Part shown: positions 1 through 64,000 of the stretch, one piece after another
Numbering within the stretch: position 1 is the stretch's first letter
Layout of the letters: every line of letters starts with the position of its first letter
Assembly: GCF_900155605.1 (NCBI RefSeq)
Contig: NZ_LT707420.1
Coordinates: forward strand, 1,813,625-1,877,624
Reading direction: 5' to 3'
Length of the DNA stretch: 64,000 bases
DNA from: Actinomyces marseillensis
GTDB lineage: Bacteria > Actinomycetota > Actinomycetes > Actinomycetales > Actinomycetaceae
Made by a program: the position numbers and the translations under genes
The notes under the pieces: generated by a model
The model's input: the letters and a program-made list of their open reading frames with translations, nothing else
Databases searched by the model: none
Told to the model about the DNA's origin: nothing

Positions 1-12
1 CTTCTCTTGAAT

Positions 13-50
13 ACCCCCACTGTTGCCGGCCGGGTTTGGCGGGTGGGGGT
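13..50. repeat. Inverted repeat downstream of 23S rRNA
   Basis: An 8-base arm (13-20) is perfectly complemented at 43-50, with a GC-rich loop between. It lies about 75 bases beyond the 3' end of the 23S gene. It is either part of the 23S-5S processing stem or a terminator if no 5S follows. No T-run follows on the minus strand, so a processing or spacer element is slightly favoured. No 5S sequence is visible in bases 1-125, so any 5S gene lies off the left edge. Confidence 0.4.
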
Positions 51-124
51 TTGTGTTGGTTGTGATCCGCATAGTGGCGACGAGCATCCTTGGATGTCTG
101 TCAACCTTTTGTGGTTGAAGTGTT

Positions 125-5137
<5,013 letters not shown>

Positions 5138-5241
5138 AAAACTGTAAAAACAATAAGCCCGGAAAACCCACCACAAAACATGGCAAGCAATCCCAACCAA
5201 AAAAATACTCAAAAACAAAAAACAGGCATAAAAACAAAAAA

Positions 5242-5268
5242 CAAACACACTATCGAGTTCACAAACAA
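5242..5268 (-). promoter_or_regulatory. rRNA leader antitermination (boxA-like) region
   Basis: On the minus strand this reads TTTGTGAACTCGATAGTGTG followed by TTTG. That matches the conserved motif found in actinobacterial rrn leaders (TTTGAGAACTCAAxAGTGTG type), which binds the Nus antitermination factors. It lies about 110 bases upstream of the 16S 5' end and about 100 bases downstream of the predicted promoter. The surrounding leader (5138-5365) is T-rich on the transcribed strand and holds no gene. Confidence 0.55.
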
Positions 5269-5365
5269 CACCCCCACATCTCCCAACCAAACCCACCAAA
5301 ACCAGCAGGAAAAGCCAAGAAAGAAGGCCACCACCACAGCACCAAGGCCGCGGCGACAAGAGAAA

Positions 5366-5395
5366 AATCTACACACCCACCACCCCCCACGTCAA
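5366..5395 (-). promoter_or_regulatory. Candidate rRNA operon promoter
   Basis: On the minus strand a -35 element TTGACG (5390-5395) is followed after 18 bases by a -10 element TAGATT (5366-5371). Transcription would start near 5358, giving a leader of about 220 bases before 16S. The hexamers and spacing fit a sigma-70-type (SigA) promoter. Other promoters may lie further upstream, between 5396 and 5515. Confidence 0.5.
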
Positions 5396-5517
5396 ACCAA
5401 AACCACGTGAACCAGCACACAAAGCAGCAAAATCTGTGCGGCCTCGACAATCTGAATGGAGAAGAGGAGTGACTTTTCCGCAGAATAGCACCAATTTATT
5501 CGCGTAAATCAACTAAA

Positions 5518-5550
5518 GCGGGACCTGCCTCACAAGGAAGCAGGTCCCGC
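5518..5550 (-). terminator. Terminator of the malic enzyme gene
   Basis: A GC-rich hairpin has arms gcgggacctgc and gcaggtcccgc and is followed on the minus strand by TTTAGTTGATTT. It lies 28 bases past the malic enzyme stop codon and separates that gene from the rRNA promoter region. Confidence 0.8.
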
Positions 5551-5577
5551 AAAAGAACGACGCTAGGCACGCTCGAA

Positions 5578-7005
5578 TCAGTGAAGATCCATGTCTTCTT
5601 GAACCGGGATATTAATCGTCGGCAGATCATGGACCGCGTGGCGAACAGCCTTCGACACGGCACCGGGAACTGCCTCATTAAAGACACCTGGAATGATGTA
5701 GTTCGGAGAGAGTTCATCTTCAGAGATCACGTCGGCAATTGCGTTTGCAGCAACGCGCAGCACCTCGGTCGTGATTTCCTTGACCTTCGCATCCAGCAGA
5801 CCGCGGAACAAACCCGGGAAGGCCAGAACATTGTTGATCTGGTTCGGGTAGTCGCTACGGCCGGTTGCCACAATTGCTGCGTACTCTGCGGCAGCGATGG
5901 GATCAACCTCGGGAGTCGGGTTCGCAAGGGCGAAAACAATTGCACCGGGAGCCATCTTTGCAATGTCCGAAGGTTCCAAAATATTGCCGTGAGAGACGCC
6001 GATGAAGACGTCAGCATCAGCAATACCTTCCTTGAGGGAACCGTGAACCATGCGCGGGTTGGTGTTTTGAGCCAGCCATGCACGCGAGGGGTGCATGCCC
6101 TCGACGTCGTCTCCTGCCAGCGCACCCGTACGACCATAGCCAACGATGTCGCGCGCACCCTGTGCCAACAGAAGCTTGATGATCGCGGAACCCGCAGCAC
6201 CCACACCGGAAACAACGATGCGAACATCCTCAATCTTCTTGTTCACCAGCTTGAGGGCATTGATCAGCGCGGCCAGAACCACGATTGCGGTGCCGTGCTG
6301 GTCATCGTGGAAGACGGGAATATCAAGTTCGGCACGAAGTCGCTCTTCGATTTCGAAGCAGCGAGGTGCGGAAATGTCTTCAAGGTTAATGCCGCCGTAT
6401 GCGGGGGCAATCGCCTTCACGATAGAGATGATCTCTTCAGTGTCCTTCGTATCCAGGACAACCGGCCACGCATCAACGTCACCGAACTGCTTGAAGAGAA
6501 CAGCCTTGCCTTCCATAACGGGAAGAGCGGCCTCGGGACCAATGTCGCCCAGGCCCAAAACAGCAGTGCCATCAGAAACAACCGCAACCGAGTTGGCCTT
6601 CATCGTCAGCAGGTGAGCCTTCTCGGGCATGTCATGGATTGCGGTGCACACGCGGGCAACACCCGGAGTGTATGCGCGGGAGAGATCGTCGCGGTTACGA
6701 AGCGGAACCTTAGGATGAACTTCAATCTTGCCGCCGACGTGAGCCATGAAGGTCTGGTCTGCAACAGAGGAGGTATGCACGCCTTCAAGACCATCCAGAA
6801 TCTGGCGTACCTCACGACGATGGTCAGAATCACGCATGTCGCAGGTGAGGTCAATGACGATATGTCCACGATCAGAATCGGCGACGTCAAGGCCCTTGAT
6901 CTGTGCGCCAGTAGAAGATACAGCATCCACAATCTGCGCGATCGAGAGAGTCGACTCATCGATCTCAAGGCGGTAGGACGCGGTGTATGACGGAGAAGTA
7001 CGCAT
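5578..7005 (-). CDS. NAD(P)-dependent malic enzyme with N-terminal ACT domain
   Basis: The 475-residue protein decarboxylates malate to pyruvate with reduction of NAD(P), linking the citric acid cycle to pyruvate. Residues 1-80 have the fold signature of an ACT regulatory domain. The catalytic part follows from about residue 90, with the SRAYTPGVA segment, the metal/substrate segment HDDQHGTA near 235, and the nucleotide-binding GAGAAG-like stretch (VSGVGAAGSA) near 270. The ACT plus short malic enzyme architecture is the one common in Gram-positive bacteria. The start is supported by AAAGGTG six bases upstream of ATG. The gene is monocistronic, with its own terminator. Cofactor preference cannot be read from the sequence. 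Confidence 0.93.
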   Translation of the reverse strand: MRTSPSYTASYRLEIDESTLSIAQIVDAVSSTGAQIKGLDVADSDRGHIVIDLTCDMRDSDHRREVRQILDGLEGVHTSSVADQTFMAHVGGKIEVHPKVPLRNRDDLSRAYTPGVARVCTAIHDMPEKAHLLTMKANSVAVVSDGTAVLGLGDIGPEAALPVMEGKAVLFKQFGDVDAWPVVLDTKDTEEIISIVKAIAPAYGGINLEDISAPRCFEIEERLRAELDIPVFHDDQHGTAIVVLAALINALKLVNKKIEDVRIVVSGVGAAGSAIIKLLLAQGARDIVGYGRTGALAGDDVEGMHPSRAWLAQNTNPRMVHGSLKEGIADADVFIGVSHGNILEPSDIAKMAPGAIVFALANPTPEVDPIAAAEYAAIVATGRSDYPNQINNVLAFPGLFRGLLDAKVKEITTEVLRVAANAIADVISEDELSPNYIIPGVFNEAVPGAVSKAVRHAVHDLPTINIPVQEDMDLH

Positions 7006-7176
7006 TGGTCACCTTTGCATTTCCGAATTTTACGGGGCGAGCCCACCGGGCTCTGACCTCATCGTAGCCGCGTAACTGCAGGGGTGCAGTATTGTCCCAC
7101 ATTACGCAAAATTGACGTTACAACAAGGCATTTGACGCACAGGAATAGTCCACCACTCCCCCAGCGTCCTTACATA

Positions 7177-7214
7177 CGCCAGGGGCCCGGTCCTTCAGGA
7201 CCGGGCCCCTGGCG
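7177..7214 (-). terminator. Terminator of gatCAB operon
   Basis: A perfect 17-base-pair hairpin with a TTCA tetraloop lies 17 bases past the gatB stop. It is among the strongest hairpins in the window. The rest of the interval (7006-7176) should hold the malic enzyme promoter; no clear hexamer pair was settled on. Confidence 0.85.
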
Positions 7215-7230
7215 TGAACTCAAAACGAGC

Positions 7231-8727
7231 TCAGGCGCCAACCATTTCCATAATGAGCTCGCGAACGCGCGCAGCATCGGCTTGACCGCGAGTGGCCTTC
7301 ATGACGGCACCGACCAAAGCGCCGGCGGCTTGCACCTTGCCGCCCTTAATCTTCTCGACGACATCAGGGTTTGCATCCAGAGCTTCCTGGACTGCCGCGG
7401 TGAGCGCGCCTTCGTCGGAGACGACCTCGAGGCCACGCGCAGCGACCACCTGCTCGGGATCACCTTCGCCGGCAAGAACTCCTTCGAGGACTTGGCGAGC
7501 CAGCTTATCCGTCAGGCGACCACCATCAACCAGGGATTGAAGCTGGGCGATCTGAGCGGGAGTAACAGGCAGTTCCTCCAGAGGAAGCTGATTGTCCTTG
7601 GCGTAGCGCGCCAATTCGCCCATCCACCACTTTCGAGCAGCATTAGGATCGGTTCCCGCCACAACCGTCGCCTCGATGAGTTCAAGTGCGCCGGCGTTGA
7701 TCACGTCGCGCATTTCCTTATCGGCAAAGCCCCACTGCTCACGCAAGCGGCGCCTCTTAGCAACGGGAAGCTCGGGAAGGCTTGCACGCAGGGATTCCAC
7801 CCATTCCTCAGAGGGAACGACCGGGACAAGGTCCGGCTCAGGGAAGTAACGGTAATCTTCTGCATCGGACTTCTCACGACCCGAAGAAGTAGAACCGTCC
7901 TCTTCGTGGAAGTGACGGGTTTCCTGCAGAATACTTCCGCCCTCGCTCAGGATCTGAGCCTGACGCTGGATCTCATAGCGAACCGCGTTTGCAATCCCCC
8001 TGAAGGAGTTGACGTTCTTGGTTTCGGTGCGAGTTCCCAAAGGAGAAGTCGGAGTGGGGCGCAGTGAAACGTTGATGTCTGCTCGCACATTTCCGCGCTC
8101 CATACGCGCCTCAGACACTCCCAAAGTACGGAAGATATCACGCAGAGCCTGGACGTAAGCGGCAGCAACCTCGGGAGCCCGCTCGCCTGCGCCTTCGATG
8201 GGGCGCGTTACGATCTCAACCAAGGGAACGCCCGCACGGTTGTAGTCAACCAGCGAGTGGTCTGCGCCCTGAATTCGTCCGTCAGCGCCACCGATGTGGG
8301 TGTTCTTGCCGGCATCCTCTTCCATGTGTGCGCGCTCAATCTGAACGCGGAACATGGTTCCATCTTCCAGCTCGACGTCAACATAACCGTCATAAGCGAT
8401 GGGCTCATCGGATTGTGAGGTCTGGAAAGCCTTCGTGAGGTCCGGGTAGAAGTAGTTCTTGCGCGCAAAGCGGCAGCTCTTCGCGATCGAGCAGTTCAGT
8501 GCCAGACCAATCTTGATGGCGTACTCCACTGCCTTGTGATTAACCACGGGCAGGGAGCCGGGCAGTCCCAAGGACACAGGCGTCACGTAGGTGTTCGGGT
8601 CCCCGCCAAAGGCATTGGGAGCAGAATCGAACATCTTTGTGGCGGTACCCAATTCGACGTGTACTTCGATTCCGAGAACCGGATCGAAGGAAGCTGTTGC
8701 TTCCTGGTAGTCCATCAGTTCACTCAT
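7231..8727 (-). CDS. gatB: Asp/Glu-tRNA(Asn/Gln) amidotransferase subunit B
   Basis: GatB activates the misacylated Asp-tRNA(Asn) or Glu-tRNA(Gln) by phosphorylation and hands it ammonia from GatA, giving correctly charged tRNA in organisms without some of the direct synthetases. The family opening [16 protein letters not shown] and the [16 protein letters not shown] segment are both present. The C-terminal helical/YqeY-like tail ends with the typical [14 protein letters not shown]. The longer frame from 8742 begins inside the Shine-Dalgarno GGAGGAAAAG. The ATG at 8727 shares one base with the gatA stop (TGATG) and is preferred, giving 498 residues. It is the last gene of gatCAB. Confidence 0.96.
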
Positions 8728-10232
8728 CACTTTTCCTCCCACTGCGCTGCCGGGCAGTTGCCCGCAATATCGCCACTAAGCTGCTCAACCAAGCTTGCGA
8801 CCTCGTACATCTTCAGGTCGTGGTGAGCCGGGGCGAGAATCTGGAATCCGACGGGAAGCCCCTCAGAGCTCACCGCATTGGGAACGTTCATTGCGGGGAT
8901 TCCTGCAAGATTCGCCGGAATCGTCGCAATGTCGTTGAGGTACATCGCCATGGGATCATCCATCTTTTCCCCGAAACGGAAGGCCGTCGTGGGGCAGGTG
9001 GGAGATACCAAAACATCGACCTCATCGAAGACACGAGCAAAGTCGCGCTGGATGAGGGTTCGAACCTTCTGCGCATTTCCGTAGTAGGCGTCGAAGAAGC
9101 CCGCGGACAAAACATGAGTACCCAAAATAATGCGGCGCTTCACTTCGTCGCCGAAACCGGCCTCGCGGGTCGCTGCCATCACGCGTTCAGCAGTGACGGG
9201 GCCCTCGCTGGGCTCAACGCGGATGCCATAACGCATTCCGTCAAAACGTGCGAGGTTCGAGGAAACCTCAGCAGGCATGATCAAGTAGTAGGCGGCAAGC
9301 GCATATTCAAAACTCGGGCAGGAGACCTCGACAATTTCAGCACCTGCATCGCGCAGCTTCTCAACAGTTGCGTTGAACGCCGCGCTCACGTCTTCTTGGT
9401 AGCCCTCGCCGGAAAGCTCACGGACGACACCAACGCGAAGTCCCTCGATCTTTCCTGCGCGCGCGACGGACTCCACTCCCGCGCTCAGTGCGGGGACCGG
9501 CTCGTTGAGCGAAGTGGAATCGTGGGGATCGAAGCCACCGATGACCTCGGTCAGTGCGGCCGCGTCGGCCACAGTGCGGGTCACGGGACCAATCTGGTCC
9601 AGCGACGAGGCCATGGCGATCAATCCGTAACGTGACACTGCGCCGTACGTGGGTTTGGCGCCAACGGTTCCCGTGACCGCTCCGGGCTGGCGAATAGAAC
9701 CACCGGTGTCAGAGCCAAGGGCGAGAGGCACCATGTAAGCGCCAACTGCTGCCGCAGAACCGCCGCCCGAGCCACCCGGGATGCGGTCCAAATCCCAAGG
9801 GTTACCCGTGCGACCGAAAGCAGAGTGTTCGGTCGAGGAACCCATCGCGAACTCATCCATGTTCGTCTTACCGACAATGGGCATCCCTGCCTGGTGCAGA
9901 CGCTCCACAACGGTTGCGTCGTAGGGAGGCAACCAACCTTCAAGGATCTTCGATGCACAGGTCGTCGGCAGGCCTCGGGTCACCATATTGTCCTTAACGG
10001 CAATCGGAACGCCGGCCAGGCGCGGGAGCTCTTCACCCGCTGCTCGACGAGCATCGACCTCGGCTGCAGTCGCAAGTGCGCCTTCACGATCAACGTAGAG
10101 AAAAGCGTGGACCTTGGAATCGATCGCATCAATACGGTCGAGGCATGCTTGAGTGAGTTCAACCGAGGTGATCTCTCCGCTTCGCAGCAGCTCAGCAAGC
10201 TCGCATGCTGATTTCTTCAGCAAAGGATTCAT
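8727..10232 (-). CDS. gatA: Asp/Glu-tRNA(Asn/Gln) amidotransferase subunit A
   Basis: This 501-residue amidase-signature protein hydrolyses glutamine and supplies ammonia to GatB through an internal channel. The Ser-cisSer-Lys triad is visible as K80 (PIAVKDN), S155 (GGSGGGSA) and nucleophile S179 ([11 protein letters not shown]). Translation is coupled on both sides: its ATG shares a base with the gatC stop (TGATG, with GGAGGA just upstream), and its stop overlaps the gatB start the same way. The length is normal. A general amidase is an alternative reading, but the gatC-gatA-gatB order settles the call. Confidence 0.97.
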
Positions 10233-10528
10233 CAGTCCTCCTCCAAAATCTGCGGAACCAAGAACATTCCGTCCTGCTGTGCGGGGGCCTGCGCCAGGAC
10301 CTCATCGCGGTCCAACGTCGGACCAACTTCATCTTCCCGCCATACGTTCGACAACGGAATGGGGTGGGAAGTCGCGGGCACGTCCGGGGTAGCGACCTCG
10401 GAAACCTTTGCAACTGCCTCGGTAATAACATCAAGTTCACCAGCGATTCTGGTGATTTCTTCGGGTGTAAGTGCGATTCGAGCCAAGCCCGCGACGCGGG
10501 CGACCTCGTCAGTACTGATCCTTGCCAT
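10232..10528 (-). CDS. gatC: Asp/Glu-tRNA(Asn/Gln) amidotransferase subunit C
   Basis: GatC is the small belt subunit that holds GatA and GatB together. The conserved opening ([20 protein letters not shown]) and the [11 protein letters not shown] segment near residue 60 are clear. The frame is open to 10564, but the family N-terminus begins at MARIST, so the ATG at 10528 is chosen (98 residues). It is the first gene of the operon and diverges from the phospholipase D gene. The 76-base gap between them should hold both promoters. Confidence 0.93.
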
Positions 10529-10604
10529 AAAAAGGATGATACCCGTATGGGCCGCGCCTCTCATACTGTGCCCAGCTCGGCGTAGTTTTGAGTACCCTTA
10601 AACT

Positions 10605-11867
10605 ATGTCTCATCGCCGTCCGTCTTTTTCGTCGCAAACCATCAGGGCACTCAAGATCGCTGGCTTAACTGTGCTCGGAGCGCAGGCGGCAGCGCTTGTC
10701 GGAGTTCATATCGTCGACAAGCTCCGCAAAGAACGCGTCCCGCACGTCGCGGGTGGTTTCCCCACTTTCCCTCCTCTTGACACCCAGGTTGAGGGCACTG
10801 AGGTTCGCGCGTACACGGAGGGAACGTCCCTGTACGAGGACATGCTCGAGGCGATTACCTCGGCGAAAGACTACATTTTCTTTGAATCGTATATCTGGCG
10901 TGCGGATGCGTGGGGAAAACGCTTCAAATCGGCTTTGCTCAGCGCCGCGAAACGTGGTGTCGATGTCCATATCGTTTACGACGGTTTCGCCGTTCTCAAT
11001 CAAGATCCCTTCTTCTACGTTTTCCCCAAGACACCGCATCTATATATTCGTCGTTTCCCCGAAATCCGTTCGGGAATGTTCACGATGAACCTGCGCAAAA
11101 CCGGACGCGATCACCGAAAGATCCTCGTAGTTGACGACAAGGTCGCTTTCGTCGGCGGTTACAACATTGGCGATCCCTTCGCTCTGGAATGGCGTGACAC
11201 TCATGTACGCGTCACGGGAGACGCCGTATCAGAGCTCAAATACGGCTTCATTGATTTCTGGAACCACTTCAAGCGGCACGGCCAGCCTTCGATTGCGCGC
11301 ACCCGGGCTCCGCGTTGGGATTCCGAGGTCTCCCTCGCTTTCAATCAGCCTTCTCGTCTGCTTTACCCCGTCCGCGGCCTCTACATTGACGCAATCGATC
11401 GCGCGCGTTCGTCAATCCGTATTACCAGCGCCTATTTCATCCCCGATCGTGAGATTTTCGAGGCCTTGGTTCACGCTGCGCGGCGCGGGGTTCGCGTCCA
11501 GATTCTGATTCCCGAGTACTCTAACCACATTCTTGCCGACTGGGTTGCTCGCCCCTACCACGGTCCGCTTCTTAAAGAAGGCGTTGAAATCTGGCTCTAC
11601 GAGGACGCCATGATCCATTCGAAGACCATGACGATCGATGGAGCATGGTCAACCGTTGGAACGGCAAATATTGACCGCTTGTCTCTCCAGGGAAACTACG
11701 AGGTCAATGTTCAATTCCGCTCGAATAAGTTCGCGCAGACAATGGACAAGATCTTCGAACTTGATCTGACGAATGCACGTCGTCTCTCTTTTGAGGAATG
11801 GGAGGAACGCTCACTGCTCACCAAAGTGCTGGAGCGTCTCCTGCATCCTTTTGAATTCCTCGTCTGA
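10605..11867 (+). CDS. Phospholipase D-like protein, probable cardiolipin synthase
   Basis: The 420-residue protein carries two HKD motifs: H170, K172, D177 (HRKILVVDD) and H338, K340, D345 (HSKTMTIDG). Each is followed by the typical VGxxN/GTANID stretch. One hydrophobic segment (about 15-38) would anchor the enzyme in the membrane facing the substrate. Two HKD half-sites plus an N-terminal anchor is the cardiolipin synthase ClsA/B architecture (phosphatidyl transfer between two phosphatidylglycerols). Actinobacteria often use a different, CDP-alcohol-type cardiolipin synthase, so a related transphosphatidylase or phosphodiesterase role remains possible. Confidence 0.85.
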   Translation: MSHRRPSFSSQTIRALKIAGLTVLGAQAAALVGVHIVDKLRKERVPHVAGGFPTFPPLDTQVEGTEVRAYTEGTSLYEDMLEAITSAKDYIFFESYIWRADAWGKRFKSALLSAAKRGVDVHIVYDGFAVLNQDPFFYVFPKTPHLYIRRFPEIRSGMFTMNLRKTGRDHRKILVVDDKVAFVGGYNIGDPFALEWRDTHVRVTGDAVSELKYGFIDFWNHFKRHGQPSIARTRAPRWDSEVSLAFNQPSRLLYPVRGLYIDAIDRARSSIRITSAYFIPDREIFEALVHAARRGVRVQILIPEYSNHILADWVARPYHGPLLKEGVEIWLYEDAMIHSKTMTIDGAWSTVGTANIDRLSLQGNYEVNVQFRSNKFAQTMDKIFELDLTNARRLSFEEWEERSLLTKVLERLLHPFEFLV

Positions 11868-11886
11868 GAGTTTCTCCCTGCGGCGT

Positions 11887-14289
<2,403 letters not shown>

Positions 14290-14347
14290 TCACCTGAGAT
14301 GCTGCGATGAGAAGCAGAAGGGTCCTGGGAAAGAGAGTTGAGCGAGA

Positions 14348-17300
14348 GTGTCTGGTTCACAATTTGATTCTGAACAGCTTGCCTCTCTTCCAGAAGCTGC
14401 GTTGCGTGCCCCATGGCATCTTGCATGCATTCGCGGTCCCCACCAAGGCATCGTTGCCCTGCCAGGAAATACACCTCCTCAATTCCCAGCCGAGTGCGAA
14501 ACTCTCAGCGATTCCTCACGCGGCCAAAGGATACGGCTCATACCTCGCGATGAATCGAGCCAGATTTCAGTGAAAACACGGCGATTAGGAATCTGGAGAC
14601 GCGCCTGCCCCACCCACACCTATCGCGTCGGTCCAGCGCTGAAAGTTAGAGTGAAATTTCCACGCTCGAGAGACTTCTACGCGTATCGCGCTCGCCCGAG
14701 CCTCCTCTCTTTCCCTCGTGCTGCGCAGCGAAGAGGCTTCGTTCTTCCGGCGGGGTCTTTCATCGGGTTTCTTCCGATCGCCGTGTTCATGGGACTGCGT
14801 ATAAGCGCGATGGGAGCGGGAAACGGGAGTTTTCTCATTCTTGCTGCGCTTCCTCTGGCCGTTATTCTGTTCTCCTTTGGGCTTCGGCATTTTCACCAAG
14901 GCTCTCAAGTGAAACGCCTCGACGCCGCAGCCGTGGCTTTAGTCCTTCGCGTATCCGCGGCCAGATCTTCTCGACCATTCGCTCTTTATCCCTCTTTAGT
15001 TGGACGTGGAAAACCCTGGCTTCTTGAGCCTTCAGATGCCCCCGAGGCCACTCCTTCTCAATCCGCAACAGGCAGGCTACATCCGTTTACAGAAGAGCCC
15101 TTATCGCACCACTATTACGCAGCACTCGGCTCGCAATCCCAGCTCATGGCCTTTTGGTTTGCGTCGCAAATCGCAACGCAAGCAGGAGGTGCTCATCTTC
15201 ACTTCGCTGGCTCTCCACCCCTCATTCTTGGCACAGCGGGAGCCGACTCGGTGCACATTTTTCTCCACGGCCTCGGAGATGAATGGAAACCACAGGGGCA
15301 AGCGCATGACGCGGAAACTAAGCGCGTCAAGGAAGAAATTCACCTCGCGTGGGCATACAGCTACGCGCAGCTCCCCACCTGGTGCGAAGCCGTAATACCA
15401 GCAGACCAAACACCGGTTTCACTGGCATGGTGGCAGATGATCACACATGCCCGCTCGTGCGCGAGCATTCCCAACGACTGCGATTTCACAGAGCTCTCCT
15501 GGAATGGAATTGATGCGGATTACTCGCTGAGAACTCCTATTGGTCAGGACTCCGCCGGAGAAGTCAGCATCGATCTGGTGAGTGAAGGGCCACACGCGCT
15601 TATTGCAGGGACAACGGGAAGCGGAAAATCAGAAGCACTTCGCACGTGGCTTCTTGGTTTATGCGCTCGCTACTCACCGGCTCGCCTCCGTCTTGTTTTG
15701 GTTGACTATAAAGGAGGTTCGGCTCTTGCACCCTTAGCCCGCCTCCCTCACACCGAGGCGGTCCTCACTGATCTTGATCCCGGGCACTCCGCTCGCGCGC
15801 TACGTGGTTTAGCTTCTTGTTTGGCTCAGCGGGAGGCTGATTTCGCCCAAGTACAGGTCAAAGATCTCCAGCAGTGGTACGAGCACTATCGACAGGGCAA
15901 AGCGCCGCTTCCTCCTCCCCGGATCCTGATCGTTGTCGATGAGTTTCGTGTACTTGCAGACCTTCATCCCACGACTCTGGAGATATTCTCTCGCCTTGCT
16001 TCCCAAGGTCGTTCCTTGGGACTCCATCTCCTTTATGCAACCCAGCACCCCAGTGGCGCAGTCAATACGACAATGCGTGCCAACACCGAGCTGCGAATCG
16101 CTTTACGAACCATTACCGAGGCCGAATCACTGGACATTATCGGTAGTGGTGCTGCAGCACGTATTCCACGAATTCCCGGACGCGCATTCATTGGATCCGG
16201 CCACGAAGTGCAATTTGCGTACTGCCACGATGTTGAGGACGTCATTGGGGAAATCAGGGATCGCAGCTTCGCGGATGAGTGCGGGAATTTGACGAGGCAG
16301 CGCACTCCCCTGTGGTGCCCCTCGCTTCCCTCACACATTCCCTCTGCTCAGTTGAAGGACATGAATATAGCTGGGTGTGAAGGTGTCGTTCTTGGGCTGC
16401 GAGATGGAATCGATACGGGCACGCATAGTCCACTTGTGTGGAAACACGGAAATATTTTGCTCAGTGGCGTGGGAAGTTCTCGCCTCAAGCTTGGACGCAT
16501 TGCACGTTCATGCGCCTTTGCACTCAGTGATGCGCTTGGATTGCCCGTATATGCAATGTCCTTGGAAGCGGAAAGCGCTGGAACGCAACCAAGCGGACCG
16601 GGAAGCAAGTCTTATCCATTCCTCATCCGAAATGTCCTTGATTGCGGCGTTTTCTGCGAAGCAATCACGGACTACTCCCCTTGCGTTCTATGGATTGAGA
16701 ACATCGACAACGTTCTTCACTCGATGGAAGAGTGCTTCGGAGTTTTACGTGCTCATCAGATGTGGGGGCAATTCACGCGCACTTGCGATGGAACTGAGGT
16801 CATTTTGGTAGCAAGCGAGGGTTCAGGGACTTTTGCCCATCGCTCGCGCTACGGTTCTTTCGAACACAATTGGTACGACATTCCTTCTCGCGACATTGCT
16901 TCCAATTCTGGGCTTATCGGGCAGGCTCAACTAACAAATCAACCAGGGCATCTGTGGAATTCTGTCCAAGAGACAATGATGGCTCTGCCTGTGGAGCACT
17001 CTCGCCCCAAATTAGTGATGGATCTACGTTCATGGGAGACGATGCTGCATCGCAGCCTCGAAATTTCCGGAGCGACTACGATAGGCACACCTCTAAGGCC
17101 AGACTCAAGCATGATGACGAGGAGAGGGCATGACTCTCCATATATTCATAGTTTCCCTAAGACACCGTTGACTGAGAAAACGGCGCTTGCATCTCGCACA
17201 AAAATCGACGTTGACATGCATATTTCGGGCATTGAAATTCGTTATGGATCGCTCTTAAAACGATTTCTATTTTCAGAGCGCAAATGCATATTAATCGGAG

Positions 17301-17566
17301 AGGAGAATTCTATTCTCGCAAGCGTTCTGAGGGAAATAAATCCAAGTTGCTCTATTGATTACTTTGAGCAAACATGCTGGTTAAAGGCACTGAGCACGCC
17401 TCACGATTTATTGTTCTTCCCAAATCCTTCCGGCGATGCACTGCGCTTCATCGCCCAAAGCTGCCAGGATTTTCCCAGTTCTTTATATGCGCATTCTTGG
17501 AATTCTTATTCGGGGGTAATTATTCATCGTGGCGCCACTAGGCGTTTCGTCCTGAGTTTTAAATAG
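14348..17566 (+). CDS. EccC/EssC-like FtsK/SpoIIIE ATPase
   Basis: The protein has 1,072 residues with a GTG start. Residues 1-105 are soluble, with a possible FHA-like segment around 30-40. Two hydrophobic segments follow at about 130-150 and 158-178. The first ATPase module has an intact Walker A (GTTGSGKS, 421-428) and Walker B (ILIVVDEF, 526-533), with a LATQHPSG-like stretch after it (YATQHPSG). Two later modules look degenerate: the P-loop positions read SGVGSSRLKLG and LIGEENSILAS and lack the Lys-Ser/Thr pair. A membrane anchor plus tandem FtsK-type modules is the layout of the type VII secretion motor EccC/EssC, not of the chromosome translocase FtsK, which has four helices and a gamma domain. 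No WXG100 or other secretion gene is adjacent. The codon use of the C-terminal 200 residues looks more A+T-rich than the start. Confidence 0.75.
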   Translation: MSGSQFDSEQLASLPEAALRAPWHLACIRGPHQGIVALPGNTPPQFPAECETLSDSSRGQRIRLIPRDESSQISVKTRRLGIWRRACPTHTYRVGPALKVRVKFPRSRDFYAYRARPSLLSFPRAAQRRGFVLPAGSFIGFLPIAVFMGLRISAMGAGNGSFLILAALPLAVILFSFGLRHFHQGSQVKRLDAAAVALVLRVSAARSSRPFALYPSLVGRGKPWLLEPSDAPEATPSQSATGRLHPFTEEPLSHHYYAALGSQSQLMAFWFASQIATQAGGAHLHFAGSPPLILGTAGADSVHIFLHGLGDEWKPQGQAHDAETKRVKEEIHLAWAYSYAQLPTWCEAVIPADQTPVSLAWWQMITHARSCASIPNDCDFTELSWNGIDADYSLRTPIGQDSAGEVSIDLVSEGPHALIAGTTGSGKSEALRTWLLGLCARYSPARLRLVLVDYKGGSALAPLARLPHTEAVLTDLDPGHSARALRGLASCLAQREADFAQVQVKDLQQWYEHYRQGKAPLPPPRILIVVDEFRVLADLHPTTLEIFSRLASQGRSLGLHLLYATQHPSGAVNTTMRANTELRIALRTITEAESLDIIGSGAAARIPRIPGRAFIGSGHEVQFAYCHDVEDVIGEIRDRSFADECGNLTRQRTPLWCPSLPSHIPSAQLKDMNIAGCEGVVLGLRDGIDTGTHSPLVWKHGNILLSGVGSSRLKLGRIARSCAFALSDALGLPVYAMSLEAESAGTQPSGPGSKSYPFLIRNVLDCGVFCEAITDYSPCVLWIENIDNVLHSMEECFGVLRAHQMWGQFTRTCDGTEVILVASEGSGTFAHRSRYGSFEHNWYDIPSRDIASNSGLIGQAQLTNQPGHLWNSVQETMMALPVEHSRPKLVMDLRSWETMLHRSLEISGATTIGTPLRPDSSMMTRRGHDSPYIHSFPKTPLTEKTALASRTKIDVDMHISGIEIRYGSLLKRFLFSERKCILIGEENSILASVLREINPSCSIDYFEQTCWLKALSTPHDLLFFPNPSGDALRFIAQSCQDFPSSLYAHSWNSYSGVIIHRGATRRFVLSFK

Positions 17567-17663
17567 AGTGATCCCTTGCACATCCATTCTGCCATTTAAT
17601 CGTCTCGTAACTCTTGATATACAACTTTGAATCCCCGAAACTAAAGACTGTTGTTTTTGTTCG

Positions 17664-17686
17664 GCGCGGGCATTCAATGCCCGCGC
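17664..17686 (+). promoter_or_regulatory. Hairpin in the whiB1 leader
   Basis: A perfect 10-base-pair stem (gcgcgggcat / atgcccgcgc) with a 3-base loop ends 25 bases before the whiB1 start and 12 bases before its Shine-Dalgarno AAAGGAG. No T-run follows. It is either a 5' UTR structure of whiB1 or a weak terminator for the upstream ATPase gene. The 145-base interval 17567-17711 should also contain the whiB1 promoter. Confidence 0.5.
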
Positions 17687-17711
17687 TTACGCTCTTAAAG
17701 GAGTACCCATA

Positions 17712-17960
17712 ATGGATTGGCGGAGTAAAGCCGCGTGCCTCAGCGTTGACCCAGAGCTCTTCTTCCCTATTGGGAATACGGGACCAGCCATCGCACAGGC
17801 GGCCGAAGCCAAGGCAGTGTGTCGCGAGTGTGAAGTTCAAGCGATCTGCCTGCAGTGGGCCCTAGAGAACAATCAGGATTCCGGAGTGTGGGGCGGAATG
17901 AGTGAAGAAGAGCGTCGCTCCCTCAAGCGCCGCGCGGCTCGCGCACGTCGCATGTCCTGA
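17712..17960 (+). CDS. whiB1: WhiB1-like Fe-S transcriptional regulator
   Basis: This 82-residue Wbl protein is specific to actinobacteria. Four cysteines bind a [4Fe-4S] cluster: C9, C37, C40 and C46 (C-x27-C-x2-C-x5-C). The turn GVWGG is at 58-62, followed by the basic tail LKRRAARARR, which contacts DNA or the sigma factor. The opening MDWR and the phrases DPELFFPIGN and QDSGVWGGMSEEERR are very close to WhiB1 of mycobacteria and corynebacteria, which is essential there, binds SigA and responds to nitric oxide. AAAGGAG lies 8-9 bases upstream of the ATG. The gene is followed by a strong terminator and is probably monocistronic. Confidence 0.95.
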   Translation: MDWRSKAACLSVDPELFFPIGNTGPAIAQAAEAKAVCRECEVQAICLQWALENNQDSGVWGGMSEEERRSLKRRAARARRMS

Positions 17961-17974
17961 TCTTTGCCTACATC

Positions 17975-18016
17975 AATGGGTGGTGGCGAAAACTCAAGTT
18001 TTCGCCACCACCCATT
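17975..18016. terminator. Bidirectional terminator after whiB1
   Basis: An 18-base-pair perfect stem (aatgggtggtggcgaaaa / ttttcgccaccacccatt) encloses a 6-base loop. It lies 15 bases past the whiB1 stop and 44 bases past the convergent surface-protein stop, so it can serve both genes. Confidence 0.85.
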
Positions 18017-18059
18017 TGTATTGCCTTGCGGGCGCTTATTGAAGAAGAATTCCCTGCCC

Positions 18060-20330
18060 CTACGAGTCGCAGCGTCGCGATACCCGGCGCACGGCCAGCC
18101 CCATTCCAGCTAAGAGGAGACCCATCGCCGCAAGCGAGTTACTGACTACCCCGGTTCGTGCCACACGAGGTTTCTTCGGTTCTTCCCCCTTCACGCTTTG
18201 ATCGCGCGAATTGATATCTCGATGAAAAGCGACTCTTTCATTTCCTTGATAGAAATCTTCAAAGACAACAAGTTGTTTTCCTCGAAGCTGTTCTCCCTGC
18301 GTATGGAAGACAACCTCAGCGCACCCCTTTGAGGAGTCAGCACGAAACTCCGTGCGCGCGCTGACCAGTCCGTGTTCGTCTGACAAGGGCACTCCGCTCT
18401 GACGATCAACAAGGGTTGCGTTGAGGGCGTATTCACGCCCGGCCTCGACGCCTTCGTAGCACACGCTATCGACGATGCTCACTGGGCCGCTGCCCGCAAC
18501 GATCTGGTCTGAATCCGCGCCGTCGCGCGCATGCGTCGAGATCGCAATCGGCCGGCCTTCCTTGCGCGTGTACTGTTCATTCGGGTCATCAACCGGAGAG
18601 CGATACGCCGCTACCCTACTGTCCCCATCAAACTCGGTAGTAAACACGTAGGTTCCCACTCGCTCTGGCTGCACGCGGAAGGCGAGGTCGCCTAGCGAAG
18701 GGAAGTAGCCGTTTCGCGCTGGAATCTCAACGCTTCCGATTTCCTCTGCTCTATCGCGATTCTCTTCTGCGACCTCAAGTCCTTGAGGGAAGAAGAGAAG
18801 ACGGTGGCGCATTCGTGGTGCATCCGCCCCGAAAGGCTCTCGCCCCGCCCAACCTGGATGAGACTGCGGAAAACCGCTCACCCACAGGTCATCGATGAGA
18901 TACGTTCCCCCACGGGTTTCTTTGACCTGAGCTGCAGAGTAGATCTGAACTTTCCATGGAGTAACGCTGGTTTCCGTTGATAAGGCAAGCTGGTCCGACC
19001 AGTCTGAATGGATCAACGGAGCGTACTGACCTTGATGATCCTTTCGCACTTTCCACACCCAAGAAACGAAACCGGGCTTATGCACCGATTCAGGAACATC
19101 GATTGTTACAGTTTGTGTTCCTTCCCCAGCGAAAACCGCTGAAGCATACCCGATAACCGGAGCGTCTTGCGGGATCAAACGTCCATCAACTGGCGACGGC
19201 GGAGGCTCTTCTCCTAAGTCATAGGCGATTCCATCAAAAGTTACGGGAATAGGCCCGTGCTCGTCATGAAGCCAACTTCCGTCCCCATAGTTCGGGTCTG
19301 CAAAAGCAGTGATCGTGTCAGCAAGATGGTGACCGGTAATACTCGATTCTTCGACCTTCGAGCGGAGCATCGGTTGAAAATCCATGAGGACTTTCCACTC
19401 TCCCCCCTTAAGACGCTTTTCTTCCTTGTCACCCTCGGGCCTATTCCCGTACGAGGCCGTGTCTTGCGTTGCGGCGCGAACACCGTAGCGCGTGAGCGTC
19501 GTTCGAACGGGGTTGACGTATGTCCCTTCCCATTTCACGCTTCCGTTTCCTGTTGCTTCCCACTCCAGGCTCACTCCGGTCTCTTTTGTGGTCCCTTCCC
19601 ATTGCGATGTTCCCGTCGATGTGAAGCGCGCAGGCCCAATGAGCATCAATTTCAGTTTGAGGCCCGGGATCCACTCCCCTTTCTCATTCTTCACACCCAG
19701 GTCTTTGAGCAAACCATTGCGAGGCGTGCGTGACTCGACGCTTCCGTTCTCATAGGTCGTCACAGCTGCCTTTTGTGCCTGACGCACGTAGTCTTTTGCC
19801 TTCTCGTAGACCTGAGGGAGTTGCTCGCGAACACGATCGACCAGTGTGTTGACTGAATCCTGAGTGTTCTTCCCCGCTTGATCACCCTCAAAATTTGCGT
19901 GGATGAGGAAGGAAAGTGCTGCACGGTTGTCTGGGTGGCGGTCTCCTTGATAGCGATCAAGGAGCCACGCCATTTGTGCAGTGGAGAGGTCAATTTCGTC
20001 TGGCCCCCAGCGTTTTGATTCTCCGAGGTCGCTGATTGAGGCGGTGTCTTGAGGTTTCGGATTTGCTCGCCACATGTGCGTGCACCAGACGGGGTAGCGA
20101 GTTTCAACGTTGTGAGGCGCCGTGTACGCCCCCAGCCAAAATCCGCCGACTGATTGCGCTCCGACGCCTTTGACGTAGAGACCGTTGCCCTCGAATAGCA
20201 CATGTGCTGGTTGCGGGCTCATTGCGAGTGCACTCACCGTTGTGACCCCCACCATATAGACGAGGAGCCGCGTCATTTTTCCAAGCCCCAACCTTCTTGC
20301 AGCAGGCGTATATCCTTGCCTCCCGATCAT
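18060..20330 (-). CDS. Surface protein with thioester-like and VaFE domains
   Basis: Probable cell-wall protein of 756 residues. A signal segment (about 18-43) is followed by a TQXA/thioester-type domain. The thioester Cys position is present (C83 in YPVWCTHM), but the partner Gln position reads NRAALSFLIH, with R136 in place of Gln. The middle (300-580) is beta-rich and unrecognised. Near 620-700 lies a VaFE-type domain (start IVDSVCYEGVEAG, end LVVFEDFY), the isopeptide-bonded repeat of pilin-like adhesins. The C-terminus has a sorting-signal layout, but the pentapeptide reads VARTG where LPxTG is expected, followed by a hydrophobic helix and RRVSRR. Start 20330 is chosen for AAAGGAAG six bases upstream; the longer GTG at 20345 overlaps that site. 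Confidence 0.75.
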   Translation of the reverse strand: MIGRQGYTPAARRLGLGKMTRLLVYMVGVTTVSALAMSPQPAHVLFEGNGLYVKGVGAQSVGGFWLGAYTAPHNVETRYPVWCTHMWRANPKPQDTASISDLGESKRWGPDEIDLSTAQMAWLLDRYQGDRHPDNRAALSFLIHANFEGDQAGKNTQDSVNTLVDRVREQLPQVYEKAKDYVRQAQKAAVTTYENGSVESRTPRNGLLKDLGVKNEKGEWIPGLKLKLMLIGPARFTSTGTSQWEGTTKETGVSLEWEATGNGSVKWEGTYVNPVRTTLTRYGVRAATQDTASYGNRPEGDKEEKRLKGGEWKVLMDFQPMLRSKVEESSITGHHLADTITAFADPNYGDGSWLHDEHGPIPVTFDGIAYDLGEEPPPSPVDGRLIPQDAPVIGYASAVFAGEGTQTVTIDVPESVHKPGFVSWVWKVRKDHQGQYAPLIHSDWSDQLALSTETSVTPWKVQIYSAAQVKETRGGTYLIDDLWVSGFPQSHPGWAGREPFGADAPRMRHRLLFFPQGLEVAEENRDRAEEIGSVEIPARNGYFPSLGDLAFRVQPERVGTYVFTTEFDGDSRVAAYRSPVDDPNEQYTRKEGRPIAISTHARDGADSDQIVAGSGPVSIVDSVCYEGVEAGREYALNATLVDRQSGVPLSDEHGLVSARTEFRADSSKGCAEVVFHTQGEQLRGKQLVVFEDFYQGNERVAFHRDINSRDQSVKGEEPKKPRVARTGVVSNSLAAMGLLLAGMGLAVRRVSRRCDS

Positions 20331-20529
20331 GGTTCTTCCTTTCACAGTTTCCGGAGAATTCTTCTCCGCTTGAAGCGAGAGTAAGAGCGGGAACGAGAAG
20401 AAGGGTTTGAGGGCGCCTATTCTGTGGATAACTCGCGATTCCCTCGACGCTGTGGATAACTTTTGTGCTCAGACAACAGTCAGTGCTTGGAACGGGAAGT
20501 GCCCTCGAAAGAGGGCAGGACGAACGGGA

Positions 20530-20560
20530 AGGTGCCCGCGCTGGGGCAGCGCGGGCACCT
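20530..20560 (-). terminator. Terminator of the glucanase-like gene
   Basis: A 14-base-pair perfect stem (aggtgcccgcgctg / cagcgcgggcacct) with a 3-base loop lies 33 bases past the stop at 20594. The 20346-20593 interval otherwise holds only the upstream region of the surface-protein gene. Confidence 0.75.
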
Positions 20561-20593
20561 GAGTTTCACCGATTGCGGCGGCAGCCGCTGGTT

Positions 20594-22735
20594 TTAGCGA
20601 TGCGACCAGAAACGAATGACTGTTTGAGGCTGGTTGGGATCCTGGAAGGAACGAGCCATCTCGCCTTGGTAGCTGTAGTCATCGAAGAAGCGAGTGGAAG
20701 ATATGGGCAGGTACTGAGGATTATCGGCAAGGGTGAAGTTGTAGACCTTCTTGTTGCCTTCCCACGAGAATTCCATACCATCATCGATCTGGACACCATC
20801 AGCCTTGGGGATCCAGTAACGATGGGTCTTGCCGTCAACCGGATTCACCCGATCTCCGTCCCACCAGTGGAGGCTGTAGTTCGCGTCTTCAGGGATACCG
20901 CGGTCAACCTTGCCATTGACTCGAGCGTAGTTCACTACCAGATGCTGAGGCTCGTAACCATCCCAGTCTCTGCGCGGGTTGTCACCAATGCTCATGCCGC
21001 GAAGCTTCTTCTCTTTGTCAGTGAAGGCGAAGTCCGAACGAATGTCCTCTGCAAAAGGTCGCACGATGATGTTGTCGTAAAGATCAACGCCAGCAATGCG
21101 GCCGAACATCTCCTGGAAGTCAATCGCACCACGGGAGCCGCCATAGTAGTCATCTTGAGTGCCACTACGAACAATCTTGTTACGCTGAATGCTGGCCCTC
21201 TTGTTCAAGGTCAAGTTCCAATCGAAGTTGTGGCCACCAAACACCGTATTGAGACGGATACCTGCGCCTTCAAAATTCCCCGTGATGAGGTTGTTCTCTG
21301 CTTTTTGCCCGGATCCACCAAAGAAACCGATTCCACCTGCGCGCCATCCGAGCTCGATCGTGTTGTGCGTGAACTCAATATTGTCGGTGTGACGAGCATT
21401 CGATACGTATTGAACGGGATCGCCCGGCTTTGACTCTGCGTGGCTTGACCAGGAGGCAAGACCATCATCGCCGTTTCCACGAACATTGGAATTGCGAACG
21501 GCCGAATCCCGGCTGCCCTGCGAATAGTTCAGGCCATCAGCAAAGTTATTGCGAATACGGGAGTGATCGACCAGCATATTTTCGGTGTACTGCATGTCTA
21601 TTTGATTGACATAGTCACCCATCCAGAAGCCACACTCGAAGTGTTCGATCCACAGGTTCACAAACTGTGAATTCTTGGTGACGCCTTGGAATCCCTTATA
21701 GTTTGCCCCTTCGTCGTAACGGGACTTGAGATTAGTCGACATGTAGAAGTCACGGAACTGCAGGTCATGGCTGGTATGTTCAAGAACAATTCCACCACTG
21801 GCCTTGTTCGGGTTACGGAAGAAGAGATTCGAGTACCAGATACCTGCACCTTGGATCATCAGCTGGTGGTTATCATCCGGAGAATGCCGAACCACAAGCT
21901 GGCTGTCAAACTCGAAGGTTCCACGCGGAATGTACAGGGTCTTCTTCTCATCCGATGCGCGCTTAAGGGCTGCGAGGAAAGCTTCGGAGTCATCCTTTCC
22001 GTCATTGGCCCATGCGTGAACCGGACGAGTCTGGAATTCTCCCGGTTTCACTTCTTCCGTAACCGTCAAGTCATCATCGGTAATGCTCACCGAATTATCG
22101 GGGCGCGGAATCTCAGGAAGGGCCTGTTCAAGTTCAATAAAGTCAATGCCATAGGTATAACCTTCACTCCCCGTTCGAACGACACTGACCGTGTCTCCCG
22201 GGTTTACTTGGCGATTGAGCAGAGTATGGACCTCATCAAATTGGAAGCGCGCATGTATTGGCCCTTGGTCTGCCAACTTGTCTTTCTTTTCGTCAAAGAC
22301 CTTGCTCTTTTGAACATACTGATACGCAGTTTCTGACGAGAGATTAAAAGTAGCGGCCTTTTCTCCGTTAATACGAATATCAACGCTTCCAGCTCTGTGG
22401 TCAGGAAGAGTGAATCGAAGATCAATTGCATTCCCGGGAACTTCAGCAGTGAAGCTCACGGAAGATCCCTTGCCTTCGAGTTCAACGTAGGACTGTTCTC
22501 CGGCTTCAATCGCCGTCGAGTCGAGCATTTTGTCAACAGTCAGGCTCTCGTCGAGCGAGACGACGTGTGCGCGGTCAAGTCGGCCCCGCTCGGCCTCGTA
22601 ACGCGTGTAGGGAAAAGAGGCACCATAGGTCGTGTCGCCATCGGCAGCGATGGCGGTATGGGTGGTGCTCAGGGAGGGAAGGAGCACGATTGCCGCAGCG
22701 GCGCCGACGCTTCCCACGAGGTATCTGCGTTTCAT
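20594..22735 (-). CDS. Secreted beta-helix glycosidase, probable GH87 alpha-1,3-glucanase (mutanase/mycodextranase)
   Basis: Exported protein of 713 residues. The signal peptide MKRRYLVGSVGAAAAIVLLP (1-20, cleavage near AIA-AD at 31) has a twin-arginine-like start. Residues 35-205 resemble a CBM35/CBM6 carbohydrate-binding domain (YEAERG, then a C-terminal GIDFIELE). From 240 a right-handed parallel beta-helix begins (NDGKDDSEAF, TLYIPRGTF, then Asn-rich turns). Acidic residues D400 (FADGLN), D423 and D424 (GDDGLASW) have the 23/24-residue spacing of the catalytic Asp triad I recall for GH87 (D1045, D1068, D1069 of a Paenibacillus enzyme). Such enzymes cut alpha-1,3-glucan in streptococcal plaque or fungal walls. 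No wall anchor is seen, so it is probably released. Other beta-helix families (pectate-lyase-like) are the alternative. Confidence 0.7.
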   Translation of the reverse strand: MKRRYLVGSVGAAAAIVLLPSLSTTHTAIAADGDTTYGASFPYTRYEAERGRLDRAHVVSLDESLTVDKMLDSTAIEAGEQSYVELEGKGSSVSFTAEVPGNAIDLRFTLPDHRAGSVDIRINGEKAATFNLSSETAYQYVQKSKVFDEKKDKLADQGPIHARFQFDEVHTLLNRQVNPGDTVSVVRTGSEGYTYGIDFIELEQALPEIPRPDNSVSITDDDLTVTEEVKPGEFQTRPVHAWANDGKDDSEAFLAALKRASDEKKTLYIPRGTFEFDSQLVVRHSPDDNHQLMIQGAGIWYSNLFFRNPNKASGGIVLEHTSHDLQFRDFYMSTNLKSRYDEGANYKGFQGVTKNSQFVNLWIEHFECGFWMGDYVNQIDMQYTENMLVDHSRIRNNFADGLNYSQGSRDSAVRNSNVRGNGDDGLASWSSHAESKPGDPVQYVSNARHTDNIEFTHNTIELGWRAGGIGFFGGSGQKAENNLITGNFEGAGIRLNTVFGGHNFDWNLTLNKRASIQRNKIVRSGTQDDYYGGSRGAIDFQEMFGRIAGVDLYDNIIVRPFAEDIRSDFAFTDKEKKLRGMSIGDNPRRDWDGYEPQHLVVNYARVNGKVDRGIPEDANYSLHWWDGDRVNPVDGKTHRYWIPKADGVQIDDGMEFSWEGNKKVYNFTLADNPQYLPISSTRFFDDYSYQGEMARSFQDPNQPQTVIRFWSHR

Positions 22736-22880
22736 AGCGGAGGATCTTCCTTGTCAGTACGTGAGATAGGCCAGACCCACAATGTTTTCGCTGATCGGAA
22801 GGGAGTGGCCTATTGATCCTCAACACTAAAAACTCAAGGTGTGAACATAAATAAAAGATTCTTTAACGAAGCTATTCATC

Positions 22881-22984
22881 AGCTACAAGATTTCTGCGAC
22901 TATTCTTGTAGCTTTCTTATACATTTTGATGCGCATCGCGAGCGGTTTTATTTCGCACACACATGCGCATCAAAGCGCAGGATT
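22881..22984. repeat. Two adjacent inverted repeats upstream of the glucanase gene
   Basis: Repeat 1 has 10-base arms agctacaaga (22881-22890) and tcttgtagct (22904-22913) with a 13-base gap. Repeat 2 has 12-base arms tttgatgcgcat (22925-22936) and atgcgcatcaaa (22973-22984) with a 36-base gap. They lie 146-250 bases upstream of the glucanase start in A+T-rich DNA. They could be operators or hairpins; the 36-base gap makes a simple hairpin terminator unlikely for the second. Confidence 0.6.
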
Positions 22985-23120
22985 CCAAGGCTCATAAGCC
23001 TTATAAAATGAGAGCTTCACACGCTCTTGCTATATGTTCTGTTGGATTTTATTACCACTATTGCGCATTGATCGAAAATTTTCTGAAAGAAGGCGCAATG
23101 GATTTCTTTTCCCGAGGCCG

Positions 23121-23151
23121 TGGGGGCGCCGCTGGGGGCGTATTGGGGGCG
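23121..23151 (+). repeat. Triple direct repeat TGGGGGCG
   Basis: Exact copies of TGGGGGCG begin at 23121, 23133 and 23144, with 12- and 11-base periods, about one helical turn apart. The near-helical phasing is suggestive of a protein-binding array, but the octamer is simple G-rich sequence and could be chance. Confidence 0.45.
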
Positions 23152-23230
23152 AAAACACTCACATTCACTCTTTCTAGCCACTCTTACACTCAAGCGATAT
23201 TCCCACAAAAGCCTTGATAACAAAGGAAAA

Positions 23231-23257
23231 CCTCGGGATTCCATAGGAATCCCGAGG
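23231..23257 (+). terminator. Terminator-like hairpin
   Basis: A perfect 12-base-pair stem (cctcgggattcc / ggaatcccgagg) has a 3-base loop. No T-run follows on the plus strand; on the minus strand TTTTCC follows, so it would act on leftward transcription out of the island. It marks the left side of the accessory segment. Confidence 0.55.
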
Positions 23258-23426
23258 CATAAGTGGAGCTCAGGGGGCACATGTCGAACTCGTCCAGACT
23301 CGCGATCACCTTTTGTTGGTGGCCATGGCAGCGTGAGGAGCGCTCATTTCCGCTCATACACGAGCAGAACCAGAAAGCCCCGTGTAAATGTGGTTAAATC
23401 ACTGGATTCGCGATAAAATAAAAGTG

Positions 23427-23578
23427 CCCCGCATGGAGCCCACGCGGGGAGGCGCAGCCGCCGATCTCGCCTGAGCGAGATGAGGACCGGACGTGAGGGA
23501 CCTTATCGGGGAGATGTACCCCGGAGACATCAGGACGGGTCTCACCTGATGCAAGTGGTGGGCAACGATGCCACCACT
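23427..23578 (+). promoter_or_regulatory. Structured leader with three hairpins before the HTH gene
   Basis: Three stems lie in a row: ccccgc/gcgggg (23427-23449), atctcgc/gcgagat with a CTGA tetraloop (23464-23481), and agtggtgg/ccaccact (23554-23578). The last ends 14 bases before the ATG of the excisionase-like gene. This could be an RNA leader controlling that gene, or a replication-origin-type structure of the old element. I recognise no riboswitch family. Confidence 0.45.
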
Positions 23579-23592
23579 CTGTGAGGTTCAAA

Positions 23593-23802
23593 ATGGCTGC
23601 GATTGCCAAAACTGCCCTACCTCAGCTGTATTCGCTGAGAACACTGTCTGAAGCCGGATACGGCTCAATTGCTACGCTCCGCCGCGCTATTCGCGAGGGA
23701 CGTCTAGATGCCGTCCGCGTCGGAGGCCGTCTGAAAGTCACTGCCGAGGCTCTTGCCCGATACATCGGCGAGCCCATCTCCACCGGAGGTGAGGCACGAT
23801 GA
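23593..23802 (+). CDS. Excisionase/MerR-like small HTH protein
   Basis: The protein has 69 residues. The central segment LRTLSEAGYGSIATLRRAIREGRLDAVRVGGRLKVT has the layout of the helix-turn-helix/wing DNA-binding domain of excisionases (HTH_17 family): recognition helix, then the I-x-x-G-x-L-x-A-x-x-x-G-G wing. The ATG at 23593 follows TGTGAGG and is preferred over GTG 23581. Its stop overlaps the start of the primase fragment (ATGA), so the two are translationally coupled. Such proteins usually sit beside replication or recombination genes in actinobacterial plasmids and integrative elements. Confidence 0.7.
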   Translation: MAAIAKTALPQLYSLRTLSEAGYGSIATLRRAIREGRLDAVRVGGRLKVTAEALARYIGEPISTGGEAR

Positions 23803-24605
23803 GCACTCAAAGAAATCGCCCCGGAACCGCTGAGGGCACCGAGGCAACTGTTGTTCGTGAAAGTCAGTCTACTGCAAACTCTCCCGTGAGGCACTACCCG
23901 AACGTTCCGCCGATCAACCAGCTCATCTCCGACGAGGTGGAGCTCTTCTTCAGGGCCGATCAGACGAGGTACACGCCCGAGCAGGTGGAGTCGAAGCTGC
24001 TTCACGCCATCAACACGCGGATCCTCACCAAGAACGCCCAGGGCGGCCTCAAGGGGGCGCTGGCCTATCGCTCGCTCAAGGTCCTCCCACCGTTCGTCAT
24101 CGCCGCGTGCGTCCTGGAGCGGGACCACTCTCATCTGGGTCTGATCGGTGAATCGCGCGAAACGGCGAGGCTCTATACGTACAGCGAGCAAGGCCCGGAC
24201 GAGGGGTTGTACGTCCCCGCCGAGTTCCTCATTCGACAGGCGGCAGTCGCGTACAACGTCAGCGCGACTAGCCGTGATCTCGACGAGGTGCTGCGTCGTC
24301 TGGAGGACTCGGTGCCGATGCTGGAGCCCTCGGAGGACGGTGATGCCGTGGCTCTGGCAAACGGGATCTTTGATCTGCGGACGAAGGAACTCGCGCAGCT
24401 AAGCGAGCGCCGGGGTGCGCCTACAGGCGACTCTCGGCCTCAGCAAGCTCGACGTAGCGCGCGAGCTCCTCGTCCAGATCGTCCACATCATCCGTCCCGT
24501 CGGACGGAGCCTCAGCCTCTGCGTCTGATTCCTCCTGCCCGTAGCGTTCCAACAGGAGGCGCTCTCGGTAGAGGTTGTCCGCTGTCACCCCGATGGTACG
24601 GATGA
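23799..24605 (+). pseudogene. Truncated phage/plasmid primase (D5/P4-type N-terminal part)
   Basis: The first ~205 residues look like the N-terminal part of a D5/P4-type primase-helicase: YPNVPPINQL, RSLKVLPPFVIAACVLERD, and the landmark NGIFDLRTKEL, which normally precedes the helicase domain. After about 24413 the frame runs antisense through the 3' end of the EcsC gene (Arg/Pro-rich, compositionally wrong) to a stop at 24605, so the helicase part is missing. The breakpoint coincides with the EcsC stop codon at 24421. It probably no longer works. It is coupled by ATGA to the HTH gene. Confidence 0.65.
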
Positions 24606-25509
24606 GGGACACGTTGAGGGCCATGCCGACGATGATGCCGATAATCGGCAGGATCTGCGCCATCTTCATGCCGACGAGACGCGTTCCCAGGGCCGCGAAC
24701 AAGGAGTTCACGGATGCGGTCAGCGCGTTGGTCCCGACGCTCTCCATCGATCCGCGTTTGGTGAGCTTGCGCACCACCTTGTTAAACACACGCATCGAGG
24801 TCGCCTTCTCGACGGCATGGTCATCAGCCTTGCTTCGCGGGGCGATCGCCTGGGATAAAACCATCGTGGAGAACAGCTTTTCCGCTGGATCCTCCGTGTC
24901 ATACCCGTAGTACGCAGCCGTGTGCGACACGAGGCGCGCAGAGGAGGCCAAGAACGTCGCGATATCGAGGCCGATTGCCCCCATGATCACGCCGATACCG
25001 GGTGCCGAAGCGATGCCCAGGCCAAGGAGAGCCGCAACCGCCCCTCCCGTCGCGAATATGCTGCTCACCGCTCCTTCCGTCGCGGTAACGACGGCATATC
25101 CCACCTTCAGGTGGGGCCTGACCAATTGGATCTCTGCCAGGTTCAGGTTTCGGATGTCTTCGAGACACTCCACGTCGTTGCCTGCCCTGCGATACGCCTT
25201 CACGATTCGTTCGCGTCGAACCGATGATTCGGCGGCTGATGTCGCCTTCTCGACGAGCCCCAGGACAGCCGATGAGATCCAGCCGGCAACCGCAGCGACG
25301 CCGGGCATCTTGCCCGCGAGGCCAACCACTTTTTTCAAAGGGGTGAGCACGTACGAACGGATGCGCTGAGTGATGACGCGAGGACTGCGAGGGTTGACCT
25401 GAGCGGCCTTCCATTCCTGGATCGCATCCCACTGCGCACGATCGTCGTCGGTCATGCGCTGCCGAATATCGTCGCGTGCGTTGTTCTCTTCCACCGGCTG
25501 ATCTGTCAT
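24421..25509 (-). CDS. EcsC family protein (full-length copy)
   Basis: This 362-residue protein belongs to the EcsC family, named after a Bacillus gene of the ecs ABC-transporter operon whose role is still unclear. It has an acidic N-terminus (1-40), then helices rich in Gly/Ala (150-185, IASAPGIGVIMGAIGLDIATFL), the phrase YYGYDTEDPAEKLFSTMVL near 205-225, a second hydrophobic stretch (LPIIGIIVGMALNVSLIRTIG) and an acidic tail. It may associate with membranes. G+C content looks higher than in flanking genes. A related 5'-truncated copy follows upstream on the same strand. Confidence 0.8.
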   Translation of the reverse strand: MTDQPVEENNARDDIRQRMTDDDRAQWDAIQEWKAAQVNPRSPRVITQRIRSYVLTPLKKVVGLAGKMPGVAAVAGWISSAVLGLVEKATSAAESSVRRERIVKAYRRAGNDVECLEDIRNLNLAEIQLVRPHLKVGYAVVTATEGAVSSIFATGGAVAALLGLGIASAPGIGVIMGAIGLDIATFLASSARLVSHTAAYYGYDTEDPAEKLFSTMVLSQAIAPRSKADDHAVEKATSMRVFNKVVRKLTKRGSMESVGTNALTASVNSLFAALGTRLVGMKMAQILPIIGIIVGMALNVSLIRTIGVTADNLYRERLLLERYGQEESDAEAEAPSDGTDDVDDLDEELARYVELAEAESRL

Positions 25510-25574
25510 ACCCCAAGCCTACCCGGCCAAGATAAAGCGGCCCACACCACAGAGCGAGCGGGATTGCCGCTCTC

Positions 25575-26249
25575 CTACGGGCGACTCTCGGCCTCCGCGA
25601 TCTCCACGTAGCGCGCGATGTCTGCGCTCAGCTCCTGGCTGTCGGCAGACCTCGCCAGGTCCGTCGAGGCGCCATCGGAGGTCTCCACGCGACCGTAGCG
25701 TTCGGCGAGGAAGCGCTCGCGGTACAGGTGATCGGCGGTCTCGCCGATGGTGCGCATGAGGGCGGCATTGAGCCCGGCGCTCACGACGACTCCCGCGACA
25801 GGGACGATCTGCGCGAGCTTGCGAGACGCCAGACGTACGCCCATTGCGCTGAAGAGGGAGTTCATCGCGCTCACGACCACGTTGCCGCCGAGGCCGTCGA
25901 GCGAACCGCGCCGGGCAAGGCCACGCATCACCTTGTTGAAGGCCAGCATCGTCGTCTGCTTTTCGACGACGAAATCGTGGCCGCTGCCCGTCGGGTCGAT
26001 CGCCTGCGAGAGCACCATCGTGGAGAAGAGTCGCTCCGTGGGGTCCTCCGAGTCGTAGCCGTAGTAAGCGGCCGTGTGTGCAACGAGGCGCGTCGCAGCG
26101 GCCAGGAAGGTCGTGATATCGACGGCGATAGCCGAGGCCGTGACCCCCACTCCCGGGGCAGAGGCCACCATTGACACACCCGAGACCCGCGACCAGCTCT
26201 TCGAGTACTTCGTGGATAAGGTATTCATCGGGCGCGAGCAGATCATCAT
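25575..26249 (-). pseudogene. 5'-truncated second EcsC family copy
   Basis: From M at 26171 (MVASAPGVGV) to the end this is a paralogue of the neighbouring EcsC protein: YYGYDSEDPTERLFSTMVLSQAI, LAQIVPVAGVVVSAGLNAALMRTIG, and an identical end (AEAESRP against AEAESRL). The 150-residue N-terminal part is missing. Upstream of 26171 the frame is antisense to a recombinase relic, so the join is an abrupt breakpoint. A 198-residue product from 26171 could still be made, but it would lack half the family domain. The two copies probably arose by duplication or came in together. Confidence 0.7.
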
Positions 26250-26505
26250 CGCGTCCTATTTCCATGACAGCGCAGCGCCCATCGAGTTCGAGGAGCTAGA
26301 AGAAGCGCTCACCAGCGGACACAGAGCGGGGGAGGTGCGAACCTACGCTCGAAAGCGAGAGTTCGACACTTCCCCCTCAGGTGGAGATGGGGGGAATCGA
26401 ACCCCCGTCCAACAGCCGACCCCGAGGTCTTCTCCGAGCGCAGTCTGCGAGTTATTTCTCAGCCCCTGGCATCATGCAGACCTGCTACCAGATAGGCTCA
26501 GTTGA
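26173..26505 (+). pseudogene. C-terminal relic of a serine recombinase overlapping ssrA
   Basis: A plus-strand frame reads PETRDQLFEYFVDKVFIGRE, then QIIIASYFHDSAAPI, then an Arg-rich stretch, and runs into the complement of ssrA as GDGGNRTPVQQ. The LFEYFVDKVFI...I-I pattern is the usual end of large serine recombinases (resolvase/integrase). Frames of this kind whose tail is written in the tmRNA 3' end are typical for integrases that use that gene as target. The N-terminal catalytic domain is absent: the frame upstream of 26173 is antisense to EcsC. Confidence 0.6.
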
Positions 26506-26753
26506 TTGAGTGTCGGAGCCGTCCTACCAACACGAACGGCACCCAGTGGCTTCCTAGACGACGCCAGACACCGGACCGGAAGCAGCTTCCGGGCTGACGG
26601 ACTAAAGGTTCACGCGGCAATCAGGCGGCGAGAACGTAGTCGGTGCGATTCTGTTCGGCACCTATTTGTTTGCACACATCGTTAACGAGTAGAGCATGCC
26701 TCCTCGGCTCGCTTCCCCTCGATCGACGACCGCTGTCGAAACCGATCATCCCC
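26382..26753 (-). ncRNA. ssrA: Transfer-messenger RNA (tmRNA)
   Basis: On the minus strand the RNA starts GGGGATGATCGGTTTCGACA and ends with GGTTCGATTCCCCCCATCTCC plus A. The acceptor stem GGGGATG/CATCTCC closes the tRNA-like domain. The tag frame before TGA reads AEQNRTDYVLAA, starting at GCC after ATAGGT, similar to mycobacterial ADSHQRDYALAA. tmRNA rescues stalled ribosomes with SmpB, whose gene lies 5 kb upstream on the same strand. The length of about 372 bases is normal. Its 3' end is a classic integration site, and here it abuts a recombinase relic. Confidence 0.95.
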
Positions 26754-26863
26754 TATTGAGTTCTTCACTCACCGGCGCCCAGCCACCACAGCAGCAGCAC
26801 AAACACCGGACTTGAAATCATACGTCCCCGCAGCAGACCTGGCAAGAGAAACCCAAGGACGCC

Positions 26864-29068
26864 CTACATGAGCTTTGTGGACTCCAACTTCTCAACCAAG
26901 AGTCGGTTGTTCTTGATGAGGAAGGGACGAAGCCCCAATCCCAATACTGCCGCAAACAGGGCAAAGGCACCCAGCAACAGCATTGCATCAAGGTACTCAC
27001 TACCCGAATACCCCGCGATCGAAGCACGCAGCGCCGTGATCCCATGCGTTGCCGGAAGATACGGTGAAATCGACCGGAAGAAACTCGGCAGAATATCCAG
27101 AGGGAACGCGCCACCGGAAGCCGAAATCTGGAGCACCAAAAACAGCACGCCCAGTGCCTTTCCCGCGTTCCCGAATGTCGCAATGAAGGTATAGAGCAGG
27201 AATGAGAACACGAAAGCCATGAACCATCCCGCACACATAAACTCCCACGGGTGAGCGTGCTGAACTTTCAGGAAGAACAGCTCACCCAGGCACAAAATCG
27301 TCGCCTGAATAAGCGCGATCAGCCCAAAAATGAGGTAGCGTCCAAGGAAACCTTCCCACAGCTTCACCTCGCGGCCCTTGAAATAGAGCGCAGTCGGATG
27401 TGTCTCTTCAAGCCCGTCGGCAACGTTCTCGGCAGTGACATCACTGCGCAGAGCAACAATCATCAGCACCGAGCCTACCCACAGTGCCAAAGCAGTGTAC
27501 AAAGGCGCCATCTGCGAGCCAAAGTTCTCCACCGGATACACCGGGATCGTCTCAATCCCCACAGGTGCAGCCAGCGCAATTGCGAGCGCTTGGGGATCCG
27601 AACCGATGATCGTTCGAACCTGGGCAAGATTCCCACCGTTGAGTGCGTCAGTGAGCTTCGTGTGGATTGTCGCCAGTTTTTCCGAGGCCTCGCGAAGGTT
27701 GGTCCCGACATTGCTGAAGGTGGATTGAAGTTTCGTCAGTCCCTCACGCACTCCCGTTGAGCCGTCACCGACTTGAGAGCTCGCTGCGGAAAGCTGATTG
27801 CGAAGCGAAGCCATCGATGAGGTCGCAGAATTCATCGTCTGAGAAAGCTGTTCCAGCTGAGGGCGCAGCGTCGATTCGACATCAGACTTGAGGGTCCCCA
27901 CGGCCGTTTTCGCCTCTTCGATGAGGCTCTTCACGTCTTGATGATTCGCGGCTGCCGCTGCCCCGTTCTTTTCCAGATCATCCGCCGCCGCATTGATCGC
28001 ACTTTGAAGCGCATTCAGGCGATCAGCAGAAGCTTGCAGACGATTCAGCACGTCTTGAGAAATGGGAGAACCCGGGAGCTGTGAAAGAGTCTCTTTCACG
28101 TGAAGATACTGGGTCGCCTGATTCCCCACGGCCTCGGCCTGAGAACGCAAGGTTTGCACGGCCGAAGTCACGGTGCTCCCACCTCGGGAATACACATCAT
28201 CAATCGACGAAGCCAGGGCGTCCAAGGAACTAGCCGACGCACTCACCGCCGAGGAAAGAGCAGAAGCGGCCTGCGAGGCGCCAGAAGAAATTTGCGTAAT
28301 CGATGAGGAAGCAGTGTTTCCTGCGTTAGAGAGCGGGTCCTTCGCCTGCGCGGCATGAGTGAGCATCGTCTGCGTGGAATCCACAAGCTGAATGGACGAG
28401 CCAATAAGCCCCGCATAGGCATCGGCGCTCGCCGCCGCATTCGCGAGACGTGTCGAGGTCGTCTCCAGACGCGAATTGAGCGCCTGAATCCCGCGCACGT
28501 TACTTGGGTCCGATAGAGAGTCAGAAAGCGATGAGGCAGTATCGACAGCGATCTCGGCCAAAGTCTGAGCAAAAGCCTGGTTGATCTGCGCGGAAACATG
28601 CTCCGCTCCCTGCCCGGCAATCTTCGGGCTCAAACCATTCTTCTTCTCGTTGATGTAGTAGGTCAGCGGGGTGCTGTGCGCATCCGAAGAGAAGAAGGTC
28701 ATCATCTCGCGCGAGAAATCCTGAGGAATCACGACCGCCGCGTAGTACTCACCGGAGCGAGTCTTCTCAACTGCCTGCGCTTCACTATCAACAACCCAGT
28801 CGAAATCCTCATTCGCGCGCAACGCGGCAACAACCTGATCACCAATATTGATCTTCAAGGGCACCAGATCCGACTTGTACCCCTCGTCGCTATTGGCAAT
28901 CGCAATCCGAAGATTCTTCGTATTCGCGAAAGGATCCCACGAGGCCGCAATGTTGAACCACGCGAAAATCGACGGGAGAACAACCAGCCCCAAGACAACG
29001 ACCATGGAGATGATCGAGCGGTGAGCGCGATGGAGATCAGCCCGGAAAATTCGCCACACGGCTTTCAC
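26864..29068 (-). CDS. YhgE/Pip family membrane protein (second gene of the pair)
   Basis: The protein has 734 residues. TM1 (about 18-38) is followed by the hallmark NIAASWDPFANTKNLRIAIAN, a large extracellular domain rich in Ser/Ala helices (200-460, coiled-coil-like), and five or six C-terminal membrane segments (ABC-2-like). The family includes the phage infection protein Pip of Lactococcus and the EsaA-like subunits of type VII secretion, but most members are uncharacterised. Its ATG overlaps the stop of the upstream paralogue (ATGA), so the two are co-translated and may form a heteromer. Confidence 0.88.
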   Translation of the reverse strand: MKAVWRIFRADLHRAHRSIISMVVVLGLVVLPSIFAWFNIAASWDPFANTKNLRIAIANSDEGYKSDLVPLKINIGDQVVAALRANEDFDWVVDSEAQAVEKTRSGEYYAAVVIPQDFSREMMTFFSSDAHSTPLTYYINEKKNGLSPKIAGQGAEHVSAQINQAFAQTLAEIAVDTASSLSDSLSDPSNVRGIQALNSRLETTSTRLANAAASADAYAGLIGSSIQLVDSTQTMLTHAAQAKDPLSNAGNTASSSITQISSGASQAASALSSAVSASASSLDALASSIDDVYSRGGSTVTSAVQTLRSQAEAVGNQATQYLHVKETLSQLPGSPISQDVLNRLQASADRLNALQSAINAAADDLEKNGAAAAANHQDVKSLIEEAKTAVGTLKSDVESTLRPQLEQLSQTMNSATSSMASLRNQLSAASSQVGDGSTGVREGLTKLQSTFSNVGTNLREASEKLATIHTKLTDALNGGNLAQVRTIIGSDPQALAIALAAPVGIETIPVYPVENFGSQMAPLYTALALWVGSVLMIVALRSDVTAENVADGLEETHPTALYFKGREVKLWEGFLGRYLIFGLIALIQATILCLGELFFLKVQHAHPWEFMCAGWFMAFVFSFLLYTFIATFGNAGKALGVLFLVLQISASGGAFPLDILPSFFRSISPYLPATHGITALRASIAGYSGSEYLDAMLLLGAFALFAAVLGLGLRPFLIKNNRLLVEKLESTKLM

Positions 29069-31659
29069 TTCTCGCTCCCTTCTTCCGTAATTTCCTCATT
29101 GCCGAGGCGGTGCTTCCCCAGTTGCGCAGCGGAAGCCTTCACTCCATGGAGCCTGCGACGCAGCAAGGAGCGCACATCAGAATCATCCATCGAGGTGAGC
29201 AACTGCTGACGAGCCAAAGACTCACGAATGTATTCCAGAGCAATGAGGAAAGTAATAATCACAAGAATCCAGACGATCCACAGCCCCAGAAGAAGGGGGA
29301 CCTCCGCAACACTCGCAACAGAAAGAACTGCAAGGATCGCAGGAATCACGATTCCCAGAATTAGAGCCCCGCGGCGCATCTTCGGATAACGCCGCTCGAA
29401 ATTACGCGCACGACGGGTTACCGAACGCGAATACCCATCGTGATCGGCAAGGACTGCGACGATCTGGGATAGACGGTAACGCGAGGAAGGAAGGTGCGTG
29501 GCCTCGGCAAGGAACAATCCTGAACGAGACAGATCTCGACTGACCATCGCATTGAGGTTGACCAAGAAGGGACGAACCAACAGGCCCAAAGCAAAAGCTA
29601 TAAGAACGTGAATTCCCAAAACTCCAAGCGATCTCAGGTAGGCGTTACCGTAGAAGCCACCGACGGTCTCACGCATCGCATTGATCCCATAGGTGAAGGG
29701 GAAAAGCGGATGGAGGAAACGGAAGAAGGAAGGCATCATCTCGATGGGATACAAACCCGCCGCTCCAGGGATCTGAAGAATCACGATAATGACGCACAGG
29801 CCCTTACCGATATGTTGGAAACAGGTCGCCAGCATGTAGATCACGGAAAGGAACACCAAAGAAACAAGGACAGCAGTACCTACAAAGGCAAACTTGGAGA
29901 CCGTTTGGACACCGATAATCAGATCGCCGATGGAAACAACCAGAGCTTGCCCAATCGCGAATAGAGCCAAGAGCATCCAACGAGACATGTACTTTTGCGC
30001 CGAGGTCATGGAACCGACGCCCTCTTCATCGACCTCAAGCTTGAGAATGATCACGAGCGCGAAAGCACCGATCCAAAGGGAAAGGTTTGTGAAGAGCGGT
30101 GCCATCGCTGAACCATATGTGGCAACCGGGAAAACAGTCTGGGTTGTAATCGATGTCGGAGCAGCCATGAATTCTGCGATTTTCTCAGGATTGAGATTCA
30201 TCGAGCCCGCCAGTGACTGAATCGCGTTGGAGGAAGAAATCAGCTGGATATCTCCCTTGGCGCTATCCAGATCAGACTTGAGAGAGGCAATATTCGCCGT
30301 AGACTGCGCAAGCGTTGTTTTCGTTGAATCAAGCAAGGTATCAAGCTGATCAAGAAGGCCCGAAATCTGCTCGCGTTGCCCTTGAAGAACGCCGATCGCG
30401 GAGCGAAGATCAGCTGAGGCAGAGGACATCTGATCCAAGGCGCTGGAAATGACCGGGAGCTGATTCGTCACGCCTGAGCGCGCCTGCGTGGCCGCATCGC
30501 TCAAGGACTGGCTGGCGGAATTCAGTGAGTTGAGGGCCTGAGCGATCGACGTTGAGGTCGAAGAGAGGTTCCCATTGAGTGCCGATAGATTCGACAATGT
30601 CTGCCCGACTTGTGCATTTTGCGTGCTCAAGTCCTGTAGTGCCTGCGAGGCCGTGGGCAGATTCGCTATCCCCAGGCTTTGCAAGTCGCGAAGGATATCA
30701 GCGTTGGCTTGGTTAATAGATTGCCCCTCGGTGAGCACGCCTCCAATTGTCGTCGTTGCACCTTGCACGCCTCCGTTGAGAGTTCCACCTGCACTCGATG
30801 CTTTAGCCACGGCTGCGGAGGCATGCGTCGAAAGCCCGTCCAGAGAAGTCGACATATTCACGGTGAACTGCGAGAGACTGGAGCGGGTATCGAAGACAAG
30901 TTGATCGGCTTGGGACAAGGCCTCGTTGAGATCGCTTAGCGCTGAGTCGGCGCTCGTCATTGAGCTTCGCGCACCACTGACCTTTTCCTTCGCCGAATCG
31001 AGCTTCTCCCCCATTGCGTTAAGGGATTCCTCAGCCTGCCCCAATTGCTCGCTTGCGGTCTTCACTTTCTCGCTGATGTCCGAGCGCCCGTTTTGGAGGA
31101 CTTCAGAAATAGATTTGCCCGTGGAGGTGATCTTCTCTGAGAGAGTCTGCGCAACAGTTGAGACAAAAGCCGAGTTGATCTGTTGATCTAAAGAAGATGC
31201 TCCTGCTCCTGTGATCTTCGGGGCAACAGCATTGTTCTTCTCATTGACGTAGTACTGGACATCGGGCTTGGTATAGGTGCCGTCAACAATGCCCGTGAGA
31301 CGCGTGGAGAAATCGGAAGGAATGATGAAAGCGGCATAGGATTCCCCGCGTTCAACTTCTTTCTTTGCCTGCTCTGCTGAGACGAAATGCCATCCGAGTT
31401 GATCGTTCTCGCGTAGCTTCGACTCCAGCATTGTGCCCACGTTGACAAAACCGATCGCGTCTTTCGTCGCACCCTGATCTTCATTGGCAACTGCGACGCG
31501 GATCTTCCCTGTATTCGAATAGGGATCCCAAAAACCGACGATGTTAAACCAGGCATACAGTGCCGGTACGAAGAGGAGACCGATGATGACAATCCAAGCG
31601 GCGGGCACGGTCACCATACGCCGAATATCCCGCTTAAGCGATCGCACAACGGGCCTCAT
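29065..31659 (-). CDS. YhgE/Pip family membrane protein (first gene of the pair)
   Basis: The 864-residue protein has the same architecture as its neighbour: TM1 (20-40) followed by NIVGFWDPYSNTGKIRVAVAN, then a long Ser/Gln-rich extracellular helical region (180-490) and a C-terminal membrane bundle. It adds about 110 C-terminal residues with two further membrane segments (LILGIVIPAILAVLSV and LGLWIVWILVIITFLIAL) and a charged tail. The role is unknown; transport or a structural role in the envelope is possible. The EsaA relationship is notable because an EccC-like ATPase lies at 14-17 kb, but the distance argues against one locus. Confidence 0.87.
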   Translation of the reverse strand: MRPVVRSLKRDIRRMVTVPAAWIVIIGLLFVPALYAWFNIVGFWDPYSNTGKIRVAVANEDQGATKDAIGFVNVGTMLESKLRENDQLGWHFVSAEQAKKEVERGESYAAFIIPSDFSTRLTGIVDGTYTKPDVQYYVNEKNNAVAPKITGAGASSLDQQINSAFVSTVAQTLSEKITSTGKSISEVLQNGRSDISEKVKTASEQLGQAEESLNAMGEKLDSAKEKVSGARSSMTSADSALSDLNEALSQADQLVFDTRSSLSQFTVNMSTSLDGLSTHASAAVAKASSAGGTLNGGVQGATTTIGGVLTEGQSINQANADILRDLQSLGIANLPTASQALQDLSTQNAQVGQTLSNLSALNGNLSSTSTSIAQALNSLNSASQSLSDAATQARSGVTNQLPVISSALDQMSSASADLRSAIGVLQGQREQISGLLDQLDTLLDSTKTTLAQSTANIASLKSDLDSAKGDIQLISSSNAIQSLAGSMNLNPEKIAEFMAAPTSITTQTVFPVATYGSAMAPLFTNLSLWIGAFALVIILKLEVDEEGVGSMTSAQKYMSRWMLLALFAIGQALVVSIGDLIIGVQTVSKFAFVGTAVLVSLVFLSVIYMLATCFQHIGKGLCVIIVILQIPGAAGLYPIEMMPSFFRFLHPLFPFTYGINAMRETVGGFYGNAYLRSLGVLGIHVLIAFALGLLVRPFLVNLNAMVSRDLSRSGLFLAEATHLPSSRYRLSQIVAVLADHDGYSRSVTRRARNFERRYPKMRRGALILGIVIPAILAVLSVASVAEVPLLLGLWIVWILVIITFLIALEYIRESLARQQLLTSMDDSDVRSLLRRRLHGVKASAAQLGKHRLGNEEITEEGSEK

Positions 31660-31681
31660 AAACGCTCCTCAAACAGAACAG

Positions 31682-31713
31682 GCTGTGTACCTTCCGTATG
31701 GAGGGTACACAGC
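31682..31713 (-). terminator. Terminator after smpB
   Basis: A 14-base-pair stem with one G-T pair (gctgtgtaccttcc / ggagggtacacagc) and a GTAT loop lies 25 bases past the smpB stop and just before the Pip operon start. It separates the two units. Confidence 0.65.
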
Positions 31714-31737
31714 ACTTCCTCGTGAACACGCCACCGA

Positions 31738-32265
31738 TCAGCGACGTGCTTGTTTGACATAGCGACGCATTGCGCGCTCTGCCTCACGCTGGTCCTGTTT
31801 TTCGCGCAGGGCCTGACGTTTATCCCACTCTTGTTTACCGCGAGCAAGGGCAATCTCTACCTTTGCGCGACCGCCAATGAAGTACAGCTCAAGGGGAACA
31901 ATGGTGTAACCCTTGACAGAAGACTTATCGGCCAGAGTGGAAATCTCGCTGCTATGCAGTAAGAGCTTCCTCTTGCGCGTAGGAGCATGGTTCGTCCACG
32001 AGCCCTGGGCATACATGGGGATATTCGCCCCATACAGCCAGGCCTCGCCGTTCTTAATCTCTACCCACGCATCAACAAGCGACGCGCGGCCCATACGCAG
32101 GGCTTTCACTTCGGTACCCGAAAGCACCATGCCAGCCTCCCACGTATCTTCGATGAGATAGTCGTGGCGAGCCTTCTTGTTGCGCGCAATAGTTTTCTTC
32201 GCGTCCGAGGCGGCCTTACGCCTCTCGGATTCGGTAGGCTTTGGCTTTTTCCATTCCTTCGGCAT
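31738..32265 (-). CDS. smpB: SsrA-binding protein SmpB
   Basis: SmpB binds the tRNA-like part of tmRNA and brings it to stalled ribosomes. The core is complete: NKKARHDYLIEDTWEAGMVLSGTE, then SLVDAWV, NIPMYAQGSWTNHAPTRKRKLLLH, and the basic C-terminal tail KQEWDKRQALREKQ, which reaches into the mRNA channel. The N-terminus adds about 20 charged residues (KPKPTESERRKAASDAKK). Start ATG 32265 has TGAGGGGG upstream; the GTG two codons earlier is less likely. It follows ftsE-ftsX-peptidase on the same strand, a usual actinobacterial order. Confidence 0.97.
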   Translation of the reverse strand: MPKEWKKPKPTESERRKAASDAKKTIARNKKARHDYLIEDTWEAGMVLSGTEVKALRMGRASLVDAWVEIKNGEAWLYGANIPMYAQGSWTNHAPTRKRKLLLHSSEISTLADKSSVKGYTIVPLELYFIGGRAKVEIALARGKQEWDKRQALREKQDQREAERAMRRYVKQARR

Positions 32266-32305
32266 AAGCACCCCCTCAGTGAGAAATTACAGGAGAACCA
32301 TTGTC

Positions 32306-33577
32306 CTACAAGTAATCAAGAGGTTCAACATCAGCGCCATTGCGCATGACAGACAGGTGCAAGTGGCAGCCAGTGGCATAGCCGGTCGCTCCGACCCACC
32401 CCAAGACAGTGTCGCGTCCAACCTGCTGGCCCACGTGCACATTCGTTGATTGCATGTGAACGTAGGCGGTCGACATCGAGGCGCCATTCATCATCCCGTG
32501 GTTAACGTAGACGACGTTTCCGCCAGCCGTTTCAACGGTCACGGCAGTGACAACACCTTCAGCAACCGGATAAATTTCAGTACCGCAATTCGCCGCAAAG
32601 TCGGTTCCATTGTGATAGCGAGAAATCCCAAGGACGGGGTGGACTCGCCATCCGAAGGGAGAGGTCACGACCAAGGGAACGGGAAGCGGGCTTGAGAAGT
32701 TTGATGACGAGGTGTAGCGCCGATTCTGGCGGCGATTTTCTTCATCAATCGCAGCGAGCTTCGACGTTGCCTCCTGGTATTCGCGCTGCCACTGGCCAAG
32801 TTGTTCTTCAGCCTGGGCTTTCTGTGCATCCCACTGGGCGCGCTTTTCTTCCGAGGTCCTCTTCAGTTCGTCGAGCTCGCGAAGCTTCGTTTCCGCAGTG
32901 TTCTTTGCGCTTTCTGCTTCTTCCGAGGCCTTGCGTGCTTTTTCCTCAAGCGCAGATATACGCGTAGTGACCGCGCTCTGTCGGCTTTGCTGATTGCGAG
33001 TAGAAGCCTGAACCCCTTGTGCTTGACTCAAGGCGCTGTCCTGGGCGCGAGTGAGCGCATCGGCCGCGGCTGCGCGATCAGCAATCTCTTCGGTCCCAGA
33101 AGAGGACAAAGCAATGAGCAAGGGAGAACTGGTTCCCCCCGACTGATACATCTCGCGCGCAAGTGAGCCTACTGCTTTTTCTGCAGCCTCCTGTTGCTTG
33201 CGTGCCTTTGTCATTTCGTCACTCAGACGGTTTGCTTCCGCTTGAGCGGCATCCAATTGCGCCTGAGCAACATCGTGTTCCCGCTTTGCCCCCTCATATC
33301 GTTCATTCGCCGTATCGAGTTCAGCCTGGGCGACGGGGATTTGTGCGTTCGCAGTTTCAAGATCCACATAGACCTGGGCAAGAGAGGAATCTAAACCCTC
33401 AAGGTTGTTGCGCAGTTCTTGAACGTGTTGCGCGGACTGACGCTGCGCCTCGGCTACGCGATCACGGTCCTCATCAGCCAAGGCCGGGGGCGCAAAGCTC
33501 ATGGGGGCAAGAACAATGAGCAGTGCCGCAGCACTGGTCATTCGCTTGGACAGACCGTGAAAACGTGGGAGCTTCAT
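32306..33577 (-). CDS. M23 (LytM) murein peptidase with coiled coil, FtsEX partner
   Basis: The protein has 423 residues. A signal peptide (to about 34, PPALA-DE) precedes two long coiled-coil blocks (40-150 and 185-290). The C-terminal M23 domain has zinc ligands in YHNGTDFA (H, D) and GCHLHLSV (HxH). The coiled coil plus LytM layout is that of EnvC in E. coli and of FtsEX-controlled hydrolases in actinobacteria. The gene starts 4 bases after the ftsX stop, so the transporter-like FtsEX probably activates this hydrolase at the septum. All catalytic ligands seem present, so it may be an active endopeptidase, unlike EnvC. Confidence 0.9.
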   Translation of the reverse strand: MKLPRFHGLSKRMTSAAALLIVLAPMSFAPPALADEDRDRVAEAQRQSAQHVQELRNNLEGLDSSLAQVYVDLETANAQIPVAQAELDTANERYEGAKREHDVAQAQLDAAQAEANRLSDEMTKARKQQEAAEKAVGSLAREMYQSGGTSSPLLIALSSSGTEEIADRAAAADALTRAQDSALSQAQGVQASTRNQQSRQSAVTTRISALEEKARKASEEAESAKNTAETKLRELDELKRTSEEKRAQWDAQKAQAEEQLGQWQREYQEATSKLAAIDEENRRQNRRYTSSSNFSSPLPVPLVVTSPFGWRVHPVLGISRYHNGTDFAANCGTEIYPVAEGVVTAVTVETAGGNVVYVNHGMMNGASMSTAYVHMQSTNVHVGQQVGRDTVLGWVGATGYATGCHLHLSVMRNGADVEPLDYL

Positions 33578-33581
33578 AGGA

Positions 33582-34496
33582 TCAGATCTTTGTGTACTTC
33601 GCTAAGGAGAAAGCAGAGGCGGACAGCGCCAGGAGAACAGCCGCGATGATGAGGATCGGAGACATAATCCAAACCTCACGCATGCCGATAAAGTTCGTCC
33701 AGCGGAAAGCCTGTGCAAGCCATTGGTTGACCAGAACATGCACGCCGACAAAGAGCGTTCCAACAGCAAGGAGCGCGCCCACCACGGCGGCAATCGCACC
33801 CTCAATCATGAACGGAGCCTGGATAAACAGGTTCGACGCACCCACCAAACGCATGATGGAGGTTTCACGTTCACGACTCATTGCGGACAGGCGAATAGTG
33901 GTCGTAATGAGCAGGACCGCGGCGATGATCATGACGCCCGCCAAGCCCAGCGACAGGCCTCGGGCCTTGCCAAGAACCTGGAACAAGGGCTCGACGATCT
34001 CACGCTGGTCCTTCACCACGGATACACCGGGAGATCCCGTGAGTTCGTCGCGAATAATGCTGAATTGCTCGGGATTAACCAGCTTGACGCGGAAGGAGAC
34101 TTGCATCATGTCTTCGGTCGTCCACTGTCCCAGCGGAGAGTTCCCATAAATCTGAATGAAGTTCTTGAAAGCTTCCGCCTTCGATTCTTCGAAAACTTCC
34201 TTCACATAGGGAGCAAGCTCAGCGGAGGCAAGCTTGTCGCGAACGGCAGCAATCTGAGCATCGGTCGCTTCTTGGTTATTGCAGCTCGGCGTCTGATCGT
34301 TGGTCGCGCACATGTAGACCGACACTTCGATCTTGTCGTACCACTGGCTCTTCATACGCGAAACCTGCATCTGAGAAAGCCCAGCAATACCAACGAAAAG
34401 AAGGGATACGAAGGTCACGATGACAACGGCAACGGACATCGCACGGTTGCGCGACAGGCCCTTACCAACCTCGGAAAGAATAAAACGTAACTTCAT
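33582..34496 (-). CDS. ftsX: Cell division protein FtsX
   Basis: The protein has 304 residues and the four membrane segments of FtsX (about 20-42, 190-212, 240-262 and 280-300). A large outer loop (45-180) contains two cysteines (CATNDQTPSC), as in mycobacterial FtsX, where this loop binds the peptidoglycan hydrolase. The start overlaps the ftsE stop (TAATG). It couples ATP hydrolysis by FtsE to activation of the M23 hydrolase downstream. Confidence 0.96.
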   Translation of the reverse strand: MKLRFILSEVGKGLSRNRAMSVAVVIVTFVSLLFVGIAGLSQMQVSRMKSQWYDKIEVSVYMCATNDQTPSCNNQEATDAQIAAVRDKLASAELAPYVKEVFEESKAEAFKNFIQIYGNSPLGQWTTEDMMQVSFRVKLVNPEQFSIIRDELTGSPGVSVVKDQREIVEPLFQVLGKARGLSLGLAGVMIIAAVLLITTTIRLSAMSRERETSIMRLVGASNLFIQAPFMIEGAIAAVVGALLAVGTLFVGVHVLVNQWLAQAFRWTNFIGMREVWIMSPILIIAAVLLALSASAFSLAKYTKI

Positions 34497-35185
34497 TACT
34501 TCACCGCCCCATACACGCCGCTGTCCTGATCACGCGCGACTGTTCCATCGTGCAATTCGATAACGCGCATACGCATCTGGTTCACGATTGCAGCATCGTG
34601 AGTAGCCATAACGACCGTTGTTCCATTGCGGTTAATGCGGTCCAGAAGACGCATAATTCCCAAGGAGGTATCGGGGTCCAAGTTTCCAGTCGGTTCGTCG
34701 GCCAACAGCAATTCGGGGCGGTTAACCATTGCTCGGGCAATGGCCACACGCTGTTCTTCACCGCCGGAGAGCTCGTGCGGCAAACGCTTTTCCTTGCCGG
34801 CCAGGCCCACAAGTTCCAGCACCTCGGGAACCTGGGTTTCAATCGCGTGACGAGGCTTACCGATTACCTGCATAGCCAGCGCAACGTTTTCGTAAACGCT
34901 CTTCGAGGGAAGCAGGCGGAAATCCTGGAAGACGGTTCCCACCTGGCGACGGAGTTTTGGAACCGACCAGCGAGAAAGCTTGCCCACGTCGTGGCCAAGA
35001 ACCCACACGGTTCCCGAAGTCGCGCGAATCTCCCGCATGGTGAGCTGGAGGAACGTGGACTTACCTGAGCCGGATTTACCTACGAGGAAGACGAACTCTC
35101 CGCGCTTCACTTCGAGGGAAACATCGTCTAATGCCGGACGTGCACCAGGCTGATACACCATGGTCACGTGATCAAATCGAATCAT
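34496..35185 (-). CDS. ftsE: Cell division ATP-binding protein FtsE
   Basis: This 229-residue ABC ATPase has Walker A GKSGSGKS near 37-44, the Q-loop in [18 protein letters not shown], signature [14 protein letters not shown] near 139, Walker [12 protein letters not shown] and the H-loop ATHD. The phrase [22 protein letters not shown] is typical for FtsE of actinobacteria. It works with FtsX in division-site wall hydrolysis. It is the first gene of ftsE-ftsX-peptidase and lies downstream of prfB, as in many actinobacteria. Confidence 0.96.
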
Positions 35186-35259
35186 GAGCCGTCTCTGATC
35201 GGGGTTATGGTCCCTTTTACCCTATGCATTCAGCGGCTCGCTGCACCGGCGACACGCGC

Positions 35260-35287
35260 AAAAGCCCGGGCCTTCGCCCGGGCTTTT
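35260..35287 (-). terminator. Terminator of prfB
   Basis: A 12-base-pair stem (aaaagcccgggc / gcccgggctttt) with a CTTC loop lies 5 bases past the prfB stop and has a built-in U-tract on the minus strand. It should isolate prfB from the ftsEX operon, or attenuate read-through. Confidence 0.85.
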
Positions 35288-35291
35288 CACT

Positions 35292-36419
35292 TTACTCAGC
35301 GTTCTGCTGGTTCTTACGCCAACGGATTCCCGCATTGATAAAGCCATCGATGTCGCCATCGAAAACGTTTTGCGGATTCCCCGACTCGTACTCGGTTCGC
35401 AGGTCCTTCACCATCTGGTAGGGCTGAAGAACATACGAGCGCATCTGATCGCCCCACGAGGCCTTCACGTCCCCAGCAAGTTCCTTCTTCTTGGCCTGTT
35501 CTTCCTCATGGCGAAGTACCAAGAGGCGAGACTGCAGAACTCGCAGGGCAGCCGCACGGTTTTGGATCTGGGACTTCTCATCTTGCATCGAAACAACGAT
35601 GCCCGTGGGAATGTGAGTCATACGAACCGCAGAGTCCGTCGTATTCACCGACTGGCCACCTGGACCTGAGGAACGGAAGACATCAACCTTGAGTTCGGAT
35701 TCGGGAATCTCAATGTGGTCTGTTGACTCGATCAGGGGAATAACCTCAACGGCCGCGAAAGAAGTCTGGCGGCGTCCCTGGTTATCGAAGGGACTAATGC
35801 GCACGAGGCGGTGGGTACCGGCCTCGACCGAAAGAGTGCCATAGGCGTAGGGCGCCTGAACCTCGAAAGTCGCCGACTTCAGGCCAGCTTCTTCCGCGTA
35901 GGACGTATCCATGACCTTCGTCGGATAACCATGACGCTCGGCCCAACGCAGGTACATGCGCAAGAGGATCTCAGCAAAATCAGCAGCATCCACGCCGCCG
36001 GCACCGCTTCGAATAGTAATAACCGCGTTGCGCTCATCGTATTCACCATCAAGAAGGGTACGGATCTCAAGAGCAGACATGTCGTCCTTGAGAGCACCCA
36101 AATCAGCTTCGGCCTCGGCGAAAATATCTTCAGCCTCCGAGGGATCGCTTTCCGCAGTTTCGCGCGCCATATCGACAATGGCCTCGAGATCATCAATGCG
36201 TTCTTCCATGGCCAGCACGCGATCGAGCTCGCTCTGACGGTGAGACAGCTGCGAGGTTACTTCCTGAGCATGCGAGGGGTCATCCCACAGGTCCGGAGCA
36301 GCCGCCTGCTGCGACAACTCCTCGATCTGCGCGCGAAGACGCTCGGGTTGCACAACTGCGGAGATATTCTCCATGGTTGTGCGCAAGGACTGGATCTCTT
36401 CAGAAAACTCAATGGCCAC
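35292..36419 (-). CDS. prfB: Peptide chain release factor 2
   Basis: RF2 ends translation at UGA and UAA. The 375-residue protein carries the anticodon-like SPF tripeptide (S209-P210-F211) and the catalytic GGQ (G254-G255-Q256). It starts with a normal ATG and is one uninterrupted frame, so the programmed +1 frameshift known from E. coli prfB is absent, as is usual in actinobacteria. GGTGACGTGG just before the ATG is the likely ribosome binding site. Confidence 0.96.
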
Positions 36420-36458
36420 GTCACCAGAGTAGCGGATTCATTTGCCTATTGACGAGGT

Positions 36459-36500
36459 CGGGGCCGGGAGAGGGATAATCACTCCCCTCTCCCGGCCCCG
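36459..36500 (-). terminator. Terminator of the Fe(III)-type ABC operon
   Basis: A perfect 16-base-pair GC-rich stem (36459-36474 with 36485-36500) and a 10-base loop lie 40 bases past the ABC ATPase stop. Confidence 0.8.
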
Positions 36501-36540
36501 GCCGGCGGCCTTGATCACTCACTCAAGACCCACACAACAG

Positions 36541-37686
36541 TTACGCCGATGCGAGCTGCCCCGAAGGCAAGAGCCACGCCTTCTCGGCCTCGATACCCAG
36601 GCGGACGTATTGACCTTCTTCAAGGAGGTCCTCGGCACGCGGGTCAGAAACGACACACACGAGCGAACCGAACTCGGTCTCGATTTCGTATTCGACCGTT
36701 TCGCCATAGAAGATCGAGGTAACGACCTGACCCAAAGAACCCGTCAGTGTTGCAGGCTTCTCATCGGTCGGCTGGATCCTCATGGACTCGGGGCGAACCA
36801 AGACCACGGTTTCCTTACCCTCACGCACAGCTTCCTTCGCACCCTCAGAAGAGTGAACGCGAATCTTCTGGCCCAAGGCCTCGATCTCGACCATGCCATC
36901 TTCGCCGACTTCCTGCGCCTGAGCAGGCACAAAGTTCGCGCGTCCCACGAAGTCCGCAACGAAAACGCTGGCGGGGTGCAGGTAAATCTCTTCGGGAGTA
37001 TCAACCTGCTCAATGCGACCGGAGTTCATGACGACAATCCGGTCCGACATCGCCATAGCTTCAGACTGATCGTGAGTGACGTAAACGGAAGAGATACCCA
37101 GACGCTTTTGCATCCGGCGGATCTCCACGCGCATCTTGACGCGCAGCTTCGCATCGAGGTTCGACAAGGGTTCATCGAAGAGCAAAACCTTGGGGCGTAC
37201 AACCATCGCGCGTGCCAGTGCCACACGCTGCTGCTGGCCACCCGAGAGCTGAGACGGCGCACGATCGGACATCGCAGTCAGGTTCATCGCAGCAAGAGCA
37301 ATGTCGACTTCTTCCTTGATTTCCTCTGCACTCTTCTTGCGCAGACGCAAGCCATAGGCAACGTTTTCGCGCACGCTCAGGTGCGGGAAAAGCGCGTAGG
37401 ACTGGAACACCATCGACATGGGGCGCTTGTTCGGCGGGACAACAACCATGTTCTCGCCATCCAGCATGACCTGGCCCGAAGTGGCATCCTCGAAACCTGC
37501 GATCATGCGCAGGGTCGTGGTCTTGCCGCATCCAGAGGGACCAAGCAAGGTGATGAACTCGCCGGGGCGAATATCCAGATTGATGTGGTCGACCGCAGTC
37601 ACATCAGAGACCGTATTGGAGAAGGTCTTCGTCAGTTCCACCAAGGACAGGCGGCCGGGAGCATTAGTGTCATTTGTATTCGACAT
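36541..37686 (-). CDS. ABC transporter ATPase, Fe(III)/polyamine type
   Basis: The 381-residue importer ATPase has Walker A GPSGCGKT near 51, the Q-loop FQSYALFPHLSV, signature LSGGQQQRVALARA, Walker B LLFDEPLSNLD and the H-loop THDQSEA. A TOBE domain fills residues 285-375. The family groups FbpC (iron) and PotA (polyamines), which are hard to separate by eye. The double permease and the lipoprotein upstream favour the Fe(III)-type (FbpABC/AfuABC) system. Start 37686 is taken for AAAGGAAAG eight bases upstream; 37707 is the alternative. Confidence 0.9.
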   Translation of the reverse strand: MSNTNDTNAPGRLSLVELTKTFSNTVSDVTAVDHINLDIRPGEFITLLGPSGCGKTTTLRMIAGFEDATSGQVMLDGENMVVVPPNKRPMSMVFQSYALFPHLSVRENVAYGLRLRKKSAEEIKEEVDIALAAMNLTAMSDRAPSQLSGGQQQRVALARAMVVRPKVLLFDEPLSNLDAKLRVKMRVEIRRMQKRLGISSVYVTHDQSEAMAMSDRIVVMNSGRIEQVDTPEEIYLHPASVFVADFVGRANFVPAQAQEVGEDGMVEIEALGQKIRVHSSEGAKEAVREGKETVVLVRPESMRIQPTDEKPATLTGSLGQVVTSIFYGETVEYEIETEFGSLVCVVSDPRAEDLLEEGQYVRLGIEAEKAWLLPSGQLASA

Positions 37687-37707
37687 GAGGCTTTCCTTTG
37701 TCAACAA

Positions 37708-39483
37708 TTACATGCCCGCGCCATTGGAGGCGGTGACAGATTTATCTCGCACGAGGACATTCGTCAGGCCGATAACAGCCATGACAATGACGATCAAGAT
37801 CGTGCAGAAGGCGAAAGCATTACCGAAACGCCCCGCATCAACCTCGGAGAGAATCTGCGAGGTCATGATCTTGGTCTTAGGAGTCGTGATGAAAATGATT
37901 GGCGACAGCGTGGTCATCGAACGCGCGAAGGCATAGGTCAAACCAGCGATGAACGCAGGACGAATCAGGGGAAGCGTCACCTTCATGAAAGTCACCAAGC
38001 CCGAAGCACCCAAGGAGGTTGAGGCCTCGTCAATCGAATGATCGATCTGGTGGAGGGAAGCAATACCCGAACGCTGACCGGAAGGCATCGAACGCGCAAT
38101 GTACACCATGATGATCGCCAGCGCGCCGCCGAAGACCGCAGAACCACCCGCGAGCGCAGGCATCAGCTGGAGCTTCCCAAAGATGATGATCGGCTTGTTG
38201 TAGGTGATGAGGTAACCAATACCCAAGACGGTACCGGGCACAGACAGACCAAGCATACCGAGGAAGTCCATGAAGCCCGAGGAAGCCTTCAAACGTACGA
38301 CAACCAACCAGGCGACAATCATGCCGAGCACTCCAGCAATAGGCGTAGCAATCAGGGCCAGGATGGTCGTATCCACCATCGCATCGTTACCGATACCCGA
38401 GAGCACGTACTTGAAGTTCTTGAGAGTGAAGGTGTTGTCAACGCCCAAGATCGAGACAAAGGCACCCACAATAACCGTCGCGTAAATCGTCACAACGAAA
38501 AGCGCCAAAGCGGCGGTCGCTGCGCCCAAAGGAATACGAGCAGCCAGAGAAGTCACCATGCGCATGCGACCCGCGGGCTTACCGGTCACGGTCACAGCTG
38601 AAGAACGACCCGACCAGTAGCGCTGCAGAAGAAAGACCAAGAGCGCCGGAACCAAGAGAATCAGCGAGTAAGCCGAACCGGCAGCAGTGTTGTACTCACC
38701 GTTGACCGCGATGTATGCGCGCGAGGCCAGGACCGTGAAGTCACCGCCGATGACCAGGGGGTTCGCCAGGTCAGCGATCGCCTCAACGAAGAGGAGGAGG
38801 AAAGAGGCTGCGAAGCCGGGGATCAGCATGGGGAGGGTAACTGTACGGAAAATCTTCCACGAGGATGCACCTAGGGAGGCCGCGGCCTCTTCCATTGCGG
38901 GATCCAGATTCTTGAGCATGCCGAGCATGTTCATGTACGCAACAGGGAAGAAAGAGAGAGAAAGAACCAGAGTCAGGCCAGACAGGCCGTAGATGTTCCA
39001 CTGCTGACCAAGCAGCTGAGTGGAAATAATTCCGTTGCGTCCAAACAGAGTGATCGCGGACGTTGCCACAGCGAAGGGCGGGGAAACGATCGGGATCAGG
39101 CAGATGAGGTGCAGGATCTTCTTGCCGGGGATCTTCACGCGAGCCTGAATGTAAGCGAAGAAGAAACCGACCAGAGTTCCGACAAGACCGACAACCAAGC
39201 CCAAGACAATCGTGTTCAGGGCGATCGTACGGTTGGTCTTCGAGGAGACGAAGGAGGTCAGAACCTTCATTCCTTCGCCAGAAAATGCGCGAGCCAAAAT
39301 CGTGACCAGAGGCAACAGCACCAGCAGTACTAACACCGCCGAAATGATCGCAACGATCGCGACAGTCACCGGATCACGACGAACCTTTGTTCGTTTTTTC
39401 TTTCCCGAGGCCACTGCGCGCGTTTCAGGGGTTTCCTCCCCCCGCGCACCAACGCTCGGTGGTGCACTTGTCTCCACAGACAT
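37708..39483 (-). CDS. ABC transporter permease, fused double type (FbpB-like)
   Basis: This 591-residue membrane protein has two permease halves in one chain (about 40-310 and 320-590). Each carries an EAA loop: AMEEAAASLGASSWKIFRTVTLP... and SIDEASTSLGASGLVTFMKVTLP.... Some twelve hydrophobic segments are visible. Fused double permeases of this type are the rule in FbpB-like iron(III) importers. The ATG at 39483 (MSVETSAPP) is preferred over the frame opening at 39549. The stop lies 22 bases from the ATPase start. Confidence 0.92.
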   Translation of the reverse strand: MSVETSAPPSVGARGEETPETRAVASGKKKRTKVRRDPVTVAIVAIISAVLVLLVLLPLVTILARAFSGEGMKVLTSFVSSKTNRTIALNTIVLGLVVGLVGTLVGFFFAYIQARVKIPGKKILHLICLIPIVSPPFAVATSAITLFGRNGIISTQLLGQQWNIYGLSGLTLVLSLSFFPVAYMNMLGMLKNLDPAMEEAAASLGASSWKIFRTVTLPMLIPGFAASFLLLFVEAIADLANPLVIGGDFTVLASRAYIAVNGEYNTAAGSAYSLILLVPALLVFLLQRYWSGRSSAVTVTGKPAGRMRMVTSLAARIPLGAATAALALFVVTIYATVIVGAFVSILGVDNTFTLKNFKYVLSGIGNDAMVDTTILALIATPIAGVLGMIVAWLVVVRLKASSGFMDFLGMLGLSVPGTVLGIGYLITYNKPIIIFGKLQLMPALAGGSAVFGGALAIIMVYIARSMPSGQRSGIASLHQIDHSIDEASTSLGASGLVTFMKVTLPLIRPAFIAGLTYAFARSMTTLSPIIFITTPKTKIMTSQILSEVDAGRFGNAFAFCTILIVIVMAVIGLTNVLVRDKSVTASNGAGM

Positions 39484-39583
39484 TAAAAATCCAATCTTTA
39501 CGGGATGTCCGCACATCTTTGAGGCGGATTTTCCCTGCATTGGGCGCACCCATCAGCGGGCGCACAGATCAAGAAAGAAAGAA

Positions 39584-39626
39584 GGGAGGGGGCAACGCAG
39601 GGACATGGTGAGCGCTGCCCCCTCCC
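39584..39626 (-). terminator. Attenuator-like hairpin inside the ABC operon
   Basis: An 11-base-pair stem (gggagggggca / tgccccctccc) encloses 21 bases. It lies just past the binding-protein stop (39640) and is followed on the minus strand by TTCTTTCTTTCTTG. It fits a partial terminator that keeps the binding protein in excess over permease and ATPase. Confidence 0.65.
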
Positions 39627-39639
39627 GCTGAAGCGCGAA

Positions 39640-40698
39640 TTACTCGCGCGGCTTAGCGGCAACCTCTTCGTCGAAGCGCTTGGTCAATTCAGGCTTTGCA
39701 GCCGCGGCTGCGGCAAAGTCGTAGTCGATCAAGTTGATTTCGTCGAGCTTAGCCATCTTGTCATTGGTCTTGGCGTTCGGGTTGGTGAGAATCTGGTTCG
39801 ATCCAACCGTCTGACCGATGTTCTGAGCGTCAGCAGAAATTGCCCAGTCGATGTACTTTTTCGCGGCTTCGGAGTGCTTCGAGTTCTTAATCAGAGCAAC
39901 TCCACCGATCTCGTAGCCGGTGCCTTCCTTCGGGAAGGAGACAACCAGGTCCTTCATGCCCTCGTCACGGTACTTCACGCAGTCGTGCGAGAAGACGAGG
40001 CCAACTGCGACCTCACCGCGACCGGCGATCTGGCCGGGGGCAGTACCGGACTTGGTGTACTGCAGAACATTGGAGTGCATCTTCTTCATGTAGTCGATGC
40101 CTGCATTTTCGCTACCGCCAAGAACAACCTGGGTCCACAGTGTCGTGAAAGCAGTACCCGAGGTCGAGGGGTGTGCGGTCGAAATCTGCCCCTTGAGCTC
40201 AGGCTTGAGGAGGTCGCTCCACGATTCGGGAACGGCCAAGCCCTTTTCGTCCAGGACCTTCTTGTTCGAGCAGAAGCCCAGAACACCCACGTAGACACCG
40301 GTCCAGTTGTGGTTCGGGTCCTTGTACTTGTCCGGAATTTCCTTTGCGGTCGGGGAATCGTAGGCCTCGATCAGGCCCTTTTCGGCTGCTGCACCATAGC
40401 CGTCCACGGGGCCGCCGTGCCAGACGTCGAACTCCGGGTTGTCCTTGGCCGAGTCCAGACGTGCAACGGTTTCACCCGAAGACAGGCGAACGTAGCTCGT
40501 CTTGATTCCGGTCTGCGCGGTGAAAGTCTCGGTCCACTTCTGGCAGAGATCTTCCATTGCACCACACGCGATGGTCAAAGACTGCTCGGATCCGTTTCCG
40601 CCGTTGTTGTCACTGCCCTGTTCATTGACGATGCATCCGGACAGGGTGAAGGCTCCGACTGCGCCGAGTGCAATCAGGGAGATGAAGTTCTTCTTCAT
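39640..40698 (-). CDS. ABC substrate-binding lipoprotein, Fe(III)-type
   Basis: The precursor has 352 residues. MKKNFISLIALGAVGAFTLS precedes the lipobox cysteine C22 (LSGC). The mature part is a periplasmic-binding-protein-like fold of the FbpA/AfuA group: LTIACGAMEDLCQKWTETF, DVWHGGPVDGY, then GVLGFCSNKKVL and STAHPSTSGTAF. The STSGTAF segment and the Asp/Tyr-rich C-half resemble metal- or phosphonate-type binders, so iron(III), a siderophore complex or an organophosphonate could be the ligand. Start 40698 is taken because it gives the signal peptide directly; GGAGA lies upstream. It is the first gene of the importer operon and sits 131 bases before the response regulator stop. Confidence 0.9.
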   Translation of the reverse strand: MKKNFISLIALGAVGAFTLSGCIVNEQGSDNNGGNGSEQSLTIACGAMEDLCQKWTETFTAQTGIKTSYVRLSSGETVARLDSAKDNPEFDVWHGGPVDGYGAAAEKGLIEAYDSPTAKEIPDKYKDPNHNWTGVYVGVLGFCSNKKVLDEKGLAVPESWSDLLKPELKGQISTAHPSTSGTAFTTLWTQVVLGGSENAGIDYMKKMHSNVLQYTKSGTAPGQIAGRGEVAVGLVFSHDCVKYRDEGMKDLVVSFPKEGTGYEIGGVALIKNSKHSEAAKKYIDWAISADAQNIGQTVGSNQILTNPNAKTNDKMAKLDEINLIDYDFAAAAAAKPELTKRFDEEVAAKPRE

Positions 40699-40829
40699 CG
40701 GGATTCTCCTTTGAATCGAGGAATCTGTAAGGAGCATCGACTTCGCAGGCGTGCTCTCTCAAGTCCATTGTGGACTGTCGGATGCACCCACTAGTGGCCC
40801 TGCGGTAACGGCTGGTAACTAACGTGTTA

Positions 40830-41504
40830 CTAAAGTTCGGGCATCATGTAGCCGACGGAGCGAACCGATTGAACAAGGGCGGCCCCTTCTGGACCTAATG
40901 ATCCCCGCAAACGATACGCCGTCATCTTGATCATGTCTTTTCCACCCGACTCATCCTGCGTTTCCCATACGGAATTGAGCAGTTCGCGATAGGTGACGGG
41001 CTCGCCAAGATTTTGCACAAGCACTTCAAGGAAACGCCTCTCGATGCTTGAAAGGACAACGGGGACACCAAAAACAAACGCCTTGTGCTGACGCATATCA
41101 ACACGCAAAGGACCGTTCGTCACCACCTCAGATGCCAGCCCCTTTGAACGACGAAGAAGGGATTGCGCGCGCAAGGTCAGTTCCTTGGGACTAAATGGTT
41201 TGGTGATGTAGTCGTCTGCGCCGCTTTCAAGCCCTTTGATCCGGTCATGTTCTTCTGACAAAGCAGTAATCATGATGATCGGAACGTCACTCATTGCACG
41301 GATTCGTTGAGCAAGCGAGATTCCAGAAATAACGGGAATCATTAAGTCGAGCACGACGAGGTCGTAGTACTTCTTCGTGAATTTATCCCATGCGCGCCCA
41401 CCATCACTGGCGGTCTCTACAGTAATACCCGCGGTTTCAAGGGCAAACTTGATGATCATCAAAATCTGAGGTTCATCATCAACAACTAAAGCGGTTGTCG
41501 TCAT
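40830..41504 (-). CDS. OmpR-type response regulator
   Basis: The protein has 224 residues. The receiver domain has acidic pair D9-D10, phosphoacceptor D53 (VVLDLMIP), the T in MITALSEE and K in ITKPFSP. A winged-helix DNA-binding domain follows (LSSIERRFLEVLVQNLGEPVTYRELL, ending VRSVGYMM). It overlaps the sensor kinase gene by ATGA. It directly precedes the Fe(III)-type importer on the same strand, which makes that operon a candidate target. Confidence 0.94.
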   Translation of the reverse strand: MTTTALVVDDEPQILMIIKFALETAGITVETASDGGRAWDKFTKKYYDLVVLDLMIPVISGISLAQRIRAMSDVPIIMITALSEEHDRIKGLESGADDYITKPFSPKELTLRAQSLLRRSKGLASEVVTNGPLRVDMRQHKAFVFGVPVVLSSIERRFLEVLVQNLGEPVTYRELLNSVWETQDESGGKDMIKMTAYRLRGSLGPEGAALVQSVRSVGYMMPEL

Positions 41505-42340
41505 TGCCCCTCCTTTGGCACCGTTGCGCTGCGCTGCGATCGCGGGATCGTCAGATAAAACGTCGTTCCTTTAGAAGCAATCGTATCGACAAGGATCGTT
41601 CCTCCGTGCAACCTCAGGATCTTTTGCGTGAGCATCATTCCAAGTCCCGTTCCAGGACGCAAGGATCCTCCGGTATCGAAGGGAATGAAGAGGCGCTCTT
41701 TTTCTTCAGGTGTCATTCCACGCCCATCATCAACAACTGCGATTGTCACATCTTCATCGGAGTCTTGGACGCTCACGAGGATCGAGACGCCCTCGCCCGC
41801 GTGACGCGCAGCATTGTTGATGACATTAGCGATCGCCTGCCCCATCAAACGCGGGTCAACGGACATGTGGATGGGAGCCCCATGATTTTCAAGGCGGATC
41901 GGTGCCGAATGGAAGCGACGAAGTTGCGCAACATTGTGTCGAACAAGTTCACGCATTTCAACCCGTTTCAAGCGAAGATTAAACAGATCCGATTCCATAC
42001 GGATTTCTGCAAGCATGTCCTCCGCCATCTCGATGACTTGGTTGGAGTTCTCGGCGATCGTCTTGGCGAATTTCAATTGCATCTCGTTCATGGGACCAGC
42101 AGAACCATCAGCGAGTAATTCAGCTGCTCCACGAACAACAGTCAAAGGGGTGCGCAATTCGTGTGAAAGAACCGCGGGACCGGCAATGTAGTCCTGATGC
42201 ATTTGACGCAATTGTTCTTTTTCTGCAAGAACTCGTTTGAGCTCATGCTGAGCACGCACAAGCAGGGCAAGCATGAGAAAAGCCAAGCTCCACGAGACGA
42301 CCAGCACCACTACGGCCACTATCCACATCGGTTTCTTCAC
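41501..42340 (-). CDS. Sensor histidine kinase with a short input region
   Basis: The protein has 279 residues. One membrane helix (about 6-28) is followed directly by the dimerisation helix with H60 (LSHELRTPLT), then the N-box (NVINNAARHA), G1 (VVDDGRGM), F-box and G2 (GTGLGMML). Only four residues precede the helix, so there is no extracellular sensor domain. The signal must come from the membrane, from a partner protein or from the cytoplasm. It is the first gene of a two-gene unit with the response regulator. Confidence 0.93.
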   Translation of the reverse strand: MKKPMWIVAVVVLVVSWSLAFLMLALLVRAQHELKRVLAEKEQLRQMHQDYIAGPAVLSHELRTPLTVVRGAAELLADGSAGPMNEMQLKFAKTIAENSNQVIEMAEDMLAEIRMESDLFNLRLKRVEMRELVRHNVAQLRRFHSAPIRLENHGAPIHMSVDPRLMGQAIANVINNAARHAGEGVSILVSVQDSDEDVTIAVVDDGRGMTPEEKERLFIPFDTGGSLRPGTGLGMMLTQKILRLHGGTILVDTIASKGTTFYLTIPRSQRSATVPKEGQ

Positions 42341-42446
42341 CTCCCCATCGCGCTCTCACCATTATGCCCACACCGTCAAGAAAGGCGAGCGAAAAGGCTG
42401 CAAAGACACCTAACTTGCTCAAGCCTCAGCACTTATTAGCTAACCG

Positions 42447-43058
42447 CTAACGAGACTCTTTGTCACAGGTAAGGGAAGCGATCACACAAGGAATACGGCC
42501 GTCAATAACGGTGTAGGTAACGTCGCGATATCCCAACTGTTCAAAGAAAGCTTGATAGGAATCCACATCGAATTGTTCCTTGAAGTCAGCGCCGAGCTTC
42601 GCAAGGATCTTCGGGATTATTCCTTGTTTGCTTGGGCGACGCTTGACATAAGTCGGGACGACGATAGTGCCTCCGGGGCGGACGACTCGTTCAAGTTCCC
42701 TCATAACAGCACTAGGATCTGGAAGCAGATGGATGACATTGCCTGCCACAACGATGTCAAAGGAATCGTCCGCGTAATGCAACTTGGTGATATCAGCTCT
42801 TTCAATCGTGACATTGCGATACTTCGCAAGTTTCTTCCGCGCTTGTTTGAGCATTCCCTCGGAAAAGTCAGTAGCGACCAGCCTCTTGCACTTTGGCGCA
42901 AGGAAAATACTGATTGCACCGGTTCCGCAGGCGCATTCAAGGACCTCGTCTTCGAGGCCAACCAGCTGAGCGACGGCGACGCCTGTTCCGTCGTACACGC
43001 CGCGATTGAATGTGTTTTCAAAGAAGTCATAAAGGGGCGCAACCCGATCCCAGAACAT
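42447..43058 (-). CDS. SAM-dependent methyltransferase (UbiE-like)
   Basis: The protein has 203 residues from the ATG at 43058, which has GGAGG eight bases upstream. Class I motifs are clear: motif I LECACGTGAISIFLA, motif II ATDFSEGML, DSFDIVVAGNVIHLLPDPSAVMRELERVVRPGGT. It resembles methyltransferases acting on quinones or small molecules; the substrate is not deducible. The frame extends to 43127, but the upstream part has no family match. The gene stands alone between the kinase and the glutamate dehydrogenase. Confidence 0.85.
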   Translation of the reverse strand: MFWDRVAPLYDFFENTFNRGVYDGTGVAVAQLVGLEDEVLECACGTGAISIFLAPKCKRLVATDFSEGMLKQARKKLAKYRNVTIERADITKLHYADDSFDIVVAGNVIHLLPDPSAVMRELERVVRPGGTIVVPTYVKRRPSKQGIIPKILAKLGADFKEQFDVDSYQAFFEQLGYRDVTYTVIDGRIPCVIASLTCDKESR

Positions 43059-43190
43059 CAGAGAACCTCCGCTTGCCCAATGCCTACGCTTCATTGCGAT
43101 ACCAAGAATGCTACGCGCGCCCTGCATTTCGCACTAGACCCAAGGGAAGCCGCTCTATTTCGGCGGGCGCGCTCCTCCACCTATACGGAA

Positions 43191-43222
43191 GGGGGCTTCA
43201 CGCCCACCGGCGTGAAGCCCCC
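43191..43222 (-). terminator. Terminator of gdhA
   Basis: A perfect 14-base-pair stem (gggggcttcacgcc / ggcgtgaagccccc) with a 4-base loop lies 16 bases past the gdhA stop. Confidence 0.8.
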
Positions 43223-43237
43223 TAAACAGCCTGCGAA

Positions 43238-44668
<1,431 letters not shown>

Positions 44669-44751
44669 TTAGATCCTCATCACGTTATGAATTTACTGAT
44701 GCCCGCTGCGCCTGCTGCAATGGCGCGAATGCTACCGCTAAGGTCAAGAAC

Positions 44752-45945
44752 GTGACTCGATCAAAGACCCCCTACGAACTTGCTGCCCTTGCGACCGTGG
44801 CGGTCCCCCACCTTGAAGTCGCCGGATTGCGTCCCCCGCAGTTCAGCGATGAAGTCCTCTCGGTCACCGGTCTCATCGACACTTCGGGCGACCGCTGGAT
44901 GGTCGTGTGCCCACATGACACGGTTGGCGGTTTGGACATGGAGGCCCAAAACGCCGTCTTAGAGCGCCTTGGAAAAGCTCACGATTTTTCGAAGATTCCC
45001 TTCGAAATTCCGCGTCCTGCGGGTTTTACCCGCACCCCTGAGGGGGATCGCGTGATGGTTCACCGCGATCTTGGCGGTCGAGTCATGGAAACCTCGGATT
45101 TCGATGATCCTCATTTGCTTCCCGCGTCTTTGGGGAACGCGCTGGCGGCCCTACACAATCTTCCTGAGCTCATCTACACGGGGGTCAATCTTCCCGCGTA
45201 TTCAGCTATTGAGTGTCGCGATCGCCATCAGGCGGTCTTGGACGAGGCCGCGCAGGAAGTCGTTATTCCTGCGAACTTGTGGGACCGCTGGGAAGAGTCC
45301 TTGGAGAATTTATCCCTGTGGCGTTTCCTTCCCTCCCCTATCCACGGTGATCTGTCCGAGTCATCGATCCATGTCGATCACGGTCGAGTCTGCGCGCTGA
45401 CAGGTTTTTCTTCGGCACACGTGGGAGATCCGGCTGTTGATATTGCGTGGGTTTTTGCTCGCGCTTCCGATGAGTTTTTGGAGCGTTTCCACGAGGCCTA
45501 CCAACAGACTCGTTCCGAGAAGGATTTGCATCTGCTTGAGCGCGCGGAGCTTTTGTCCGAGCTCGCTGTGGTACGTTGGCTGGTCCATGGCCTGCATAGT
45601 GATGATTCAGAAATCGTTGACGAGGCCCGGGCGATGCTGGCCGATTTGTCGGCAAGCATCGGTGAGGCACCTTCCGCAAAGCGCCACGAGGAACCCGATG
45701 TTGCGCCGGCGCATTCGGAATCGCCCGAGGCCGCTCGTACAGCCCAGGACGTGCGCACGGCCCAGGACGCGCACGCAACCCCGGCCGGGCACCCAGTTCA
45801 GGACGCACACCCAGTTCAGGATGCGCGCGCCGAAGCAGAGCTTCCTCCTTCTGGTGAGCTTAAGGACGAGGTGGGGCACACGGATGCGATCGAAGGACCA
45901 ACCGAGCACCTCGATATGAGTGTTATTTTGCCGACGCACGAGTAG
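44752..45945 (+). CDS. Phosphotransferase (APH-like) family protein with low-complexity tail
   Basis: The protein has 397 residues from a GTG with AAGG eight bases upstream; the open frame from 44581 is antisense to gdhA at first. The kinase-like core (1-300) has LGNALAALHNLPE, the catalytic-loop equivalent PIHGDLSESSIHVD (H-G-D at about 200) and a DFG-like position reading GFSSAHVGDPAVDIAW. This matches the aminoglycoside/macrolide phosphotransferase fold, but the D of the DFG motif is not seen. The tail (310-397) is Asp/Gln/Ala repeats. Resistance is not implied: most such chromosomal proteins have unknown substrates. Confidence 0.75.
   Translation: MTRSKTPYELAALATVAVPHLEVAGLRPPQFSDEVLSVTGLIDTSGDRWMVVCPHDTVGGLDMEAQNAVLERLGKAHDFSKIPFEIPRPAGFTRTPEGDRVMVHRDLGGRVMETSDFDDPHLLPASLGNALAALHNLPELIYTGVNLPAYSAIECRDRHQAVLDEAAQEVVIPANLWDRWEESLENLSLWRFLPSPIHGDLSESSIHVDHGRVCALTGFSSAHVGDPAVDIAWVFARASDEFLERFHEAYQQTRSEKDLHLLERAELLSELAVVRWLVHGLHSDDSEIVDEARAMLADLSASIGEAPSAKRHEEPDVAPAHSESPEAARTAQDVRTAQDAHATPAGHPVQDAHPVQDARAEAELPPSGELKDEVGHTDAIEGPTEHLDMSVILPTHE
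45734..45829 (+). repeat. Degenerate 18-base tandem repeat inside the APH-like gene
   Basis: The protein shows hexapeptide units RTAQDV, RTAQDA, HPVQDA, HPVQDA with the spacer HATPAG. At DNA level cacccagttcagga occurs at 45790 and 45808, exactly 18 bases apart. Such coding repeats can change length by slippage, so the tail may vary between strains. Confidence 0.65.
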
Positions 45946-45952
45946 ACCTATT

Positions 45953-45987
45953 GGTGGTCCCGCGCTTCAAGGGACCACCTCTTTTTG
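45953..45987 (+). terminator. Terminator between the convergent APH-like and adnB genes
   Basis: A 9-base-pair stem (ggtggtccc / gggaccacc) with a 9-base loop is followed by TCTTTTTG on the plus strand. It lies 8 bases past the stop at 45945. The adnB stop at 45989 is only two bases beyond. Confidence 0.75.
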
Positions 45988-45988
45988 T

Positions 45989-48900
45989 TTAGATCTTTGG
46001 GTTATTCACAACGAGTTCACTCAGTGCGCGGGCGAGTTCGCTTTCCAGTCGGTCGACTGGTTTGTTGATAATTTTCGCGATGTCTTCGAGGGAGAAGTCC
46101 ACGGGCCCACCAATGAAGTAGACACGTGCCTGCACCTGTTCTGGCGCAATACCGCGCTTGTTCGCCCATGCAACCCGATAGAGCTGGAGCTGGCGTGCGT
46201 AGTATTCCCATTTCTCGATGCTGGTGGTGGGGCCGGGCACTTGGGATGTCTTCCAATCGATGACAATGTCGTTGCCATCCGAGTCACGAAAGACAGCGTC
46301 AATACGACCTTGAACGGATACTCCTGAATAGTTCAGAGCGAAGGGTTCTTCGATGGCAACAGGAACAAGAGAACTCAAATCGAGAGAGCGGAAGTTCTCT
46401 TGCATGAGGGAGAGCCTTTCCTGTTCCCTTGCGCTGAGGGCTTCAAGACCGACGACGGGGTCGTCCCAGAGCTCGCCGGTTGTCAGGTGGAGCTGTTTTT
46501 CGACCCACATGTGGAAAATAGTGCCTAGGAGGGAGCTGCGCTGGGGTGGAGTTGGCAAAGGCCGCCTCAGCCTACGAACCCAGGAATCACCATCATCAAT
46601 CAAGGTTGAAATACTGGTTGCGGGAACACGGTCAATACGAATTTCAGTCGCGTCTTGGCGTGCACGTTCACGCTCTGCCATGAGCAAGAAAGTATCGCGG
46701 ACAAGAGGGTTATCGAGCTGAGTTTTCAGTGTTTCTTCAAGGAGCTTCGTCGGGGTATCGATGAGTTCTTGAACGCGCGTTGCACTTGCGTTGACGAGCT
46801 GACGCGAGCGTCCGGGAAGAATCGGATATTGCCGTAGCCTTGGGTCGATCTCTATCAGGGATTGATCCGCAATGTCTTCTTCAGGACGAGCTGCGATAGT
46901 GCCTTCATCAAGACCGAGCGCATTCACGGTTTCCATGAGGTAACGCGAGGGATCGCGTGGAGTCACACTGGTTGCGCCAACCCATGATCCAAGCAACAGC
47001 AGGTCGTGGCGAGCCCTCGTCCATGCGACATAGGCAAGGCGTCGTTCTTCGAGTTCATGGTGAATTCCTTGCCTGCTGTGGACGGTATCCACTGTCTGAT
47101 TCGCATCTTTGTTGGAGGCAACATGCTTGTTGAAGATGCTCATTGGAGTAGTCGTTTTTCTCTCTGCTTCTTGGGCAAGGAGATCAAAGTACTCAACAAT
47201 TCCCATTGAGCCGTATTCTTCAGGAACCATGTGTGGCAGATCGGCATAGTCTCGCCGCACGGGATACGGAAGTTCTTCAATCGAGGAGAACCATTCAGTT
47301 GTTCCCGGCGGGTCTTGCTTCCAGTCTCGTGGCTTTGACTTGTGATCGGGGAAGACTGAATCTTGCAGGCCGAAAACAACGACTGAATCCCATTCCAGTC
47401 CTTTTGCCGAGTGGATCGTCAGCAGTTGAACGGCATCAGGTCGAGTCGCGCTCACAGGGATTGCGAGGCCTTTTTCTTCGTCTTCAGCGACTTGGAGCCA
47501 TGCGAGGAATCCTGGCAGGTCTGCGCCAGACACTTGCGCTTCATACTCGGCTGCGATGTCAACGAATGCGTCGAGCATCTCCATGCCCTGATCTCCAAGG
47601 GGATCAGACATGATTGCCTCGCGAAGTCCCAGGATGGATATCGCGCGTTCGACTTGTTCATCAAGCGCACGCCCCATCCCCTGGCGTATGACTTGAAGGC
47701 GCTTGGCAAGAAGAGATAGACGTTGATGGGCGACCTCACTAAATTCTGGCCCGCCTGATGAGGAGTGCCAACCAATCGGGGGAAGCTGGTCAATTGCCTC
47801 GATCAAACTGAACTCTGGATGCGCAACAACACCCTGCGTCTTTTGATATGCCTGTTGTTTTGCGTACTGGTTAAGAACCAGTAGATCCGATGCACCGATA
47901 TCCATTGCAGTGACAAGACGCATGAGGGCGGGGGCATTCGCGGGGTCTGCTGCAAGATCAAGTGCCGCCCGAACGTCGCTAACCGCTGCTTGGTCGAGAA
48001 GTCCCCCGAGTCCGACGACTTGCACGGGGATATCAGCGTCTTTAAGCGCCCGTTCTATCGCGGGGAAGTCCGAGCGACGACGAGATAGTACTGCACAGGT
48101 ATTCCACTTCCCGTGTTCGTCTTGGACTCGATGTTGTCGAGCGAAATCAACGACCGCTTGGAGTTGCTCATCATAGGTGAGCGGATAGCTGGTATTCACT
48201 TGTCCCGAACCCGCATTTGGGCGTGGAGCAAGAACTGGAACTGTAATTCGCTGTGGTTTTAATTCACGAGTAGGGGCGTTGCCAGCATTACCAATGCGTG
48301 CCTGTCCCCGCAGGGGCTGAGCGATCGCATTTGCTGCATCAAGGATTGTCTGGTCATTTCGCCAAGCTGTTGAGAGAACCAATTGCGACGCGTCGTGGCA
48401 CGGAGAAAAGCGAGTGAGGAAATCACTGAGGGCAGAGGCCGAAGCTCCGCGCCAACCATAGATTGCCTGACTGGGGTCGCCGACAGCGGTAGTTGGGTGA
48501 TCTGCAAAGAGAGCAGACAAGAAAACCATCTGGATGACCGAGGTGTCTTGAAATTCATCGAGAAGAACAGCCTGATAGTCGCTTCGAACTTGGCGCACGA
48601 CGTCTTTGTTCGAGGTAACGATTTGTGTTGCCAGGAGAAGTTGATCAGAAAAATCGATGAGACCGTGGGCACGCTTATAGCTTTCGAAAGCTTCTGCGAT
48701 ATCAAGAAGGAGCAGGCGGTTACGATTCACCTCAATCATTTTCTTGAGATTCCCCGTCGGCTCCTTTCCGGAGATTGCAGCGACTTCTTCAAGTTCTTTT
48801 TGAAATGCACTCAGTGCTATTCGTCCATCGTCCAGCGTCATATTTTGCTCGGCGATATGCCCAGACAAAGACAGGACGGCGGCAACGATGGTTGCGGTCG

Positions 48901-49396
48901 GCTTGTATTGCTCATCGCTTTGGGGGTATTCACCCCTCCAGTTTTCGACGATACTGCTGAGCACCTGGACTTGTTGTGCCTGCCCGATGAGCCGAGAATC
49001 TGGATCAACGCCGATTGTTGCGCCGTATTCTCCAAGGATCCGCGCGGCGAAAGAGTTATATGTGAGAGCGGTAGGCTCTCCAACAAATTCCTGCCCGCTA
49101 TTCGAGGCAAGGGTGGCGAGGTCTTGGCGCATTTTCAACCCGAGCTCACCGGCGGCTTTTCGCGTAAAGGTCAGGCCGAGGATACGCTCGGGATCGATGC
49201 CGTGGTGGGCGACCATGTAGAGTACCCGCTGCGACATCGTGGTTGTTTTTCCAGCGCCTGCTCCTGCAACGACGAGGAGTGGTTCAAGTGGAGCTTGAAT
49301 AACCGCGCGTTGTTCTTCCGTAGGTGCAAGGAAGGGCTTGGAGCGCGGAGTCGCCATGCGAAGAATCTCGTCGACGTCCAGTTTTCTGAGGTCCAT
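45989..49396 (-). CDS. adnB: AdnB-like UvrD-family helicase-nuclease
   Basis: The protein has 1,135 residues. The N-terminal UvrD-type helicase has Walker A VAGAGAGKTT, motif II region AVLLDEFQDTS, motif III VGDPSQAIYGWRGA, motif V LLTIHSAKGLEWDSVVVFGL and motif VI VAWTRARHDLLLLG. The C-terminal RecB-type nuclease shows GRIDAVFRDSDGNDIVIDWKTS. It starts two bases after the AdnA stop. AdnA-AdnB is the end-resection enzyme first described in mycobacteria, where AdnA and AdnB are encoded in this same order. Length and domain set agree with the mycobacterial protein (about 1,100). It processes double-strand breaks for repair. Confidence 0.92.
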   Translation of the reverse strand: MDLRKLDVDEILRMATPRSKPFLAPTEEQRAVIQAPLEPLLVVAGAGAGKTTTMSQRVLYMVAHHGIDPERILGLTFTRKAAGELGLKMRQDLATLASNSGQEFVGEPTALTYNSFAARILGEYGATIGVDPDSRLIGQAQQVQVLSSIVENWRGEYPQSDEQYKPTATIVAAVLSLSGHIAEQNMTLDDGRIALSAFQKELEEVAAISGKEPTGNLKKMIEVNRNRLLLLDIAEAFESYKRAHGLIDFSDQLLLATQIVTSNKDVVRQVRSDYQAVLLDEFQDTSVIQMVFLSALFADHPTTAVGDPSQAIYGWRGASASALSDFLTRFSPCHDASQLVLSTAWRNDQTILDAANAIAQPLRGQARIGNAGNAPTRELKPQRITVPVLAPRPNAGSGQVNTSYPLTYDEQLQAVVDFARQHRVQDEHGKWNTCAVLSRRRSDFPAIERALKDADIPVQVVGLGGLLDQAAVSDVRAALDLAADPANAPALMRLVTAMDIGASDLLVLNQYAKQQAYQKTQGVVAHPEFSLIEAIDQLPPIGWHSSSGGPEFSEVAHQRLSLLAKRLQVIRQGMGRALDEQVERAISILGLREAIMSDPLGDQGMEMLDAFVDIAAEYEAQVSGADLPGFLAWLQVAEDEEKGLAIPVSATRPDAVQLLTIHSAKGLEWDSVVVFGLQDSVFPDHKSKPRDWKQDPPGTTEWFSSIEELPYPVRRDYADLPHMVPEEYGSMGIVEYFDLLAQEAERKTTTPMSIFNKHVASNKDANQTVDTVHSRQGIHHELEERRLAYVAWTRARHDLLLLGSWVGATSVTPRDPSRYLMETVNALGLDEGTIAARPEEDIADQSLIEIDPRLRQYPILPGRSRQLVNASATRVQELIDTPTKLLEETLKTQLDNPLVRDTFLLMAERERARQDATEIRIDRVPATSISTLIDDGDSWVRRLRRPLPTPPQRSSLLGTIFHMWVEKQLHLTTGELWDDPVVGLEALSAREQERLSLMQENFRSLDLSSLVPVAIEEPFALNYSGVSVQGRIDAVFRDSDGNDIVIDWKTSQVPGPTTSIEKWEYYARQLQLYRVAWANKRGIAPEQVQARVYFIGGPVDFSLEDIAKIINKPVDRLESELARALSELVVNNPKI

Positions 49397-49398
49397 GG

Positions 49399-52300
49399 TT
49401 ACTCGACGCTCCTTTTTCCTTGGTCCTTCGCCGGGCAGGATCTGGTGAATTCACAGTATCTGCATGCTTCATCGGATGGCGTGGCTATAAAGTGCGGGCC
49501 TCGCATCCGTGAAGCGACCTCGTCGAGCTGGTTGATCCAGTCATTTTTACTGTCGTCATCGAGTGGCTCTTGAAGGATTGTCCGAACATCTCCGTATCCG
49601 AGGTATTTCAGTTCAGCGTCGATGATCGTGTAGCCGAGTTCTTCTGCAGCCAATTGATACAGAGCCAATTGCGGGTGGTCGGGATCGGTTTTAATTTTGC
49701 CTTTTGCACCCTTTTTCCCGGTTTTGAAGTCGATGATCCGCGCGCTTTCACCGCTGACCTCTAATCGGTCCATCCGGCCGCGGATGTTCACGCTTGATAC
49801 GGGAACGTCGAAGGGGACTTCAACGCGCACCTCGCCTGTGGCACCTTCTAGGTACTCCCCTAGCGCGGAAGCCATGTCACGGAGATGGTTGAGATGAATC
49901 TTGGTTGCTGCAGGTTCTTCGTCCAGATCCATCGCTTGGATTTCTTCTTCGAGAGCCTTGACAACGGCTTGTTTTGGTCCGTGTGGGAATCGCTCAGCGA
50001 GGCTGTGGATCAGTGTCCCGTCGGCAGCGCTTTGTGTGGGCACAGATGAACCACTGTTTGCCGAGAAGAACCAACGCAAAATACACGCACGCGCAGTGTC
50101 GAAGCTGGAGGGGCTGATGGAGACGTTCTGTTGTCCATAAATTGCACTATCGGAGCTGATTCCCCCTGCACCGATCCATTTGTCCGGCTGAGCGCTGTGA
50201 ACGCCGCGTTGGGCGAGTAGAGCAAGAAGATTGGCCGCGAGTTCACGAGTTTGGTCGTCTTCTTGAGTTGCAAGGAATCGCAGTCGCGCAACGTGGCCCG
50301 ATAGATCCAAAGATGGGGGTACTTCTTCTGGTGTGAATCCTTCTTCAGGGATCTCGATTCCACTTGCCTTCGCGATGAGCTCGACGAACTGTGAAGGAGC
50401 TTGGTCCTCATTCGAGACGACGCCGATGTGGAGGAAGCGCGTTGCCCTTGATGTTGCAGCAAGCAAGCGGCGCAGTTCATTGTCCAGAATGGCTCGACGT
50501 TGAATGCGTGGATCGTCAAGAAGAGGCGTTGTTTCGCTTGGAGTGCAGTCACTCCCCTGCGACTCGAGGCGGAGAATGTCCGTGAGGAGGTCACCCCGCA
50601 ACAGCCGGTGCCCGAGGCGTAGATCCGGCCATGAGCCATCTTGGAGTCCGTAGATTGCAACAGTATCCCAGTGTTTCCCCATTGCTTGTTCTGGGGTCAG
50701 CACGTGAACACCTTCACGGCGAAGTGCTGTTCGCGCGATTGTGTCGATGGGAACGTCCGATTGGAGCAGCTCGGCTGCGAAGTCTGCAGCATTTCCTTGA
50801 GGATTGCGCTGCTGCCAGATGTCTGCAACACGGAAAAGCGCAATCACCGCGTCGAGGATGTCGTCGTAATAGTCAGAATCGGCGTCTTGCGCGAGCGCTC
50901 GATCGCTCAAGGCTTGGGCGACATCTGCCGTCTCCCAGGCCTTCCACAGGCCTTCTTCTGCGCTCAGTCCCGGGCTTTCTTTCCATAGGGACGAGGCCGT
51001 AAGTAGTTTGCGTAGCTCTGTTTCAACATGTTGCGGCAAAGAACCGGAATCCGTGAGGATCCGAGAAAGCATGTCTGTTGTTAAATGCTGCGAGAGAGTT
51101 CCATCGCGGACAGTTTCGCTGTGTGCCCACACGTAGTTCTGAATTGCTGATCTGACGTGAAGCGTATCGATTGAAATAAGGTCGGAGCGAAGCCACAGGT
51201 CGATGAGCTGAGCCGCGCTATCACTGTGCGGAATGAGCGCTGTCAGTAGTGCCGATGTCATCGAGTTGGCGGCAAAATCGAAGGCTTGTTGTCCTCCGGC
51301 GAGGGGAATATAGCTCCGTTTGAGGGCTCTTCGCGCCTGTTGAATGAGCGACTGAGAGCGGACAAGTACAAGTTGGCGGGACCAGGGAATATCGTCGTGA
51401 AGATGGTGTGAACGCAAGGCGTAGCCGATTGCCGCCCCCATCTGTGCTGAACTTGCGCACGAGTGGATTCGTACCGGAGTTTCTGTATCTGTTGTTCTTC
51501 CGAGGAATGGGGCCAAACGCCGAGAAATTGGACCGGATTGGGTGATATGCGAACTGATCTGGAGATTCAATTCGTGCAGTTGCGGAGTTGGATGATAGCT
51601 TCCGCCGCAATCGTCAATATCGACGCCTAGAACTTTGGCGAGGTCGAGGTCGAGGTTTGCGTAACCGCGCTTATACGAGGTCACCGATACGTCCGGATTG
51701 GAAAAAGCAATGATCTGGGTGCCGTATTGGCGTGCACTTTGAAGCAGTGGGAGAAGCGAAGGCGTGCAATCCTGCAGATCATCAATGAGGATGCACTGCG
51801 GTAGTGGTATTTCGCTGCGGAGCCGCAAAGTTTCAATGTCTTGATCCCAGCGCAAAAGCAGTCCCGCTGCACTGCGACCAAGGGCAGCACCGTGAGCTTG
51901 CATTGTTCCACGGTATTCGACTGCAAGTTCGGGGATCTCTTGCCATTTGCGCAGGAGGAATGCGACACTCTCCCATTGCGGGATTGAATGGATATTTGCA
52001 AGTTCTGCAAGGCGGTCGGGGGCAAGCCCTACCTCGGCAGCAAGATCGATGAGATAGCGCAGCTCCATCTTAAAAGCGGGCAGCGCTTGAATAGTTTGAG
52101 AAAGATCTTCTGGCCAGTTGGGGGTCGTTGTCTCAAGAAGCTGCGTGATCAGACGATCGATGCTTGCACCGGTGAGCAGTTCAACGTCCCCCAGAGGTTC
52201 GTCACGCGTATTGCGCCATTGAGAAACGATCGAATACGCCCATGCTGTGGGCGTGCGTACAGGGCGAACAGCATCGGGAGCCATACTTTGGACAGCTGGC

Positions 52301-52533
52301 ATCAGTGCGTCGGCCCGCGAACGGTCAGGAGTAAGTACAAGAAAGCTGCGTCCCTGTCGAACGAGCTCTGCGACTGCGCTGAGCAGGAGTGTGGTCTTTC
52401 CGCTTCCAGGGGCACCGCGAAGTACAGCATCCGAGTTCATCATGCGTTGAAGAAGTACACGCTGATGATCATCGAGGTGAGGAAGGCCCGCAAATCCGGA
52501 GCCAATCTCTATCCGTACCTGTTTGTTACCCAT
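49399..52533 (-). CDS. adnA: AdnA-like helicase-nuclease
   Basis: The protein has 1,044 residues from ATG 52533 (MGNKQVRIEIGSGF). The earlier frame start (52653) would begin upstream of a terminator (52604-52633) that belongs to the next gene, which rules it out. The helicase part has Walker A LRGAPGSGKTT, the motif II equivalent CILIDDLQDCTPSLLP and a lost Arg-rich motif. The C-terminal nuclease has RGRMDRLEVSGESARIIDFKTGKK. Cysteines ACILRW and CRYCEFTRSCP near the C-terminus form the 4Fe-4S site of this family. It forms the heterodimer with AdnB, coupled by a two-base gap. Confidence 0.92.
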   Translation of the reverse strand: MGNKQVRIEIGSGFAGLPHLDDHQRVLLQRMMNSDAVLRGAPGSGKTTLLLSAVAELVRQGRSFLVLTPDRSRADALMPAVQSMAPDAVRPVRTPTAWAYSIVSQWRNTRDEPLGDVELLTGASIDRLITQLLETTTPNWPEDLSQTIQALPAFKMELRYLIDLAAEVGLAPDRLAELANIHSIPQWESVAFLLRKWQEIPELAVEYRGTMQAHGAALGRSAAGLLLRWDQDIETLRLRSEIPLPQCILIDDLQDCTPSLLPLLQSARQYGTQIIAFSNPDVSVTSYKRGYANLDLDLAKVLGVDIDDCGGSYHPTPQLHELNLQISSHITQSGPISRRLAPFLGRTTDTETPVRIHSCASSAQMGAAIGYALRSHHLHDDIPWSRQLVLVRSQSLIQQARRALKRSYIPLAGGQQAFDFAANSMTSALLTALIPHSDSAAQLIDLWLRSDLISIDTLHVRSAIQNYVWAHSETVRDGTLSQHLTTDMLSRILTDSGSLPQHVETELRKLLTASSLWKESPGLSAEEGLWKAWETADVAQALSDRALAQDADSDYYDDILDAVIALFRVADIWQQRNPQGNAADFAAELLQSDVPIDTIARTALRREGVHVLTPEQAMGKHWDTVAIYGLQDGSWPDLRLGHRLLRGDLLTDILRLESQGSDCTPSETTPLLDDPRIQRRAILDNELRRLLAATSRATRFLHIGVVSNEDQAPSQFVELIAKASGIEIPEEGFTPEEVPPSLDLSGHVARLRFLATQEDDQTRELAANLLALLAQRGVHSAQPDKWIGAGGISSDSAIYGQQNVSISPSSFDTARACILRWFFSANSGSSVPTQSAADGTLIHSLAERFPHGPKQAVVKALEEEIQAMDLDEEPAATKIHLNHLRDMASALGEYLEGATGEVRVEVPFDVPVSSVNIRGRMDRLEVSGESARIIDFKTGKKGAKGKIKTDPDHPQLALYQLAAEELGYTIIDAELKYLGYGDVRTILQEPLDDDSKNDWINQLDEVASRMRGPHFIATPSDEACRYCEFTRSCPAKDQGKRSVE

Positions 52534-52603
52534 ATAGTGATTCTGACAGAGGCCATGTGCATTTGGAGTCAACTTTTGGCTTCGAAGCGAAATTGAGAAA
52601 AGT

Positions 52604-52633
52604 GTGCCCCCGAAGCTGCTGCTTCGGGGGCAC
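52604..52633 (-). terminator. Terminator of the DUF4190/DUF5067 gene
   Basis: A perfect 13-base-pair stem (gtgcccccgaagc / gcttcgggggcac) with a 4-base loop lies 38 bases past the stop at 52671. It sits between that gene and adnA and so helps place the adnA start at 52533. Confidence 0.8.
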
Positions 52634-52670
52634 ATTCTGGCAGTCCTACTCAAGGTGGGGGCTTAACCCT

Positions 52671-53456
52671 TTACTGAAGTGAATATTCCTTTTTGAATGC
52701 CTTTGTTGAAGAGATAGTGCTGTCAATCATCAGCGTAACTGGAGCAGCTGCATCGCGAAGAACATACCCTTCCACAAGGGTCATGCTTTTACCAGCTGGG
52801 ACCTCTTCCAAGTCCGCGAAAGGCTCGTATCCTTCAGGCATTAGATCATCGGAATAAATTGCACTATCGAGCTCAGCCTTGTTTTGGGATACCTCAACAT
52901 AGTATGCAAAAGGATTCAAACTACTTGTGTCATTATTTGTGATCTTTAATGTCACAGCGACCGTTGGCTGACCTTCCCGATCATCTACCGACTCCTCGAC
53001 CTTCTTCACCTCAATCGTGACTTTACCGTTCTCCAGCTGAACAACATCCGAGGTCGCCGCACCTTTGGAAGCTTGAGGCGATACAGAAGCTGCCCCGAAG
53101 GCCTCACCATTAACCTTCGAATACATAGCTTGGCCTCCCAAAACAGCAACAATAGTGAGAGTCGAAATCACCAGTGAGGTGATCGCCATACCGGAGCCAC
53201 GGTGAGTCGTATCCGGGCGTGTCTGAACGACAGCGAAAATCGCCACGACTGTAGCAATAAGGGCCAGAATAAGAATTAGATTATGAAGAGCCGGAACCCA
53301 GAACAGGAGAAGAGAAATAATTCCCAACACGAGTGCGGTGATAGCAAGGGGAGATAAGGGTTTAACTACAGGTGCTACTCCAAATTGTCCTTGAGGAGGA
53401 ACAGTCGAATAAACCCCCTCAACGGGCATTTCCTGCGGATAAGGAGGAAAAGACAT
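52671..53456 (-). CDS. DUF4190/DUF5067 membrane-anchored protein
   Basis: The protein has 261 residues. The N-terminus is Pro/Gln-rich (1-32), two membrane helices (about 36-57 and 60-80, LGIISLLLFWVP...) form the DUF4190 part, and a third hydrophobic stretch (89-108) precedes the outer domain. Residues 130-261 look like the DUF5067 immunoglobulin-like domain (VTIEVKKVEES, TLKITNNDTSSLNPF, LRDAAAPVTLMI). The role is unknown; such proteins are found in the envelope of many Gram-positives and are often expressed as small lipid-free exported factors. A single-gene unit. Confidence 0.75.
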   Translation of the reverse strand: MSFPPYPQEMPVEGVYSTVPPQGQFGVAPVVKPLSPLAITALVLGIISLLLFWVPALHNLILILALIATVVAIFAVVQTRPDTTHRGSGMAITSLVISTLTIVAVLGGQAMYSKVNGEAFGAASVSPQASKGAATSDVVQLENGKVTIEVKKVEESVDDREGQPTVAVTLKITNNDTSSLNPFAYYVEVSQNKAELDSAIYSDDLMPEGYEPFADLEEVPAGKSMTLVEGYVLRDAAAPVTLMIDSTISSTKAFKKEYSLQ

Positions 53457-53714
53457 CGTTCACCTTTCGAGTAGATTCAACTTTAAGCTTTACCGCCAGA
53501 ACACAAAACAACTCGTCAACACAACCCGATAGCTGCCGCTTCTCGCACTATTTTCAACACAACCCCACATACTAACCACTTAGACACTAAAGCGCGACAA
53601 CGCTTCGACCGACCCCACAATTACGCTCTTGCAGAAATAGCAGGCCCGCTCCCCCGGCTGCACGTACTATGAGGACACAGAAGACCATTCGATCCATGAC
53701 ATCTGGGAGTCGCA

Positions 53715-53939
53715 GTGAACATTACGATCGGTATCAAGGCAAGCCCGCGCGAGCTCGACCTAGAGGTAAACCTCAGCGAAGATGAGTTCTTCGCTCAAGT
53801 AAGCGAAGCCCTCCGCGCTCAAACGCCGCTGCTTCTCATCGACACTAAGGGAGAGAAGACACTCATCCCCGCGCAGGCAATTTCCTTCGTGCGCGTCACG
53901 GCACAACAGAGCCACCGTGTCGGCTTCGCCATTCACTGA
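53715..53939 (+). CDS. DUF3107 family protein
   Basis: The protein has 74 residues with a GTG start and GGGAG upstream. The family phrases IGIKASPRELDLEVNLSEDEF and TLIPAQAISFVRV are clear; it is a small, conserved actinobacterial protein of unknown function. In mycobacteria (TB9.4) it also lies near the ferritin-like gene, the RhlE-like helicase and adnAB, so the neighbourhood is conserved. The upstream 258 bases (53457-53714) hold both divergent promoters and nothing else recognised. Confidence 0.85.
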   Translation: MNITIGIKASPRELDLEVNLSEDEFFAQVSEALRAQTPLLLIDTKGEKTLIPAQAISFVRVTAQQSHRVGFAIH

Positions 53940-53966
53940 GAAGCCGCGCGCTTATTTCTTCACAAG

Positions 53967-53996
53967 TCCACCTGTTGCGCTAGCCGCGCAGGTGGA
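53967..53996. terminator. Bidirectional terminator between convergent genes
   Basis: A stem of TCCACC/GGTGGA plus TGCGC/GCGCA with a TAGCC loop is followed by TTTCC on the plus strand. It overlaps the last bases of the ferritin-like gene and lies 28 bases past the DUF3107 stop. Confidence 0.55.
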
Positions 53997-54603
53997 TTTC
54001 CTTCATTCGCTCAGCGTGTTCACTACTGAGCACCTCAGCAATAGCATCTGAGTCTTCGGGCGACAGTGATAAGTCCGGGTGCATAAACATCGTCGAACGC
54101 ACCAAACCCAAGACTTCTCCGGCAACTCGACGCGCCCACAAGGACAGCCTCGCGGCAAGCTGCTCGTCGGCCTCGAGAATGGGGGCAAGATTCTCGCGCA
54201 CCCACTCCCCCTGTTCAAGATCCCAATTCGCTCCGGGGAAAAGATTCTTTCGCGAAGCGATCTCGCGCAGGAAACCGCCAAGGACACCCAAAGTCACATA
54301 GGTTTTAATGGAGCGCTCATACCACGTTGTCGGGCGCGTGCGGGCATCGAGGTCGTCATAGAGCCCGTCGTAGGCTCGCGCATACGTAGACAAATCCATT
54401 CCACGGTGAGTACACCACGTCTCAACCTGAGTAAAAGTCTCGAAAACACGCGTCGCCATACGTGCGTGTTCCACCTTCGCTTCGAAGGTCGGAGCCTGGT
54501 CACTATCCTTTGCCAGGCGAGTCATTGCAGCCAAAATCGAATACGCGATCAGACCGACGACTTCCGCGTCGCTGTCCGCCACAGGTTCATAGGTGCGTTC
54601 CAT
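53980..54603 (-). CDS. Ferritin-like fold protein (MiaE/hydroxylase-like)
   Basis: A 207-residue all-helical protein of the actinobacterial ferritin-like fold family. The helix pattern with acidic positions (E in AKVEHARMATRVFETFTQVETW, D/E in the middle, E in GEWVRENLAPILEADEQ and RRVAGEVLG) suits a four-helix bundle, and parts recall the tRNA-hydroxylase MiaE. I cannot see a complete set of diiron ligands by eye. It converges with DUF3107 and diverges from the DEAD-box helicase. No function is established. Confidence 0.7.
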   Translation of the reverse strand: MERTYEPVADSDAEVVGLIAYSILAAMTRLAKDSDQAPTFEAKVEHARMATRVFETFTQVETWCTHRGMDLSTYARAYDGLYDDLDARTRPTTWYERSIKTYVTLGVLGGFLREIASRKNLFPGANWDLEQGEWVRENLAPILEADEQLAARLSLWARRVAGEVLGLVRSTMFMHPDLSLSPEDSDAIAEVLSSEHAERMKEIHLRG

Positions 54604-54786
54604 GGCATAACACTACATCACACAAACGTGACGGGTTCCTCTTCGGACAAACCTTGTCAACCTCGTACAATGAAAAAGACAGTGCTGACCGATCGCACGC
54701 GAGAAAAGTTTCCCGGGCAAGTGCCCACAAGAAGACCGCGATCGGCTGCAATTCTCAACGGGGTTTTTCCCCAGGACAGGTTGATT

Positions 54787-56394
54787 GTGACTTCACCTTC
54801 TGAGTACTCCGCCGGCGTTGTTCGTCTTGGCGCGATTGCTGCCCCTTCCACTGAAGAAGAGACCACCCCCGATATTACGAACTCGGGAAATGAAACTTTC
54901 GAAGCGAAGTCTTTCGCTGATTTCGGGGTCAGTGACCCCATTGTTGATGCGCTTGAAGAACGCGGCATCACCCACCCCTTCCCGATCCAGGCCCTGACTC
55001 TTCCCGTTGCACTGGATCGCCACGACATCATCGGTCAGGCCAAGACCGGTACCGGTAAGACTCTGGGATTTGGCATCCCCGTCTTGGAAGACGTCATCGC
55101 CCCGGATGAAGAGGGCTACGAGGACCTTCTCAATCCGAATATGCCGCAGGCACTCATCATTTTGCCGACCCGTGAGCTCACCAAGCAGGTGGCCGAAGAT
55201 CTCCGGGCGGCAGCCTCGCACCTGTCGACGCGCATCGTTGACATCTACGGCGGCGTTGCTTTTGAACCCCAGATTGACGCACTCATGCGAGGCGCGGATA
55301 TCGTCGTCGGCACCCCCGGGCGCTTGATCGATCTGCTCCGTCAAGGTGTGCTGCACCTGAACGGCGTGGAAAACGTTGTCCTTGACGAGGCCGACGAGAT
55401 GCTTGACCTGGGCTTCCTCCCGGACGTTGAAACTTTGCTTTCGCGCATTCCCGCGGACCGTCACATGATGCTTTTCTCGGCAACCATGCCCGGCCCGGTG
55501 ATCACGCTGGCTCGCAAGTTCATGACCCAACCGACCCACATCCGTGCGCAAGATCCTGACGATCAGGGCCAGACCGTCAACACGGTCCAGCAGGTCATCT
55601 ACCGCGCTCACGCCATGAACAAGACCGAGATCGTTGCGCGTATCTTGCAGGCACGAGGCCGCGGTCGCGCTGTGATTTTCTGCCGCACCAAGCGTGCGGC
55701 CGCGCGCGTTGCCGACGAGCTCAGCGAGCGCGGTTTCGCGGTTGCTGCCCTTCACGGCGACCTCGGTCAGGGTGCGCGTGAGCAGGCTCTGCGTGCTTTC
55801 CGTAATGGCAAGGTCGATGTTTTGGTTGCAACCGATGTTGCCGCGCGTGGCATCGACGTTGACGATGTCACCCACGTCATCAACTACCAGTGCCCCGAGG
55901 ACGAGAAGGTCTACATCCACCGCATTGGTCGCACCGGTCGCGCGGGGAATTCTGGCACAGCCGTAACCTTCGTGGATTGGGACGATGTCCCGCGCTGGTC
56001 ATTGATTTCGAAGGCGCTGGGCTTGGGAGTTCCCGAACCTCTGGAGACCTACCACACCTCGCCGCACCTGTACACGGACTTGGATATTCCCGAGGACGTT
56101 ACCGGGCGTCTGCCTCGTGCGAAGCGTACGCGCGAGGGACTTGGCGCCGAAAAGCTTGAGGATTTGGGTGCGCCTTCCCGCCGTGGACGAGGCCGAGGCC
56201 GCTCAGGTACTCGCGCATCCTCCCGCTCTAGCGAGGGCAGCCGAAGTCGGCGCCGCGGCCGTAAGGATGGCGATCAGACGATGAATCCTGGAAAGCAGGG
56301 GCGCTCCGACCGCGGTACGAAGGGCCGTGGTCGTGGTGAGCACTCGCCTGCACCGCGTAAGCGGGTGCGCCGTCGTAAGGGCAGCGAGGAGTAA
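54787..56394 (+). CDS. DEAD-box RNA helicase (RhlE/CsdA-like)
   Basis: The product has 535 residues from GTG 54787 (AGGACAGG upstream); an ATG at 54670 is the alternative and would add 39 residues. Q-motif FADFGVSDPIVDAL...PFPIQ, Walker A AKTGTGKT, motif II VLDEADEML, motif III SATMPG, motifs IV-VI (VIFCRTK, VATDVAARGIDV, HRIGRTGRAG). The tail (from about 455) is Arg/Gly/Ser-rich and basic, which suits RNA binding. Role in RNA folding or decay, cold response or ribosome assembly is likely. It lies by the ferritin-like and DUF3107 genes, as in mycobacteria. Confidence 0.92.
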   Translation: MTSPSEYSAGVVRLGAIAAPSTEEETTPDITNSGNETFEAKSFADFGVSDPIVDALEERGITHPFPIQALTLPVALDRHDIIGQAKTGTGKTLGFGIPVLEDVIAPDEEGYEDLLNPNMPQALIILPTRELTKQVAEDLRAAASHLSTRIVDIYGGVAFEPQIDALMRGADIVVGTPGRLIDLLRQGVLHLNGVENVVLDEADEMLDLGFLPDVETLLSRIPADRHMMLFSATMPGPVITLARKFMTQPTHIRAQDPDDQGQTVNTVQQVIYRAHAMNKTEIVARILQARGRGRAVIFCRTKRAAARVADELSERGFAVAALHGDLGQGAREQALRAFRNGKVDVLVATDVAARGIDVDDVTHVINYQCPEDEKVYIHRIGRTGRAGNSGTAVTFVDWDDVPRWSLISKALGLGVPEPLETYHTSPHLYTDLDIPEDVTGRLPRAKRTREGLGAEKLEDLGAPSRRGRGRGRSGTRASSRSSEGSRSRRRGRKDGDQTMNPGKQGRSDRGTKGRGRGEHSPAPRKRVRRRKGSEE

Positions 56395-56403
56395 GGCGCG
56401 CGT

Positions 56404-57483
56404 TTACCGGCCGAGGAAAGGCAGGGTGTTTTCGCGTAAGACAGGATTGGCGAGCACCCAGTGAACAGCGGCTTCCCTCAGGACATCGCTGGCCTCGGTT
56501 GATTTTCCACCGCGAAGATCTCCCACTGCTTTCTTGGCGCGCGCAAGCTCGTCTGCGCTGAGGGGGACCTGAGAGGAAATGATCTCGAGGAATTGCTTGA
56601 GGAGCGCGTTAAAAGTCGGTTCCCAGTTAATGCCGCCGTTGTCGTAGACCTCGTAGGCGACCTTACCCGTGATCCTGATGGCTTCACCTTGGAGTGTCTC
56701 GGCCTGATTATCAAGTGGAACGAGCAAGTCCCAGAGTTCGCTGGAAAGTTTCTTCCAGCTCTTCGAAGGATCGAGCTCGAGCTTTTCTCCAACGCTTGGG
56801 GCGGGACGCGCAACTTGCTGAGCGACGCCGAACATTTCGCACAGCTGTCGCAAGGCTTCCGCGGCTTCGAGGAAGCGGGGGTTGCTGGCATCTTCAGGGT
56901 TGTGGGCGATGATCGAGCAGCGATCTTTATCCATGGCTTGAAGAGCTTTGTATTCCTCGCCGCTTGGGTGTGCGCCATGAGCACGTAAAACCTTGAAAAC
57001 ACGCAAGATTCTGGGGGAATCAAACAAGTTGTACCAACTGAGCGCGTACTTCGTCAGCGTGTAGTCCCCATAGATTTTTGAATGCGCATCAAGAGTAGGG
57101 TCAGCGCCCCATTGGATCATCTGTTCCACCTCGGGCGCGTCCAGGCGTTCGACAGCGCCGAACAACGGAGTTTGGTCCGTGTTATCCCGGGCATTGATGT
57201 CACCGCCAAGGGCAATGAGACCGGGGATCAGATCGGGTCGACGTTGCTTGACGCGGCAGTGAATGGGAGTTTGTCCGCGTTCATTGCGACAGTTGATGTC
57301 CTCGCCTCGGGCGACCAAGAACTCGACAATCTCTTGCGAGCAGAGGAGGTGCAAGAGTTTGGGCTTTCCGTATTCGCTCCGCAGGTATGCGCCAATCTCG
57401 CAGTTTTTCACTGCCTCAGCCACGGCCTCGACGTCCCCGCTTGCGAGGATTTCTTTGATGTCGTTGGGGAGAGTTTTGCGCAT
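56404..57483 (-). CDS. Ankyrin repeat protein
   Basis: The 359-residue protein starts at the ATG with GGAGG eight bases upstream (57483). Three or four ankyrin repeats are visible in residues 10-150: LLHLLCSQEIVEFLVARGEDIN, then RGQTPIHCRVKQ...LIALGGDIN, then DQTPLFGAVERL...IQWGADPTLD. The C-terminal half (190-359) is helical and unknown. No signal peptide or membrane segment. It converges on the helicase gene with a 9-base gap. Role unknown, probably protein binding. Confidence 0.75.
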   Translation of the reverse strand: MRKTLPNDIKEILASGDVEAVAEAVKNCEIGAYLRSEYGKPKLLHLLCSQEIVEFLVARGEDINCRNERGQTPIHCRVKQRRPDLIPGLIALGGDINARDNTDQTPLFGAVERLDAPEVEQMIQWGADPTLDAHSKIYGDYTLTKYALSWYNLFDSPRILRVFKVLRAHGAHPSGEEYKALQAMDKDRCSIIAHNPEDASNPRFLEAAEALRQLCEMFGVAQQVARPAPSVGEKLELDPSKSWKKLSSELWDLLVPLDNQAETLQGEAIRITGKVAYEVYDNGGINWEPTFNALLKQFLEIISSQVPLSADELARAKKAVGDLRGGKSTEASDVLREAAVHWVLANPVLRENTLPFLGR

Positions 57484-57615
57484 TCCGACCTCCAAGTGAA
57501 CGTTATTCTTCAAGAATAGCGTCTTGAAGGTACCCTCTCCCCCGACACCTCTCTGCGTGATCCCGCGGTCTTGAACCTACGCGCGCCATCGGGGCGAGTA
57601 GTTTATATATTCTGC

Positions 57616-57957
57616 TCAGCCAACGCGGGAGATTTTAACGATCGCGCCTTCATCGCTGACGGCGACCAGCTCGTAGGCAAACTCGCCTTCCAGCATCATG
57701 TCGATCTGGTTGAGCAGGGGCGTTGGCACGTGAGGCGCGACCAGTTCCATCGCCTCGCCAACATTCAGAGAGGAAACGGCACCCAGGATTGCGGGGTGAC
57801 GCAAGCGAGGCGGGAAGGGACGTGCATCCAAGCGCGGCAGCTCAGCCTCGTGGTTACAACCGCAACCGCATCCACCGGACTGAGCAGGCTCCTGCGCCTT
57901 TTCGGCGGAAACATCGCGGAGTTCGAATTCGGGCAGGTCAGAGTTGGGTTCGATCAT
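57616..57957 (-). CDS. DUF2249 family protein with Cys cluster
   Basis: The 113-residue protein starts at ATG 57957 with GAAAGGGAA upstream. A Gly-Cys patch (GGCGCGCNHE, about residues 28-37) may bind a metal ion. It is followed by the DUF2249 core: LDARPFPPRLRHPAILGAVSSL, and VPTPLLNQIDMMLEGEFAYELV. DUF2249 proteins are often linked with nitrogen-oxide or hemerythrin-like systems; here there is no such neighbour. The start at 57990 is less likely. Confidence 0.75.
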   Translation of the reverse strand: MIEPNSDLPEFELRDVSAEKAQEPAQSGGCGCGCNHEAELPRLDARPFPPRLRHPAILGAVSSLNVGEAMELVAPHVPTPLLNQIDMMLEGEFAYELVAVSDEGAIVKISRVG

Positions 57958-58061
57958 GAGTTCCCTTTCGTCGGGCCTCGGCGGTGTCATTAACGCCTGA
58001 GCAACAGCTTCTAATAAAACATAGTCTATACGTTTTTATTAAAGCTGCCCTTCGAGGAGTC

Positions 58062-58799
58062 TTACTCCTCCGAATCCGTCAACACACGCTGGACAAAACG
58101 CGGAAGAGCGGCGGGACGCTCACGACGCCCTCCCCTAGTGAAGAAGAACATGCGAATACGCCCCCACAAGGTCGTGCGCACGCTGGAAGGCCAACGGTGG
58201 GTAATGTACTCAACCGCGTCGGAAACCTCGAGGCGCCGCGTTGAGTTACCCACGCGAACCCACAGCTCCGGCGCACCCTTCCCCTTCGGGCCGAGGAGGT
58301 ACACCGGCCTCGGGCTGGGAGGAACGGTCACGCGGCAGACTTCCTGAGCCTCGTAGCCCTCTTGGGGATCCGTGGCCGGAGCGAAGTCGATGCTTGGCAG
58401 CGCAGCCGCGTTAGTTCCGAGGCGTTGCCCCCACAGGTCACGAATCCACAGTTCAAAACGATCAGCGTCAGGACTCTTCAATGTCGCATAGTCCGGGCCT
58501 AAACCGATGAGCTTACCGTCATCATCAACACCGATAAGGAGCGTTCCTCCGCCGGAATTCATGAAGGCGGCGACAGTCTTGGCAATGACGGTCTCCATCG
58601 CATCATCCCGTTGCTGGGTACGCATATTCCAGCGTGCGCTGGACTTGAATTCGCGCGTATCGGATTCGCCTCGCGCGGCAACGTCAGCAATCGGATCAAG
58701 GCCGGGACGCGGGTGCAGATAAGCGACGATGAGAGCGCAGACAGTGACGACAAGGAGGGAAACCACGGCCGCGACAGCAATCATGGCCGGGCGCCACAT
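58062..58799 (-). CDS. AlbA_2 (Schlafen-type) domain membrane protein
   Basis: The 245-residue protein begins with a membrane segment (about 8-30), so it is anchored with the AlbA_2 domain inside. The domain is read from ESDTREFKSS, then TVAAFMNSGGGTLLIGVDDDG and the Arg-rich end ELWVRVGNSTRRL. AlbA_2 is thought to bind nucleic acid and is common in transcription regulators. The frame extends to 58853, but ATG 58799 follows the upstream stop by one base and is coupled. The membrane anchoring is unusual for this domain. Confidence 0.75.
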   Translation of the reverse strand: MWRPAMIAVAAVVSLLVVTVCALIVAYLHPRPGLDPIADVAARGESDTREFKSSARWNMRTQQRDDAMETVIAKTVAAFMNSGGGTLLIGVDDDGKLIGLGPDYATLKSPDADRFELWIRDLWGQRLGTNAAALPSIDFAPATDPQEGYEAQEVCRVTVPPSPRPVYLLGPKGKGAPELWVRVGNSTRRLEVSDAVEYITHRWPSSVRTTLWGRIRMFFFTRGGRRERPAALPRFVQRVLTDSEE

Positions 58800-58800
58800 A

Positions 58801-59040
58801 TCAGAGCTTGAGAAAATCCAGCCGGCAAAGAGCAAGTCCAGCCCACACACCAAGCATGCCGGTCAAGGTTGCCGAGGCAGTGGACATCGTCATTCGCGAA
58901 GCAAGGAAACGGCGAACAATCATGCCAATGAGCCAGGCAAGCACGACAACTGCGACTTGAATCCCAACCCATCTGAGCAAATCAGGGTTTTGAGGAGTCG
59001 CCGAAAAGTTCGGCTGGCCTGTACTCATGTCAACGATCAT
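58801..59040 (-). CDS. Small membrane protein, unknown
   Basis: The 79-residue protein has two hydrophobic segments (about 25-45 and 55-75, VGIQVAVVVLAWLIGMIV and ATLTGMLGVWAGLALC). ATG 59040 is supported by AAGGAAAG upstream; the ATG at 59028 is the alternative. It is coupled to the AlbA_2 gene (one-base gap). I do not recognise the family; it may be a partner of the AlbA_2 protein. Confidence 0.55.
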   Translation of the reverse strand: MIVDMSTGQPNFSATPQNPDLLRWVGIQVAVVVLAWLIGMIVRRFLASRMTMSTASATLTGMLGVWAGLALCRLDFLKL

Positions 59041-59156
59041 TCGGCTTTCCTTAGCTATTTTCGCCTGCACCTCGCGGCGATAGAAGGAGTGTCATCGAGG
59101 TTTAACGGTACCCAGTCGCCCGCGAAAAAGCGCAGCGGTATCCACAGAATTTTCCC

Positions 59157-59762
59157 TTAAGCAAGAAACCCGAACACCGCTCCCCAACCAACGAGGAGGT
59201 TGGCAAGGGAATGCATCATCCAACTGGGAAGAATGGAACCGCCTGCCGCCTCTTCGTTCACCCAGCCCATAATCCAGCCACTGACCGCAGTCAGCACTCC
59301 CACGCCAATAAGTGGGAGCAGGGTGAACGCTGAGGAAAGCAGAACCACATGTACAAGGCCGAAGACCACGGCCTGCACAGTGTTTCCAACTCTGAATCCG
59401 AACTTCTCGCTCAGCTTCTTTCCAAGGAACCCTCGAAAGAGAATCTCTTCCGATAGGCCGGTTTGAATGAAGGCGTAGAAGAGGACCGCTATCGCTCCAT
59501 AGATCCCGCTGCCTGCGAAGCGTGAGGAGGCGGTCTCGCCAGCAGCCGAGGAAAGAAGCGCGACTGAAAGCACGGCAACAACAGCCCAGACCATGAGCGC
59601 GAGCACAAGACGCTGACGCTTTGCTTTCCACTCGGGGACGACGAGGCCAATCCACGTTGCGAACTCAACGCGCCTGCGCGTTGCAACAGCCCACCATGCA
59701 ACCGGAAGAACAAGGGCAAGTGCGAGCTGAACAAAAGACGAGATAACAGTCGTGAATACCAT
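59157..59762 (-). CDS. CPBP intramembrane protease (CAAX-like)
   Basis: The 201-residue protein starts at ATG 59762 with GGAGG eight bases upstream; the frame to 59846 is longer without family match. It has about six membrane segments and the CPBP motifs EEILFRGFL (motif 1), FGLVHVVLLS (motif 2) and SWMMHSLAN (motif 3), so the catalytic Glu-Glu and His residues are present. CPBP proteins are membrane metalloproteases or bacteriocin self-immunity factors; no bacteriocin gene is seen nearby. Confidence 0.85.
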   Translation of the reverse strand: MVFTTVISSFVQLALALVLPVAWWAVATRRRVEFATWIGLVVPEWKAKRQRLVLALMVWAVVAVLSVALLSSAAGETASSRFAGSGIYGAIAVLFYAFIQTGLSEEILFRGFLGKKLSEKFGFRVGNTVQAVVFGLVHVVLLSSAFTLLPLIGVGVLTAVSGWIMGWVNEEAAGGSILPSWMMHSLANLLVGWGAVFGFLA

Positions 59763-59820
59763 CGCAGCCTCCAACAATCGCGCGCAGTCTGCTTTCAAGG
59801 ATACAGAGCGCACGATTAGC

Positions 59821-60633
59821 TCATCGCAAAGACGTGTGCCTTTCAATTGAGCGCGAGGCCCACACTGCTAGGAATAGTGCAAAGAGAGGGACCAAAATGC
59901 ATGCGCCCATTCCCCAAACATTGGGATACCCTTCAGTTCCCAAAGTCGCGCGATATGACGTCCACATAACCTCGGTACTGAAATGGCCGTCGAGAGTCAT
60001 TGAGAAGGGCATGAAGAAGGTTCCAATTCCGCTCAAAACCTGGTCAACGATGTAGAGCAGGACCAATCCGATAGCCACCGCACCGAAGCCCATGTGGTTG
60101 AAGCGCCCTTCGGCCGCAATACTCATGACCGCACAGACCTGAAGAATCAGCGCAATACACGAAACGATCCAGGTAATAAACAAAACCACAAGTGCCAGAG
60201 TCGAAAAAGTCGCAAATAGCGAACGTGGGCCAGCAGTGTAGTCGGCGAGGGTGATGCCCTGACTCCATGCCGCCGCCCACGCAACTGCAATGCCTCCGCC
60301 GATGGCTAAGGCAAGCGCGATGAGGAATTCGATGATCATTCGGCTGACCTTTGCCCAGTAGATCACGGCGCCTGACACGGGCAGAGTCATGGTGAAGTAC
60401 CCCTGTTGTCCGTACAGAGTCTTCCAGTAGTCACTCATTCCACTGATCGCTGCACCCACAGGAATCGCTACGCACATCAGGTAACCAAACATGGTCATTG
60501 TCCCGCTCAGTCCCGGGACTCCACTTGCAACGACACCGACCGTCACGCCAAGGATCGCAAGCACAGTCCCCATTTCACGAAGATCAGCACGCAGGCGACT
60601 ACCGATTTCATAAGACAGCATTTTCCCGAACAT
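59821..60633 (-). CDS. ABC exporter permease (ABC-2 type)
   Basis: The 270-residue protein has six membrane segments (about 22-44, 48-72, 98-125, 145-170, 180-205, 240-260) and no large loop. Its start overlaps the stop of the ATPase by one base. With the ATPase and GntR regulator it forms a YtrA-type exporter operon. Substrate unknown; such systems often answer cell-wall stress or antimicrobials. Confidence 0.85.
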   Translation of the reverse strand: MFGKMLSYEIGSRLRADLREMGTVLAILGVTVGVVASGVPGLSGTMTMFGYLMCVAIPVGAAISGMSDYWKTLYGQQGYFTMTLPVSGAVIYWAKVSRMIIEFLIALALAIGGGIAVAWAAAWSQGITLADYTAGPRSLFATFSTLALVVLFITWIVSCIALILQVCAVMSIAAEGRFNHMGFGAVAIGLVLLYIVDQVLSGIGTFFMPFSMTLDGHFSTEVMWTSYRATLGTEGYPNVWGMGACILVPLFALFLAVWASRSIERHTSLR

Positions 60634-61361
60634 CAGCGGTATTCCTTCCTGAAAATCGCATCTAAAGAGTCCCCTCGCGTTGCACGCAGATCATCCGCAT
60701 CTCCTTGAAGAAGAACCTGTCCCTCTTTCATGAAGAGCGCATAGTCAACGAAATGTTCGATATCCGAAATCAGGTGGGTTGACATGATGAGCAGCGACTC
60801 GGGATCAAACTCACGCAAAATCCCCTCGAGGATAATGTCGCGAGTTGCCGGATCTACCCCACTAATCGGCTCGTCCAACAAGAAAACCTTCGCTTTGCGC
60901 GCCATGATCAGGCTGATTTGAAGCTTCTCCCCCATTCCCTTACTCATCTCACTGAGCGGACGATTCTCGGGGAGTTTAAAGAAATCAACCATGGTTCGCG
61001 CTCTTTCCGGTTCAAAATCAGCAAAGAAACGCGAGTAGATGTTAATCGCACGCTCCACGGTCCATTCGCCGTTAAGGAATGCTGCTGAAGGCAAGTACGA
61101 AACAATAGATTTTGTACCGATTCCGGGTTTATGCCCGTCGATACTCACCTGCCCTTGATAATCATTCAATACGCCTGCAAGGATTTTCAGAAGCGTGGTC
61201 TTCCCACATCCGTTGGGACCCATCAGACCGACGATGTGCCCGGCATCCAGTGACAGCGAGTAGTCCCGTAGAGCCGGCGTTTTCCGGTAATGCTTCGTGA
61301 GGTGGTCCACGTGGACGAGGCCGTGCCCCGCACACCTTGACCGCTCAGTTTGTGTGGTCAT
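60633..61361 (-). CDS. ABC exporter ATPase
   Basis: The 242-residue ATPase has Walker A GPNGCGKT, a signature region that reads LSEMSKGMGEKLQISLIMA (motif MSKGM in place of LSGGQ), Walker B VFLLDEPISGVD and H-loop MSTHLISD. Start ATG 61361 has AGGAGG eight bases upstream; 61394 is the longer alternative. The second gene of the GntR-ABC operon; its start is 16 bases past the GntR stop. Confidence 0.9.
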   Translation of the reverse strand: MTTQTERSRCAGHGLVHVDHLTKHYRKTPALRDYSLSLDAGHIVGLMGPNGCGKTTLLKILAGVLNDYQGQVSIDGHKPGIGTKSIVSYLPSAAFLNGEWTVERAINIYSRFFADFEPERARTMVDFFKLPENRPLSEMSKGMGEKLQISLIMARKAKVFLLDEPISGVDPATRDIILEGILREFDPESLLIMSTHLISDIEHFVDYALFMKEGQVLLQGDADDLRATRGDSLDAIFRKEYR

Positions 61362-61377
61362 GAGTATGCCTCCTTGG

Positions 61378-61743
61378 CTACTTCTCCGTGACATCCCAAC
61401 GTTGATCGATCAGAGACCGGGCACCTTCCAGATCGATTCCCAGTGAACGACATGCACGAATGTAGGCGTCTACCGCGAAATGCGCGTCGTTCTTCCGCAG
61501 AGCATGCAGAGCGCACTCATCGGTTGCGACAAAGCGTCCTGCGGTCCGCTTCGGGACCGTCAGCCCTTCTTCGTCAAGTGCACTCAGGGCTCGCTGAACG
61601 GTATTGGGATTGGTGCCTGCCTCGATCGCGAGATCACGCACGGAGGGGATCTTTTCGCCTGGTTTCCACGTACCGTCGGTAATACGACCGCGGAACGAAT
61701 CAGCTAATTGGATCCAGATTGGACGGGTGTCATCGATGCGCAT
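61378..61743 (-). CDS. GntR-family regulator (YtrA subfamily)
   Basis: The 121-residue protein starts at ATG 61743 with GGAGGG upstream. The winged helix (RPIWIQLADSFRGRITDGTW, IPSVRDLAIEAGTNPNTVQRALSALD) is followed by a short effector part (75-121), the YtrA layout. It is the first gene before the ABC pair and probably represses its own operon through the palindromes at 61764-61826. The ligand is unknown. Confidence 0.9.
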   Translation of the reverse strand: MRIDDTRPIWIQLADSFRGRITDGTWKPGEKIPSVRDLAIEAGTNPNTVQRALSALDEEGLTVPKRTAGRFVATDECALHALRKNDAHFAVDAYIRACRSLGIDLEGARSLIDQRWDVTEK

Positions 61744-61763
61744 CGATGTATCCCTCCTGTCTA

Positions 61764-61826
61764 TCTGTATTAATACACTAATACAGTGCCACACTATCGA
61801 AACTGTGTCAACACAGTAATACAGTT
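61764..61826 (-). promoter_or_regulatory. Predicted GntR operator/promoter
   Basis: Half-sites ctgtatta and taatacag at 61764-61785 (ctgtattaatacactaatacag) and a palindrome ctgtgtcaacacag at 61803-61816 followed by taatacag (61817-61824) make several copies of a TACTGT-like half-site. A TTGACA -35 hexamer lies inside the second palindrome (minus strand, 61806-61811), so binding should block RNA polymerase. This is a typical GntR autoregulation site; the -10 element is uncertain. Confidence 0.6.
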
Positions 61827-61848
61827 TGGTCGGAAACGGAGGACAACA

Positions 61849-61881
61849 AACACCCCGTTGGGAAAATCCCAACGGGGTGTT
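61849..61881 (-). terminator. Terminator of glgP
   Basis: A perfect 15-base-pair stem (aacaccccgttggga / tcccaacggggtgtt) with an AAA loop lies 50 bases past the glgP stop and is followed by TTGTTGTCC on the minus strand. Confidence 0.8.
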
Positions 61882-61930
61882 ACGGCATTAAGCCACGCAT
61901 TCAGCCTCTAACAGGCCGCCTATGCCACAT

Positions 61931-64000
61931 TCACGCAATCGGCTCGGCGCTGATGTGCCAAACCTCGCGAGCGTAATCACTGATCGTGCGGTCAGAAGAG
62001 AAACGACCGGAACGCGTGATATTGACCCAAGCCTTGCGTGCCCAAGCCTCTTGGTCACGGTAATCCTGTGCCATACGGTCCTTTGTTTCACGGTAGGAAG
62101 CGAAGTCGCCCAAGACGTAGTAGACGTCAGCAGGCTCATATCCCGATTCCAGAAGCGACCAACGCAGATCATGGAACCAACCGGAGTTGGAATCATTCAA
62201 GGTTCCATCGGTCAAAGCATCGATCACGCGCTTCAAGCCAGGCACGTTCTCGTAGTGCCAGCGAGGATCGTAGTGGCGACGAAGCTCGGGAAGCTCATCA
62301 TCGGTTGCACCGAAAATGTATGCGTTCTCTTCTCCCACGGCCTCGAGAATTTCAACGTTCGCACCGTCCAAGGTTCCCAATGTCAGCGCGCCGTTCATCA
62401 TGAACTTCATGTTGGACGTGCCCGAGGCTTCCTTACCGGCCATCGAGATCTGCTCGGAAACATCCGCGGCAGGAATGATGTGCTCGGCCGGCGAGACATT
62501 GTAGTTATGGACGAAGACGACCTTGATGCGGCCATTGATGTCCGGATCGTTATTGACCAGGTCAGCGATGGTGTTAATCAGCTTGATAATCGCCTTCGCA
62601 CGAATGTAGCCGGGGGCGGCCTTCGCACCGAAAATAAACACGCGCTTAGGAACATCCAGCGCAGGATTGTCCTTAATGCGGAAGTACAAATCCAGCACGT
62701 AGAAGGCATTGAGCAGCTGACGCTTGTACTCGTGCAGACGCTTGATCTGAACATCGAAGATTGCATCGGGATCAATCTCGACACCCTCACGAGCCTTCAC
62801 CCACGCGGCAAAATCAACCTTGTTCTGGTGCTTGATCTGAGACAAGCGCGCGTACAGGTCAGAATTTCCAGCATCAGTAAACTTCGCAAGCTCGTCAAGA
62901 TCGGTCACCCAGCGATCCGATCCGGTGACCTCGTCAAGGAGAGCCGCCAAGCGCGGGTTGCACTGCTTGAGCCAACGACGTGGAGTTACGCCATTGGTCT
63001 TGTTATTAAAGCGCTCGGGCCAAATCGCGTACCACTCTTTCAGCGTCTCGCGCTTGATGATTTCAGTGTGCAGCGCGGCCACGCCGTTGATCGAGTACGA
63101 GGCGTAGCAGGCAATCCACGCCATACGGACAGTGTTACCCGAGACGGGAGCCATGTAATCGATGGTTGCACCATCAACGCCGCGCTCGGACATGTCCAGG
63201 CGGAAACGACGATCGATCTCTCGAACGATTTCAGAAATACGGGGGAAGAGACGATCAAAGATGTGAATGTCCCAGGTCTCCAGAGCCTCAGCCAAGACCG
63301 TGTGGTTCGTGTACGCGAAAGTATGTGAGACAACTTCCCATGCTTCTTCCCAGCCGAGGCCGTGCTCATCCATGAGGATGCGCATGAGTTCCGGGATAGC
63401 CAAAACCGGGTGCGTGTCATTGAGCTGAACGGCATTGAACTGCGCAAAGCCGCGCAGATCATCGCCGTGTTCTGCGACGTAGTTATCAACGATTGCCTGC
63501 AGAGAAGCCGAGCAGAAGAAGTACTGCTGGCGCACGCGCAGAACCTTACCTTCGAAGGTCGTATCGTTGGGGTACAGCACGCGGGAAATATCCATGGTGC
63601 GTTCGCGATCAACGATCGCGTCGGTAAAGCGCTGAGAGTTGAAGGCATCGTAGTCGAAGTCCTCCATGGGCTCAGCCTTCCACAGGCGCAGCGTATTGAC
63701 GTTCTTCGTGCCGTAGCCGGTAATCGGCATGTCATAAGGAACGGCGCGGACAGTCAGATCCGCGTAGCGAACAATGCGCTGTTCTTCCTCGCGGCGAATG
63801 ACGAAGGGGTAACCCTCTTCCATCCAGGGATCGGGATGCTCAGTCTGGAAGCCATTATCGAAAAGCTGCTTGAACAGACCGTAGCGGTACAAAATACCGT
63901 AGCCAGCAACCGGCAGATCCAAGGTTGCGCACGAATCCAGGAAACACGCAGCCAGTCGACCAAGGCCACCGTTACCCAGTGCTGCATCGGGCTCTTCTTC
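61931..64000 (-). CDS. glgP: Glycogen/starch phosphorylase, 5' part beyond the window
   Basis: The enzyme releases glucose 1-phosphate from glycogen or maltodextrins. The visible 690 residues run into the right edge: the frame is open to 64000 through ALGNGGLGRLAACFLDS, so the start (about 110-130 residues more) is outside. The PLP lysine is in EASGTSNMKFMMNG. The substrate-binding segments AVQLNDTHPVLAIPELMRIL and NGVTPRRWLKQCNP are typical. The methionine-less TTG frame opening at 63922 is internal and not a start. The gene has its own terminator. Confidence 0.95.
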   Translation of the reverse strand, partial: EEEPDAALGNGGLGRLAACFLDSCATLDLPVAGYGILYRYGLFKQLFDNGFQTEHPDPWMEEGYPFVIRREEEQRIVRYADLTVRAVPYDMPITGYGTKNVNTLRLWKAEPMEDFDYDAFNSQRFTDAIVDRERTMDISRVLYPNDTTFEGKVLRVRQQYFFCSASLQAIVDNYVAEHGDDLRGFAQFNAVQLNDTHPVLAIPELMRILMDEHGLGWEEAWEVVSHTFAYTNHTVLAEALETWDIHIFDRLFPRISEIVREIDRRFRLDMSERGVDGATIDYMAPVSGNTVRMAWIACYASYSINGVAALHTEIIKRETLKEWYAIWPERFNNKTNGVTPRRWLKQCNPRLAALLDEVTGSDRWVTDLDELAKFTDAGNSDLYARLSQIKHQNKVDFAAWVKAREGVEIDPDAIFDVQIKRLHEYKRQLLNAFYVLDLYFRIKDNPALDVPKRVFIFGAKAAPGYIRAKAIIKLINTIADLVNNDPDINGRIKVVFVHNYNVSPAEHIIPAADVSEQISMAGKEASGTSNMKFMMNGALTLGTLDGANVEILEAVGEENAYIFGATDDELPELRRHYDPRWHYENVPGLKRVIDALTDGTLNDSNSGWFHDLRWSLLESGYEPADVYYVLGDFASYRETKDRMAQDYRDQEAWARKAWVNITRSGRFSSDRTISDYAREVWHISAEPIA

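Follow-up and report, generated by a model that had tools for sequence, protein, structure and literature searches.

The question raised by this locus is whether a long open reading frame of Actinomyces marseillensis encodes an enzyme that cuts the alpha-1,3-glucan of dental plaque, and what such an enzyme would do for its host. In what follows, the window is the whole stretch of 64,000 nucleotides that was analysed. The minus strand is the coding strand of the frame (20594..22735), which begins with ATG and specifies 713 amino acids, while four stops interrupt the interval when it is read on the plus strand. The gene is single in the genome (approximately 2.0 Mb in 2 contigs), with one PF22816 match genome-wide, and its G+C content of 52.3%, as against 55.6% across the window, decides nothing on its origin. 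The gene and the main parts of its product are as follows.

20594..22735, minus strand: predicted GH87 alpha-1,3-glucanase (mutanase) gene, 713 aa, from Pfam, phmmer and the structural match of the model
22646..22735, minus strand: putative signal peptide, residues 1-30 (MKRRYLVGSVGAAAAIVLLPSLSTTHTAIA), judged by eye, by comparison of N-termini and from the low pLDDT of residues 1-35
22124..22615, minus strand: CatAgl_D1 beta-sandwich, residues 41-204, Pfam PF22815 (6.6e-26)
20960..22102, minus strand: right-handed beta-helix (CatAgl_D2), approximately residues 212-592, with PF22816 over residues 259-503 and the 5zru match over model residues 33-591

Pfam recognises, above its cut-offs, both domains that make up the catalytic unit of alpha-1,3-glucanases: PF22815 CatAgl_D1 as listed and PF22816 CatAgl_D2 with an E-value of 5.9e-18. 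NCBIfam gives no family above cut-off, and just a generic beta-helix model at 18 bits versus the 141.5 bits of its threshold. A phmmer search of PDB sequences returns seven rows, six of which are GH87 alpha-1,3-glucanases; the best is Agl-KA (5zru) at 6e-100, followed by the Agl-FH1 set (about 1e-21) and Agl-ST (9e-21), and the seventh row, an antibody chain at E 0.37, was taken as chance. An AlphaFold2 model of the protein, made from 35 aligned sequences (pLDDT 78.2, pTM 0.76), superposes on 5zru with a Z score of 44.2 (502 residues, rmsd 2.0 Å, 41% identity), and the seven highest structural matches are all GH87 (Z 36-44 over 462-502 residues). Agl-KA, from Bacillus circulans KA-304, has the same D1 and beta-helix unit and the same triad; Agl-FH1 (6k0m and mutants) and Agl-ST (7c7d) likewise have the same fold and triad, at just 24-26% identity in the structural alignment.

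The protein might instead belong to another family of beta-helix carbohydrate enzymes, of the polygalacturonase, PL6, alginate epimerase or phage tailspike type. Folds of these types do occur lower in the structural lists, where the remaining matches listed are beta-helix proteins with Z scores of 32.5 or less (about 27-32.5) over 285-320 residues, but GH87 entries stand above them in both score and length, and are the sole cover of domain D1 among the 50 structural matches listed. There is no Pfam match of the GH28 or pectate-lyase type either, CatAgl_D1, CatAgl_D2 and the generic Beta_helix model being the only ones up to E 1, and we consider such an assignment extremely improbable. The preliminary description had proposed GH87 membership and had named top hits in another beta-helix family as the finding that would speak against it; GH87 leads both the sequence and the structure lists, and the assignment stands. 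That description had also placed a CBM35/6-like domain ahead of the catalytic part. A beta-sandwich does precede the helix, but as the integral GH87 domain D1 and no accessory CBM: a separate CBM35/CBM6 module is rejected because residues 41-204 match CatAgl_D1, and no CBM family is found among the Pfam matches of the protein up to E 1. CBM35 and CBM36 chains do appear in the Foldseek list, with alignments of approximately 165 columns.

The catalytic residues proposed for the protein are three aspartates, encoded as follows.

21536..21538, minus strand: codon of D400, one of two general-base candidates (D1045 of Agl-FH1), placed by alignment; invariant in 35/35
21464..21469, minus strand: codons of D423 (proposed general acid, D1068) and D424 (the other base candidate, D1069), placed by alignment; invariant in 35/35

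D400, D423 and D424 are separated by 23 and 1 positions and do not vary among the 35 aligned relatives. Identical spacing is reported for D1045/D1068/D1069 of Agl-FH1 and D346/D369/D370 of Agl-EK14, and for Agl-FH1 the proposed acid is D1068 and the proposed base is either D1045 or D1069, as given in the available part of PMC10696023. In the phmmer alignment, D400 and the DD pair face aspartates of 6k0m, whose title carries no mutation, and D424 faces the alanine of 6k0s, the D1069A mutant. The three positions named earlier as the GH87 triad are therefore correct, and homology to the solved structures suggests that the three side chains would lie in one cleft.

The protein has a signal-peptide-like N-terminus, from which we infer that it is exported. 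The signal peptide is probably of the Sec type, with cleavage after AIA (both by eye). It starts MKRRYLVG, so that the twin-arginine-like start noted at first is present, but its conservation is not: RR occurs in 2 of the 12 N-termini compared, HR in 4 and RG in 6. The RR form is limited to A. marseillensis and its near twin, the other ten proteins starting MKHRKIVG or (M)KRGPFIA. Tat export as a conserved feature is rejected on these counts, and a Tat route confined to the A. marseillensis strain is conceivable.

Taken together, we consider it highly probable that the gene product is a secreted member of the known GH87 family and that it breaks down the insoluble alpha-1,3-glucan in dental plaque, a substrate and a biological role that are both predicted. 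Cariogenic plaque has mutan as its insoluble scaffold, and GH87 enzymes use an inverting mechanism. In the mechanism that we propose, the beta-helix groove would bind alpha-1,3-glucan, D423 would protonate the glycosidic oxygen, D400 or D424 would activate water (roles as proposed for Agl-FH1), and nigero-oligosaccharides would be released. The substrate is probably the insoluble glucan of neighbouring streptococci, because a search of the genome for GH70 glucan-makers gives no more than one partial match of 63 positions. This match of the GH70 model scores above cut-off at 28.6 bits, covers 63 of 831 positions and is situated in a 506-aa open frame; it is taken as a probable GH13 cross-match, which suggests that the host itself is probably not a producer of the glucan. 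Attack on the glucan would loosen the matrix and perhaps also provide food, and a GH66 enzyme and an ABC importer, both encoded elsewhere in the genome, may act alongside GH87. In line with an oral role, metagenome studies name GH87 as a marker of oral sites (PMC3374616 and PMC8702856, in the parts available), and an oral GH87 of Prevotella melaninogenica, PmGH87, is described as degrading S. mutans biofilm glucan (PMC13421300, in part). The latter, which we compare by its description in the same source, is a predicted lipoprotein in a predicted Bacteroidetes PUL.

Mycodextranases also belong to GH87 and are known from actinomycetes (PMC10696023 and PMC13421300, in part). An enzyme of that type would cut the alternating alpha-1,3/1,4-glucan (nigeran) of fungal walls, so that the target would be fungi, which also live in the mouth, and not plaque; linear alpha-1,3-glucan is not cut by mycodextranases (both points from the available text of PMC13421300). 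We regard this as quite unlikely for the present protein, since the solved enzymes closest to it are alpha-1,3-glucanases, with Agl-KA far ahead of the rest, and since in the tree described below, which holds no known mycodextranases, it joins Bacillota-type GH87 and not the two other GH87 of the order. An alpha-1,3-glucanase remains the preferred assignment.

Two sets of genes, one far from the GH87 gene and one beside it, bear on what the cell would gain from such an enzyme.

L148 5522-17167 (C2:504521-516166): LacI regulator, GH31, solute-binding protein, two permeases (ABC importer), GH13 and GH66
18060..20345, minus strand: VaFE / T-Q ester surface protein (pilin-like), downstream neighbour of GH87

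No sugar genes were recognised beside GH87. The alpha-glucan locus shares a contig with GH87 at a distance of 1.3 Mb, or of about 0.7 Mb should the contig be circular. The closest solved relative of its GH13 protein is an oligo-1,6-glucosidase, and that of its GH31 protein is an alpha-xylosidase. The GH66 protein has a signal-peptide-like start, a CBM35 and a ricin-type lectin domain, and is nearer to cycloisomaltooligosaccharide glucanotransferase than to dextranases, so the label "dextranase" is not assured. GH65, the nigerose phosphorylase family, was not found in the A. marseillensis genome and no dedicated alpha-1,3-glucosidase was identified there; with GH31 nearest to alpha-xylosidase, feeding on the products is only a suggestion. 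A Cas1 open reading frame is located near the locus (L148 1182-2093).

The enzyme might therefore serve mainly to free the cell or to clear the matrix of competitors (dispersal or antagonism) rather than to feed it, which we consider a real possibility that falls somewhat short of an even chance. It would be consistent with the lack of a recognised linked importer, of GH65 and of any evident nigerose enzyme in the genome, and with the position of GH87 next to the pilin-like VaFE protein in its clade. On the other side, a LacI-type regulator, an importer and alpha-glucan enzymes do share a locus elsewhere in the genome, and GH66 occurs in 9 of the 10 genomes of the genus that have GH87 versus 2 of the 25 others (Fisher p 7e-6), a count confounded by descent. 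Across the 35 genomes of the genus, GH66 is present in 11 and GH31 is above cut-off in 19. A LigA tree of 32 of these genomes (G010, which has GH87, G002 and G029 were left out) provides three independent pairs on supported branches, with GH66 concordant in two or three and opposite in none (sign test p 0.25-0.5). Because descent may explain it, the co-occurrence of GH87 and GH66 is not independent evidence; if the GH87 enzyme is active, its owners, most of which also have GH66, might attack both linkages of plaque glucan.

GH87 is patchy in the genus, being present in 10 of 35 genomes, and with a profile built from the genus proteins it is found in the same number of the 213 genomes of the family, in one genus of 36. 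A search of 98 genomes of relatives gives 12, namely these 10 and two from other families of the same order, whose GH87 is distant. The gene is duplicated in tandem in G024 and G026. A scan of genome contigs yields 179 confirmed relatives, the best 80 of which comprise eight genus loci, one Streptococcus locus (L022) and 71 others, mostly of Paenibacillus and Cohnella. A quick tree was built from 568 columns of 86 GH87 proteins, with L015-L021 and L023 omitted as copies of included genomes. In it, the 12 genus proteins form one group (support 99), which joins the Streptococcus protein with 93% SH-aLRT on a long branch; this join may be an artefact. The genus proteins and L022 are placed together with Bacillota-type (Paenibacillus-type) enzymes, apart from the two order-level actinobacterial GH87, a placement that is provisional because of the long branches. 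The Streptococcus protein, from Streptococcus sp. 263_SSPC, is a full-length homologue, but differs in having 37% identity in the best segment and other gene neighbours. S. salivarius is also said to carry GH87 (PMC13004514, in the part available). Plasmid records contain ten distant matches (24-31% identity), six of them from Streptomyces. A phage origin of GH87 was considered and rejected, as none of the 159 pattern matches in a scan of viral contigs was confirmed as a GH87 relative, and the C-terminal part has no match in phage records.

The genus proteins and L022 are set apart from Paenibacillus-type GH87 by the lack of a long N-terminal region and by the presence of a C-terminal extension.

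20597..20953, minus strand: C-terminal extension, residues 595-713 (119 residues), common to the Streptococcus homologue and absent from the Paenibacillus-type proteins compared

Among the 71 other loci (L024-L094, within the best 80 of 179 relatives), 63 have at least 550 open codons ahead of the match, counts that are upper limits for the N-terminal region because they run from the previous stop, and nearly all end with the beta-helix; L057 is cut by the contig and L091 differs. VYN, LP, Y-x-Y and R-x-W positions of the extension are conserved across the genus proteins and L022, and its profile finds only the genus GH87 loci and L022 (8.6e-24) among the loci examined. The presence of the extension in both is a better argument than the tree for a link between the Streptococcus and genus proteins. 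The extension is predicted to fold alone (model pLDDT 87.1). It has no PDB sequence match, and a Foldseek search of the model gives no match at E ≤0.001 and 226 at E ≤10; VIA gives a best Z of 4.1 and no confident fold match, and such weak matches are no proof of a new fold. Pfam matches to Ntox30 and DUF2275 (2 of 12 members each) and to the DEX1 beta-sandwich (1 of 12), with a best E of 0.016, were taken as noise. Possible roles for the extension are those of a binding module, a helix cap or a wall-retention part.

The surroundings of the gene suggest how it may have travelled. In the window, in Actinomyces sp. S6-Spd3 (G018), and in G024 and G026, GH87 and the VaFE gene are located between LigA and YhgE. 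For L018-L021 and L023, eleven queries from the window neighbourhood (GH87 aside) gave no match of at least 60 residues within 10 kb; at L023, the GH87 neighbours are presumably ksgA, ispE, ABC-F, TetR and glmU, named by eye. The following features bear on exchange.

20598..26859: tract near-identical to Actinomyces sp. S6-Spd3 (L114), 2 mismatches
23261..26380: island between GH87 and tmRNA, present in the window, S6-Spd3 and G024, absent in G026
23593-23802: excisionase-like open reading frame in the island, named by eye
23799-24605: truncated primase-like open reading frame in the island, named by eye; no Pfam match
26379-26753, minus strand: tmRNA, with the island abutting its 3' end

From GH87 to tmRNA the window and S6-Spd3 differ at two positions in approximately 6,260 bases, while the flanking genes differ by 5-12%. 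DNA identity is 99.86% for GH87 and 100% for the features onward to tmRNA, compared with 93.1% for LigA, 87.6% for the EccC-like gene, 90.9% for VaFE and 95.0% for the first YhgE gene. Divergence sets in sharply at both ends. On the GH87 side it starts at 20597, beside the stop codon of that gene, and on the other side at 26860, by the 3' end of the first YhgE open reading frame. A near-identical tract between diverged flanks points to recent exchange, and we read it as a recombination tract between two different species (LigA protein 97% identical). Next to LigA, the FtsK/EccC-like ATPase gene (14348-17566, plus strand; 85% protein identity) is more diverged from S6-Spd3 than LigA itself. Beyond the tract, two tandem YhgE/Pip membrane proteins are encoded at 26864-31659 (minus strand), with a weak EsaA-like N-terminal match under the cut-off.

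The island also contains an EcsC open reading frame and a second one that is 55-56% identical to part of it. In G024, 23261-26849 is 99.2% identical although LigA DNA is just 73% identical. In G026 the island open reading frames are absent and near-identity is back from 26381, at the tmRNA 3' end; as this genome has GH87 without the island, GH87 is not part of the island. We entertain, with less than even confidence and as a rather doubtful proposal, a mouth GH87 lineage common to Schaalia-type actinomycetes and streptococci (two phyla), which is compact in having no long N-terminal region like that of its soil relatives, has a new C-terminal domain and is still mobile as a unit from GH87 to tmRNA. 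If this were true, opening of the plaque matrix would be a mobile trait of plaque residents.

The closest named GH87 proteins, within the best 80 of 179 relatives, are those of Actinomyces sp. S6-Spd3, ph3 and HPA0247, A. bouchesdurhonensis and Schaalia sp. ORNL0103, the S6-Spd3 protein differing at two residues. S6-Spd3 reportedly turns up in a stool study, and an oropharyngeal study names it as one of its features (PMC9561819, in part), so that this relative does not settle the habitat. Schaalia odontolytica ORNL0103 is described as an isolate from human saliva that was obtained together with an associated saccharibacterium (PMC8567789, in part), and the oral actinomycete host that was first suggested is borne out through such relatives, on which the oral assignment of A. 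marseillensis rests.

As an enzyme, the protein is unremarkable for the known family to which it belongs, and its setting is a fitting one; the novelty lies in the compact oral lineage, in the shared extension at the C-terminus and in the sharply bounded exchange tract. This branch of GH87 in mouth actinomycetes appears to be uncharacterised, and the available parts of two open-access papers on mutanase and GH87 (PMC13004514, PMC8702856) describe no mutanase of Actinomyces or Schaalia. If active, it would mean that oral actinomycetes such as S. odontolytica ORNL0103 own a matrix-cutting enzyme, and the protein is a compact natural candidate for biofilm removal. Three records retrieved in this work, Trueperella pyogenes 331_TPYO (L015), Xylanimonas cellulosilytica 352_XCEL (L018) and Sanguibacter keddieii 250_SKED (L020), seem to be misnamed: they belong to the genus of A. 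marseillensis, and their GH87 positions match those of G024, G022 and G012, respectively.
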